From Diadophis punctatus similis (Eukaryota; Chordata; Lepidosauria; Squamata; Dipsadidae): 64,000 nt of DNA. The translations under genes and the position numbers were made by a program. Below the pieces are notes generated by a model. The model made no database searches. It had not been told where the DNA came from and saw only the letters and a program-made list of their open reading frames with translations. Where the stretch lies: the NCBI GenBank assembly GCA_023053685.1, contig JALIGW010000003.1, positions 141,233,008-141,297,007 of the forward strand, given 5' to 3'. Shown here piece by piece: positions 1-64,000 of the stretch (position 1 is the stretch's first letter; every line of letters starts with the position of its first letter).

Positions 1-673
1 TAATAGAGATTAAATTGGTTTTAAATAACAAGATTAAATTAATATTACAGTTTGGGGAATAAGTATAGAAGGTAATGTAACGCAATAGGGACTAAATTGG
101 TAGAGAATAAGATTAAATTATATCATAGGGTGGGAATAAGTATAGATTGCAATCTAATGTAACAGAGATTAAATGAATGTGAAGTTGTTAAGTATTTTTA
201 GATATGGTTTAAGCTGCTTTTGAATTTAACAATTGTGGCCAGGTTGCTGGTGGTACAAAATTGGAAGTGGAAGATTTATTTAAAATCAACATTGTATTGG
301 GCAGAAAAGGCAAAAAAATTTAGAACATTTTAAAGGCTATTTAAATGATATATTCGATAATGGAGAAGATGGACGGATCATATTTAAATCAAGTATTAGA
401 CTAAGAAGATTAAAATAGATTGTGAAGGATATATTTCAATTTAATTTTTTGTTTAATTTACAGTATAAGGAGTTAAGATTTTGTGATATTTGGAAGTTAA
501 TAATTTGCTAGTATATTTTAGTTTTATATTTGTGTAAACTATATTATACCCTGTGTATGTTCTGGGAAGTCTAGGGAGGGGGGGAGTTGGGGGGAGGGAG
601 GGGGGAGGGGGGAGAAAACAACAAAAAATGTTTGTACTTCGTACGCATAAAACTTTTTCAATTTAAAAAAAAA
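1..673 (+). repeat. LINE-like 3' end with G-rich tract and A-rich tail
   Basis: AT-rich sequence leads into a G-rich block at about 573-615, made of many runs of three to seven G. It ends in an AATAAA-like signal region and a run of A at about 663-673. A G-rich 3' UTR followed by an A tail is typical of L1-type LINEs. No coding motif is left, so the family is inference. Nothing recognisable follows at 674-968. Confidence 0.4.
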
Positions 674-968
674 CACATACATGAATAAATATAAGAAACA
701 TTTGGAAATATATAGGAAGTTATATAACATGTTTTCTTGCTTTGAAGATATTTTCCCATTTGATAACTATCCACAATTCAATTCATTGTCTCCAAATATT
801 CTGAAAAGCAACATTTTTTAAAATTTTCAAGAAAAGCATTCAAATATGTTATTTATATACATGAATCACTCCTTTAATCAATGGAACTTCCTTAATAAGC
901 TGGAGTCTCACAAATGAACATGTACACAATCCTAGTGAAAAATATTATGTGTAATGCATCATAGGAAG

Positions 969-2453
969 CAGAGGTGGTATTCATCCGGTTCTCACCGGTT
1001 CAGGCGAACCGGCAGTGAAAATTTTGAGCAGTTCGGAGAACCGGCAAATCCCACAACTGGCTGGCCCTGCCCCTGCCTGCCCGCTCACCCTGCCCTCCCA
1101 TTCACCACTCGCCCCCGCCCACCCGCTCCACCCATCCACTCGCCACTTGCCCTGCCCATCCACCCCACCCAGTCACTTCTCATCTCGCCTCCCCGGCATA
1201 GCTGTTGCTTCTGTTTGGCTCCTCACTTGCATTGACCACATGGTATCTGTGGGCCAGCCAGCTTGCCTGTCTTCCCATGCAGTGCCCATGGCCCAACTGA
1301 GCGGCCCTGAGCAGCCTGGGTAAGCCTGCAAGTCGCGGCCTAGCTAGCTATCTCCCACCATCGCACATGGTGCTGCCAGCTTGCCTGCTTTCATCGTGGC
1401 CTACCACACCAGCCATGCAGCCTAGCTGATATCTGTGCCTCACCCATTCTGCTCACCACAGCTGCCTGCAAAGGTAAGGCGCTCAGCCAAAGGGCTGCCT
1501 CAGGGTGGACATGGCGAGGCCGCCTTCGCCTCAGGTCGGGGGACGTGCGAGTCCCCAGCTCTGGCCTTCCTGGGGCCTCCTCCTGCAAGCAGTCCGGGCT
1601 TGAAAACACATGGCTGGGGCGGAGGAGCGGTCCTCCTTAACAAGCTCCAAAACTGCTCCAAGCCTGGGTTCCTTGTGGGCGCTGGAAGTACTGCCCTTCC
1701 CCACCCAGTCAGCCCGCGCTCCCCTCTCACTCCAAGCACTGATTCCCCCAGTGCCCCACACACGCAACCCCCCAAAATTTTCTGCAGGGAGGAAAGGTGC
1801 ACTGAGGCCACCAGTGGGCTTGTTAAGGCATGCAAATTGCAATATGCTGCCACTAAGCTCCCTGGCTTCCTTGCATGAATGGGGAAGAAAATTGGACGTT
1901 GCAGCCAGAGCTGGGCTTGGAGCAGCGCAGCAACATGTCCGGCCGCTCAATCTACTCCTCTAGCTCCCAATGCCCAAACCGGCGAGCTGGAAGAGAGATT
2001 ATTCGTTGTGCTGGTGAGTACGTACGATACGGACCGAGTGGGCTTTTTTCCATTTTCCCCCCATCTCCCCATTGTGATCCAGAGCGGCGCAGACAGCCGA
2101 ATGGAGGCGGAAAATGTGGCATTTTCATCGGCCCTTCTCTTTTTTTCCCCCAGCCTCCTTTTGCCAGAATGCGCCAGGCAGGCTTGGCAGGCAGGCGTGT
2201 TTTTTAGATGGACTTTTATTTTGTCAGCCCAAGGGGGGGGGGAAGGGGCTCGGAATGGTAACTAGAAATTGCCCTGTCTCTGCAGCATAGGCCCACCTGT
2301 GCCGCCTCACCTTGCCATGAGTGACATCGAGTTGGCCACCCCACTCAGTCACATGCCCACCCAGCCATGCCCACCCAGCCATGCCCACCCAGCCATGCCC
2401 ACCCAGCCATGCCCACAGAACAGGTAGTAAAAAAAATTTGAATCCCACCACTG
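969..2453. mobile_element. hAT-like non-autonomous DNA transposon, 1.5 kb
   Basis: The left end reads CAGAGGTGGTATTC and the right end GAATCCCACCACTG, an inverted pair. The flanks ATAGGAAG and ACAGGAAG match at 7 of 8 bases, as expected for an old 8-bp hAT target duplication. The interior is GC-rich, with open frames on both strands but no transposase motif. It holds CACC-rich sequence and a 14-bp tandem repeat near the right end. The termini resemble the smaller elements at 8432, 14659 and 36898, suggesting one family with different cargo. Confidence 0.75.
2356..2411 (+). repeat. 14-bp minisatellite, four units
   Basis: The unit CCCACCCAGCCATG is repeated four times without interruption inside the right part of the 1.5-kb hAT-like element. 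Confidence 0.9.
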
Positions 2454-4105
2454 ACAGGAAGCATTATCTGTGGAATGACAGTGGTTGTTTCAGTCATCAA
2501 ATAATAAAACATTATTTTTTATTCTGTGGAATTAGGAAAATGTTTTAGTGCATACATGTCAATAACCAGCTAAAATCTTTTTTGATACTAATTACTAGAA
2601 ACAAAAGGTAAAATCCATACAGGAGCACATTTACATATGTATTCTAAAAACAGGGTTTTCATTAGACAGGCTTCCAATTTCAATCCTTTCAAAAATCCTT
2701 TGCTGAGAGGCCTTTGGGAGACATTCAAAAACCAATATTACAATTATAATCAAACTGCCCACTTATTCTAAACTATTTTAAAACTTAGTTAACAAGCTTG
2801 GGATATACCAACACTTTAAAATCACACTTTTTGTCAGGCAAAAGCAACTAGAACCTGTCATGAGAACTCTCAAGCAGAAGTTTTATTGTTAGTCACCTAT
2901 GTTACAAGAATCTCATCGGACCGACTGCATTCCCTTGGGAATGGTCAGATAAGGCTTCGGGGATTCTGGGGAAGGTCAGGCCTGGGCCGCTTCCTGCAAT
3001 GCAAGGACTCTAAACTTGGCCCCCTCTTAACACCTCCCTTCAGTCTAGCTGGAGATTCCATCACACTTTTCTATATACTCTGCATTTTTATGACTCTTTA
3101 AAACATTTGTTCTATATATTGAAGAGCTATACTATAACAAGCCACTCAAAATATTCCCAGGAGTGTGCAATTATATTTTCTGCATGCTGATGAAACCTAA
3201 CAAAGTGTCTCAACAAGTCAACATATTATAGAAGACAGTTGTCTAAGCTACACATACATAAACAGTACCCACAAGAGGCTTGAATGTGAAATTCTCCCGA
3301 GATTCCTTTCAAAAATTGCTCTCAATTTATTATTTTAATATAACAGAATAAACTTATGATAATAGAATAAATATACAAGAAATACTATACTGATATTAAC
3401 TGAATTTAATTAATGTAAATCATTTTTAAATTAATTAGAATAAAACCATGCTTAGCTTTTGTCCTGTCCGACATTTTTATTCCTGATCTAGTCACTTTCC
3501 CTCAGCCCTAGAAAGACGAAGGCAATGACAAAACACTTCCAAAACCTAGCCAACTGCAGAAATTTGTCCAGCTAACACTATCTCAAAAGTGTGCGAGCGT
3601 GCACACACGCCAATCAATTTATTGGAGTTTGATCCCTGGCTTGCTAGTCAAAGTCCAAGTATAGTTTAACACTTTTACTCTTCATTGGAAATAAATATCT
3701 GAACTTATTATTAATGATGTAGTACTGGAAACCTTTACTTATCATTATATACTTCTGGAAAATTATGTGTCCCAAATATAAATATTGCAGAAACCTGTTT
3801 TTAGACAAGTCTCTAATAATAAATCATTAGCACTTCAGACTGCCTTGGCCTTTCTAGAAAACAAGTTCTAAAATAAGGCAATCCTATGGGAGTATATGGT
3901 ATGACTAAGGCATTTGAGATTTGCAAAGTTATGCTGATTTGTAAAGTGCATTGCACTGGCCTATATCTCATTCCATCTATTCAACATTTAGATAACAAAT
4001 GAAATTATTAAATACAACAAATGAAATACACTAAAACTCCAAATATGTTTTATAATTCAAGTATTTCATTCAAAATATAGCATATACTGTGATGTAAGAC
4101 CACAC
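2454..4105. other. Non-coding AT-rich stretch (likely DCDC2 intron)
   Basis: No gene, RNA or complete transposon was recognised here apart from the SINE remnant at 3465-3575. By gene order this should be a DCDC2 intron or its downstream flank; which one cannot be told from this window. Confidence 0.4.
3465..3575 (+). repeat. Sauria-type SINE fragment
   Basis: The order of blocks (CTAGTCACTTTCCCTCAGCC, GGCAATGACAAAACACTTCC, CAGAAATTTGTCCAG) matches the better copy at 57001-57205. The tRNA-like head is missing and the copy is diverged. Confidence 0.55.
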
Positions 4106-4318
4106 CAGTGGTGGGTTGCTGCCGGTTCGGACCGGTTCGCCCGTACTGGTGGCGGAAATTTGCCCCCACTCGCCGAACTGGTAGTGATGGCTGGCTGGCC
4201 ATGCCCCCAAACCGGTCCTTCGGTCGCCGCTCCCTGAAAGTGGCTTGCAAAGAACCCTCTGCGCATATGCAGAGGGTCATTTCCATGACATGACGTAGGC
4301 AAAACGTGCACTTCCGAC
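4106..4318 (+). mobile_element. hAT-like element, left end only
   Basis: It begins CAGTGGTGGGTTGC followed by GGTTCGGACCGGTTC, the same end as the 14659 element. No matching right end is seen before CR1 sequence starts at about 4320, so it is truncated. Confidence 0.55.
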
Positions 4319-4319
4319 A

Positions 4320-5203
4320 TACTTCATTCAGTTTTGGTTGCCACGATATAAAAAGAGACTCTAGAAAGAGTGCAGAGAAGAGCAACAAAGATGATTAGGG
4401 GACTAGAGGCTAGAACAGTGATGGCAACCCTTTTTGGCATGGAGTGCCGAAAAGATTGCGTGGGAACATCATGTGCGTGTGCGCTCATCAGAGCCTCACT
4501 CCAGAAAAGCTGAACTTCCAGGTTCTAATGCGCGCCTGATGATCAGCTGGCCGGTGTGCATGCTGGTTTTTGGCACTGCCGTGCATGTGAAGGGACCGCA
4601 CTCTGGAAAAGCTGAAGTTCCGGGTTCTGGCACACATGCGCACCCGACAGTCAGCTGGCCAATGCGCATGCGCACACCAGTTTTTGGCACTGCCGTGCAT
4701 GCAAAGGACAGCTGATTGTCACACGCATATGTGCACCAGAAACCTGAAAGACGAACAGGCAAGGCCGCACATGCCAGGCGACATGGCTTCGTGTGCCACT
4801 TTGGGCACAAGTGCCATGGGTCACCATCACGGAGCTAAAACATATGAAGAACAGTTGCTGGAATTGGTTATGTCTAGTTTAATTAAAAGAAGGACTAGGG
4901 TGACATGATAGCAGTGTTCCAATATCTCAGGGGCTGCCACAAAGAAGGAGTCAACCTATTCTCCAAAGCACCTGAATGCAGGACAAGAAGCAATGGATGG
5001 AAACTTATTAAGAAGAGATCCAACATGGAAATAAGAAGAAATTTCCTGACAGTTAGAACAATTAATAAGTGGAATGGTTTGCCTTCAGAAGTTGTGGGTG
5101 CTCCATCACCAGAGGTTTTTTAGCGACTGGTCAGCCATTTTTACTGGGTCTCCTGATTGAACAGGGGTTTTGTCTAAAAGACCTCCAAGGTACCTTCCAT
5201 GGA
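4320..5203 (+). mobile_element. CR1 LINE, 3' part of ORF2, split by a hAT insertion
   Basis: Segments 4320-4415 and 4833-5203 are collinear with the better CR1 copy at 44272-44993. They encode the motif around [17 protein letters not shown], then ELVMSSLIKRRTR and [14 protein letters not shown]. Reading frames are broken. The 417-bp hAT-like element at 4416-4832 sits inside the codons after LEA, so the CR1 copy is older than that insertion. The final ACCTCCAAGG block is the usual CR1 3' region. Confidence 0.85.
4416..4832. mobile_element. hAT-like MITE inserted in CR1
   Basis: It starts CAGTGATGGCAACCC and ends GGTCACCATCACGG, an imperfect inverted pair. The flanks GGCTAGAA and AGCTAAAA are both one change from GGCTAAAA, which is the uninterrupted CR1 sequence at 44584. 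This supports an 8-bp duplication. Related copies are at 18648-19128 and 61710-62373. There is no coding capacity. Confidence 0.85.
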
Positions 5204-5771
5204 GCAGACATGAAAGGACATGGGCCTGGGAGAACTGGAAGCACCACGGTGAGTCAGGCTGGAAAATAACAGAGCTCCGACGAGCTTCGCGAAATCCAGC
5301 CTGACAAACTGCTGTCAGGGGGTCTTCGGACCGGAACTGTCCTGAAGGGATGGTGAAGAAGGAGAGGCGTCTCGGATGACCCAGAGGAGCAGGGTTAGGG
5401 TTAGGGTTCCTTGAGTGGTCCTTGAGTGGTCAGAGACAGCTCTTCAGACCGGCAGTGGGGGCAGGGGCCATTTTTGGATGACCACTACAAAACTGGGGCA
5501 ACCATACCAAGTTTATGTGCAGGAGCAATGTTTGAACGAAATGCTGAAACCGGGTGAGAAAGTGATCAACTTGCAGGTAAAGGCAACTTTTAATTTGGAA
5601 CTTTAAAGAATTTCCAAGCTGAAATAGCGGCTACTTGGCACTTGGGAATGGAACAAAGGAAAGGAAAAAAATGGAGGTTAAAGCATTAAAGCCCAAGAAG
5701 ATTATTTGTATTTTGGACATAATTTGAATTGGAGAAACATAAATAACAGAAGGAAGAAATTGGTGAGAAAA

Positions 5772-5773
<2 letters not shown>
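5204..5773 (+). other. Unassigned repeat-like sequence with telomere-like motif
   Basis: GC-richer sequence changes to A-rich sequence at about 5600. It may be the 5' part of a LINE that continues after the hAT insertion at 7356-8103, but no protein motif proves this. It contains three TTAGGG units at 5391-5408 and a doubled CCTTGAGTGGT. Confidence 0.3.
5391..5408 (+). repeat. Three TTAGGG telomere-type units
   Basis: The 18 bases are exactly three units of the vertebrate telomere hexamer. The run is too short to call an old telomere fusion. Confidence 0.8.

Positions 5774-5842
<69 letters not shown>
5774..5842 (+). repeat. (TG)n microsatellite
   Basis: About 34 uninterrupted TG units lie directly before the hAT element at 5849. 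The open frames over it are an artefact of the repeat. Confidence 0.97.
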
Positions 5843-5844
<2 letters not shown>

Positions 5845-6052
5845 AAAGCAGTGGTTCCCAAACTCTTTCAGTCCACCGCCCCCTTGGTGCTACAAACTCA
5901 TCCTAAGTGCCCCCCACCCCCACCCCTTCAGGTGGGCGTGTCTTGGTGGTCAGGTGACTGGGTGGGCATGGCTAACTTGTAAAATGTGGTGAAACTCACT
6001 TAACAACGCTCTTGCTTAGCAACCAAAATTTTGGGCTCAATTGTGGTCATAA

Positions 6053-6357
6053 GTCTTTCTTTCTTTCCTCCCTTCCCTTCTTTCTTTTTCTTTCTTTCTG
6101 TCTTCCTTCCTTCCTACCTAACATCTTTCTTTCTTTCTTTTTCTTTCTTTCTTTTTCTTTCTTTCTGTCTTCCTTCCTCCCTTCCTACTATCTTTCTTTC
6201 TTTTTCATTCTTTCTGTCTTCCTTCCTTCCTACCATCTTTCTTTCTTTTTCTTTCTTTCCATCTTCCTTCCTTTCTTCCTCCCTTCCTTCTTCTTTCTTT
6301 TTTTCTTCTTCCTTTCTTCCTTCTTCCTTTCTTCCTTTCTTTCTCTCTTTCTTCTGC
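6053..6357 (+). repeat. Polypyrimidine microsatellite (CTTT/CTTCC)n
   Basis: About 300 bases of almost pure C/T made of CTTT and CTTCC units. Such tracts can adopt triplex structures. The long C/T-coded open frames here are not genes. Confidence 0.95.
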
Positions 6358-6642
6358 AGTAGAAAGCATCCTCCCCCAAGGCAAATATCTTGTGACAGCA
6401 GCTATGAGATGCTCCTAAAATTCCAAATTACTCACCAACTCCCAAGACAGGGGATTCCTGACATAGAGTTTATTGCTTATAAAATGGTTCCATATGTGCA
6501 GGTATATATGAATGAGAGAAAGTGAGGGCGCCCCTGAATGTGTGAATGCACATGAGAAACATCCATGCCTTTTCCAATCTTCTTTCTTTCTTTCTCCTTC
6601 TCTCTTCTCGGTGGCGGGAGAAGGAAGAAAGTGCTCTGGCCT

Positions 6643-7027
6643 CGGCTTACTTTCCTGGTGAGGCTCGGAGACTGCCCAGCACACCCATCCGCCAGCTCTC
6701 CAGGCAGTGCCACTTTCTCCCTGCCCCACCAAGGCCCCCACCAGCCCAGAGGCCGGCGGACCCCTGAGGCCGGTGGAGCTCCGTAGGTGCGCGCCCTGAT
6801 GCTTCCCAGCCCACAAAGGTCCCGGAGCCGAAGCCGGGAAGGTGAGAGGGGTGACGGTGATGAAACCACGCTCCAACATGGCAGTAGCGCGTCCCCTGTC
6901 ATTTGCCATCCTGAAGCGTGGTCTCTGGGCTGGCAGGGGCCTTGGCGGGGCAGGGAGAAAGTGGCGCTGCTTGGAGAGCTGGCGGATGGGTGTGCCAGGC
7001 GGTCTCCGAGTCTCGCCAGGAAGGTAA
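6643..7027. repeat. Inverted pair of about 110-bp GC-rich arms
   Basis: 6643-6752 and the reverse complement of 6919-7027 agree at most positions, including the shared block ACACCCATCCGCCAGCTCTC. On the plus strand the right arm ends AGGAAGGTAAGT, a consensus-like splice donor. The left arm read in reverse ends AGGAAAGTAAGC. The arms may be a duplicated captured exon edge; that is inference. Confidence 0.75.
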
Positions 7028-7355
7028 GTTGAGCGCCGGCCGGGCCCACATGCTCCCACCAGCCCACCCACTGGCTGGGCCGGATGCCAACCTCAGAAGG
7101 CAAGCGGGTGTGTAGGACCGCTGAGAAGGCTGTGTGGAAGGCCACCAAGCATGGCAGAGCTGCAGGGAAGGGAGTAGACTGTTACCTCCCTTCCCCGCCG
7201 CACTGACATGCTTTCCTGCCTTCCACGTGGCCTCTTAGTGCCCCCTGCCCCCCTTGCCTCTTAGCGCTCCCCTGCCGCCCCCCTTGCCTCTTAGCGCCCC
7301 CCTAAGTCATCCCACTGCCCCCCGGGGCTGGTACCGCCCACTTTGGGAACCAATG

Positions 7356-8103
7356 AATTACAGCTATTATTTGAACAGTTTTGACAATCAGCTGGGAGCA
7401 TATTGCGGAGTGGAGAGTACCATCTACTGGAGAGAAGAAAGTATTGCAACAATTGTAACAATTTGTGGACTGTAGAAGAGAAAGTGCAGCTGTCTGGCCT
7501 TGTTTGAAAGGAGATAATGTGGAAAGCCTGAAAATTTTTAAGGAGTGTTTGCTTTGCCTAGACTGCTTGGCTTTGTTTTTCTACGGTGGCAGAGAACAAA
7601 AAATTTGGAATAGAATTGAATTGGACTATTATTTGAATTGGATTAAATAGAAACTGAAAATAAAAAAGAGATTATATGGACCTTAAGTTTTAACTTAATG
7701 TGATATATCATAAAAGGCTAATTGGCAATATGAAGAGTTGGATGTATGAAGAATTATTTGTTATATTAAAAAATGTGTGTGAAACTGTAAAAGGTGATAA
7801 AAAACTAGAAACATTGTTGGAATACATAGAGCATGAAACAGTAGAAGAGTCAGAAATTTTGTTGGAATATTCAGAGCAGAAAACAGAAGAGGGGGGTGGT
7901 AAAAAAGAAAAATGAGGAACAAGAAAATAATACAGAAGACGAAGGGATTGAAAGCAAAAAAAAAACCCTGGATGATTTCACTGGGATTTACAGTGGCAAA
8001 AAAAGAGTTAAAATGGGAAATAGTGGGAAGAGATTAAAGACTAGGGTGAGAACCACATGAAGAATAAATTCAAAAGAGAGAAGAAAGACTCAGGAGAAAA
8101 GAT
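7356..8103 (+). other. A-rich repeat-like stretch with 71-codon frame
   Basis: 7700-7915 encodes a short acidic, lysine-rich frame (KSWMYEELFVILKNVCE...) that ends in a stop and has no recognised domain. It could be an eroded ORF1 start of a LINE whose upstream part is at 5204-5773. I do not recognise it and see no splice sites, so I do not call it a host gene. Confidence 0.25.
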
Positions 8104-8104
8104 A

Positions 8105-8360
8105 CCGTATTTTTCGGAGTATAAGACGCACCTTTTTCCTCCCTAAAAGTGGCTGAAAATTTGGGTGTGTCTTATACTTCGAATGTAGCTTTTTTTTCCA
8201 GCCCTAACTAGGTGCTAACAGATCTTCCCAGCTCTTACCTTGCAGGCTTTTTCATTGTTACTCTCTCCAAAGAATGTTTTTCCAGCCCTAAGTCTTTGCA
8301 GAATTTTTTTTCATTGCTCTACTTGCTCCGAATAACGATCTTCCCAGCTCTTACTGGCTT
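8105..8360. mobile_element. Mariner-like MITE, left end and body
   Basis: It begins with TA then CCGTATTTTTCGGAGTATAAG, the same terminus as the complete copy at 10297-10437, followed by an inverted CTTATACTTCGAATG. A clean right end is not visible and the body after about 8200 is degenerate. Confidence 0.6.
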
Positions 8361-8431
8361 GCAGGTTCTCTCACCAATTCCACTTCTGTAACAAATTCTT
8401 ATATTGAATGCAGAAGTACATACATTCAGAC

Positions 8432-8721
8432 CAGTGGTGGGATTCAATTTTTTTTACTTCTGGTTCTGTGGGCGTGGCGTGGCTTGGTGGGCATGGCTTG
8501 TGGGCATGGCTTGGTGGGCATGGCTTGGTGGGCGTGGCAGGGGAAGGATACTGCAAAATCTCCATTCCCACCCCACTCTAGGGGAAGTTTACTGCAAAAT
8601 ACCCATTCCCTCCCAATCAGCTGGGACTCAGGAGGCAGAGAATAGATGGGGGCGGGGCCAGTCAGAGGTGATATTTACCGGTTCTCCAGAACTGGTCAGA
8701 ACCTGCTGAAACCCACCTCTG
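8432..8721. mobile_element. hAT-like MITE with perfect 8-bp duplication
   Basis: It starts CAGTGGTGGGATTC and ends GAAACCCACCTCTG. Both flanks are ATTCAGAC. The interior has GGCTTGGTGGGCATGG repeats, shared with 36898-37159. It is non-coding. Confidence 0.92.
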
Positions 8722-10223
8722 ATTCAGACAGAGTAACTACTCATATATCTTGTCTGCCTGTTTGTCTGTCTATCTATCTATTTATCCATATCTATCTTGC
8801 CTGAGAATCAGCATTCCTAAGCACAAGAAGGAATCTCTATGATAATTTCCAATAGGAAATAGGGCACTCTGGTGCTGATCTCTAGGAAAATTTAATTTTT
8901 AAATTGTTAGATCATTTACAGTCAGCATAGGTTATTTATGAACCACTATAAATACAGTATACCTATCTATAGTTGCATTTTCTGTGCAATTCTCTCTTTC
9001 TCCATTAATGAAAAGCTTGCACAAAAGTGAAATATTAAGGGGAAACTGGTAACATGGGAAAAGAAAGGAATTCTTTAGTCCTGTTAATCATTTGCCTGAT
9101 CTAAATTTCATTCCTTTCCCACGGATTTAAGAGTCATTCCTTCAGTGAGGTTGAAGTAGGAACTATGAGATACTAAGTAGACAAATGGATGATAGTGAGA
9201 AGATTAAACAACTCTGACATCTGTCCTCTGTTCAAGACATCAGTCGTTTCTAAGTAGGTTCCATCAAAAATAAGGAGTGGGGGGAATTACATAATTACAA
9301 TTTATTGGAGTATGAAAGATTGAATAGGGTCAAGAACGAAGCAATGGGGTTCAGAATAAATGTGTACTAGCTGAATGTTGATTGAATGGGTATATGCCCA
9401 TTGCAAAAGAAATAAGTGAGTTTGGTTTTACAGAGAGAATAAATCAGGATTGCATTTCAATACTTATATCATATTATATTATGTTATAAATTATACAAAA
9501 AATGACTGACTGGGTTGAAAGGAAGGGGGGAATGAAGAAAGAATGATTGGAAAGATATACATTCTAAAAAATATAAGGCTTTTACAAAGTCATATATGGA
9601 CATGATAGAAGCAAAGATGGAGTGCAAGAATAAGGTATGGATAGAAATGGAGACCGCTGTTGCTGTTAATTAGATTTAGCTATGTTTTAATTTTTTATGT
9701 GGAATTCTTGATGCTCTCTGAATTGGTTGTTTGCCTGCATTACACAAGTAGATATCATCATCATCATGAGTATGGTGTTTGCTTCCAATTTGTATGCCCT
9801 GCCATTTTGGGAAGGGTGTGGGTTTCTTCATGGAGATCACATTGCTTAGCAACCGCAATGCCAGCAGGCCCCATTGCCATTGTTTGGCAAATTACTTGAC
9901 TCAATCCAAGCCATTCCTACCTTTTCCTCATCTCTGCCCTCTGGGCTGCCCTATACCCTGCCTTGCAGGATGACAAGCAGCCCCAGAACCACATACCTCG
10001 GGGGCTGCTTGCCGTAGCCTAGGAAACCTCAGTCACTCCAGCTTAGTCCAAGTCACACTTACTACATGTCATCCCGCCCAGGTAAACCAGATAGGAAACA
10101 CGAATAATTATACTTTATTCTGAATCTTGCAAGTCTGAAGGTACAAACCTCCCATCACCATTTTAACTGCCTAAACAATTAGGGCAGGCCCTTCCTAAAT
10201 TTCCCCCTCTTGCTGTTAATCTA
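8722..10223. other. Non-coding stretch, no gene seen
   Basis: It contains a short degenerate TCTA/TCTG repeat near 8757-8795. The rest is AT-rich sequence with no recognised gene or intact repeat. Confidence 0.4.
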
Positions 10224-10508
10224 CCATGTTTTCCTGAAAATAAGACCTAATCAGAAAATAAGCTCTAGCAAGATTTTTCAGGATGCTCATAATATACCGT
10301 ATTTTTCGGAGTATAAGACGCACCTTTTTCCTCCCTAAAAGAGGCTGAAAATTTGGGTGCGTCTTATACTCCGAATGTAGCTTTTACGAAGCTTTTTTCC
10401 CAAGCCTCCGGTGCGACTTATACTCCAAAAAATATGGTAAGCCCTATCCCCAAAATAAGCCTCAGTTAAGATAGTTAAGATCGTCAGCCAGACGGAAGCA
10501 TTTTAGTA
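10224..10508. mobile_element. Diverged mariner-like MITE, interrupted by another
   Basis: It starts CCATGTTTTCCTGAAAATAAG after TA, and resumes at 10438 with CCCTATCCCCAAAATAAGCC. The copy at 10297-10437 is inserted in it. The right boundary is uncertain. Confidence 0.5.
10297..10437. mobile_element. Complete 141-bp mariner-like MITE
   Basis: The ends CCGTATTTTTCGGAGTATAAG and CTTATACTCCAAAAAATATGG form terminal inverted repeats, flanked by TA on both sides. It is nested inside another MITE and has no coding capacity. Confidence 0.85.
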
Positions 10509-10614
10509 TCGTATTTCCCCGAAAATAAGACCTAACCAGAAAATAAGCCCCAAAGCTGAGGCTTTTAGAGCAAAAATTAATATAAAACCTGGTCTTATTT
10601 TCGGGGAAACACGG
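10509..10614. mobile_element. Mariner-like MITE, 106 bp
   Basis: The left end TCGTATTTCCCCGAAAATAAG pairs with the right end CTTATTTTCGGGGAAACACGG, with TA at each side. It is the same family as 18508-18642. Confidence 0.8.
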
Positions 10615-12436
10615 TATTGAGATCCTGCCTCTCTGAGATATTTTAGGCAATATCTTTCCCCTCATCCCGCAAAGTCATCCTCATATTTCATTATATCACT
10701 CGGCACTTTGAGACCTCTACTGCCCTGTCCTATGCTACATCAGCTGACATTCACTGCCTTCTTGCTACCACAGCTGACGAAGTATGCTTGGCCTGGCTGC
10801 TGAGCCAAACTGGGGCTGGCTTCACACTGTGAAAAAGGAGGAAAAAACACAAAAGCAATCCCTGACTGCAGCATGCCAACATGCCCCTTTGCAAAGAGCT
10901 GCTGGGTGGGTCGAGGGCTGGCTTTGTACTGTGAAAAAGAAAAAAAAACAAAAGCAGGGTTTTTTTTTCTTTTTTACAATGCAAATTCAGTCCTGGCCTG
11001 GCCCAGCAGACAGGCCAGGGATGTCTCATCAGCAGTGGGAACAAGAAAACACTAAAGGCGAACTGGTGCAGCAGAGCGCAGGGCGGTAGGTACCACAAAG
11101 GACATAGAAGAAGGGAAGATAGGGGGGCTGGAGTTGCAGCACCCCTGTAGTTGTAAGTGTGGATGGTGCCAAGTGCCCAAATTTTGATCCCATGAGCACA
11201 TGGACACTGCAATGGCTATACCTTTAGACACAAGTCATAAGTCCCTTTGTTCAGTGCCATCATAACTCTGAATAGTCGCTGAACAGATGGTTATAAGTCG
11301 TGGGCTACTTGTAGGTAAATTAGTTAGTACTTTAGCCCCAAAAGTAACAGGCAGAGTTTTTCCAAGTACATTCAATTGTGGTATATATCTGAGATACAAT
11401 AGAAAAGTAAGTTCTCTTTCTAGTGTAGTCCAATTTCTGGTGACTTCATGGACACATGCAAGCAGTTTACTTGACCACAATGTGGAAATACTTTGCTAAT
11501 GGATTCTGCTTATTTTAGTTCCAAATGTAGCCTATAACTCTGGTCTTTCCTGGTAGATTTCCACCCAGGCACTAACCAACTTGGTTTAACAATGTAAATG
11601 ACCTTTCAAACAATCTGCCATTTCAAAAATGACATATTCGTTTAAAAAAGAGTTTGCTTGGTTCAATATTTTACTTTAAATTTTGACCAGCAACAGTAAA
11701 TAAAGATACAGGCAATCCTCAATTAGTGCCTGCCTCCTACTGCAACCCTTTGCAGTTATGATCGTGACGGAAGAGAAATTTTGTGACCAATTCTCACATT
11801 TACAACCTTCACAGATCTGTAAAGCAAAGGAAAGCTGAAATAAGCTCTTAAACACAGTCATGGTTTCATTTAGCCAGCACTTCGCTTAATGATTAAGTTA
11901 CCAGTTCCAACAATGATCACTAAACACGGACTACCCTTACAGTTTAAACAATCAATTCATACCAGGCTCTTTCTCATTTCCTAGGGGCAGTGGTGATTGA
12001 GTAAAAAAAAATACTGCAAGAATATTAAATATTTTGCATAATACAGTCAGAAGAGAACCATTATTTTTCACCAGACTTCAGTTTGAAAAGCTACAATAAA
12101 ACCAAAAAGGCACACAGCTTCCAGTATGAGCCCAGCAGACACAAAATAAATACCAATAAATAGAAAAGACTTTAATAACCCTTCAAATAAAAAGATGTAG
12201 CAATATACTGTATTGCATACATCTATATCACTTTGAGTGATAGGCATGTATCCTTGGCATGCTGGAGCTCTGAAATTCTAGCTGTGATTAACTGTCTACA
12301 ACCGCAATGTGAATCTCTTCAGAGAATGGCAGGGAAAAAGAAAGGTCTAAAATCAGTCTCCCAAAGAAAAAGCTGTTGCTAGGGTCTATGCATACAAGAG
12401 CCTACATCACTGATTGGAGGTAGGAAAGACATTATA
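10615..12436. other. Non-coding stretch with two MITE remnants
   Basis: 10780-10960 holds a diverged internal direct duplication around TACTGTGAAAAAG. 11225-11315 and 11700-11945 resemble pieces of the CAGGTAGTCCTC MITE family. No gene is seen. Confidence 0.4.
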
Positions 12437-12825
12437 CAGGTAGTTCTCAACTTACGACCACAACTGAGCCCAAAATTTATGTTGTTAAGTGAGAAATTTG
12501 TTAAGTGAGTTTTACCCCATTTTTCGACTTTGCTTGCCACATATGTTAAGTGAATCACTGCAGCTGTTAAATTAGTAACACGGTTGTTAAGTGAATCTGG
12601 TTTCCACATTGATTTTGCCTGTCAGAAGGTTACAAAAGGCGATCACATGACTCCAGGACACTGCAACAGTCATAAATGTGAGTCAGCTGTCAAGCATCCG
12701 AATGTAAATAACATGACCATGGGGATGATACAATGGTTGTGTGAAAAATGGACATAAGTCACTTTTTTCAGTGATGTAACATTGAACAGTCACTAAATGA
12801 ACTGTTGTAAATTGAGGACTACCTG
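12437..12825. mobile_element. CAGGTAGTCCTC-family MITE, complete
   Basis: It has terminal inverted repeats CAGGTAGTTCTCAACTTAC and TAAATTGAGGACTACCTG, with TA on both sides, 389 bp. The features fit a Tc1/mariner-type MITE. Other copies are at 18009, 38603, 39165 and 46510. Confidence 0.88.
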
Positions 12826-14629
12826 TATAGATTAACACTTCTCAACTTATGCACATATAGTCAGACATTATTCAAAGCAATATTTTGATGACATTCATCC
12901 TGATTTTTTAATAGATATTCACATTCTACTTTCTGCTTCAAGAATTGGATACTTTACATGCAGCCATAGACTGTCAAATATTTGGGCAATAGTTTAGTAA
13001 TAAACACTAATAATAAACAGTATAGACACTTACATCTTCCAGAGATAACTGTTGGCAAAAAAAAATATGACATGTTTAGCATCTAGGTCATAACTTTGCA
13101 ATATATCACATATACTGTACTATATAAAGTGTTATCCAGTTCACCCAATATCATGTTTATTAACAATCTTTTCTTGATATCGCTGTTTCGATATTAATGA
13201 ACAAGATATACGTTGCTCAGAAATGGGGAAAAATATTTTAAAAATAATGATTAATTAAAGCTTTAATAATAATAATTATTAATAATAATTAATTTTATTA
13301 ATTATTACTCTCACATTCTCAGTCTCAGTCTTTACCATTTGAGGGCTTTCATTAAGGCTCTGAGTCAATCAATAAGGTGCAAAAAGTGTAACTTCTTCAA
13401 TGATTTTGCTATGTGTAATAAACACCTTCCATAACTATCCAATCAATAGGGTGCAAACACAAGTGTAAAGTAAACTCATAGGTAAAGTATGGTCTGAAAA
13501 TGTTAAATTTTAAATGTTAAATTAACAATATTAATATTACAACATCTTTCAGCTCTTTTTATGGTGTGTGTTTTTCAAGGTAAAAAAACTAAATGATATA
13601 TTTAGCACCTTGGTCATAACTTTGCAATACACCACATATAACATATATAGCATATACCTATTCTGAAAGCAGTATAATATTTGACCTGCCTCAAGAGTTG
13701 GATATTTCTCTTAATTACATGCAGTCATATAGACTTGTTATTTTAATTCTGCCATTCTAACAAAAGCAATTTTCAGTTTGGTTGATGCAAGGGGAAAAAT
13801 ATGGTTTTTTTTTTCATTATTAGCATTTTAGGTCTTAAGATAAAAACCTGATGAAACCTAACAAATGCACAATGGCATTAAGCTTACAACAACATTAATT
13901 AGTTTTCAAATTCTGGCACCTTTTAAATAAAGTAAAATGATAAAATAGTGCACATAAAGATTTTGACTTTTTTGAGTTTTTACAGCTGTTTTACATGTAT
14001 GTTTTGTTCTTGACTTGTAATTACTATGAGGGGAGAAAGAAAGAAAAAGAGGGAGAGGGAGAGAAAGGGGCATATAATCTTTTTTTAATATTGCAGTTCG
14101 CTGACTATTACCATACTTCTCATAGTAGGTCAGTTACATCAATTTAAATAAAATGATTCTAAGTAGACCCATCAATCAGAGATGATATGAACTGCATGGT
14201 TCTTAAATGCTAAGTACTTAGTTTAAGATCATATATGTATAAAATATTCATTTCCATAAACACGTAAAAGGCCAAAAAACTTGTATAGCATTTTGTGCAT
14301 AATGTCACACAATGTATATACTGCATATCTTTCAGTTTAAACTGAAATTATGAAAGAATTACTATACTGAAAAAAGCCTGGATTCCTTCTCAAACTCATA
14401 TAACATTATCTTCATATTAAATATTTATTTTTATGCTTCAGAATTCTCACTAATCTATTCTCACATGGAGCTATCCTGGTGAGTCTTTTATTGAGAGCTG
14501 TAAAACTCAATATTAAAGAGTATCCTTTTTCCTCTCCTATCTCTTACAAATCCATAAAAGATTTGTGTGTTCCCACAGAAGTAGCCTTATACATACAGAA
14601 TCCTAAATAGCACACCTATGCAACATACA
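12826..14629. other. AT-rich non-coding stretch
   Basis: No gene is recognised. There are simple AT-rich runs (for example TTAATAATAATT near 13265-13305) and a GA-rich patch near 14036-14068. Confidence 0.4.
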
Positions 14630-15148
14630 GCTGTGGTAGCACATAGGTTAGAATGCAGCAGAGGTGGGTTCCTCCTGGTTCGGACCAGTTCACCAGAACC
14701 GGTAGCAAGCTGCTGGTGATGTCACGATGACATCACGGAACCGGTTCTGTCGGTGCCAGTCCATGCCGCCATCTCTTTTTTGGGAATTTTTTTGGGAATT
14801 TGTTTTTAATTTTCTTTTTTTGGAATTTTTTTCTGGGTTTGTTTTCTTCTGCGCTTGCGCAGAAGCCGAGTTTCCGGCACTGCGCATGTATCGCCATCTT
14901 GTTTTTGGCTTTTTTAAAAAAAAATTATTTTTCAGCACGCACAACATGCGCATGAGGCCACAAGGCATGGCCACGCGGCGTGGGAGGAAGCGAACTGGCA
15001 GCGAGGTAAGTTAGAACCCACCCCTGGAATGCAGTATTGCAGACTAATTCAGATCATTGCCAGGAGTTTAATCTTGACTGGCTCAAGGCTGATTCAGCCT
15101 TCCATCCTTCTGAGGTCAGTAAAATGAGGACCCGTTGACTCTGTAAAC
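14630..15148 (+). repeat. tRNA-derived SINE split by a hAT insertion
   Basis: 14630-14658 (GGTAGCACATAGGTTAGAATG) and 15035-15148 (GGCTCAAGGCTGATTCAGCC, AAAATGAGGACCC) are collinear with the SINE at 46970. The 368-bp hAT-like element lies between them and duplicates GAATGCAG. The SINE 3' end is cut at CTGTAAAC by another hAT-like element starting at 15149. Confidence 0.8.
14659..15026. mobile_element. hAT-like MITE with perfect 8-bp duplication
   Basis: It starts CAGAGGTGGGTTCC and ends GAACCCACCCCTG. Both flanks are GAATGCAG. It sits inside a SINE, which gives the order of insertion. Confidence 0.93.
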
Positions 15149-15640
15149 CAGTGGTGGCAAACCTTAAGCATACCATGCGCCAATTTTTTCATAGATGAGT
15201 TCAGATGCGCCATACAACTTCAGCTTCCAAATCCAGAAGCGGCGGGGGGGAGGACGCGCGCCCCGCCCTGCCCCGCCCGCCCAAGCCTCGGCCCGAGATG
15301 CGCGTTCTAGATGCTCGTCCAGAGCGGCTGCTTTCCAGGCTGGATTTGGAAGCCGAAGAGCCAAAGTTACAGGAGATTGGCTCGCCTGCTCTGGGTTCAT
15401 TGCAGGCAGGATTCAAAACGCTGCTGCAGAAGTTTGGGGGTTTTGGGCGGGGGATGGGGCACGGCGCGGCGCGAGTGAGGAAGGCGGCGGCAACCTCACG
15501 CCCCTCCCCTCCCTATCTCCCGTCTGAAACCCCCAAACTCCTTCGGCAGCGTTTTGAAGGGATGCGTTTTGCCTGTGATGAAGGGACCGATGCTTGCCTC
15601 CTATTCTTCGCAGGCAGAAGCATGTTTTAAAATCCTGATC
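15149..15640. mobile_element. hAT-like element with GC-rich inverted cargo, right end unclear
   Basis: It begins CAGTGGTGGCAAACC, like the CAGTGATGGCGAACC family. Inside, two inverted pairs are seen: CTTCCAAATCCAG (near 15225) against CTGGATTTGGAAG (15341), and a 32-bp arm at 15413-15444 against 15526-15557. The GC-rich frames of up to 141 codons overlap on both strands and look compositional. No right terminus with a matching duplication was found. Confidence 0.5.
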
Positions 15641-15654
15641 TGCAGCCCGGTTAT

Positions 15655-16050
15655 TTGAAGGACCATCTTTTCTCAGTTATAATGATTCAACCCATCAGAA
15701 CAAAGACGTAGGGATATATATTGGGTCCCTTCTCTTAAAGGAGGGTCATCTGATGGGACCAAGGAGAAAGGCCTTCTCCATGTGGCTCCCTCCCTGTGGA
15801 ACATCATCGCTGCATAAATAAGGTTGGCTCCCAGTCTGACACTCCTTTCAAAAGGCAACCTGAAGACCTGGTTTTGCCAATGGGCCTGGAGATTCCAGGA
15901 TGATATGGAGCTCATCAAGTGGTTGGTTGGGTTCTTTTCACCAAAGGGATGGGGGTTTATTAAGTTTTGTATTGGGGTTTTATTTCTGCAAACTACCTGA
16001 AGTCACCGTGAGTGAGTTGGGCAGCCATATAAATTTTCTAAATAAATAAC
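15655..16050 (+). mobile_element. LINE 3' end (CR1 clade)
   Basis: The blocks GGAGAAAGGCCTTCTCCATG, CTCCCTCCCTGTGGAACATC and the tail GAGTTGGGCAGCCATATAAA follow the same order as the 3' part of the LINE at 62600-64000. This copy is strongly diverged and ends in AAATAAATAA. Confidence 0.65.
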
Positions 16051-17085
16051 TATACAGACTTGTCCACTGTAATGAGATGTACTTTACCTGTTGCAATTAC
16101 TATGACTTTCTAAATGTACTGTATATTAATAAATCAGCATATGAAATTTTGCTGAAAGTTGGAATCATCTCTTCAGACACAATTACAATTATCACAACAC
16201 ATGTAAAGTAGAAATAACATTTTTGTTTCCACAGGCTTTCTGGTCAATACAACAGTACATTGAGTCCTCAAGGTATTTACTTCAAAAGAATAACAGAATA
16301 TGTCTTGCAGTGCTCATTAGGTTACCAAGATACTAACTACCAAACAACTTACAGAGCTGCATCTTTAAAAACATGCAGTAGTTAAGAGCTGAATTATTCA
16401 AACCATATAAAAATTAAGTGCTTTTTCTCCCTCTCCCGTACAGATTACAATATTTTCTTGTTTATTCTACAGCTTTACAGCACTGCTCAAAAGATGCCAT
16501 TTTTTTAAACAGTGCAAAAAGTTCATGAAACAAGTATTTATTTTGAATGTCATTTTAAAATAAACATTTGTCTTTTACAAAAAAGAAGATTGTTGTTCTG
16601 GCATCTTACAAACAAGAGGTTCCTGTAAGATCCCGGGCAGCAACTTTTTTTGGACATGACTTATATTTACAGTCTTTATAGTTAGGCTGTTAACAATTAT
16701 CCTCTGGGAAGATTATAATCCAAAACAAAACAGAACAATTGGTACAACAGCAATTATTGCAGATGTTTCCAAGAGACATGAAGTAGTAGTGATGGGAAGA
16801 TTTAAGATAACTACTAGAAGCTAAACTCTGCTAAATATAGTCATTCTGCAGAATTCCCTACTTTTTTACTGATGACTTTTCTCTCAGAGGATGAAGAAGA
16901 GATGTTCCTGACATGACAATAACCAACAGGGAATACTTACATTGTTAAAGAAGAAAGCAGGAATACCAGAAGGCTCAGAGGAAAGCAGTCATATAATGCT
17001 GGAATTCCTGATTTTAAGGAAACCAAAGCTGAATGTATTTGAACACATACTTCAGTTTTAAGAAACCATCTTTCAACAAATTCAA
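16051..17085. other. Non-coding stretch
   Basis: Nothing recognisable was found between the CR1 tail and the degenerate LINE body that starts at about 17090. Confidence 0.35.
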
Positions 17086-17089
17086 GCAA

Positions 17090-17960
17090 CGATAAAGGAT
17101 TCCATGGCAAGAGCAGCTAATTGGAAAAGGAGCTCAAGATTGGTGAGAGTTTCTAAGGAGATATTAAAAAGACAGCTGGAAATATCATAATGAGCAAAAG
17201 AATGTAGGGCAGTAGAGGCAGCCAAAGTAACTGCACGAAAGATTTACTGGAGCCCTGAAATGTTTTTTTTTAAAGATACCTATATGAGATGAAAAGAGGA
17301 AGATTATGTACTGATTGTTAAGAATTGTAGAAACGTATCAGAAGAGTTACAGTTTCAAATGAGCTGAGATTCACAAAGAATTTAAAAAAAACAACCCAAA
17401 AGGATTTCTTTAGATATCTTCAGAACAAAAGGAAGATTTAAAAAAAATCAGTACATAGCTGCTCAGGAAAAATGAAAAACTACTAACAGATAAAAAAGAA
17501 GGAACTATTCAACGTTTATTTTGATTCGGTCTTCTCTAAGAAAAGGGCATGTGTTCCATGAGGCAATTGTGAAGAAAAGGAAGAAGAGGCAGAAAGAAGA
17601 TGAGATTGTCAGAAACCCAGTCTAAGAATACCTATTTACTGCAAATGAATTTTAAATCTTCAGGACAAAATGAACTGCCTTATTAGTATTAGAGGAACTA
17701 GCTAATAGTTTAGATAACCTGTATATCTTATCTCTGAGCAAACTTGAAGAACAGTACAATACCTGACAACTGGGAAGGAAAATATCCCTATGCTCAAAAG
17801 AGCAATAAGAAACAAAAGATAAAACTACAAACTAATCATTCAGGCAGTAGTTCCTGAGAAAATTCTAAAGTTCATATTGAACTATATAGATGCTGAGTAC
17901 CATGCAGTAAATATCAGGTCAGAATGTTATCTATCAAGAATAAAACTTGCAAGACTAATT
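17090..17960 (+). mobile_element. Degenerate CR1-like LINE ORF2
   Basis: Broken frames give RYLQNKRK-like sequence near 17415, ELFNVYFDSVFSKK near 17503-17545 and NYKLIIQAVVPEKIL near 17828-17865. They match in order the pre-RT and RT blocks of CR1-type proteins (FNxFFxSVF..., NYRPISLTS...KILE). Many stops show an old copy. Confidence 0.5.
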
Positions 17961-18008
17961 TATATTTTCATTGGGTTACTTCCCTGAAGGATTATAGAGA
18001 ATGCTGTA

Positions 18009-18328
18009 CAGGTAGTCCTTGACATACAACAGTAGTTGAGCTCGAAATTACAATTGTAAGTTGTGCCAGTTGTTAAGTAAGTCACCACATTACTGCACCC
18101 GATTTTACAACCTTTTCTGCAGTGGTCATTAAGTGAATCCATTGTCCATAATGGACATTTTTTACCAGAAACTGGAAGTAAATGCTGAGCATCCAAAATA
18201 TGATCACATGACCGTAGGGGGAGAGGGGGACCAGCCATCAGAACTTTAAATCTGGGTCATTAGTAACACTGGAAAGTCTGCTATAACTTTGATCATTAAG
18301 CAACTGGTCTTAAATTGAAAACTACCTG
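18009..18328. mobile_element. CAGGTAGTCCTC-family MITE
   Basis: It begins CAGGTAGTCCTTGACATAC and ends TTGAAAACTACCTG, flanked by TA on both sides, 320 bp. It is the same family as 12437-12825. Confidence 0.83.
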
Positions 18329-18507
18329 TAGTTATAATATAATTTGAATTCAGCAAAGCATTTAGTGCCCATGACATTTAGTCTGATTAGCAACTAAATA
18401 TGCCCAGGTTGGATGGCATGATAAATATATACATAAATTGCTGCAAAATTACATTCAAAGAATATTAATCCTTGATTCCTCATCAAACTGGAATGACATA
18501 TTGACTA

Positions 18508-18642
18508 CCCTGTTTCCCCCAAAATAAGACATCCCCTGATAATAAGCCCAATCGGGCTTTTGAGTGCATGGCAATAAGGCCAAGCGCTTATTTCAAGGTT
18601 CAAAAAAATATAAGACAGGGTCTTATTTTCAGGGAAACACGG
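18508..18642. mobile_element. Mariner-like MITE, 135 bp
   Basis: Ends CCCTGTTTCCCCCAAAATAAG and CTTATTTTCAGGGAAACACGG are inverted repeats, with TA on both sides. A hAT-like element begins six bases after its right end. Confidence 0.85.
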
Positions 18643-18647
18643 TAGGG

Positions 18648-19128
18648 CAGTGATGGCAAACCTTTTTTTGCTTGGGTGCCAAAAGGGCGTGCGTGTGTGC
18701 AATAGCACATACATATGTGCCCACAACCCATAATGTAATGCCCTCCCCCCACGCATGTGCGCACAAACCCCCATGCTCCCCCCCCACATGCGCATAGGGC
18801 TCACTGAAGCCTCCGGAGCCTGTGGATGGCAAAAAATGGAATCCAGCTGATTTTCAGCCTTCCAGAGGGCGGGAGGGAGGTCATTTTCTCCTTCCCCAGG
18901 CTTTAGGAAAGCCTCCAGAGCCTGTGGATGGCGAAAAACAGACCCAACAACCCAACCGGAAGTTCGGAAATGAACTTCTGGTTGGGCCTTTGGGCCATTT
19001 TTCACCGTCCCCAGGCTTCAGGAAAGCCTCCTGTGCGCTGGAGCTGACATAGGGCAATGCCTCGCGTGCCCTCAGATATGGCTCCCAGTGCCACCTGTGG
19101 CACGCGTGCCATAGGTTTGCCATCACGG
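18648..19128. mobile_element. hAT-like MITE, CAGTGATGGCGAACC family
   Basis: It starts CAGTGATGGCAAACC and ends GGTTTGCCATCACGG. Flanking bases CGGTAGGG and GACTAGGG agree only at five of eight positions. The interior holds purine/pyrimidine-alternating CGCATGCG-like sequence and repeats of CTTCAGGAAAGCCTCC. Confidence 0.75.
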
Positions 19129-19975
19129 GACTAGGGTGTCTCAAGCTTTGCCCTGTGATTAGGAGAGGAGAAAGAGGGCTTGCTTTTCAGTTATTTGCAG
19201 CTAATATATTATTGGCTGAAATAGCTAACACACTGGAAGATAGAAATACAATTCAAAGTGTAGATGATGAGGGGCAGCAGAGAGCATAGTGGGGAGGGTG
19301 TTTTCAGGGCAGAATATAAAGCAGCCAAAAGGGCAGAGATGGGGAGAAGACGTGCAGATGAGAGGACTTGCAGCACCTCTGAGGTCTTAAATGTCGGCAG
19401 GCTGCCAAGGGTTAAAATTCTGATCATGTGACCATGAGGGGGGCATAACATTTGAGAACCAGTCATAAATACCATTCATTCAGCACTATTCTAACTTCAA
19501 ATAGTTGCTGAACTTTAAATCCTATTTAAAATTTCCATTTAAAAATTAAAACCAATTCTCAATAATCATGATGGATACCAGGCACACATCTATAAAAGTA
19601 ATACTTTGAAGCTCAAGAACTTCCAATATCATCCCCTCTCAGTAAGTTGCAAATAAATACTATTGCTAAGTGAAAAAGATCAGTGTAGGTTCCCAGAAAC
19701 ATATTTTTTGAAGTGGTGCTTCAAGGTTTCAGACTAAATCTAGATTAAGTAATATTAAGTGTATTGATAACCCCAGACTTTGGGGGTGGGGACTATTTCA
19801 GGATATATTCAAGGGATAGAATTATTAGTTTACAATAATTTAAAAGTTCCAATTGAAATCATTTTTAAAAGAAAAAAATACATTCAGCACACTGTTAAAT
19901 GTTTTGAATATTTCAGCGTCAGAAAGTTGTTCCAGTAGAGAAAAGGTACACAAAAATAGCAACTATGATAAACAT
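19129..19975. other. Non-coding stretch
   Basis: A fragment near 19415-19510 resembles the CAGGTAGTCCTC MITE body. Nothing else is recognised. Confidence 0.35.
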
Positions 19976-20213
19976 GGAGCCGAGGTGGCACAGTGGTTAA
20001 AAGCAGCACTGCAACCTACTCAGCTGACTGCTAGTTCAGCAGTTCAGCTGTTCAAATCTCACCAGGCTCAAGGTTGACTCAGCTTTCCATCCTTCTGAGA
20101 TCGGTAAAATGAGGACCCAGATTGTTGGGGGCAATATGCTGACTCTGTAAACCGCTTAGAGAGGGCTGTAAAGCACTATGAAGCGGTATATAAGTCTAAG
20201 TGCTATTGCTATG
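19976..20213 (+). repeat. tRNA-derived SINE
   Basis: The head GGAGCCGAGGTGGCACAGTGG carries an A-box-like block, and GTTCAAATCTC a B-box-like block. The body AAAATGAGGACCCAGATTG and tail AAGTGCTATTGCTA are shared with the copies at 46214, 46970 and 47559. Confidence 0.88.
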
Positions 20214-20589
20214 GAGTAGGCACTTTAGTTTCCCTAGGAAAGATACATCCTTTGGGACATCTTAGCTGAGAAAAAGGCAGCTAATATGATAAAGCTTTGG
20301 AAATAATTAATTATGTAACGTACATTATCTAAAACCTACCGATATTCAAAATAAAAGAAAACAACTTTTTAACACTTGTCACAAATTAGACAGCTAATTA
20401 GACATTAGTAATCATGAAGGCTATATAGAACTTCCAGTTTTCAAGTTAATGAAAGTACTGCTTACGGACAATCCAAAATATAGATTGTTGGCTATTGATT
20501 AATGTGATAAATAGTTGCAGAACTTGATATCCATTTAATAAGTGAAATGTGAAAAAGACACCATTTGAAGACAAGCTGAAAGAGATGTT

Positions 20590-20830
20590 GGGGCAATTTG
20601 TTAATTATTGCCTTAGATTATATAGTAAATAGATATCTAATTACTGATGAGTATTTAGATTCAATGCTATTCATAAAATTCACAGAGCAGCAAGAGGAAA
20701 ACCTTATTTAATTAATAACAGAAGATGAAACCAAAGAAGCAGTACAGAAATTGAAATTGAATTAATCTCCAGGACTTGATGGTATCCCTGCAATACACCT
20801 GAAGACCTTGCAGGGAATCCTACGGTATTT
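20590..20830 (+). mobile_element. L1 ORF2 fragment (RT start)
   Basis: Near 20690-20800 it encodes EQQEENLI then ITEDETKEAVQKLKLN, a stop, and SPGLDGIPA. This is the conserved KLKxxKSPGxDGIP block at the start of the L1 reverse transcriptase. The stop in place of lysine shows it is dead. Confidence 0.65.
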
Positions 20831-21134
20831 AAATTTTTAATCCAGGTAATGAACAAGATCCAACAATGCCAAGTTGTTTTATCGCGGACAGAATTTTATT
20901 TTTTAGATTTACAAATTATCTAATTTGGTGCTAAATTGTATATGTAGATCTATTACAAAGAGGATAAATTATCTTCTAATTGAGTTAATGCGTATCATAC
21001 CATTACTTTAAAAGCTTGCAAAGCAAATACTCAGATACTTCTAAATACTGATGGAATTTAGCTGAGCCAATGATAAATAAAATTCTGTAGGTAAACCACT
21101 TTAAATTCTATTTAAAAATTCTATTTAAAAATTA

Positions 21135-23194
21135 CCGTATATACTCGAGTATAGGCCGACCCGAATATAAGCCGAGGCACCAAATTTTACCACAAAAAAC
21201 TGGAAAAGTTATTGACTCGAGTATAAGCCTAGGGTGGGAAATGCAGCAGCTACCGGTAAATTTCAAAAATAAAAATAGATACCAATAATGTTTTTGAATA
21301 TTTATTTCAAAGAAAAACAGTAAACTAGCTCTGTAAGTGGAAAAGAGGGTCAATAAAAACAATAGTCCTACGGGATTGGGCGTCTTAGAAGAACTTTTAA
21401 TTAAATTAAATGAAATTAGCTGAAATTAATTTAAATGAAATTAAATGAAATTAATTTAAATGAAATTAAATGAAATGGGCAGAAGGACAGAATGGGGCAG
21501 AAATGCAGATGAGTCTTAAGCAAAACAGTTTATCCAAGTAATGCAATCCAATCTAAAAAGCTCAAAGAATATTTTCAGACCACCTACAGTCTGATATTTC
21601 TCCATGTTGTGTGAATCATGGGAAACAGAGAAAGAAAGGAAGAAATGGAAGATCCCTTTATTTCTGTAAATGTTCCCAGGTAAAGGGCTCTTTGTGCTGT
21701 CAGTCAAAAGGCATGGTATTGCCACTCTGTCTCTCTTATAACCATATTTGGTAATAGCAATGTCTGGTAAATGTTAATAGATATTTGGTATTAAAAATAA
21801 AATATGGAAAAAAACAGTGGGAGGGAAGAATGGAAGATAAAATTGTTACATTGCCTCTACAGTTCCATAAAGGAAGCAAGGTAATTGTCAGTAAAAGCCT
21901 TGAATATATTTTTCTAGCTAAACACTTATATTGTAAATTAGATAAAAAGTTATATGATCCTGTTTAACTGAATTCATTGCAATTCTAGTCAGTGTATTTT
22001 CTATGTGGAACTCCTTCTTGCCCCAATGGGGAAAGGAGGTATCTAGAATTTATAGTGCTTTTGATCCTTGTAAAGAGCACTGGGATTTACGGCAGCATAG
22101 CCTTCTATGTAGGAATGGAACATCCTGTTCAGGTCAAATTTTCATCTTAGTATTGACTCAGAAATACATCTCTCTAAGTGCCAACCCTCCGCGATCGCCC
22201 CCCCCCCAAAAAGGCATTTACTGGGAAACTAGTCCGGGCTCGGGGCATTTTGCAAGCGGGCGAGAACCAGCCTCCGGGGCGGCGGCATGAACAAGGGCGA
22301 GGCGGAGGGTCCTCCGCGGCCGGCCCTTTGCAAGGAGATGTGCCCGGCGGGGGAGTTGCCGGCGGCGGCGGCGGCAGAAGCGGCTGCACCGGCTGGAGCT
22401 GGACCCGGATCGCCAGCCGGACCCTCCCCCGCCGCCTTGCGACCTCCGCCCGGCGGTGCTGCTGGCCACGGTGCATCACCTGCTGGGCCGGTCGGTGGCC
22501 GAAGCCAGCGAGGTCTCCCCGGCCGAGCGCTGCGCCTGGACCCGAGCGCTGCGCCTGGACCCGGATCGCCAGCCGGACCCTCCCCCGCCGCCTTGCGACC
22601 TCTGCCCGGCGGTGCTGCTGGCCACGGTGCATCACCTGCTGGGCCGGGGAGACCTCGCTGGCTTCGGCCACCGACCGGCCCAGCAGGTGATGCACCGTGG
22701 CCAGCAGCACCGCCGGGCGGAGGTCGCAAGGCGGCGGGGGAGGGTCCGGCTGGCGATCCGGGTCCAGCTCCAGCTCCAGCCTGTGCAGCCGCTTCTGCCG
22801 CTTTTGCCGCCGCCGCCGGCGGCAGAACTCCGGGCACATCTCCTTGCAAAGGGCCGGCCGCGGAGGACCCTCCGCCTCGCCCTCGTTCATGCCGCCGCCC
22901 CGGAGGCTGGTTCTCGTCCGCTTGCAAAACGCCCCGAGCCCGGACTAGTTTCTCAGTTAATGCCTTTTTTGGGGGGGCGATCGTGCCTCTTCCCCGCTGA
23001 TCCCCGCAGCACGTGGAGATAAGGACCGGTTCCCCCACGCCGGGGACACCCCAGCCCGGTTGCGCCAGCCCGTTGGGGGAATTCTAAGGATTGCGCGCTT
23101 TGGCCAATTTCCCTGACTCAAGTATAAGCCGAGGCGGCTTTTTTCAGCCCAAAAAGTGGGCTGAAAAACTCGGCTTATACTCGAGTATATACGG
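21135..23194. mobile_element. Mariner-like element, 2.06 kb, with palindromic CpG-rich cargo
   Basis: It begins CCGTATATACTCGAGTATA and ends TATACTCGAGTATATACGG, perfect inverted repeats, with TA on both sides. Subterminal ATAAGCCGAGGC blocks are also inverted. The left third is AT-rich and includes a TCCTACGGGATTGGGCG block that recurs inverted at 31825-31850. The centre is a large GC-rich inverted duplication (22192-22983). No transposase is present. Confidence 0.85.
22192..22983. repeat. Near-palindrome: 340-bp inverted arms, 117-bp spacer
   Basis: The arm 22192-22524 and the reverse complement of 22642-22983 match over most of their length. Both are bounded by CGATCG. The spacer carries a direct partial copy (about 22556-22648) of 22397-22490, so one block occurs three times. 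In the minus-strand arm a frame runs from an ATG in good context, MNEGEAEGPPRP..., through an arginine/lysine-rich stretch to HRLELELDPDR and CDLRPAVLLATVHHLLGR. The plus arm keeps most of it with a frame change. It looks like a captured 5' coding exon, but I do not recognise the protein. Confidence 0.85.
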
Positions 23195-23196
23195 TA

Positions 23197-24807
23197 AAAA
23201 CAATTCTCAATAATCATAAACCAATTAGATTCAATCATAATGACTTTTTAATCCCAAGTATGATAACTAGTACTAGGCAGAAATATTAGTAATATGTATT
23301 TAAGTGATCTTCAAAATTTATCAATACTACAACTGAGGCAATAACCATGGAAAGAATTCTAAAGGAAAAAGTATCTAAATAATTCAACAGCATTGCATTA
23401 CTTTTTAATTTCATCTAAATTTCAGGTTCTTTCCATCTTCCATATTATGTAAATGAATACATTGATTCACACGAAAATAGTCATTCAAATTACAATACTT
23501 CTCTTCCTTTTTAAGACCCATTTTCATTATGTCACATACTGTACCAAATAGAATAGATCTTATATTTACTTAGTGTTCTCAATATTTCATTCTTTAAAAA
23601 CTTTTCTCTAGGGAAAAAAAAGACCTTGAACAGAGTATGGCAACGTAACAAAAAAATCTTTAAAAGTATAAAACTACAGCAGAATGTATTTGAATATTAA
23701 AATAATGCTGTCGTAAATCAGTGGAGGACCAATTATGGTTTACACCTCTGGTTCCTGATTGTGCAGTCAAACATCAATAGTTAAGTCAATACCTCAGAAT
23801 ATATAAAATATAATTGTACAGGATCCTCAGAAGTTGCCTGCTTCAACTTCTGTCATTTTACAATTCATTCTTAGATGATAAGAGCCTTCGACAGCTGAAG
23901 AACAGCCACTATCATGGTCTATCAACACTCTGTCAACACTAACCACTTTGCAAAGCTGTTTTATTTCTTGATGCAGATTAATGTAGCATATCATAGTCTG
24001 GGTTTCAGTAGCTCAATAAATCTACAATTTGGTGCAAATCCTAGTGTTAGCCTAAATCAAGTCCTGGCTTTGGAGGAATATCCAGACAATTCTCCATGAC
24101 CTCAAGACCCTTAAAGTCCCAATTTCCAGGAGTCCACTTCAGCAATATAAAGCAGTAGAAGTGTCACATAAATTACAGCATGGAAAATAATTTTGGCATT
24201 GCATCTGCATGAGAAACTGAACAGAGTTACCATGTTGGTTTGTCTGTCTGTCTTATTTGTAATCTGCCAAATCCCTCAAGTGTCCAGGCTACAAAGGTTT
24301 ACAAGGTCCTTAGAGGTAGCAAAGATTAACAGAAAACCATAACTTTGCTTCCATCTAGTGGTCATCTGGAAGTTTGCAACTCAGAGATGGGGAAACCTAG
24401 CTTGATACAGAGCAGATAGCAGGAGCACAGAATGCAACAGCTGTAAAATTAGCATCTAATTAATCAGACTGACTTGACAATGCAGTTTTCTAGATTTTAG
24501 ATTTTTTTAAATCTCTCTTTAAAAATTAGAGCATATGGCTGGGATCGGACAGCACATTACTTGTTTAACTATTGCTGCATGAGCAAACAAAAATATCTGT
24601 GTTCATAAATCTCATTCAAACCATCTTTTAGTTTAATCTAATCTGTAAATGCTGTTTTATAAAGCAAAGCTATAGACATTTACTCGGAAATGTCCCTTTG
24701 ATTTCCAAATAAATCAGAACAGACTGAAAACTAAATCAATAAAAGTTTCTTTTGTTTGTACTTCAAGTGTAATACAGATTTATATTACAATATGTAATAT
24801 ACATTAC
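23197..24807 (-). other. DCDC2 intron 2, proximal part
   Basis: This lies downstream of the second DCDC2 coding exon on the minus strand. It is AT-rich, with no recognised repeat apart from short diverged pieces, and no further DCDC2 exon was identified. Confidence 0.4.
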
Positions 24808-24859
24808 CTCATTATTAATTTCCACAGGTCTTTTCTTTGGCTCTCCAATATCCAAATAA
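24808..24859 (-). CDS. DCDC2: DCDC2 coding exon 2
   Basis: The 52-nt exon has acceptor TTGTTTTTCAG and donor GTAATG. Its first base completes the AA left by the previous exon to give Asn, then reads YLDIGEPKKRPVEINNE. This matches the human protein just after the first doublecortin domain (YLDIGEIKKRP... from memory). It ends in phase 0. Confidence 0.9.
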
Positions 24860-25611
24860 CTGAAAAACAAGAAAACAAAATAGATTATTTACTAATATGA
24901 AATGCAAAAAATTATATTTACAAGAATATTCTTTTTCTTGCCTTATACTTTCTTATTTTCATGATTTTTCCTAATAACCAGCCAAAACATTATACCCATG
25001 CGACAAACTCAATTCTTAATAGGCTGTTAGGAATATTTCCTTATGTTTTTTAATTACTACAAAAACTTGACAACTTTGGGTGGCTCTTCAGTGCATTCAC
25101 CAGACAAGTGCTTAACCAATAAGCCACATTATAGTGATTATAAGTTCAATATGATTTACAATTCCAGCAAATAATAATGACAAGGAATTAATATTATATG
25201 ATGACAGAGTTACTCTACATTTTAGGATATTTTCTTGTTATTTTAATAAACATTACACATTCTACAAATTCTACAAATCTGAAAGTCCATATTCTACATT
25301 TTTAACAGTTTATACAACTCTGGTTCTTTTCTAAGCGCATGAGATGAAATTTTTAAGCATTCATTTCAGTAAATTCTAAAACAAAACCTATCAAAAGTAA
25401 AAACACAACCATATAAGGCAATGATTATATATAAATATATACTTCTAAATTGGTGTGATGTACTATACTTGCTTAATTTAAAAAGTACAATTTTCTGCAG
25501 AATTTGGAATTTCTTTTGTTAATAATTGATTAGCCATGGGAGAAGATTATAGGCAATAGTGTTTAAACCAAACCAAAGAGAATGCAATGCACAGGGATGG
25601 AACTAACAAAT

Positions 25612-25682
<71 letters not shown>

Positions 25683-26466
25683 ACGGTACATATATATTAC
25701 CTCTGACATTACTTTATTAACACATATTAGAAGAACACAAGAACATCAGCAAATTTTACTTCTAAAGCAGGCAACAAAGAATAAACTTATACTAAAGCAT
25801 ACCTGTTTTCTAAACTCATATTGATTTACATTATTTTACAGTAAGCCTCGCTTCTACTTCCCATAATGAATTATGGGAATTATAGTTTGGCTTCAATGCT
25901 GTAAATGTTCTGTTAATGATCCATGAACTTTCATCAGGAGTAGCTTTCATGACAAGCTGAGTCTGTCATACCAGTGTGTTCCACACTACTGTTACCAGTC
26001 CTCTTTTGCCTTTTAGTCACTCTAGTATGTATACTGAGGTAAGTAATGTGACACCTTTCGGATATTTAGGACTAGATCTACAAACTCTTTCTTTTTATTA
26101 GTCATGGTAACTGCAAGTGAGCACCGTTGACATTAAAGATATATAAAGAATTCCAAATGGCTTGCTTCTGAATGGTAGCTTTAAATCAAAACTCAACTAA
26201 TCAAAATTGTTAATGATGTTGGAATGTGACTTTTCACATCATTTCTGAAAGAAAAAAAATGTATAGGGAGATAAAGATACATACAGAGAAAGCCTGGGGA
26301 ACTGGGCCTATGAACCTTTGTTTAGTTAAAACAATGGTTCATAGGTTTTTAGTTAAATCTAAGAAAAAATAATGCTTTTACCCTCTCCTTGGAGGACTTG
26401 TATATAAAAGATTGCACATTTCAGTTTCTCTATCATGTTGGTTGGAATAAATATATGACTACTTAC
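24860..26466 (-). other. DCDC2 intron 1 of the coding region
   Basis: A 1.6-kb intron with GT donor at 26466 and AG acceptor at 24860 on the minus strand. It contains a (GT)n microsatellite and a hairpin-like TTCCCATAATGAATTATGGG near 25857. No transposon was recognised. Confidence 0.75.
25611..25680 (+). repeat. (TG)n microsatellite
   Basis: About 35 TG units inside a DCDC2 intron. The overlapping frames of valine/cysteine repeats are not coding. Confidence 0.97.
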
Positions 26467-26789
26467 TTTAGTTTTTTGAAAGCTTCTCTGCCACCAGCAA
26501 CGTAGTGCTCTCCACTTTGAATCTCATCTAGCTGACGAATGCGATGTCCACCACGGGGTGTATAAATATTCCGCACAGCTCCAAAAGGAGCATTCACACC
26601 ACCTGTCACTTCCTTTAGAAAGACATCAAAACTGGAAACCTTCTTCTCATGGATAACAACACGCCGGCCGGGGAAGAAAGGGTCTCCATTGCGATACACC
26701 ATCACACTCTTTACCACAGGTTGTGACAGACATGTTGGCTTGGCACTGGGACTACTCATAGCCGTCTTTGCACTCTGCTGTCCTGGGTC
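26467..26789 (-). CDS. DCDC2: DCDC2, first coding exon (gene partial in window)
   Basis: DCDC2 is a microtubule-associated protein of cilia with two tandem doublecortin domains. The ATG is at 26759-26757. The 97 encoded residues start MSSPSAKPTCLSQPVV and include VYRNGDPFFPGRRVVIHEKK and GAVRNIYTPRGGHRIRQLD, the first doublecortin domain. It ends AFKKL plus two bases of the next codon, at a GTAAGT donor. An acceptor (ACCAACAG) lies 30 bases before the ATG, so an upstream non-coding exon is expected. Length and phase agree with human exon structure as I recall it. Only two coding exons are seen; the second doublecortin domain and the tail must lie further left or outside. Gene order with MRS2 supports orthology. 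Confidence 0.96.
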
Positions 26790-28497
26790 CTGTTGGTAAT
26801 TAACACAGTGGTTTGCAAACCTGTAGGTTTAAGAAGAATATAATTTATTTTCTTTCACTGTTTTTCTCTGACAATTATCTTTGAATTCCAGTTTTGCAAT
26901 ATAGGCACTGCATACACATCTACAGCATGACTGGCACGCCAGAGCAACTGCCAATAGTATTTCTATTTCTAAAAAAACAGGGAGGCTCTTAAAGTCTCCC
27001 AAAGGTTTTAGTTCCATAACAGTTCAGAGAGTCCTTCTGCTAGGCAACCAATTCTTGCCAGTCTCTTAAGAATAGTAAAGTCATCACGATTTCCTTCTCC
27101 TACATATTCATTCAAAGCAGAAATGTTTATTGCATAGAGTAAAAAAACCACATTCCTCCCTAACTCTGCTGTTATGGAAGCCCCAGAAAACCCACTTTTA
27201 AAAATATTTCAATTAAGTATCACATCTTCACTCCTTTTTTTTTGTTCATTCTGTTCTGTTTTCCTTATCTTCTTCACTTAAAAAATAAATAGTCATGAAG
27301 TGGCTGTCTAAATGAGCCTATCATGAAATTCAGAGGATAAAGGAAGTGTTTATTATCAAATATTAAAAGGCATGCGTAATTTACAGTAATTTTAAGAGCA
27401 GCTAGCAGAAGCACAAAAAGAAATGGCAGAATATAGAAAAACCATATAGGGTCAATAGTTGGGAGGTTGCAAAAGTTATTTAGAAAATGTTCATATTAAA
27501 ATGGAAAGTTTTCAATGGAATAAAAAGTTGAATGAGATATTAGCAGTCTTTACTGCTTCTACTGAAGAGATTAAACAATAAGCAGAGAGGGAAAATTTTA
27601 AAAGTGATTTCAATTATACAATTCACCTATACTGAAGTTAAAGGGTACCATGGTTCCCAGCATGTTAAAATGCCACTCCCAAAATTGATAATAATTATTA
27701 TTGAGAAGAAAAGTTTTTGCCTATACTGTTATCAAATTATATTAGCAGAAAGGGGTGCTTTTTTTTTACAAAGAGAAGCATTAAAAATTATGAGTCCCCT
27801 ACATATAACCCTCCAAATTTATCATACACTGAATCACCTCAAGATCACCACATTTCATTCCTCTGTCCTTTGGTTTAAAGGTACCGGTATGTGGCTATAG
27901 TTTCACTCCATTTTGGCCCATTTCATTCATTCAGTTTTTGTCCTCCACCACCTGAGTAAGGTAAGAAGGAAAACAGAGGACCCCAACCTGCTAGTCCAAA
28001 CTTCTGTCTACTTGTTGCAAATATGTGTCCTACATACATCACACAGACACAGACCTAAGTGTACACCAGGCCTAAGGCTGCTTTGGTGTTAACTACAGTA
28101 TTATTATATTTTCAGCATGATCCAACCACCAAGAAATTGATTTCTTTCTTCTTCTTCTTCCTTCTTCCTTCCTCCTTTCCTCCTTCATTCCTTTCCTTTC
28201 CTTTCCTTTCCTTCCTTCCTTCCCTCCCTCCCTCCCTTTCTCTCTCACACACACATCACATGCACACACAAAAACACACTTTTCTCCCTCATATATCTGC
28301 CAAGAGGCTTTTTGCATTTCACCACCACCACCAATTGTGTTCACTTGGAACTTGATCCCAAAGGAGAGAACTTTTTGCCTGGGGACTGAAAGCAACTCTG
28401 CCGTTTCCGCCCACGAGCTACCGTAACTGTCAATGTAGGAGAAAAGAGGCGGCTTTCCATCCAGCGTAGACCACGCCGTCGACTTGCAGAGCCAGGC
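26790..28497 (-). other. DCDC2 5' UTR intron (inferred)
   Basis: It runs from the acceptor before the ATG exon to a GTAAGT donor at 28503-28498 on the minus strand. It contains the polypyrimidine tract at 28138-28247. No gene is seen in it. Confidence 0.45.
28138..28247 (+). repeat. Polypyrimidine tract with (CA)n edge
   Basis: About 105 bases of C/T in CTT, CCTT and CCCT units, followed by CACACA. It lies within 300 bp of the CpG-rich DCDC2 5' block. Confidence 0.92.
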
Positions 28498-29110
28498 ACT
28501 TACTTCCCTGGGTGAGAATGCCTCGGAAGCCACAAATCCGGAGGGGGGGGAGAGGGAAGGGAACCGCGCCAAGCCCAGGACCGGCGTCCCGGCGTCGAGC
28601 AACGAGCGGAGAGGAGAAAGCGAGAGAGGCACCTGAGCGCAACAAAGTCCCGAAGCCTCTTTTCACCCGGGAGAGCTCGGCCGCCCTTCTCTCTTCCTCT
28701 CCGCCTACTACGGGTTCAGCTTTGGGCACCATGAGCTCTCCTCCCCAGGGGCGACCGAGGTTTCGGAGTGGTGCCGGAGCCGGGGCTGCCACAGCCAAGC
28801 GCCCTCATGGTTCCCAAACTTGAAGAGAAGGCAGCAGGGAAGGCGTGGCGGTTCCCGGCCGCGGGTTTCTGCTCCCGGAATGCTGGACTTTTTTTTCCCC
28901 TGTCCGCCGTTGCCAAGGCAACACACCTAGCTCGGGAGCAAGGTGTGTGTGGGGGGGGGGGTTCGACCTGGAGGCCCTGCCAGGGACCTCCCGGGAGAGA
29001 AGATTGCTCGGGGTCGTGGCTTTCCTAGCCTGATCCCCGAGCAAGGGGGAGAGAGGAGAATGATGGCACCTGCAGGGGTGGGGGACAAGAGGGCCAAACG
29101 GCGCCATTGA
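28400..29110. promoter_or_regulatory. DCDC2: CpG-rich block, likely DCDC2 promoter and non-coding exon 1
   Basis: CpG is common here, unlike the surrounding AT-rich DNA. On the minus strand CCAGGGAAGTAAGTG supplies a strong splice donor (exon end at 28504). This would splice to the acceptor 30 bases before the DCDC2 ATG. No TATA box is evident, as usual for CpG promoters. GC-rich open frames on both strands (up to 122 codons) share no family motif and are not called. The 5' boundary of the exon cannot be placed. Confidence 0.5.
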
Positions 29111-29785
29111 TATCCTGGCCTAAGCAGGGTGAGCTCCCAAGTACCTGTGGAAGTCGTCTGTGCCTGGGGAGATTCAGTGGGGGAGATTCTTGTAAGCAAA
29201 AATGGCAGTTGGGACTCCCTGATTGCTCCCCAGTGGATGGGGTTCCAAACTGCTTTTGTCAGCCATTCTTCATTTCTCCATTATGTCCTTGAAACACTTA
29301 ATGTCTTTGCAAACCGACACCTACTCCCCCCTCTCAAGATGTTCTAAGTGTCTTCAGTGGAGAGGCATTTGGCATATTCTCTTCTCCCCCCCCCCCCTTT
29401 CCCCAGAATAGGAATTAAAGGAAATTGTAGTTTGGCATGCTTTCATGCAACAGTGTTCTTCTGAGAGGTGGTGTGATTTAGTTAGTACAGTGGGTTCAAG
29501 TCCACCCTGAGGAGTGATTTGAGTCAAGTCATTGTCAGCCCAACTTCTAGATGAGCACCAAGATAGCCCTTTTTAAAAAAAGAAAGAAAATAAGTTTTTA
29601 ATCCAGTTTATTTATTTTAAGAATGATAAAGGATTTCTTATTACAGAACACCTAAAATCTTTATGATCGTTGTATATTTATAACTGAAGCTTTAAAATCA
29701 TTTATTCGTAGTCAATTAGCTGTGCCATTAAAAAAAAAACCACTTTTATAAGACAGCAAAGCCAAAGGGGTAAGTTATTTAAAAA
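29111..29785. other. Intergenic stretch
   Basis: It includes C-rich runs near 29388-29405, a short tRNA-SINE-like piece near 29465-29560 (GGTGTGATTTAGTTAGTAC, GGGTTCAAGTCC) and poly-A runs. No gene is seen. Confidence 0.35.
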
Positions 29786-30480
29786 AACACCTCGAGATTG
29801 GATGAAAAATATATTTGGCACTTTTTTAAAAAAAAGTTCTCTGAGTGATCCTTGTCTACTACCATGATGTCTGGTTGATTGGCCAATACCTGCCTGTCTA
29901 TCTGAATCTGAAAGTTCGACAAAATTTTAGCTCTCTTAGATCCAACCTTCTCTTGGATCTCCCATCTGGCCTTGGGAGAATCTAGCCTGTACACTGTACA
30001 GATGTTCCTTTACGCAATGTGCCTTTCAGTATATGCTGGTCCTGCCTATATCTTACACTTCGTTATTGTATGTTGGACTGTCTCTGAGGCCTCTCTGCAT
30101 AGTCGGTACCTCAGGTCCTGTCTAGTGTGGTAGACTCCTGTTTCTACGGATCTGATGTTTAGTGACTGTTTTGTGCTGCAATGATCAGCGCTTCAGTGCT
30201 TTTAGTCCAGCCCTTTCCAACTACTGCTAGAATTTCCCAATGTCTGCCAACTTAGCTGCCTGTCAGTGGTGCCTGTCCCATGCAAAGTCATGTCTTGCCA
30301 CGGAGCCTTCTTTGCTTGATCCCATGTCTGTTGCTGCCTCAGGCATTATTTCTGTAGTTCATCTTTGGATGCCATGTATTCTTGGATGCTCTTGGTTTCT
30401 TTCAGGACATGGCTTTGACACTCACCAACCAATCAATTTGCATTCTTCTATGTTGCTCTAGGAGCAGAGAACTGAAGAGA
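29786..30480 (-). mobile_element. R4-like LINE, C-terminal part
   Basis: Minus-strand frames read VETGVYHTRQDLRYRLC, ETVQHTITKCK, then VYRLDSPKARWEIQEK and VLANQPDIMVVDKD. This order fits the C-terminus of LINEs of the R2/R4 type: a Cys/His motif, then a restriction-like endonuclease with PDIVVxD. One expected cysteine of the first pair has become tyrosine and stops interrupt the frame, so it is dead. Family assignment is from recalled motifs. Confidence 0.5.
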
Positions 30481-30888
30481 GGCACACTCTGCTCCGCTCT
30501 CTCAGCTATGGACTCTGTGTTCTTCTCAGTAAGAACATTACGGAAAGGAACAAAACAAAGAAGACTCTTACATCAGCCACTGATAGATCAGCTCCTTTCA
30601 TTGGCAACAGGTCCAAGAACAACCTCTTTCTTTTCGGTCAAGCATAGCAAGCTAAAACCGTTTGATAAGAATGTCAATATGAAGAACCACCCTCTCCATT
30701 ATCCTTTTACTTTTGATTGTTTAGTCTGATGGAAGGGCCTGTTTTTCATTTTTAACAGGTTTGGGATACTTTGGGAGACAATAACTTTCTAAAAAGTAGT
30801 ATAAAATGGAATGCCAGCCTATACCCTCTTATCTAGGAGTACTTTCACTGAAGATTTTTATCAAGGACTTTGTAGGAAATGACTAGGG

Positions 30889-31631
30889 CAGGGGTCTGCA
30901 ACTTTAAACACTCAAAGAGCCACTTGGGCCATCCCTCCCGGCTGTTGTGCTTGGTGCTCAGCGGGGGAGGGGAGCACTTCCCCACGCTGCACCCTTTTCT
31001 CTTGGCCCCGCCAACAAGGGAGGAGGAAGGCCAGGCTTGGGGGATGGCCCCCACCCCGCAAGATCCACCCCCGCCGTTCTCTCCCAGCCCTCTTTGCTGG
31101 CGGCAACAGCAAATGTACCACAATGAAGGCAGAATGCTGTTGCCGTGCAAAGGCAAGTAGAGGGGCGCTTCGCTCCCGCACTGACAGGATAGGAATTTAT
31201 TCCTATCAGAGGCGATATAGATCTTGCTTCCTTGAAGTCATTCTTACTTAGAAAATAAAACCGAGATTTAATTCTAATTAACAAAATATTTATTTCAGTA
31301 TAAAAGTAACAAAATATAAACCTTAAATAAGCTACATTTTCTCAGCTAAGAATTCACGTCTGCCTCAGGCGAGGCTCGCAGAAGGAGGAGACTCCTGGAA
31401 TGCACACATGCGCAGTAATACATGTCACATGTCTGCTTGATTAGAAAATACAGTAAATTTAGCAATATAGTAGAGAGGCTCAACTGGCAATATATTCACA
31501 TCATGACACGCACTAAGGCTCCAGCCATGCCACTGCCATGACAGGATGATGGCTCTTTCATCCCTCTGCCACGACAGGTTGACAGGGAGCCGCAGCAGAG
31601 GGCCCAAAGAGTTGCAGGTTGCAGATCCCTG
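30889..31631. mobile_element. hAT-like element carrying a solo LTR
   Basis: It starts CAGGGGTCTGCAACTTTAAAC and ends GGTTGCAGATCCCTG. Flanks GACTAGGG and GACTAGGC match at seven of eight. It is the same family as 40272-40613 and 54789-55247. About 332 bp of the length is a later LTR insertion (31182-31508) with its target duplication. Confidence 0.9.
31182..31508 (-). mobile_element. Solo LTR, 327 bp, with 5-bp duplication
   Basis: In minus orientation it starts TGTCATGATGTGAATA and ends TCCTATCCTGTCA, so it has TG...CA termini. Both flanks are CGCAC. It is the same family as the LTR at 60456-60781, sharing AATCAAGCAGACATGTGA, GTGAATTC and TTTTGTTAATTAGA. It has no internal retroviral sequence. 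A 5-bp duplication fits Gypsy-type or some endogenous retroviral LTRs; which is not decided. Confidence 0.88.
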
Positions 31632-33552
31632 GACTAGGCTATGCCCGAGGGAGGGGTCAAACACTTCATCAGTCTCTAGTCCCTTCACGCCAAGAGATCT
31701 ATCGAAAGTCCAGCCCACCTTGAATTCCATTGACTCTTATCTACTGCCTATTTGCTTTAACCATTAGTAGCTCAGATTTTTGTAAAGAGCTTCAATTTAA
31801 TTTAATTTCATTAAAAGTTCTTATAGGCCGCCCAATCCCGTAGGACTTCAAGCTCTGTCATTACCTAGGGCTTCTCTATTTGTTTGAGTGGAATCACCCA
31901 CTCAGAAAATCAGTCAGATAAGTTCTGCATAACAATTCTGTGCATGACAGGGAAAAAATATGGAATATCGTACAATATCTTCAGATAGCTATGGTAGGAA
32001 CTTTCATCTTGAAAGGTCAGAGTTTTTTCCCCATGCTCAGTCTTAAGTCTTTGCTAATAGAAATTTTATTGAATTTTATTAAGAAATCAAAGGGTTATTG
32101 GCAATTTTCCAATGTTTTGGTTCGTATTTTTCTTGTGGGTCAATAATGTGCTTTCCTTTCATTTTATGAGAAATGGTTGGATTGCAGAATGAGGAAGTAG
32201 GAGAGGAGGAGGTTAAAGTCATTTTGCTGACATGCAACATAGCTGACACACAAAAGACGTGATACACAAACAAGATGATCCAAATAAGTGTGAGACAGTG
32301 TTGTGGAATGTTATCTATAAGAAGTTATTAGTGAACCGAATGTGATCTCATAGTTAAATTTTAGCTGAGGAAAGGTCAAATATAGGCAACCTTTCATAAC
32401 ATTGTGACTGCTAAAGCGATAGCATGTCCAGCTGTGGAAGTGGACTCAGAAAGAGAGTAAAAAAATAGACATTTTTCAAATTAAGGATTTGGAGGTAGTC
32501 CATGGACTACAAAACAACCAATCAATCAACTCTGGATCATTGCTCCTTTGTAACAGCTATCAACAAAAAGAATCTCACATATTGTACTTTGGGAAAGATA
32601 TGAGCAGAACACAGATTAGGAAAAAATAATTGCACTTGGCAAGACTGAGAGAAGCACTGTACAATGGCAATGGCTAACAGATAGATGGGATCAAATAGGA
32701 AATATATGAATTTTTAGTTAAAACAGGTCAGAATGGTGTATAAAATCATCATATGTAAAAACACCATATGTAAAACATGACTCAATGAAACACAGAATTG
32801 AAGAAGCTCCTTGGATAAGAAGCGAAACATCTTCAAGGTAAAACAAGGTCCAGTTGCCTTTTGAAAAAGCACCTTTGGGACAATCATGATCTGGATGACT
32901 GAGAATTTCCATAGAGACTCAGTAGAACCTAAGAAATGAGCACTTCTAATTCATTAAGATGTTTCGGGAAGAAAGGCAAGCATAGTACTTTTCTACCTTC
33001 TGAAGCAGCAAACTCCAGACTTTAAAAGACTATTAAAACATGGATCATCCATGGGCTAGTGGGAGTTGGGGCGGACTGTTTGTTGCTATCTGTGCTGGTG
33101 GTGGTGAGCTCCACTCCTTTTTATTAAAGAGGTTTTCAACCAAATATAAACAGTACAAATGTTAAGTTAAAGTAAGATGACTAAAGAAAAAAAAGTAAAA
33201 AAGAAATAAAAAGAAAAATAGAAAACATTTTTTCCTTTTTTTCAGCAAAAAGTTGACAAGGGAATTTATTGGTTTGAATGTTAGATTGTCAGAATAGTTG
33301 GGTGATCTAGCAAATTAATACATTGTTAATGTATTTTTATTGCTTTTTAAAAGACAAAAAAGGAAAAAATACAAAGATAATTATGATAAGAGTACATACA
33401 TTGTCAAATAAAAGAAAGAAAACGCATAGAACGTGCTTTAAAAAAATTACAACAAAGGGGAAAAAAAGTATATCATTTTAAAAGTAAATAGTTACAATTC
33501 TATATATGTGTATATAATAGTGCATATAATTTTTTGCTGATAAATGAAAATA
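31632..33552. other. Intergenic stretch with repeat pieces
   Basis: 31792-31850 has AATTTAATTTAATT followed by GGCCGCCCAATCCCGTAGGA, a LINE-tail-like block also seen inverted at 21369. 32780-32930 has a widespread vertebrate repeat signature (GAAGCTCCTTGGATAAGAAG, GAAACATCTTCAAGG) that recurs reversed at 40617-40720. No host gene was seen. Confidence 0.4.
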
Positions 33553-33613
33553 AAGGGAGACTATTATAGATCTATTTCGAGCTATTTTGCTCTCGTCAGA
33601 TAGCCATACCCTT
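33553..33613 (-). ncRNA. Candidate type I hammerhead ribozyme
   Basis: Read on the minus strand, the core CUGACGA (33599-33593) and GAAA (33578-33575) flank stem II GAGC/GCUC with a six-base loop. Stem III is AUA/UAU closed by GAUC. The cleavage triplet is AUA, with the cut expected between 33565 and 33564. Stem I is GGCUAU with AUAGUC (one G-U pair), extended past a small internal loop by AAGGG with CCCUU. All invariant hammerhead core positions (C3, U4, G5, A6, G8, A9, G12, A13, A14, A15.1-U16.1, H17) are as required. Activity is not shown. No second copy was seen in the window. Confidence 0.75.
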
Positions 33614-33678
33614 AGTGGGAATTGAACCTGGGCAGTCTGCTTGTAAGGCAGCAGTTTTAACCTCTAGGCCACAAGGTT
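33608..33678 (-). repeat. tRNA-like SINE head upstream of the ribozyme
   Basis: The minus strand has A-box-like TGGCCTAGAGG and B-box-like GGTTCAATTCC at normal tRNA spacing. The anticodon arm CTGC-CTTACAA-GCAG has a seven-base loop, like tRNA-Val(UAC). The acceptor arms CCTT and AAGG can pair. It is too mismatched to be a working tRNA gene. The hammerhead follows directly, sharing AAGGG, so both may belong to one Pol III-driven retroelement. Confidence 0.7.
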
Positions 33679-33699
33679 CTCTTCCCTATCAGCTCTTCA

Positions 33700-36180
33700 C
33701 CAGGAAAGGGTTATATATGTTTATTCTGTCGAGTCATCCTGGTGTATGGAAGGAAATATATTGTACGTATATATTTTTAATATTTATATGACTATCAAAA
33801 CCTATTGTATTTTGTATTAATGAATCCTATGTTTTATTATACTTGTCCATATAAAATCTACATCTATTGGCAATTCACTCATAGAGGAATATTTTTTTTA
33901 AAAAAATGGATGAATTATACTTTTAACCTTTTTTGCAGCTTTCTTATGTATATTTCAAAAGTCCTCATATTGTAACTCCGCATTTAGCAACACTGATTAT
34001 AACACTATGCTAACTAAAATTAAAAGCTAAATTATTCTGAATACAAAAAGATTATTCATGCTTTAAAAAAATTATAGCTTATGCATTCAAACACTCAATA
34101 TTATAAATGAAAGTTCCTCCTCCTCTCTGAATAAAGTTTGCAATGTTTATTTTATTCATTTATTGAATTTATATTGCCACCTATTCGCCCATGGCGACTC
34201 AATATAATATTATCAATATAATGGACAGTTCAAAATCAACTTAAGATTTTGACTTCAATGGACCTTTCTGGTACTCCAAGTTGGATAAGTGATTTTCAAG
34301 AAATACATCATTAACCAAGTTTCAAAATTAATATCAAATCAGCTGAGATTATCTGGGCTCTAAAGCTAAGAAACATCAGGCCTGGGTACTATGATGAAGG
34401 AAGACCACCATGGCCCACCAGGGTTCTAGGTTAGGTTGGGAAGTTTAGAACACATCCCCAAGAAAACTCACGGGAAGCCAATTCCATTTTGTTACCCAAA
34501 GAAATCCCCCAATTTGAATGTTGATTAAGCCACAAGATAGGTTTTTACAAAGTCTGAAAACTTTGTTTGCATATCTATCTTTTTTTAAAAAAAAACAGTC
34601 CTGATTTCAAAGCAGATGATGATAAAAGCACTCAAGAATTTTTCCTTTCTTTTTATCTCAGCATTCAGGAAAGAAAATAAACTCTCCCCTGCTGTGAGCT
34701 ACAAAGAAGATAGTTAACCATTACCAAAAAAGTAATTTGGTGTAAAGCAGCTTTTGATGTACTGCAGTTACTGGTTAACACTAGTTGTGTTTTTCAATTT
34801 AGTCCTAAATTAATACATATGAAAGTGGAGCATTATCATTTCATCTACAAATTCCTTACGTGTGTGCTTTTTAATTTTATATGATTTATTGTTTTTTTAG
34901 TCAGTGGGACAAATAGCAATGTTTAAAGGTTTGTGCTGCTGGACTCAATGGCTCCGAACTAGCTCTGAGAAATATTTAGACAAAGATACCATTTGTTCAC
35001 ATTATTCCATAATTAATATCCATAAAAATACTGCTAAGGAACATGTCCCAGTTTGATCCATGCTTTGTTTCCAATCAACCTATAAGCTGTGGGGAGGAAA
35101 AGTTTTGCCACATAGACAAAAAGTTATTTGGTTTTGATAGTGCTAATCACTATACAGTGCTCAGCTTTAGTTTTGGAATTGTCTGTACGGTGATATATAG
35201 AATACCAGTAGTATCTAATACAGTTGAAAACCAGGAATTGCTGTTCCCTTATAGTTGTTTATAAATAAATCCACTTTCCATTTATATAAATGTTATAATA
35301 TTTATATACATTTCTTAAATATATAAAGGTTATGTCAATTATAGTCCTTGTTCATGCTCTTTATCTCAAGTTTGAAAATAGCTTATAATGTAAAACTTGG
35401 AAAGCAAGAAATAGTATTTAAATATCTAAAAATAGTTAATCTATTAAAATCAAATCAATTTTAAGTTACCTAAAGTAAAATCAGTTTTGCCTGATAAACG
35501 CAACCATTTCGAGATTTTACACATACATACAGCCACACCACACATCACTGCCATGAATATATTGCATTAACAGGTGTATCTACGTACAGCCACGGTTAAG
35601 TTTCATTTGAATATTATTGCTTCAGAATGTAATGCCACTAGCAGTAGCTTCTCAGTGACTTGTATGTTGAGAAGTAATGTTTAAACTGCTGTGCTGCAAA
35701 CTTGTTCTGAATATGTTTGTTGTGGAGTTTGCAAGAAGTTGCCCCAGTGCCCCCTAAGAGCTTCAATATACCTAAATGAAAGTAAACTTTAGCAAAATAA
35801 TTATGCTGTTTTATTTCTAAATATATACACTTTTCTAGGGGTATATTTAAGAAGATCAATATTATAAAAAAACAGCCCAGATCACAAAACCAATACAATC
35901 TTAAGACTATGAAAAGAAAAGAAATAATCATTCTTCCTCTAATAATACAGAATTATTGCAATCTAACACAGGTTTAAGTTCCAGCCACTGGACAAAGAGA
36001 TAAGAGGCAGGAGTGGCTCCAAAATGGGGTTTCCTACTCCTTTTTTATTCATCTGTGGGACAGTGAATGAAACAAGAACACCAAAAGTACAGAGTACCAA
36101 TGCACAATGTTGTTTATGAAAGAAATGTAGGATTGTTGTTGAAACTAAATTGTGTATGTGTGTTAAAAAGTAATTTGGCT
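33700..36180. other. AT-rich intergenic stretch
   Basis: No gene is recognised. A 5S-like SINE remnant lies at 34340-34440. The 73-codon frame at 35043 and the 97-codon frame at 35638 (reverse) match nothing I know and show no coding signal. Confidence 0.35.
34340..34440 (+). repeat. 5S rRNA-like SINE remnant
   Basis: GCTCTAAAGCTAAG, CAGGCCTGGGTACTATGATG and GGAAGACCACCATGG follow the order of the 5S rRNA internal promoter region (GAAGCTAAGCAG, GGGCCTGGTTAGTAC, TTGGATGGGAGACC). It is strongly diverged. Compare 41417-41505. Confidence 0.45.
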
Positions 36181-36190
36181 ACTTCCTAAA

Positions 36191-36260
36191 AGTGATATAG
36201 AAGATGACCTCTATATCACTATTTACTGTTTGTTGGACAGTAAAACGTGTCCAACAAACA
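36191..36260. repeat. Two adjacent short perfect hairpins
   Basis: Arms 36191-36201/36210-36220 (AGTGATATAGA, 11 bp) and 36227-36239/36248-36260 (TGTTTGTTGGACA, 13 bp) are perfect, with eight-base loops. Six bases separate the two hairpins. Confidence 0.85.
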
Positions 36261-36897
36261 TACATCATCACAGGAAAGTAGTATTCACATCACATGATTG
36301 TTTTAAATGATCTCTGAGTACAAAGAAATTAAATGAATGAAACTATGCTCTTTTAATAGTCTGGTATTAATCTAATTCTTTTTCTAGATACGTTCTGGCA
36401 AGAAAAAAATGGATGGTGAAAATATTTAATTTGTGCAACTCTACTGTCCTCAACAGAGAATGTGCTCAAGAGTAATAGGCTAGAATGATTTATATGCTCA
36501 GGATAATACAGAAAAATTGCTGCTTTCTTTTCCATACAATAGTTCTTTTTACGTATGTATTAAATTTATATGCTGCTACCCATGTCAATGTCCAGAGACT
36601 ATTAGTATCCATTTTTTTGAGAATCATGTCCTGACATCTACTAACATCAAAACATTTATTTAACCGACTGCCACCTGCTGCAGGCACACAAAATGACAGT
36701 TCTTTTACACAAAAATAATTTACAAGGTTTTAGAGATCTAAGCAGATTGTTCACCTAGAACACACTTTTGTTTTCATCTTATGTCTATTCACACACACAT
36801 AAAATAGAGATTAAGAAAGAAAAGTGGAAAAAATGAAGAGTGCATTGCATTGCTCATGAATTAATTTATTACTATACCACTAACTTGACCTCATGGT

Positions 36898-37159
36898 CAG
36901 TGGTGAAATCCAAATTTTTTACTACCAGGTGTGGCTTGGTGGGTGTGGTATGGCTTGGTGGGCATGGCTTGGTGGGCGTGGCAGGGGATACTGCAAAATC
37001 TTCATTCCCACCCCACTCCAGGGGAAGGATACTGCAAATCCCCATTCCCTCCCCACTCTGGGGCCAGCCAGAGGTGGTATTTGCCAGTTTTCCAAACTAC
37101 TGAAAATTTCCACTACTGGTTCCCCAGAACCTGTCAGAACCTGCTGGATTTCACCCCTG
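36898..37159. mobile_element. hAT-like MITE
   Basis: It starts CAGTGGTGAAATCC and ends GGATTTCACCCCTG. CATGGT occurs on both sides, but the 8-bp duplication is imperfect. The interior GGCTTGGTGGGCATGG is shared with 8432-8721. Confidence 0.85.
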
Positions 37160-37800
37160 CCATGGTCCTAGAAACATGCACCCTATTCCAGTCTCAAAAT
37201 TATCCAAATAATTCAAATACTTATGCTGTCATGATCTCTACTGAGTTACCATTATTTGGCTTTCCCAAATGTAGGAACAATGTTGGCTTTTTTGAGCCTA
37301 ATGGTAACACACTGCTCAAGAGAACGGGAACCTCTAAAGCTGAAACTTCACTGAACCAGAGTGTTAAAAAAGCTTTCTATACTAAATATGTGTACAAGAG
37401 TTCTACACAGAGTATTATCGTAGAACATTATAAATTTCTTCGTTTTTTTTAAGTTATCGACTTCTTTTTCCAAGTTATTACAAAAAATAAGATATACGTG
37501 GCATGCAAACAATACAGCAGACTGGTTTTTTTTTTCAACTTAGTGTTGTGTGACCGAATACGATTCGGAAATGAGCATCTTCGAAATTTGTTAAGATTTC
37601 ATTATGCATTGTCAGGTATCTCTTATTTCTATGAGCAAATATAAATTTTGAGATACCCTGTTTGGGTAGGTTAATAATTAGCAATCGCCAAGTCCACGTG
37701 GGGAAAAAAAAACTTTTGTTTTTCTTTCGTTCGTTTATTCTTAACGCACCCTCCCCCCTCAAAATTCCGCTTAGCCTTAAGGCCTCAATGTATTCAACAT
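37160..37800. other. Intergenic stretch upstream of MRS2
   Basis: No repeat was recognised. CpG frequency rises toward 37850. Confidence 0.35.
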
Positions 37801-38055
37801 CCGGCCCTGCCTCAACTTTTATTACATGCACAAAGCACTGCGTCTATCTTGCGTTTGCGGTATTCCCGGTATGTTCCGCCACCGCTCCTAATTCGTACGG
37901 CCCCCCTTCCCCCTCTTTTTCTCCAGCCGCCGCAGGCCGAAACGGACCGGCTCCTCCTCCGGAGCGAGCTTGGCTTCAACTCCACCCCTTCGACGTCCGT
38001 CGGTAGCGGAAGCTGCGCGTTTTGGAGGCGCAAAGCCCTCGGAGCGGTGGCAGAC
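37800..38055 (+). promoter_or_regulatory. MRS2: CpG-rich MRS2 promoter and 5' UTR
   Basis: CpG-rich sequence leads into the MRS2 start codon and continues through exon 1 to about 38280. No TATA box is evident. The transcription start cannot be set from sequence alone. Confidence 0.6.
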
Positions 38056-38269
38056 ATGGAGTGCATCCGCCTTTTGAGGCACCGGCTGCGGCCTGGCGTG
38101 CACTGTTTCTTTGGCAGGCGGCTTTGCTGCAGCTGCAGCCGTCGCTATGGTCCGCTTCTGGGAGGGAGCTCGTGGTGCTTTCCAAATGCCGCGGGTGGGG
38201 CGCCGCTGGGGTGCGGATCCGAAAAATGCCGGTGGCGCAGAAGTGGCGGACAGACCTTACTTTGCGCAT
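38056..38269 (+). CDS. MRS2: MRS2 exon 1: mitochondrial presequence
   Basis: It starts [14 protein letters not shown]; human starts MECLRSLP. It is rich in Arg and unusually rich in Cys (for example CCSCSRR), with almost no acidic residues, as expected for a matrix-targeting presequence. It ends in phase 1 at GCAT|GTAAGT. Beyond the first few residues there is little similarity to human, which is normal for this region. Confidence 0.88.
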
Positions 38270-41200
38270 GTAAGTCGTGCCCGCAGGCGTGGTTGTGTTC
38301 GTCTGCACTGCCTTTGTGGGAAATAAATCACACGGGTTTATTTTTATTCTCTGGAGAAGAGGCACGGAGGGTTGCTGCCTAAGTCCTATGAACTCCAGCA
38401 GAAATCTCTGCATCCGGGTATGAATAATGATTTGAACCATTGGGCACTCAGGACGGATGTCCTCAAAGTGCTCCGAAGTTCCCCAGTGAGGATAAAAAAA
38501 GGTCTACAACTTTGCATCTTTGAGGCGTTGGACTTTTCCGCACAGACTTAACAAGCCTGAACTTCCTTGTACTCAGAAAAAAAAGGTTTACTGAGTATTG
38601 TACAGGTAGTCTTCAACTTGCAACCACAATTGAACCTAAAATTTCTGTTGTTAAGGGAGACATTTGTTAAGTGAGTTTTGCCCCATTTTACGACATTTCT
38701 TGCCAGGTTTGTTAAGTGAATCACTGAAGTTGATAAGTTAGTAACCTGGTTGTTCAGTGAATCTGGCTTCTCCATTGACTTTGCTTGTCAAAAGGTGATC
38801 ACATGACCTTGGGACACAGCAATGGTCATAAGTAGGAACCAGTTGCCAAGCATCTGAATTTTGATTACGTGATCATGGGACTGCTACAAACGTTATAACT
38901 GAAAAACTTTTTTCAGTTCCGTTATACCTTTGAATGGTCACTAAATGAACTGTTGTAAATCGAGGACTACCTGTAGTGCATATTTTGAGCAGCTGAATGG
39001 GTTTTTCAATCCTTTCAGATTTGTTTGGAGTTTGGATCAATGTGGGGTTTGAATCCAGTCCTTAACAGTTCTTGAGTGATAGTGTGTGTGGCATAATGTG
39101 ATGAATGAAACTTAAATGATGGGGTTTTCAACCATTGTTAAGCTAAGTATGTTGAAAGTGCACAAAGTTCGTTTAGTGACCATTCAAAGTTACAACGGCA
39201 CTGAAAAAAGACTTATGGCCATTTTTCAGTTATGATCTTTGCAGCATCCCCGTGGTCATGTGATCGAAATTTGGATGCTTGGCAACTGCTTCGTTTATAA
39301 CAGTTGCAGTGTCTCCGGGTCATGTGATCACTTTTGCAACCTTCTGACAAGCAAAGTCAATGGGCGAGCCAAATTCACTTAACAACCGTGTTACTAACTT
39401 ACCAACTGATTCAAGAAAGGTTGTAAACTGGGGCAAAACTCTCTTAGCAAATGTCTCAACCACAGAAATGTTGGGCTCAATTGTGGTCTTAAGTCAAGGA
39501 CTACCTGTATTTGGCTTAATTTATAATGTAATGATAAACATTTTCCTGGTTGCAAAGTGTTGGCTGATATGGAGCTAATCCCAAGTACATCTGCAACTAG
39601 TATCTGGATGATCTTCATTAATGAGTACAGCAGAAAACACCAAACAGCTTGTTTTACCTTGACACATGAAGTGGCCCATCAAGTTTCATAGTTCAGGCTC
39701 TTCCAATTATTTTGTTTAACTACCTAAGGAAATTCCATTGAGTGTGCATCATTTTCAAGATATGTCCAGTGCCTTTTTTTTGCAATGTTGTTATTGGCCC
39801 TGGAGGAAGCATGGACGATAGAGAAACCTGTGTTTTTCCATTGCAGAGTTCATAACAGCCTGGATACAAGAACCAAAAAGATAATTTCTACCTAATGCTG
39901 CTGTTCTACTCAGAATCTAACAAGAAAATGCATGTTGTATGTGTGTCCAACTGTTTCAAACTGAGAAGTTTCAGATTATTTGTGTCTTGTATACATTGCT
40001 TGAAAGTACCTCTTTGGAATGCCTTTCTTATCCTGCCTAAATATTTTCCAAGAGATATATTGTAATCATATTTTACTTTTAGTAGCACTCATTTTTGAGC
40101 ATTCAGAACAAATTGTATAATTTTTAGGAATTTATGATACTCCTGTAATATAAATACAACCCATTTGCTTTACAAAACCAAATAAATTAAGCAAGAAGAG
40201 ATGGTTCCCAACAACATTCAAAGTAAATAGTTAAATATTCCAATAGAAGAGATTAGATTGTTACTCTGGGTCAGGGGTCGGCAACCTTAAACACTCAAAG
40301 AGCAACAAAGTCCTAACCGGAAGCCTCCCATTCAATTCTGGAGTCAACCGGAAGTCCAGTTCCCCCACCATAGAGTCGTCTCCTAGCATGGCATCCTTTT
40401 TCCTCTACCTGTCCTAATTGAAAGCCCTATCAATTGTGGAGCTGACCGGAAAACCTGCCCCTTGCCATAGGGTCTCCTCCTGGTGCGCTGTGCTTTCCCC
40501 CTTCCCAACCGGAAGCTCCTCTCAAAATTGTGGCACCAACCGGCGACAGGGAGCCACAGCAGAGGGATGAAAGAGCCACATGCGGCTCCAGAGCCGCAGA
40601 TTGCTGACCCCTGCTCTGGGTCTATGAAGATTCTCAGTCATACAGGTTGTGGTTGTCCTAAAGGTGTTTTTGCATTTCAGACCTCAGTCGCCTCCTGAAA
40701 AAGCACCTTTTGGATGTTACTCAGGCTTGAACTGTGGGCTCCATGGTGCTCTCTGAGCTTAGTAATGTACAGATGATGGTATCTAGTTGAGTAATGAATC
40801 ATTTGCAAGCAAACAACTAAACTCAGAGAGCCATGTACTGTTCTAATGTTAATTTAAAAGTCAGGTTGAAACCTTTAGCATATAAATATTGCTGTAATAA
40901 TATACTAAATTTATATGCCACCTGCTTCCCAGCAACTCTACATAGTTTACAGTTAAAAACATTTAAGAACAAAAAGCAACACACAAAAACAACACAAAGC
41001 AAAAGAACAACGACAAAGAAAACAAATCAAGAGAGGCACACAAAAAAAGATGACAGAGACATTAGTCAGCCTAGCCAAAGACCTGGGCAAAGAGTATAAC
41101 AGTAGAGAGCCATTTGGGGTGGAATTTCATTCCAGAGGGCAAGTGCTACTACAGAAATGTTTCCAGAGTCTAGACAGATGGCATTGTTGAATCAGTGGAA

Positions 41201-44200
41201 TGTGGAGTGCCCCAATCCTACCAGATCAAGCTAGCTGTACAAAAACAGTGGGATATTATATAACTTGCACCAAACTTTTACTTTCTGAGAGCAAACTAAT
41301 CTAGTTTGTCATCAAGACCCGTGAAAGTTTTGATCACTAATAGATTTGTAAGCTAAAGGTGCTAATATTATACAATTGCTGATTGTGCCAAAAATAAATT
41401 ATCTGTATTCTGTGACATAGCCTGCCTGGGTTTGGGAGCTAAGTAGGGTAGGCCTGGTTAGTGCTTGGATGGGAGATATTCAGGGATTATCAGGGATGTA
41501 GCCTAAATTCAGAATTTGAAAAACATCTCAGAAGACCAAGTCCATCACTTCTATCTTGTTGTCAATAAAACTGTTCTTTGTGTCTGTAATATAACCAGGA
41601 ATTGAGCTGGGGGAAGATTACATTTTATTCTTTTTTTAATTATTGTTTTTCAATTTTAAACATCATAATATTATAATACAGATCTACACCCATTTGCATC
41701 CATTATTTTTTGCTAGTAAAAATTTATACAATATTTCCTTATATTTTACAATCTTATTTCTTCTTCTTCATCCAACATTATTTCATAGTCTCTCCTTTGT
41801 CTTTCCTGGTCCATTCGTACCATTTTGTCCATATTTCATAATAATCCGAGTTATTTTGACCTTTGAGTTTGATGGTTAACCTGTCCATTTCCGCGCATTT
41901 ATATATTTTGTCCATTAATACATTCTCCGGTCGTGTTTGGTGGTTCTTCCAGTATTGCGCATATGCAATTCTTGCCGCTGTTATAATGTGTAATATTAGA
42001 TATTGTATATTCTTAGGATGTTGTTTCTTTATGATTCCAAGTAAGAAGAGTTCCGGAGTATATTCTGTGGCTCTTCCTGTAATATCTTTTAGCCATTTAT
42101 ATACTTTGTTCCAATAGCCTCTCGCTTCGGGACACGTCCACCACATGTGATTACATTTTATTCTATGACATCTTTTCTCAAGGTGGATGGTATTTATTAC
42201 TGAACAACTTTCCTGCTGATTCTTCACATAGCTACTCTTTATTAATAGTGTTTCTCCTCTGCTTCTCTCTAATCGCTTTAGATGCTCTTTCTCAGCACTG
42301 CAGTACAGAGGTGACTCAGGCTACTTTAGCCAGTGTGGCACCAGTGTTTTCAGTGGTAAGTATTCATCTGCAAGGCCATGATGTAGAAAGCCCAGGTGAA
42401 GGGCGACTTATGCTATACAGGGTGGTGGTGGGGGATACTGCAGAAATAGAGATGGAAAGTGACAGATAAAATGCAGGGTTACTGAAAACGTAATTATCAG
42501 AAAAATTTTAGAATGTGCAGAATTAGACAAATTAACAATGGAATTAAATCAGAAAGAAAATTCGGAATTTTTTGAAATTTGGAATTCTTTTTATAATTGG
42601 CTAGAAAGGAGAAAAGAAAAAAAAATAGAAATGTTTAGACTGATATATATATTTTAAAAAATGTTATCCGATGAAAGCTTATTGTATAGAGGGGAATAGA
42701 ATACTCCTAAGTGTATGTTTTATGTGTGTATTGTTTCATGTTGTATTTTTGTGTGTGTTTAATAAAAAATTTAAAAAAATTAATTATTATAAATGTATGT
42801 ATCTATTAATATATAGCTAGATAAAAACTATAAGAAATATATATATATATAGTTATATATAGTTGTACAGATATATATAAGTAAAAGGATAACGTCAAGA
42901 TGCTTACCATAGAAGTACCCAAGAGGTTTATATGTATATATGTACATGTATGTACATATATTGTTTTGTTTAATGTTTGTTTGTCCTTTTTAATGTTTAT
43001 ATTTAAATAAAAATTATTTTTTAAAAAAAGAAATGCAGGGTTCCTTTACAACGTTGGGTTGCAGGCAGGGTAGAAAAGAAATAAATAAAATATTGTAAAA
43101 ATTGGAAGGGCTAAAAATAATTCATCTGGCATTGGGGCAGATAGGAGAAAGTATGTACGGGTATGTATCAATTGTCAATAAATGAATTGAGAGACAGATC
43201 TAAACACACTTTCTTTCCTAGTCGTGAGATTCTAGATCAGGGGTGGCCAAACTATGGTTCTTTGCATGCATGGCTAGCTCAGGAATTCTGGGAGTTGAAG
43301 TCCACAGGTCCTCAAAGAACCATAGTTTGGCCACCCCTGTTCTAGATAATCTCTGCTGGCTACGGATTATGGGAGCTGAAGTCCAATCCCTCCAGAGACA
43401 TCTTGAGGTCTATCATTTTTAGAATTAAACTGCGATAAAACTTTCACACAATTGACTTATTCCCGTACTGTTAACCATTGTGCTAGCTTCGGTTTGGACG
43501 TCTTAGTTTATAAAATAATGTCCACATCTACCATTCTAACCCATAGCAGAAAACAGTGTAATTTTCAAAACACTCTTCATTACGTGAATTGTAAAATTCA
43601 TTTTATTTATTCATTTTACAATTATTGTCCTATTTCTGAATATATAAAATTCAATAGAAACCTGTCTTTATTATATGTGATACTTATGAATAGTGGAAAT
43701 ACTACCCATATTAAATAGGGCAAATTTTATTAAATTTCAGAAAGTGATGTTGTCTTGTTTAAAAATTTTCCATTTCCTTCCTTTTAGATGAAATTTGATA
43801 AAGAAGGCAATGTTACCTTTTATGGTATGTAGAATTCTTTTTTACTAACGAATTCAAGAATAATATTTTACAGCCATGTTAGAATTTTTAAATAGATAAT
43901 TGCCACATTAATAGTTTTTGGCATTTTATCATCAGTTGTTAATACTTTCTATTAAATTTCAGATAATTATTGTATTTGTTGAAGTGATAACTTTGAGAAA
44001 TAATCTGCTTGTCTCAAGTGGTCTACGTTTTCATTTCATATTTCTATACTTTCTTTTTGGGGTAGAAAGAAAGAAAACAGAATTATTTCAGGAACTAAGT
44101 CTTCAAGCACGAGATCTACGGTTTCAACATCAAGTAAATATAACACCCAGGAACAACAAAATTATTATGAGAATGGAGGTAAGAAAAATATATGAAAACA

Positions 44201-47200
44201 GCTTTTAGTTATTTGGAAAACTTTTGAAATTATTACACATGGCAAATTGAAGTAACATATTTATTTAGAAATGCACAGGTACAGTATATGTGGTACCTTG
44301 CTCAACAGTAGTGACTGTGAGATGGACCTTGGAGTCCTAGTGGACAACCATTTAAATATGAGCCAGCAGTGTGCAGTAGCTGCCAAAAAAGCCAACACAG
44401 TTCTAGGCTGCATTAACAGAGGGATAGAATCAAGATCACGTGAAGTGTTAATACCACTTGATAATGCCTTGGTAAGGCCACACTTGGAATACTGCATACA
44501 GTTTTGGTCGCCACGATGCAAAAAGGATGTTGAGACTCTAGAAAGAGTGCAGAGAAGAGCAACAAAGATGATTAGGGGGCTGGAGGCTAAAACATGAAGA
44601 ACGGTTGCAGGAACTGGGTATGTCTAGTTTAATGAAAAGAAGGACTAGGGGAGACATGATAGCAGTGTTCCAATATCTCAGGGGTTGCCACAAAGAAGAC
44701 GGAGTCAAACTATTCTCCAGAGCACCTGAGGGTAGAACAAGAAGCAATGGGTGGAAACTAATCAAGGAGAGAAGCGACTTAGAACTAAGGAGAAATTTCC
44801 TGACAGTTAGAACAATTAATCAGTGGAACGGCTTGCCTCCAGAAGTTGTGAATGCTCCAACACTGGAAGTTTTAAAGAAGATGTTGGATAACCATTTGTC
44901 TGAAGTAGTGTAGGGTTTCCTGCCTAAGCAGGGGGTTGGACTAGAAGACCTCCAAGGTCCCTTCCAACTCTGTTATTCTATTCTATTCTATTTTCCTTTA
45001 TTTACTGATAAGTAAAATATTGTTTACCTCCTCCTTCTCCCCAAAGTCTTCCAAACCACCTTGCATATAATCAGTAAAAGGAGTTTCTGCCTTTTGGTTT
45101 GTGCAGTACCCGTGTTTCAGAAAAGATTGGACTGGGAGATGAGGTGAGGTGAAGCAGACTCAGGAGCCAATTCTTAAAGTTGAATTGTACCACTTAAAAT
45201 GCCAAAACATGATGGAAATGGGAGAGAAAGAGCACAGTAGAGATGAGCCAATAAAAAAGCTCTAGATTGTGTCAAAGAGACCTAGGCTCATATTTTTATT
45301 TTGTCAAGGAGCCTTGTAGAAAATCTTGAGACAGTCTTTTTTTCGCCTAATCTACTTCAGAGAATATGTGATAGGAGAACTCGGGGGAAAGATGGAATCA
45401 GTACAATAAAAAAGAGCAACTAGGTTGAATGAGCAAAACTCAAAAAAAGATAGAAACAAAAAAATAAAAATAGGAGACAGTTTGAAGTTCAGGACCGTGG
45501 CAATAAAGAAAACAAAACACAAGTCATATGCAGGACACTCCAATCTTGGCCACTTTAAGACTTGTGGACTTCAACTCCCAGAATTCCTCAGCCAGCAAGC
45601 TGAGAACTCTGGGAGTTGAAGTCCACAAGTCTTAAAGTGGCCAAGGTTGGAGAGCCCTGATATAAAGCACCATCACTGAAACAGCCCAGAATTTTACACC
45701 TATTTGCTTTGGAGGAAATCCGAGAGTCGGAGTAATCACACATAGTCAAGAAATCCTGATTGCTTTTTTAAAAAGTTTTTTCATCTTAATGCTAACAACC
45801 CAAAGGATATGTTAGACAAGTCTGTTTGGGGATGTAGTTAGACAGTATTAGTGTAACAACTGAAGAAAACATAACAAGTATTGAGTGTTGGCTAATTTTC
45901 TTCTCTGCTTCTTTTAGTTTTTGAAGGCTGTGATAACACCAGAGTATCTTCTAATCCTAGACTATCGCAATACAAATCTGGAAAAATGGCTGTTCCAAGA
46001 ACTGGCATCTCAGCTAGCTGGAGAAGGTCAACTAGTTACATATTCTTTGCCTTTTGAATTCAGAGCTATAGAAGCAATGCTGCAGTATTGGGTGAGCATG
46101 CTTATGCTGTGCGGAGAGTGATTGTTGTGACCTTTCCCAGCTGGAGCTCTCTGGACATGGTGAACTCCAAATCCCAAAAGATCCGAGACTTTTAAAGTCC
46201 AACATATATGGAGTAGCAATAGCAGTAGGACTTAGACTTATATACTGCTTCATAGTGCTTTACAGCCCTCTCTAAGCGGTTTACAGAGTTCAGCATATTG
46301 CCCCCAACAATCTGGGTGCTCATTTTACCCACCTCGGAAGGATGGAAGGCTGAGTCAACCTTGAGCCTAGTGAGATTTGAACAGCTGAACTGCTGAACTG
46401 CAGTGCTACACTTTAACCACTGCGCCACCTCGGCTCCATTTGGGACATATTTATCTGCCTCCTTCAACAAATGATTATAATCATTTGTTGAAGGAGGCAG
46501 ATAAATTTAGATATAGACCACCATTGAACCCAAAGTTTCCATTGCTAACCGAGACAGTTAAGAGAGTTTTGCCCCCTTTTTATGACCCTTCTTGCCGCAG
46601 TTGTTAAGTGAATCACTGCAGTTGCTTAAGTTAGGAACACGGTTGTAAAGTGAATCTGGCTTCCCCGTTGATTTTGTTTGTCAGAAAGTTATAAAAAGTG
46701 ATCACATAACCCATAACCATATTGCAGATCACATATGAGTCAGTTGCCAAGCATCCAAATTTTGATTTCGTGACCACAGGGATACTGCAATGGTCGTAAG
46801 TGTGAAAAACAGTCGTAAGTCACTTTTTTTCAGCACTGTCGTAACTTCAAATGGTCACTAAATGAATAGTTATAACTTGTACTTGTACGGTACTTGTATG
46901 AGATGGCTAAAAGGCAGTCCTTTTCTATAAGTTACTTCAAATGGCCATCCTTATTTATTTATTTTGTATGAGCCACGATGGTGCAATGGTTAGAGTGCAG
47001 TACTGCAGGCTACTTCAGCTGACTGCTAGCTGCAGTTCAGCTGTTCAAATCTCACCAGGCTCAAGGTTGACTCAGCCTTCCATCCTTCTGAGGTGGGTAA
47101 AATGAGGACCCAGATTGTTGGGGCTAATATGCTGAACTCTGTAAACCGCTTAGAGAGGGCTGTAACAAAGCACTGTGAAGCGGTATGTAAGTCTAAGTGC

Positions 47201-50200
47201 TATTGCTATTGCTACTTAAAAATTGTGTTTCTGAGCTAGTTTCCTGACAACTTCTGTAATTAGTGTAAAGCAAAAAAAAAAAAAATCAAAGGAAATTGTG
47301 ATTTCTGTGCAAGGAAAGTGAAAAGGGCTGACCTGACCACAAGTGAAGATATTCTGGATTTTGTGTTTTTTTTTAAAAAAATCCCTTATTTTATGCAGTG
47401 TAAATTTGATATATACCGCAGTTATTACATACATATCCAATACAATATCATAATAACATTAAATTCACTATTTAAATCGGTAGTAATGAGAAATAATAAA
47501 AGACCTCAACCTGCATCACTATATAATGATAAGGTTGGTATAGGTTTATTTTTTGTAAGAGCCGAGGTGGCGCAGCGGTTAGAGGCAGGTACTGCAGGCC
47601 ACTTTAGCTGACACTGATCCGCAGGTCAGCGGTTCAAATCTCACCGGCTCAGGGTTGACTCAGCCTTCCATCCATCCGAGGTAGGTAAAATGAGGACCCA
47701 GATTGTTGGGGGCAATATAAATATACATTGCTTACTGGTGTAAACCGCTTAGAGAGTGCTTGCACTTTGAGGCGGTATATAAATTTCACAAAATAAATAA
47801 ATAAATAAATAAATTTCCAGTGGAAGGGTGTTCTGCATATATTTCAGCTTGCATTACCAACTTTGCTATAAGTTCAAGATCATATGTCTGTTTTGCTGGA
47901 CAAAAGGACTTTTTAGAAGGCATTCTAAAAGAATTATTTTAATTCTTATGAAGGATCATGTTGTTATCTAGATCAGCTACCTGAGTGGCAAATTTAGCCA
48001 TCTGCAACCTCAAATACTTGAAACTCTGAATGCTTTAGTGGATCCTAAGCTTTTGTCCCTGGATAGGAGTAAAGTCCATATCTTACTGCAAAATGGAAAG
48101 AGGTAAGCAAGTCTACCTTCACTCTCTTCAATTACCTTGTTTATGTAAGTTGCAGTAAGCCATTTTCTTGAATTATATAACAACTACACTACTTATTACA
48201 ACAAATTGCTTACATCAAATATTAGGCAGGGGGTAAAAGCACTGTAGATTGTTGTCTTGAATGCTGAATTGATTTGTTCAGTTCTACTTGATGCAGTTAA
48301 TATCTTTTTTGATTTAACAGTTTGGCATCACATGGTTGTGGAAATAAGACAATATAAATTATTACTGAAACAGATGAGTTGTTTGAGCCTGATATAAAAA
48401 TAAACTACCTAAATTTCTGTTTTTATTTTTATATTACAAGTCTATTAGCGTGACAAAGATAAATGTTTTGGTGCCTTTGAAAACTAAAAATTAACAGGAG
48501 CAGAAAATCAGATAATAGTCATTTTTAAAAGTCTTAAATAGAGCAGTTTGAAAGTGCTGCATTAATGTAATATAAATAATATTAATCTAATAGTTGCATA
48601 GCTATTATCGCTTAACCTTTTCTGCTACATTGGAGAGATGACCAGATTCTTACACATCCCGGCTAACCTATAAAGGCAAAGATGGTCTTTTGGATAGCAA
48701 CTTCATTACATATTAAATGAAAGATATTTTTGTATCTGTTAAACCAGATGACATATTCTTATTTCAGTGGCTTCATATAACACGAAGCTGCTGTAAATGT
48801 TTATGGATAGTGAGCATTCCTTTAAGCATAAATGATCCACATTATTGCTCAGCTGTGAAGAGATTTCAAGAATGACTTGCACTTTGGATTTTGACTTGAC
48901 CCAGAGAGAAGTCTTAACAGCAAGCCCATGTGTGCAAGCAGATCTTCAGAGAAATATTGGTTAATTTGAGAAACATGGTATGTTTTGCGATAGGTTTCTT
49001 ATGCTTTTATTTTTCAGTTTGTCCGAATTAGAAACTGACCTTAAAGTTTTCAAAGAGATGATATTGGAAATCCTAGATGACAAAGAAGTCATGGAAGAAC
49101 TGTGTCTGACTAAATGGACAGATCCAGAAGTATTGTAAGTATAAGTTGTAAAAGAGTGTTTCTGATGGTCCAAATTTCACTTCTTCCTAATTGCGAAATA
49201 TTCTAAATATTACATTCATAGTAGATGTCATTCAAGTGATAGTGATTCTCAGATTTTAAACGCTGCTAGAAAGCACTAAATAGAATGTGAATTTTCATTT
49301 ACTATTTTATTGCCACATACTATCACTATGGCTTCTGTTTGCAATGGGTCTTATGGTTATTGTTCACAGTGAGGCAAGTCTGTCTGGAATTGACCATGTG
49401 GAGGAGATGGAACTGCTGTTGGAAAATTACTACAAGCAGGCAGAAGATCTTATGAATGAAACCCGGGAACTTAAAATACTGATTGATGATTCTGAAAGTA
49501 TCATCTTTATCAACTTAGACAGGTTAGCTGTGTGGAACATATTGTTAAAATTTAACATACATTGTTTAAAACTCATTTGACATTTAGATTTTGAAAAACA
49601 GTTTTGTTTATAAAGCTTTTTCTCAGATGAAATGAATAAATTTATTTTGCATTCCTATAAATTATTTGGTTATTTTAATAAATTATATTGCTATGCACAT
49701 TCTATTGTCAGTGCTAACTTGACAAAGCCTGTTTTGGTTTTGATGAATTAATTTTTTGAATTAAGCTAATGGTTCTAGAGATGGACTGGTAGATTTCTGT
49801 CAATAATGAAAGCAACCTAATTGTAAGCTATTCTGGCTACATAAACTAACCTTTGTAACTGTAGAAAACTTTGTAGGCAAGTTAACCAGCATGTATGTCA
49901 GTTTGCCATTAGCATTGTGCCCATCTGCCATTTTTGTACATGTTCAAAAAAGTCAGCACCCAAATTTCCACAAAGTTAAGCTTGTGTTAGTCAGGTCTTC
50001 ACATATACAGTATCTTTAACAAGTTGCATAGCCGTTCCATTAACTCAGTGACTATTTAAAGTTACGATGGCACTGAAGGAATGGTAGTTATGGCCGAGCC
50101 TCACACCCAGCCTTACACCTGTTGCAGCACCCCTGTGATCACATGATCAAAATTTGGGTGCTTGGCAACCTATTACATTTATAACTGCAGGGTGTGCCAC

Positions 50201-53200
50201 CCACCCTCCATCTCTGCCCTTTTGGATACCCTGCACTCTGGCCACCCCTGCCCCCTTCTCCATCTCCTTTCTCTTGCCACAGAGGTGGTGTGCCTGCTGT
50301 GGCAGCTGCTGACCCTTTATAGGCCTCTCTGAGGTTTCAGGGAAGTCTCAGGGAGGCACAGCAGCTTTTTGGCTAGGCTCACCTCTTCTCAGCAGTGGGA
50401 AGAAGGTCAGCTGGAGACAACAGGGACAGCAGGGTGGCCAAAAGGGCAAGATAGGGCCTTCTGGGACCGTGTTTTTCAAACTTGGCAGTTTTAAGATGTG
50501 TGGACTGAGGACTTCTGGGAGTTGAAGTCTTAAAGGTGCCAAGCTTGAAAAACCCTCTTCTAGAGCAACAGTAGCATTAAATGGATAGTATCATAGGTTG
50601 GGCTAAACTACGTAACTGATGTTGGCTAGCGGTATATTTTTTTTAAAAAGAAACTGGTTATAGACTGGGTTGCTACTCCTAGAAGCAAGTAAGAAAGGGC
50701 GTCTTCTCTAAAGTTGTCTACATCTCTGAAGCAAATGTTAACGGTCACATTTAATCCTTCAATTTAGCAGAGTCGTGTTTTATCTTTTTAGCCACCGTAA
50801 TGTTATGATGAGGTTGAACTTGCAGCTGACGATGGGTACTTTTTCAATCTCGCTTTTCGGATTGATAGGAGTAGCATTTGGTATGAATTTGGAATCGTCA
50901 TTTGAAGAGGTGAGAAACAATACTGAAAACAACATTCCTAGATATTTTAGTAAAATATTCCAGTAAAGCCACAAAGGCTGCTTTTAATTGCATTGTTGCA
51001 TTAACTGGCTATTGGAACTTGACAATTCGTTGTTTAATAAATATCATGAGAGCATTGTTTCAGACTATTTATGCTCAAGCTATTTATGGTTTGCATTTTT
51101 CTTTATGGGATGAATAGCAGCCGTACTTGTTTTATGTCAGGTTGCATCAAAAGGCTGGTAATTCAACTTGGTGAAAGCTGCACTAGTGATCATAATAACC
51201 ATATCTGAACAAAAGCTGTCTTCATTAGCCAATCCTCTTTAAAGGGCAGAAAAAGTTTCTGCAAGGTCCAATGGAGTAAATGAGGAAAAAAGAGGAAGCT
51301 TAAAGCCGTTGTCTTTGTTTAATGAACCCCAATGGGAAGAAAAGGATCCATTGTATATGCCAGAGATCTGTTCACTTTCCATGTCATTCCCACGGTGTAT
51401 TAATTGCTACTTCTAGGTAAATAAATCTGATATCCTCAGTTAAGAGTCATTTTAAAAAATGCAGTAAGATTTAAAAACTAACGAAGGGTCTGAGGTGGGA
51501 ATTACTCATTGTATGCTCTTACCATATTAGAACCATGGAATGTTTTGGCTGGTGACAGGAATTATGTTCCTAGGCAGTGGCTTAATTTGGCGGCGCCTGC
51601 TTACATTTCTTGGGCGGCATCTAGAACCGTCAATGCTTCCAACAGTAAGTATGCTTTCACTATTACCACATTAAGCTACCTCATTCCTCCCCAACATTTT
51701 AGCTTAATTCTCATATGCAGGTATATCGGGAATAAAACCATCAACAAAACTCCATTTGAATCATGAGTATCGTATAATATTTTTCTAATATTTGATCAGA
51801 TTCTTGTCTTCCTGTAACTTCAGGGTGCTATTCCTTGTTCTGCATTCTGGGATTATAGAGGACAACTGTGATCTGATTTTTTGTGTTGACCTGGGAAGAG
51901 AACCATTCTGTATCTGTTGTATGGAAGAGGCTTAGTTTGTCATGTATCTTGCTGGAGAATTTGAATTTTAAGTACATGAGATCCAATGTTTTGTAATGGC
52001 TAAGATATTGGACTAGTACCAAGGAGACCCAGATTCAAATCCACTTTTAGCATAAAAACTTATTGGGTGATTTTGGCCTGGTCACCCTTTGTCACAGCTT
52101 CACCTATCTCACAGGGTTGTTATGGGGGGAAAATGAGAGGAGGGAATACACTACCTTAGCTCCTGAATAAAAGATGGGATATCAATAAAACAAACAGAAC
52201 AATGAATTATTGTTTATGCATACAAATCTATTTAAATAAATAAATAAATAAAATGTCTAGTTCTCGCCTCTGTATTTAGTCCAAGTGATGTAATCGATAA
52301 GCTTTATTCAGATCCTTACTTCTATTGCTTAGCTTTTTATTCTTGATAATGCTTGCAAGCATATTGATGATTAAAAATTATTTTGTATATGAGTATTCTT
52401 TACAATATGGCTTTGCTGCTGTGTCTACCTTAATTATGTCTTCCTCCTTTGATCACAGCACCATTTACTCTCTGAGACAACGCATCCTAATTTCAGGCAG
52501 AATTCTTAATAACAGCCAGAATAAACATATGCTTTCTGGCAGACTTTTGAAGGGAGGCTCCAATTTTATTTTTTAAAATTGGAGCCTCTTAAGTCCTTTC
52601 AGAGCTTATTTTGCTTAACAATGGTTATACACGGTTTAGCAGAGATGCACACAATTGATAAACCTCCATTTGATTCTGAGAACATATTTTAGGTATACAT
52701 AGTTGCTGTCTAAGGAACAAGCCAGATTTTCCCTTTGCACCTTAATTGGATATGACTTTACCCTTTCCAAGGTTACTATATTATATTTAGTGTTTGACAT
52801 ATTTTAAGCAAATAAATAGTGATATGCTGCCAATGTTCATAAGCAGTATAGATCAGGAGTGTCCACCTTGGCAACTTTAAGATCTCTGGACTTCAACTCC
52901 CAGAATGGGGAATTCTGGGAGTTGAAGTCTATAAGTCTTAAAATTGCCGAGGTTGGACATCCCTGGTATACGTAATGGATCAGCCCATTCTACATATGAG
53001 GTTGAAAGAGGTAAGTGTGGCTGTGCAAGTTAACTAGTGCAAACGACCTTCCTTTTGCTTACTTAAGCACAACACTAATTTCCCCACCGGTTTTCACAAT
53101 CCTCATTCTGTTATCTTTTCCTTCTTTAGATGCCGTCTTTATTGAAAAAAACACAGCCACCCAATGGAAAAGTAGAGTTTAAGAATGTTTTCAAAACAGA

Positions 53201-53240
53201 ATCCTTTGAGTCAAGCAGAAGTACAATGACCAGCCAATGA
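38056..53240 (+). CDS. MRS2: MRS2 mitochondrial magnesium channel, complete, 11 exons
   Basis: MRS2 is the CorA-type Mg2+ channel of the inner mitochondrial membrane and works as a homopentamer. Coding exons: 38056-38269, 42282-42355, 43788-43824, 44066-44178, 45918-46091, 47972-48102, 49018-49134, 49370-49522, 50792-50909, 51531-51644, 53130-53240. All introns are GT-AG and all phases join, giving 1356 nt and 451 residues (human 443). Exon 1 encodes a basic presequence. The matrix domain spans exons 2-8. Exon 9 encodes the first membrane helix ending in GMN, the selectivity motif. Exon 10 encodes the second helix. Introns carry L1, CR1, SINEs and MITEs. The protein alignment is from memory of the human sequence and close throughout except in exon 1 and the C-terminus. 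Confidence 0.97.
38603..38973. mobile_element. CAGGTAGTCCTC-family MITE in MRS2 intron 1
   Basis: It starts CAGGTAGTCTTCAACTTGC and ends AAATCGAGGACTACCTG, with TA at both sides, 371 bp. Confidence 0.87.
39165..39507. mobile_element. Same MITE family, opposite orientation, left end lost
   Basis: It ends TTAAGTCAAGGACTACCTG before TA. The body is the reverse complement of the copy 200 bp upstream, so transcripts of MRS2 intron 1 could fold here. Confidence 0.75.
40272..40613. mobile_element. hAT-like MITE with perfect 8-bp duplication
   Basis: It starts CAGGGGTCGGCAACC and ends GATTGCTGACCCCTG, with CTCTGGGT on both sides. It interrupts a repeat whose other part follows at 40617-40720. MRS2 intron 1. 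Confidence 0.93.
41417..41505 (+). repeat. 5S rRNA-derived SINE head
   Basis: GGGAGCTAAGTAGGGTAGG, CCTGGTTAGTGCTTGGATGG and GAGATATTCAGGG follow the 3' half of vertebrate 5S rRNA closely, including the internal control region. The 5' part is lost and it sits in MRS2 intron 1, so it is a pseudogene or a 5S-type SINE. Confidence 0.7.
41640..42195 (-). mobile_element. L1 ORF2 C-terminus and 3' end
   Basis: The minus-strand frame reads [29 protein letters not shown] and [15 protein letters not shown], the conserved C-terminal Cys-region end of L1 ORF2. The frame is open for about 149 codons. It lies antisense in MRS2 intron 1, just before exon 2. Confidence 0.85.
42282..42355 (+). CDS. MRS2: MRS2 exon 2
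   Basis: Acceptor CGCTTTAG, donor GTAAGT, 74 nt. It encodes ALSQHCSTE then [15 protein letters not shown], nearly identical to human [14 protein letters not shown]. It ends in phase 0. Confidence 0.95.
42480..42785 (+). mobile_element. L1 ORF2 end and 3' UTR, sense strand
   Basis: It encodes [14 protein letters not shown] and [17 protein letters not shown], matching the end of the antisense L1 at 41640-42195. A 3' UTR ending AATAAAAAATTT follows. MRS2 intron 2. Confidence 0.7.
42786..43237 (+). repeat. AT-rich simple repeats in MRS2 intron 2
   Basis: TATATA and ATGTATGTACATATA runs near 42830-42965, then plain intron sequence. Confidence 0.6.
43238..43339. mobile_element. 102-bp hairpin hAT-like MITE
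   Basis: It starts CAGGGGTGGCCAAACTATGG and ends CCATAGTTTGGCCACCCCTG, a 20-bp perfect inverted pair, with TTCTAGAT on both sides. MRS2 intron 2. Confidence 0.95.
43788..43824 (+). CDS. MRS2: MRS2 exon 3 (37 nt)
   Basis: A short exon: acceptor TTCCTTTTAG, donor GTATGT. It encodes [12 protein letters not shown] plus one base; human has TKFDKQGNVTSF. Confidence 0.95.
44066..44178 (+). CDS. MRS2: MRS2 exon 4
   Basis: Acceptor GGGGTAG, donor GTAAGA. It encodes [18 protein letters not shown] and [10 protein letters not shown], part of the N-terminal matrix domain. Confidence 0.96.
44272..44993 (+). mobile_element. CR1 LINE 3' end in MRS2 intron 4
   Basis: It encodes [17 protein letters not shown], the block around [17 protein letters not shown] and [13 protein letters not shown], the C-terminus of CR1 ORF2. 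The tail is AGAAGACCTCCAAGG followed by TTCTA repeats. One frameshift near 44597 breaks it. It lies in the same sense as MRS2. Confidence 0.92.
45527..45659. mobile_element. Hairpin MITE (GGGAGTTGAAGTCCA family)
   Basis: CCACTTTAAGACTTGTGG and CCACAAGTCTTAAAGTGG form near-perfect inverted arms, with CTGGGAGTTGAAGTCC inside each. Related copies are at 50468-50570 and 52853-52972. The target duplication is unclear here. MRS2 intron 4. Confidence 0.8.
45918..46091 (+). CDS. MRS2: MRS2 exon 5
   Basis: 58 full codons, phase 0 at both ends. It includes [16 protein letters not shown] and [19 protein letters not shown], the beta-rich core of the matrix domain. Confidence 0.97.
46214..46439 (-). repeat. 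tRNA-derived SINE, reverse orientation
   Basis: Its reverse complement begins GGAGCCGAGGTGGCGCAGTGG and ends AAGTCCTACTGCTATTGCTA. Full length. MRS2 intron 5. Confidence 0.9.
46449..46506. repeat. 58-bp perfect palindrome
   Basis: Arms 46449-46477 and 46478-46506 are exact reverse complements with no spacer (centre GATTA/TAATC). It sits between a SINE head and a MITE in MRS2 intron 5. Confidence 0.97.
46510..46895. mobile_element. CAGGTAGTCCTC-family MITE, eroded ends
   Basis: The body (CATTGAACCCAAAG, GTTAAGTGAATCACTGCAG, TGGTCACTAAATGAA) matches 12437-12825. Terminal repeats are lost. Confidence 0.75.
46970..47216 (+). repeat. tRNA-derived SINE
   Basis: Head GAGCCACGATGGTGCAATGG, B box GTTCAAATCTC, tail AAGTGCTATTGCTATTGCTA. 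MRS2 intron 5. Confidence 0.9.
47559..47815 (+). repeat. tRNA-derived SINE, second variant
   Basis: Head GAGCCGAGGTGGCGCAGCGG, a body like the other SINEs, but a different tail (GAGGCGGTATATAAATTTC and AAATAAATAAAT). MRS2 intron 5. Confidence 0.88.
47972..48102 (+). CDS. MRS2: MRS2 exon 6
   Basis: It encodes [20 protein letters not shown] and [13 protein letters not shown], helical matrix segment. It ends in phase 2. Confidence 0.96.
49018..49134 (+). CDS. MRS2: MRS2 exon 7
   Basis: It encodes [20 protein letters not shown] and [12 protein letters not shown], the long helix that leads to the pore. Phase 2 to phase 2. Confidence 0.96.
49370..49522 (+). CDS. MRS2: MRS2 exon 8
   Basis: It encodes [20 protein letters not shown] and [17 protein letters not shown], the stalk helix just before the first membrane segment. 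Confidence 0.97.
50010..50190. mobile_element. MITE fragment (CAGGTAGTCCTC family)
   Basis: CAGTGACTATTTAAAGTTACG and GATCACATGATCAAAATTTG match the family body in reverse order. MRS2 intron 8. Confidence 0.5.
50468..50570. mobile_element. Hairpin MITE, diverged
   Basis: TTTTCAAACTTGGCA and TGCCAAGCTTGAAAA form inverted arms around CTGGGAGTTGAAGTC. MRS2 intron 8. Confidence 0.7.
50792..50909 (+). CDS. MRS2: MRS2 exon 9: pore helix and GMN motif
   Basis: It encodes [20 protein letters not shown] then [12 protein letters not shown]. The GMN triplet at 50880-50888 is the family's magnesium selectivity signature. LESSFEE follows in the loop between the membrane helices. Confidence 0.98.
51531..51644 (+). 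CDS. MRS2: MRS2 exon 10: second membrane helix
   Basis: It encodes [19 protein letters not shown], a hydrophobic helix ending in Arg, then [14 protein letters not shown]. 38 full codons. Confidence 0.97.
51988..52195 (+). repeat. tRNA-derived SINE, different family
   Basis: TGTAATGGCTAAGATATTGG, CAGATTCAAATCC (B box), TCACAGGGTTGTTATGG and AAAAGATGGGATATCAATAAA in order. MRS2 intron 10. Confidence 0.75.
52554..52588. repeat. 15-bp perfect hairpin with T loop
   Basis: GAGGCTCCAATTTTA pairs exactly with TAAAATTGGAGCCTC across five T. MRS2 intron 10. Confidence 0.95.
52853..52972. mobile_element. Hairpin MITE (GGGAGTTGAAGTCCA family)
   Basis: CAGGAGTGTCCACCTTGGCA and GCCGAGGTTGGACATCCCTG are inverted ends, with CTTCAACTCCCAGAA and TTCTGGGAGTTGAAG inside. 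MRS2 intron 10. Confidence 0.85.
53130..53240 (+). CDS. MRS2: MRS2 exon 11: C-terminus and stop
   Basis: It encodes [13 protein letters not shown] to a TGA stop at 53238-53240. Human has MASLPKKTLL at the same place. The rest of the tail is poorly conserved. The 3' UTR follows. Confidence 0.92.
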   Translation: MPSLLKKTQPPNGKVEFKNVFKTESFESSRSTMTSQ

Positions 53241-53880
53241 CATGAATACTCCAGGATAACTTGAACTTGAGACTATCATCCTGGATTTACTTTTTCAAAA
53301 AAAAATGTAGCAGCCTTTACCATTTGACTGTGTTATATCCCAAAAATACGAAGTTAAAAATCTTCAGTTATGGAGAGAAGACTTCAGAGTTTTGAATACC
53401 ACAGTAGAAAATTTAAATCATGTAAATGTTAAAACCATCCCCTTTTTTCCTCTAACTAATGCCTTCTGTGGGAATTCTGATAAAATTTAACCTTTTGCCA
53501 ATATAAGAAAACCGTGTCTACCCTAATATCACACATATTCTTTCATAGGTATAGTTCATAAAAGGCAAAAGTGTTATCTAAATTATTTCTAAAGAGTGAG
53601 ATATATTTATGTAAAAATAGTGTTATCTCTGATAACAAATTCTTTTTTGAAAATAATACACCACAATATTAATTTCATGTTCTATTGTTTAGATTTGGTA
53701 TTTTGTAAAGATACTGTTTTATTGCTATGTTTTCAGTTATTGGATTCTGAAAGGTAAAAAGCTTATTTTAATCGATTTTATATTCCTGTCATAATTACCA
53801 AAAATAGAGTTACTAGTGCTGTTTTAGGAGAAAACCCCCTTTTTAAGGAGGCTTCGTTAGTTTGTGGAGCCTCCTTAAAT
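53241..53880 (+). other. MRS2: MRS2 3' UTR (extent unknown)
   Basis: AT-rich sequence after the stop codon without a recognised repeat. A hairpin at 53842-53879 (TTTAAGGAGGCT paired with AGCCTCCTTAAA) lies near its possible end. No clear AATAAA was seen, so the cleavage site cannot be placed. Confidence 0.5.
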
Positions 53881-54120
53881 AGGAGCTCATGAGAGAAGTA
53901 CTACTTGCTTGCAGAAGGTTGCCATGAGGCAGGAAGCCTTTGTCAGAAAGCTGAGATTCATGTTGCCTCACATCAGCTGGGCTCTTCTGCAAAAACAGAA
54001 AGGTAATTTGGGTGCTTGCTGAGCCCTGGAGCTGGGAGAGGAGCAGGCCGAGTCCTGCAAGTCCCTTGGGTCGCAGGAAGGGAAGTGTAGGCCTTGGCTT
54101 ACAGGCTGCAATTTCCCTCT

Positions 54121-54515
54121 GTGTGCCAATCACTTCTACACGCCATCTTCAGGCTCCCTTGCGTAGCTGAATAGCCACTTGGAAGCAGCCCGAGGCCTAG
54201 AGAAATTCCAAGGGACAGGCCCTTGGGTGGCTGGATGGGAAGTAGGCCTCTGCCTAGAGCAAGGGTGAACAATTAATTTTCCCAAAGGACCACATGAGAA
54301 ATGGACTCTTGTGGAGGGGTGCTGCTGCACCCGCCACAATCCCGTCGCTGCCACTGCCCCGACACCACCGCCACACTGACACCCTTTCCCCGACGTGGGT
54401 TGTAAAATGCCCATGACTTGCGTAGAGACTGTAACTGCCTGGGTGTGCCAGTCACTTCTGCTGACCAGCATTAGGCTCCCTTGCGTGGCTGAATAAGCCA
54501 GCTTGGAGGCATGTA
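54121..54515. repeat. Direct repeat of about 70 bp
   Basis: 54121-54190 and 54443-54515 share GTGTGCCA-TCACTTCT, AGGCTCCCTTGCGT and GCTGAATA in the same order, about 320 bp apart. The segment between is GC-rich. It lies between MRS2 and GPLD1 and is not assigned to a family. Confidence 0.65.
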
Positions 54516-54788
54516 ATGTCTTATGGGAATATTGAGGGGCAGGGATCAGAGCACCAAGTGCCTCGGGGGTGGGGCCCTGGTAGGCCTGTAGCAGGTGGCC
54601 TTGGGTCTATGTTAGGCCACCAAGTGCTTTCCAGATTCCTGAGGCACCCCATGCTCCTCTTAACAACCTGCACATTCATTTAATGATTGCATTGGGGAGA
54701 ACAGGAATAGGGTTTGTGAAGTGAGACACTCAATGGCTGTCATGACATGCCACCATGTTGGGCAGGTTCCATTACGGTCAGTCTAGAG

Positions 54789-55247
54789 CAGGGGTCTGCA
54801 ACCTTAAACACTCAAAGAGCCATTTGGATCCATTTCCCACAGAAAAGAAAACACCGGGAGCCACAAAACCTGGGTGGGCATGGCCAACTCGATGTCACTC
54901 ACTCCCACCCAGTCACATGACACCCCCCCCCCAGCCACGCTTACCCATCCGGGCATTAGGGCAGACAACTGATTGTTAAAAAACACTGGGAGCCACAAAA
55001 CCCTTTGACCCTCCCTCTCTCCCCCTCCCTCTGTATCTCTATCTCACTCTCCCCCCCCCTCTCTCTCTCTGTGTATCTCCCTCTCATCCCCCGCCATTGC
55101 CCTTACCTTCTCAGGCTAGGCAAGGAGTGACTGGGAGGGGAGGGCGAGGGGCAGGGCCAGTCAGTGATGGGATCATCCGACAGGGAGCCACAGCAGAGGG
55201 CCCAAAGAGCCGCATGTGGCTCCGGAGCTGCAGGTTGCAGACCCCTG
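54789..55247. mobile_element. hAT-like MITE with perfect 8-bp duplication
   Basis: It starts CAGGGGTCTGCAACC and ends GGTTGCAGACCCCTG, with GTCTAGAG on both sides. It contains a C/T-rich simple repeat at 55010-55090. Confidence 0.95.
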
Positions 55248-56735
55248 GTCTAGAGCTACCTGTACTTTTATCTCAGTGCAGCATCAGTCTCAGGACAACA
55301 ATTGTAATATGAGGTCAGAGCCATAACTTTATTCAGAGTGGTTCCAAAATGCTACTCAGTCAGAAAAACAGTACTTACTGCTTGCACTGCATCAAAGGCA
55401 AACTAATAATTCAGTCGTTATCTAGATCACTTAACTTAAGATAGTACATTAATTATCCTAAATAGTATCAAAATCAGATTCATGGTAGGCAAAATTGGGA
55501 ATGAGTTTGAGTATAATTAGCTCAGGTTTTTCACTTATAACAGGATCCAATCTGGGTTGGTCACCAGGACTAGTTTAGTCTTCCAAGCTTTTGGACTCAT
55601 CCTGAACCCTATCCTCAGGGAACTTCTCTTCACCAGAATGTGTGAATAGGGTCCAGAATGTGTTCAAAAGCTGGGGAAACAAAGCCTCTAGTCCTGGTGA
55701 CCAACTCAGATTGGATCCTACAACATTATCCTGGGACACGTAATTTGTCTTCACTTATTGTCCATATTGACTAACAACAACTCCTCTGAATTTTGAGTAC
55801 AGTTTTCTTCTATTGCCATCTGTTACTTGATCCTTTTATCTAGAAGTGCTAGGGATCAAACCTAGGCCTTTCCGTACTTGAGCTATACAAATTACTTAAC
55901 GGCGTAGTTGGAATATTGAGCCAGCTTCTTAAATTTACTGAATTTATCAAATATTAGTTCTCTAATGTTAGAAAGGCCCATGCATTGCATAGAGAATAAA
56001 CTCCTATTACTGGACAATTAGTTTGGACTAGAAATATATTAGGTACCAGTAATTATTTGTTCTGAAGGAAAAACATTTTAATACCTTGCATTGTCTCCAT
56101 GTCATCATGTCAATATGCTTGGCTATGACTCATGTCTAGGATCCAGTCGTCAACAACTGAGCAAGATAGCAAACTTAAGTTTGATGCAATGAAAGTCAAA
56201 TGAGTTAATCGGTGATAAAAATATTGATTTCTTTAAATAGCTGTTACCTTGAGACAGTTTCTCTTAAAGGTCACAAAGTTCTGAAACCACAACTCACGTT
56301 CTTTATAGAAGTATTGTTATGGTACTTAATAATGTATAAAGTTATAATAATAGAGATAAAGAGAAAATCTATTTTATTGATGCTGGTTTTGTATAATTCA
56401 CATTTACAATTCTTCTTGGCTTTGTTCTCCAATATATTAAATCCGTGTCTGTTGGAATTTTAAAAAAAAAACATAAGACTATATCTGTTATCATGCAACT
56501 GTTAAATAGCTAATGGCCAAAAGCTGCAAAAGGTTTAGAAAAACTTTCCCTCAGTATTCAATTTAACATGAACATCTTAAAAAAATACACTAATTTTAAG
56601 AGGCATGATTAACTTCTTAAAAGGTTTAGTATTGTTCATATACTAAATCAGGAGCAGGTTTGTTATGCTGTTCTGCTTTCAGGAATTACTCGGGATTACT
56701 TCATTGAAGAGATTCTTTGAAACACACACTGATAA
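55248..56735. other. MRS2-GPLD1 intergenic and GPLD1 3' UTR region
   Basis: It holds the inverted repeat at 55542-55719 and otherwise AT-rich sequence. The GPLD1 3' UTR must start just below 56736. Confidence 0.45.
55542..55719. repeat. Inverted repeat with 31-bp arms
   Basis: AGGATCCAATCTGGGTTGG at 55542 onward pairs with CCAACTCAGATTGGATCCT ending at 55719. The arms continue through CACCAGGACTA and TAGTCCTGGTG, with few mismatches. Confidence 0.85.
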
Positions 56736-56813
56736 TCAGAAGGTGTAAAGAAAAAGCCTTCCACTAAGTCGGGCTTTAGTTGAACTTCTTTCAGCAGCTA
56801 CGACAACTTCACT
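56736..56813 (-). CDS. GPLD1: GPLD1 terminal coding exon
   Basis: Acceptor CTGCCTTGACAG. It encodes [20 protein letters not shown] then FLYTF and a TGA stop, matching human QVVIAAGRSSLGARLSGALH. The end is three residues shorter than human. Confidence 0.93.
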   Translation of the reverse strand, partial: SEVVVAAERSSTKARLSGRLFLYTF

Positions 56814-59800
56814 CTGTCAAGGCAGAAAACAGCTATTAATACTGCATCCTAAGGGGGGAAAGTGTATCCTGACATTTTTGTGACAGGGTTATTTTGTCGA
56901 CCGGAAAATGACAGCCAGAATTTTCAGCTGACATGGCCTTCATCTAGGAATTGGGGAAATTATACTTTCCACGCATCTGGAGGGCACTAAATTAGTTGAA
57001 GAGCCAGTTTGGTCTAGTGATTAAGGCAATGGACTACTAGAGTTCTAGTCCTGCCTTAGGCATAAAGCCAGCTGAGTGATTTTGGGCCAGTCAATCTGTC
57101 TCAGAGTTAGGAAATGGGCAATGGCAAACCATTTCTGAAAAACCTTGCCAAGCAAACTGCAGGGATTTGTCCAGGCAGTCATCCAAGAATCGGACATTGA
57201 ATGGAAAACAAAAAAATCAGATTGGAAAGCTACCATTAAATGCTAAATGATTGGGGGGGGGGTGTGGATTGGGGTAGCAAACAAGGAGTTTTCCACAAAT
57301 GATTTTGGTTTTCTGTGGGTTAAAAGTCAGTACGTTTTCTTTATAATAGTAGTAATAAACAGCAAATGATTTACAATCTGGGCTTGTTTTCCATTGTGAG
57401 GGAAAACCAGTACTACTTGTTTTAATTACCTTTTCTCCAGTTTTTATTGTAAGAAGAGCACTGCCAAATCTTGATTTTTCCTGCAATGAGAATATATAGC
57501 CACCAATGACATACTCTGTAATTAAGGTGCTCACTGCTGCTCCTGCCAAGTTGCTACAACAGCAGTACTGGAATACAATATCTATTGAGCAAACAGCTTC
57601 AGGTGACCAAATGGATGAAGATACATGTTACAGCACTGAGGTTGGCGTCACATAACATTTAAGCAATACCAAATGTTAAAACTAATTTTTAAAACCATCA
57701 GAAAGTAATCTGTTCTCTGGCAAGGATCTTTCTCTTGACAACCTACTAGGCAGATTGAAAGACATGACTTATTGGGCTGTTGGCTGTGCCTAGCTTCAAT
57801 TCTCCAAAAGCCACTGTCCTCAATCAAAATAAGATGAAAATGGTGATCCATAAGCAATTGAAAATGTGATTCTAAACATTTTTGCTTAGCCAAACGTCTG
57901 ATTGAAATCAATGATTCAATAACAAAAACAAGCTCCAAACTTACTAAAAACTGCACTTCTCAAAGGTATCCAACTTTAATTACTATATCTTAATGCTAAT
58001 TATGACTGATTAAATACCACTAATTAGTAAATCAATGTTAAATATGGCCCCAATGTTACATATCCATACTGTTTGAAAACCTTCCTCTACTTGTGATAAT
58101 TGTCTGGTTGAGTGAAAAAGGGAGGATTATTTTCCTGGTTCTAATGGATTATTAGTATGATGTTAAGATTAAAAACAGGAAGATATTTATTATAATTTGA
58201 AGCTAAAGAAATTGGATATTTTAATATTTAATATTTTTAATATTTAATCGACAGTTAATAGTTAAAGATTCCTTAGTGTTCATGTTAAATTAAAATAATC
58301 ATGTCAAAACATTTTATTACCATACCTCTGGAGAAATTATAACATACTGTGCCTGGGAAAGGAAAAAAGAGAAAAGAATGAAAGGCTGCCATTATTTTTT
58401 AATGGTACAATAATCAATTACAAGTATTTCTAAAGGGTTTCTGAGTTGATGAATATGCCTGATTTCTACTATGGAAACTCATTTCAGTGCAGAAATATAG
58501 AAATATAGAAACTTATTCTATATAATGGTACTATCTGCTGAGCAGGAGCAATACACAATCATACAATTTTTGGTACACATGCATATGTTTTAATTCATTT
58601 GTGTCCTTGTGTGTAAAAAAGATAAATTTTTAGGTGTTTTGCGTTAGTTTAGTGAGGTATTTTTTTCCACCTTTTTTGAAGCCTTATTTTTGTTAGGTTT
58701 GGTTCTGTGTTCTTTTTAGCTAACTTAATATAGCCTTTTTTCTTCAGCTTCACAACTTATATGTAATTAGGTACTGAATGTTTTTGAAATGATTCAGTTT
58801 TATTATAAAGCAGTAATATGGATACACTATTATATTGCTGCTTAATATTATGTAATGTCAAATTTAACCTTTAAAAGGAATTTTAATTATAATAGTTTGA
58901 CATTTAAATAAAAATATAATTTAAAACTAGTTTTCTTAAAGCTATTTTAAGTGCAATCAACAAACAACTTACCCACTCTTCAGGACAAGGGGAAATCCAT
59001 GATTTGCAGTGGTCTGTCACATGACCGGAAGTGGTCTGGTTTCCACTGTATATATAAATATATCCAATTTGTTCTCCAAAAAATCCACCCATAATTTTTT
59101 GGTTTCGAAGAGGCGATGACACAATCATTTCATCTGTCAACATGTACAGCAAAAGATTCACACTATAAATATGACCAAAATTACACAGGTATATTACACA
59201 ACTTGCAACCACAATTGGAACCAGAACTTCAGCCGTTGAGCAAAACAGTCAAGCAAGATGCCCACATGACTTCTTGTGGGGTTGTTCTGGAGCAACTCAC
59301 TCTGCTTGAACATATTGAGCAGGAAGAAGCAATTGGAAATAACCTGCTTGTTAGATAACTCAGGCTTTGTGCCATGAAAGGCTTTATAGGTAACAACCAA
59401 AATCTTGAGTTGCATCCAGAATCCAATTAGCAATTATTGCAGCTCACAAGATTGGAAGCAACCAAGGGGTCAAGTGGTTTCTTAAGGCATACAACCCACC
59501 TTTTTCATTACCAGAGTTACCATTCATTCCCTCAAAGAGGGTGATACACCACATAGGTGACTTTGATAGACCAGAAGGAGCTAAATTTAACCAACTGGTG
59601 GCCAAGTACCAGTGGTACTACCAACCTGCCTTCCATTGAGGACCTGTATACTGCATGAGTCAAAAAGAGGGCTGTGAAAATATTTACAGACCCCTCGCAT
59701 CCTGGACATAGATTGTTTCAACTCCTACCCTCAAAATGACGCTTTAGAGCACTGCACACCAGAACAACTAGACACAAGAACAGTTTTTCCCTGAACGCCG

Positions 59801-60321
59801 GTGTTAAGTATTGAGACTGCATAGTTTACTCCAAGGTCCACTGTTCAAGTGGGAAAATGGAGACTGTTGATTGGTTGAGCCATCTGACAGCTCCCTATAA
59901 AAGGGGAAGCTGTCATCCTGGCTCTTTGCTGGATCCTGTACATAGTTACAATAAAGAGCTGTTTGTCTTAAAGCTTGTCTCAAGCCTCTTCAGTCCCAGG
60001 ACTCAACAGCCATTACTCTGCTAAACAAAAATTCCCTCAACACTGTCAAACTATTCACTAAGTCTGCATTACTATTACTATTAATCTTCTCATCGTTCCT
60101 ATCACCCATCTCCTCCCACTTACGACTGTATGACTGTAATTTGTTGCTTGTATCCTTACAATTTATATTGATTGATTTGATTGCTTATTTGTACCCTATG
60201 ACTAGCATTAAGTATTGTACCTTATGATTCTTGATGAATGTATCTTTTCTTTTTATGTATACTGATAGCATATGCACCAAAGACAAATTCCTTGTGTGTG
60301 CAATAATACTTGGCCAATAAA

Positions 60322-60390
<69 letters not shown>

Positions 60391-61328
60391 CTCGCTCTCG
60401 CTCTCGCTCTCGCTCTCGCTCTCTCGCTCTCGCTCTCGCTCTCGCTCTCGCTCTCTGTCACAATGTGAATAATTGCCAGTTGTGCAACTCTACTGTTTTC
60501 TAAGGTTTATTGTATTTCTAATCAAGCAGACATGTGATATGTTTTACTACGCATGCATGCATTCCAGGAGTTTTGTCAACTCCCACTCCCCTTCTTCTTC
60601 GATGCCTGCCCGAAGGCAAACGTGAATTCATTAGCTGAGAAGATGTAGCTTATTAAGGGTTTATTCTTTTGTTACTTTTGTACTGAAAGAAATATTTTGT
60701 TAATTAGATTTGAATCTCGGTTTTATTTTCTAAGAAGCAAGATCCTAAGATCACCTCTGGTAGGAAAATTCCTATCTGACACTCTCTCTCTCGCTCTCTC
60801 GCTCTCTCGCTCTCGCTGGCAGATTGGAGGATTTTATTCACTTCTTTTAGTGTTACAGAGTTGAATTCAGTCCAGGTAACCTCACAACACTGTGCATTGG
60901 GCAACTCACTTGATTTTGTCTTTGAATTTACTGTATATGAATGATGGCCATAGCTTTTACTTTTTTTTACCTATCTTGGACACCCCTACATTATTTCTCC
61001 TGCAGTGAGACAGGAAGACAAGCCTCAAATTGCTGCTGGAAAAGTTTGCTTCCCCGGGAGAAAAAGGGGATGGTGGAATGCTGGATTCACCTTTAGTAGA
61101 ATTTACTGTGCAATCTTTTTGATGTTTCACAATAAAAAATTGTAACTATACCAAGTCCATCATTGTTCAGATCCCTTAAGTGCACCTCTTCTCCAAAGCG
61201 TGAAAATCTCCTATCTCCATTGAATGTGCTGAGTAAGGAAGGCTTGCCATTTCCCATCAAGTCGTATATCAAAACACTTCCTGCTTGGTGTAGCACTGAG
61301 GATATAAATGAAAACCTGGAGACGCTGC
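56736..61328 (-). CDS. GPLD1: GPLD1, last five coding exons (partial gene)
   Basis: GPLD1 is the secreted phospholipase D that cleaves the phosphatidylinositol anchor of GPI-linked proteins. The window holds the C-terminal beta-propeller (FG-GAP repeats): exons 61152-61328, 58973-59133, 58326-58352, 57430-57480 and 56736-56813. Introns are GT-AG and phases join (1, 0, 0, 0 between the five). The frame reads through to a TGA at 56738-56736. Residues match my recollection of human GPLD1 closely. The catalytic domain and earlier repeats are encoded beyond 64000. Intron insertions include a Sauria SINE, LTRs, a hAT element and a CR1-clade LINE. MRS2 is convergent. Confidence 0.95.
57001..57205 (+). 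repeat. Sauria-type SINE in the last GPLD1 intron
   Basis: Head GAGCCAGTTTGGTCTAGTG, B-box-like AGTTCTAGTCC, body GGGCAATGGCAAACCATTTC and tail GGGATTTGTCCAGGCAGTC then GAATCGGACA. The tail matches the BovB LINE 3' end, which defines Sauria SINEs. Confidence 0.85.
57430..57480 (-). CDS. GPLD1: GPLD1 penultimate coding exon
   Basis: 51 nt, acceptor TTCTCATTGCAG, donor GTAATT. It encodes [17 protein letters not shown], the last FG-GAP strand (human ASSRFGSSLITVRSK). Confidence 0.93.
57550..58325 (-). other. GPLD1 intron, no repeat recognised
   Basis: Part of the intron between the microexon and the penultimate exon. The 102-codon reverse frame at 57648-57956 matches nothing known to me. Confidence 0.5.
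58326..58352 (-). CDS. GPLD1: GPLD1 27-nt microexon
   Basis: Acceptor TTTCCCAG, donor GTATGG. It encodes exactly AQYVIISPE, matching human AQYVLISPE. Phase 0 at both ends, so it can be skipped without a frame change. Confidence 0.9.
58973..59133 (-). CDS. GPLD1: GPLD1 exon before the microexon
   Basis: 161 nt. With the previous G it reads [26 protein letters not shown] and [12 protein letters not shown], then GTAAGT. Human has CKSWITPCPEEK at the same place, so Trp replaces Lys at the last position. Confidence 0.94.
59134..59640 (-). other. GPLD1 intron with an old repeat
   Basis: 59335-59440 has CTTTATAGGTAACAACCAAA and CTTGAGTTGCATCCAGAA, a signature seen in reptilian interspersed repeats. 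I cannot name the family. Confidence 0.35.
59640..60328 (+). mobile_element. LINE 3' end split by a solo LTR
   Basis: 59640-59801 encodes [18 protein letters not shown] and [14 protein letters not shown], a LINE C-terminus. The frame resumes after the LTR with AITLLN-like codons. 60010-60328 is a 3' UTR ending GGCCAATAAAGAATTCT before a (CT)n tail. The family was not named with confidence. Confidence 0.6.
59802..60008 (+). mobile_element. Short solo LTR
   Basis: It has TGTTAAGT...ACTCAACA ends, a TATA-like CTATAAAAGG near 59895 and AATAAA near 59950, then a GT-poor end as in LTR R-U5 regions. It interrupts LINE coding sequence. Flanks GCCGG and GCCAT match at only three of five, so the duplication is doubtful. 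It is only 207 bp. Confidence 0.6.
60329..60455 (+). repeat. (CT)n and (CTCTCG)n microsatellite
   Basis: About 127 bases of CT changing to CTCTCG units. It continues after the LTR at 60782-60816. Confidence 0.97.
60456..60781 (+). mobile_element. Solo LTR, 326 bp, inserted in the microsatellite
   Basis: TGTCACAATGTGAATA...CCTATCTGACA, with CTCTC on both sides. It is the same family as 31182-31508. The insertion splits the (CT)n array in a GPLD1 intron. Confidence 0.9.
61152..61328 (-). CDS. GPLD1: GPLD1 exon with FG-GAP repeat
   Basis: Acceptor TTTCCTTTAG, donor GTATAG, 177 nt, phase 1 at both ends. It encodes [31 protein letters not shown] and RDLNNDGL; the next exon adds D to complete the calcium-binding DxNxDGxxD loop. 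Confidence 0.95.
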
Positions 61329-61709
61329 CTAAAGGAAACCAATCAAGGTGACAGAATTATGGTTGTTATAAAATAAGTATCAAAAAAGCATTGTTGAGTT
61401 AAGAATCCAGATGTAAATGCAAGAAACACTGGCTCTATAGAATCTATTTGAAATAATGATCAAGTAGTTTATCAACAAAGACCTGCTTTTGGAATAATCA
61501 TGAGCAGAGCTCCCAGTCTTAATGGAAACTATATTTTAATTTCAGCCAGGAGATACTATTTCAGCTAAGAGGTTGCACTAAATGGTTGCATATCTCCAAG
61601 TCACAAAACTCAAAAAGCTGAAATGAACAGAATATTGGAGAAGAGAGATGCAAGTTATGAGTTAGCTGGACCATTGCTCTAATGTTATTAAGCATGGGTC
61701 AGTCTAGAC

Positions 61710-62373
61710 CAGTGATGGCGAACCTTTTTAGGTTCGTGTGCCAACAAGGGGGGGTGCGCGCGCTAGTGCGCACTCGCATACCCACACCCATTCCCTCCCC
61801 CCCACGCATGCGCACAACATCCCCCCATGCTGCCCCCTGCGCATGCGCACACACCCCCACCTCCGCGCAAAGGCCTTACCGGAGCCTGGGACGGTAAAAA
61901 ACGATGAAACGGGCAAACCGGAAGTTCGGAAAAATGTCCGGTTTGTCTGTTTCGTCGTTTTTTGCATTCCGGGGCTTCAGGGAGCTTCCCTGAATCCTCT
62001 GGAGTGCAAAAAACAGCTCACCGGCAAACCGGAAGTGCGTTTTTTTCGCACTTCCGGTTTGTCCGTTTTGTAGTTTTTTGCATTCCGGGGCTTCAGGGAG
62101 CTTCCCTGAATCCTCCGGAGTGCAAAAAACAGCTCACCGGCAAACCGGAAGTGCGTTTTTTTCGCACTTCTGGTTTGTCCGTTTTGTAGTTTTTTGCATT
62201 CCGGGGCTTCAGGGAGCTTCCCTGAACCCTCCGGAGTGCAAAAAACAGCTCACCGGCAAACCGGAAGTGCGAAAAAACGCACTTCCGGTTTGCCGGTGGG
62301 CAACGCTCGCGTGCCCTCCGCTATGGCTCCACGTGCCACCTGTGGCACGCATGCCATAGGTTCGCCACCACGG
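61710..62373. mobile_element. hAT-like element with perfect 8-bp duplication and tandem core
   Basis: It starts CAGTGATGGCGAACC and ends GGTTCGCCACCACGG, with GTCTAGAC on both sides. The centre holds three copies of a 116-bp unit (starting near 61958, 62074 and 62190) built from CGGCAAACCGGAAGTGCG and its inverse. GPLD1 intron. Confidence 0.95.
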
Positions 62374-62599
62374 GTCTAGACCTTTACCTATAGTAAAACA
62401 GGGAAGATGTGGCAAAATATAAAAGCACTAGTTAAGAGGAGAAGGAAGGAATGAAATCAGCAATAGGGGAGTATAAGACTAACACAGTGGGAAACCCCTA
62501 TATTGAATATATTACTGCGTATGGTCCCATATGGTCCCATTCATCTTCTGCAATAAGCATTGGAAAGTAGTTCAGAGTGTCCTCATCTTTGATTTGGAA

Positions 62600-64000
62600 T
62601 CCTTTACAAATCGGGTTTCAGGCGCGGCTACAGTACAGAAACTGCCTTGGTCGCTCTGATGGATGATCTCTGGCGAGCCCGGGATGGGGGAAATTCCTCC
62701 ATCCTGGTGCTACTTGACCTCTCAGCGGCTTTCGATACCATCGACCATGGTATCCTTCTGCATCGTCTCGGCGAGTTGGGAGTGGGAGGCACCGTTTTGC
62801 GGTGGTTCTCCTCTTATCTCGCCGATAGGATACAGTCAGTGTTAACAGGAGGGCAGAGATCGTCCCCTAGGCCCCTGTCATGCGGGGTGCCTCAGGGTTC
62901 AGTTCTCTCGTCCATCCTGTTTAACATTTACATGAAACCGCTGGGGGAGATCATCCGTAGACACGGGGTGAGTTTTCATCAGTACGCTGACGACACCCAG
63001 CTGTACATCACCACCCCGTCTCAATTCAGTGAGGCAGTTGATGTAATGTGCCGGTGCCTGGACGACGTTAGGACCTGGATGGGGAGGAACAGACTCAGAC
63101 TCAACCCCGACAAGACTGAGTGGCTTTGGATATTGCCTCCTAAGGACCATGACAACTGTCCCTCCTTGGTTCTCGAGGGAGGGAAATTAACTCCCTCGGA
63201 TCAGGTCCGCAATTTGGGGGTCCTCCTAGATCCACAGCTAAAATTGGATCATCATCCTACTGCTGTGGCTAGGGGGGCTTTTGCACAGGTTCGCCTGGTG
63301 CACCAATTACGGCCATACTTGGAGAAGGAGGCTCTACTCACGGTCACTCATGCCCTTGTCACCTCCCGTTTGGATTATTGCAATGCGCTCTACATGGGGC
63401 TACCCTTGAAGAGTATCCGGAGACTTCAGTTGGTGCAAAATGCGGCTGCGCGTGCTGTGGTGGGTGTGCCAAGGTACACCCACGTTACACCTATACTCCG
63501 CCAGCTGCATTGGTTGCCCATCGGTCTCCAGGTACAATTCAAGGTGTTGATCATCATCTTTAAAGCCCTTCATGGCTTAGGACCAGGCTATCTTCGGGAC
63601 CGCATTTTGCCTCATACTTCCCTTCGACCGGTTAGGGCCCACAGAGTTGGTCTCCTCCAGGTCCCGTCAGCCAAACAATGCCGGCTGGCGGGCCCTAGGG
63701 GGAGGGCCTTCTCTGTGGGGGGGGGGGCGTGCTCTGGAACCAACTTCCCCCAGAGACCCGAACTATCCCCACCCTGCTGGCCTTCCAAAAAGCCGTCAAG
63801 ACATGGCTTTTCCTGCAGGCAGGGGGTAGAGACTAGTCCATTTGAGCTCTCCCCTGGGTATGTCTGGTTGATGGATATTTTTTAAATATTTAATTTTTTT
63901 AACTTTTTAACTTGGTTTTTAATTAATGTTTATTTTCTAGTGTTCTTGTATATTGCTGTACGCCGCCCTGAGTCCCTCGGGAGTAGGGCGGCATATAAGA
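62600..64000 (+). mobile_element. CR1-clade LINE with open reverse-transcriptase frame
   Basis: 62647-63885 is open for 412 codons. It shows LVLLDLSAAFDTIDHGIL (RT motif A), GVPQGSVLSSILF (motif B) and YADDTQLY (catalytic motif, 62983-63006), then TSRLDYCNALYMGLP and LHWLPIGLQVQFK. A run of eleven G at 63717-63727 probably causes a frameshift, since the residues after it no longer fit the family. The 3' end CGCCGCCCTGAGTCCCTCGG with GGCGGCATATAAGA reaches the window edge. The copy is truncated at the 5' side and antisense to GPLD1. Confidence 0.88.

Follow-up and report, generated by a model that had tools for sequence, protein, structure and literature searches.

The minus strand of the window analyzed here (the whole stretch of DNA, 64,000 nucleotides) had been annotated from its letters as containing a complete hammerhead ribozyme fold near the gene MRS2. 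This raises the question of whether the likeness to a hammerhead is genuine and, if so, whether the ribozyme serves a neighboring gene or belongs to a mobile element. The evidence below suggests that the locus is probably a small mobile-element copy rather than a gene switch, because the apparently intact hammerhead sits immediately beside a degraded tRNA-like promoter.

The hammerhead fold and the adjoining tRNA-like head

We evaluated the proposed fold base by base and compared it with the type I hammerhead architecture. The first-pass annotation had placed the ribozyme on the minus strand with every conserved core base present and a cut between 33565 and 33564. Strand, coordinates, core and fold all hold, with standard pairs at 18 of the 18 paired positions (one of them G-U) and an exact core, and the predicted cleavage base, A17, falls at 33565 in agreement with the earlier cut position. 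The type I core elements CUGANGA, GAA-A and NUH are all present, and three stems surround the core in an arrangement open at stem I, of which stem III is missing from the MFE structure of the monomer. Loop II, AAAAUA, is one base apart from the Rfam consensus CAAAUA, and stem I contains an internal loop. The covariance-model search that the annotation had put forward as a check returned an end-to-end type I match (RF00163, model positions 1–45 of 45) at 26.6 bits, under the gathering score of 34; at gathering scores, an Rfam scan of the whole window gave 0 matches, the curated RF00163 threshold being missed.

Table 1. Features of the hammerhead and of the sequence adjoining it, in window coordinates.
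Feature	Position	Strand	Basis or size
Degenerate tRNA-like head, anticodon loop CUUACAA (anticodon UAC)	33607..33678	-	Rfam RF00005
Pol III A box TGGCCTAGAGG	33661..33671	-	strict pattern
Pol III B box GGTTCAATTCC	33618..33628	-	strict pattern
Type I hammerhead ribozyme including outer stem I	33553..33613	-	Rfam model, descriptor test, pair list
Outer stem I AAGGG/CCCUU	33613-33609 with 33557-33553	-	5 bp
Inner stem I GGCUAU/AUAGUC	33605-33600 with 33564-33559	-	6 bp
Core CUGACGA	33593..33599	-	core found at 33599, explicit pair list
Stem II GAGC/GCUC, loop AAAAUA	33579..33592	-	Rfam alignment and pair list
Stem II pairing	33592-33589 with 33582-33579	-	4 bp
GAA-A core segment	33578-33575	-	pair list
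Stem III AUA/UAU, GAUC loop	33575-33573 with 33568-33566	-	3 bp
Stem III perfect 10-nt palindrome AUAGAUCUAU	33566..33575	-	sequence
Predicted cleavage site, after A17 at 33565	33564..33565	-	core placement; cleavage predicted
First TTTT after head, possible Pol III terminator	33547..33550	-	sequence

Beyond what had been annotated, the locus contains a tRNA-like head abutting the ribozyme, a terminator-like T run, and a palindrome in stem III. The head aligns to RF00005 over model positions 1–71 of 71 at 19.8 bits, against a gathering score of 29, and has non-standard pairs at 1/7 positions in the acceptor, 2/4 in the D, 1/5 in the anticodon and 3/5 in the T stem. Such non-standard D and T pairs are usual for SINE heads. 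A functional tRNA gene was rejected on the grounds of these D and T pairs and of ARAGORN, which in its bacterial setting reported no tRNA gene at the head. As in a tRNA-derived SINE, the head carries both an A and a B box, its tRNA match being under the Rfam gathering score, and this strict A-box/B-box pair is the only one on either strand of the window, where 0.004 would be expected by chance (21 in 660 million simulated strand-bases). One base lies between the end of the tRNA match (33607) and the start of the Rfam hammerhead match (33605), and the TTTT begins two bases past outer stem I. The two boxes, together with a TTTT just behind the ribozyme, predict a Pol III RNA of about 134 nt, and the unit reads as a SINE-like hammerhead element similar in design to the schistosome Sm-alpha.

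Based on the sequence, the base pairs, the boxes and their adjacency, all of which are directly observed, we propose that the locus is one fairly well-preserved short non-autonomous retroelement, in which a tRNA-derived Pol III head leads straight into a type I hammerhead. We put the probability of this reading at roughly 0.7.

All that we conclude on the element is drawn from one copy in a 64-kb window. A second copy was found in the window neither by blastn, whose best match elsewhere is 16 bases long (E 0.03), nor by nhmmer with filters off and E up to 10, and the Rfam scan revealed no second hammerhead. The hammerhead is a single motif with no tandem array over it, unlike the repeats of non-LTR retrozymes. 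No flanking direct repeat of at least 8 bases is shared by 33718–33673 and 33575–33381; for the squamate SINE Squam3, the excerpted text describes a very low target-site duplication rate (PMC7983390). The ORF list contains no stop-to-stop ORF of at least 90 aa from 31736 to 35638. Pattern scans for relatives returned 0 in viral contigs, which says little because two patterns from repeats in the window, used as controls, also returned 0, and 0 in the contigs of bacterial and archaeal genomes, where no control pattern was run.

The window also contains repeats of other kinds. Two SINE copies of one type, which we take to be Sauria-type, lie at 46212–46440 (minus) and 47571–47690 (plus), and a further tRNA-like SINE head, presumably MIR/Squam3-like, lies at 51972–52091 (plus). 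The Sauria-type copy at 46212–46440 makes a squamate, perhaps a snake, the likely host. An inverted repeat at 46444–46507 adjoins the Sauria-type SINE and has a sub-gathering match to a miRNA family. A near-perfect inverted repeat at 45540–45650, which we assume may be a hAT-like miniature element, matches Rfam miRNA families on both strands, also sub-gathering. Finally, a tandem array at 61937–62271 (116-bp unit, 2.9 copies, 97% matches) ends some 320 bases before a 430-aa stop-to-stop ORF with a reverse transcriptase domain, RVT_1 (62593–63885, plus), which we take to be CR1-like.

Folding and fate of the predicted RNA

RNA folding had been suggested earlier as a second check, and for a single molecule it does not return the whole fold. 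The MFE structure of a 64-mer (-16.6 kcal/mol, versus -12.6 kcal/mol for the hammerhead fold) lacks stem III, the pair probabilities of which are 0.0. Because the Rfam consensus sequence is likewise without stem III in the same folding model, we regard this as weak evidence either way and dropped it as a test, although, as a model result, it runs against rather than favors our reading. The folding energy of a 77-mer is unremarkable (z -1.47), with 15 of 200 shuffles equally good.

When two copies are cofolded, the unconstrained MFE structure is exactly a double hammerhead, at -41.4 kcal/mol, which the prediction places 8.2 kcal/mol below two monomers. We evaluated the contribution of the palindrome by replacing the tetraloop with each of the 256 possible loops: with 32 of them, 8 or more of the 10 stem III pairs formed between molecules, 21 reached at least the same dimer gain, and 0 formed stem III of 3 bp in the MFE structure of the monomer. 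Since this many loops do as well, the palindrome is only suggestive, and weak evidence. By our own arithmetic, 8.2 kcal/mol corresponds to a dissociation constant of about 2 micromolar, and pairing of separate element RNAs in the cell is therefore doubtful as modeled. Outer stem I and the acceptor strand of the tRNA-like head share bases and are mutually exclusive. Forcing the acceptor helix raises the energy by about 8 kcal/mol (-26.6 versus -34.5) and leaves no outer stem I; thus the two folds compete and the one with outer stem I is favored.

From the boxes and the placement of the core we infer transcription and cleavage along the following lines. Pol III would start near 33680, continue through the ribozyme and stop at the TTTT (33550–33547). 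The hammerhead would cut the resulting RNA between 33565 and 33564. This would release an 18-nt 3' fragment with a U tail, and on the 5' side an RNA of about 116 nt would remain, at the 3' end of which a 2',3'-cyclic phosphate is expected. With a stem III both short and self-complementary, the RNA may be cut most efficiently when two element RNAs pair as a double hammerhead. The trimmed RNA could be circularized by a host tRNA ligase or, alternatively, be used by a helper reverse transcriptase, for which CR1, Bov-B and Penelope-like elements are candidates. As regards such mobility, hammerhead mutants of an Anolis Penelope-like element were unimpaired for insertion in vitro according to the excerpted report (PMC11167929), which counts against the reading proposed here.

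More tentatively, and with a probability that we judge to be about one in three, the locus could represent a vertebrate SINE family whose body is the ribozyme. In such a family the 3' end of the Pol III RNA would be made by self-cleavage instead of termination, perhaps between paired RNAs, with AAGGG switching between the acceptor helix and stem I. If true, a ribozyme-bodied SINE family would be the vertebrate counterpart of Sm-alpha.

Alternative origins of the locus

We considered whether the hammerhead could instead be a minimal ribozyme from a Penelope-like element (a pLTR fragment) that lies by chance beside a tRNA-derived SINE head, or was inserted next to it. Precedents exist: in the excerpted literature, the RNA of an Anolis Penelope-like element contains a hammerhead with protein-assisted cleavage (PMC11167929), and animal genomes contain scattered type I hammerheads of minimal form (PMC7761336). 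The minimal forms are, however, described in the available excerpts as being without helix III or loop contacts (PMC6155905, PMC7761336), whereas the present motif has a 3-bp stem III with a tetraloop and a stem I internal loop. In addition, a single base separates the tRNA match from the Rfam hammerhead match. Weak evidence in the same direction comes from a Pfam scan of 6 of the 105 listed ORFs, which yielded a single RVT_1 domain, 29 kb from the hammerhead, and no GIY-YIG domain among the six. Taken together, a Penelope origin appears unlikely.

The genomic neighborhood is relevant to a second alternative, namely that the hammerhead has been kept for a host function such as co-transcriptional cutting of an intergenic transcript upstream of MRS2. 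A Pfam scan placed an exon encoding a doublecortin domain at 26463–26828 of the minus strand, the gene being presumably DCDC2. On the plus strand, an exon was matched to MRS2, and a probable first coding exon, which we take to be that of MRS2, begins at about 38056. The element is thus intergenic, flanked by these two genes of opposite orientation. The earlier description of the ribozyme as "upstream of MRS2" is correct as to position; the strand is opposite to that of MRS2, nothing ties the two together, and regulation of MRS2 was set aside as unsupported. An intact core and intact stems would fit a retained host function, and conserved intronic hammerheads of amniotes are thought to have been domesticated (PMC6155905, excerpted). 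Against this, the present motif is intergenic and sits beside a Pol III head, and we consider a host function improbable.

The weakest alternative is that the likeness to a hammerhead is accidental. The Rfam E-value is 2.6e-4 for the local search (561 bases x 4227 families) and 0.03 in a permissive scan of the whole window. This value alone is not our argument, because 12 of the 36 matches in the permissive scan have a smaller E; all 12 are to miRNA families, and the two loci inspected among them are inverted repeats. We therefore also used a descriptor that demands the core together with stems I, II and III of at least 5, 4 and 3 pairs (strict) or 3, 3 and 2 pairs (relaxed), thresholds that were chosen post hoc with the motif already known. 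Its background was estimated in an order-1 Markov simulation with the dinucleotide composition of the window (730.88 million strand-bases). The strict descriptor has a single match in the window and none in the 730.88 Mb of simulated strand; the relaxed descriptor also matches once in the window, and its 16 simulated matches correspond to 0.0028 expected per window. A chance origin, in favor of which the sub-gathering score, the post hoc descriptor, the monomer MFE structure without stem III and the unremarkable folding energy speak, is highly improbable and was rejected in view of the local E-value, the simulation and the independent Pol III boxes that abut the hammerhead, as the first-pass annotation had anticipated in calling the joint occurrence very unlikely by chance.

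Relation to known hammerhead elements

The annotation knew of few vertebrate hammerheads, a view that is now outdated, as judged by excerpts of papers on axolotl, amniote introns and Anolis (PMC7229834, PMC6155905, PMC11167929). The axolotl genome is credited with 126,247 type I hammerhead motifs (PMC7229834), amniote introns, those of reptiles included, contain hammerhead motifs (PMC6155905), a Penelope-like element of Anolis carries one hammerhead (PMC11167929), and in Xenopus type I hammerheads are associated with repeats (PMC3088659). Vertebrate repeats with type I hammerheads are thus already known, and the present element adds to them. Among the literature matches listed, which leave key primary papers outside the search, we found no squamate SINE that combines a tRNA head with a hammerhead and, by title, no paper on snake genomic hammerheads.

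Should the junction of head and ribozyme recur genome-wide, it would provide a vertebrate lineage in which the roles of hammerheads in retrotransposition can be tested, including 3' end making, circularization and dimer cutting, and a possible source of the conserved amniote intronic hammerheads.

The known systems, compared here through excerpts of the cited papers, resemble the element in different respects. Compared by description only, the squamate SINEs Sauria (Squam1), Squam2 and Squam3 share a tRNA-derived head (PMC10702118, PMC7983390, PMC13295347), and the word "ribozyme" occurs 0 times in the main text of these three papers. Poseidon of Anolis, a Penelope-like element, is likewise a reptile retroelement with a hammerhead (PMC11167929). 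Metazoan non-LTR retrozymes, such as those of axolotl, share a type I hammerhead with a weak stem III and a palindromic loop (PMC7229834), but are tandem repeats of about 150–450 bp, whereas here a single copy has a Pol III head. In axolotl, one group of motifs with a weak helix III and a palindromic tetraloop is described as cleaving poorly in monomeric form, and for vertebrate motifs higher rates are said to depend on dimers (PMC7229834).

Similar in design are the SINE-like elements Sm-alpha and Sj-alpha of schistosomes, which encode hammerheads (PMC2770079, PMC8490949) and, like the element described here, unite a tRNA-related sequence and a type I hammerhead within one short non-coding unit. 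In S. mansoni, 2,342 of the 2,368 tRNA-Gln-TTG-like sequences were assigned to SINEs resembling Sm-alpha (PMC2770079). Their tRNA-related part is tRNA-Gln-like, whereas the head found here has the anticodon UAC; the likeness noted here is one of design. The two also differ in number: hammerhead candidates in two schistosomes amount to about 38,500 and 5,000 (PMC2770079, PMC8490949), compared with the one copy in this window.
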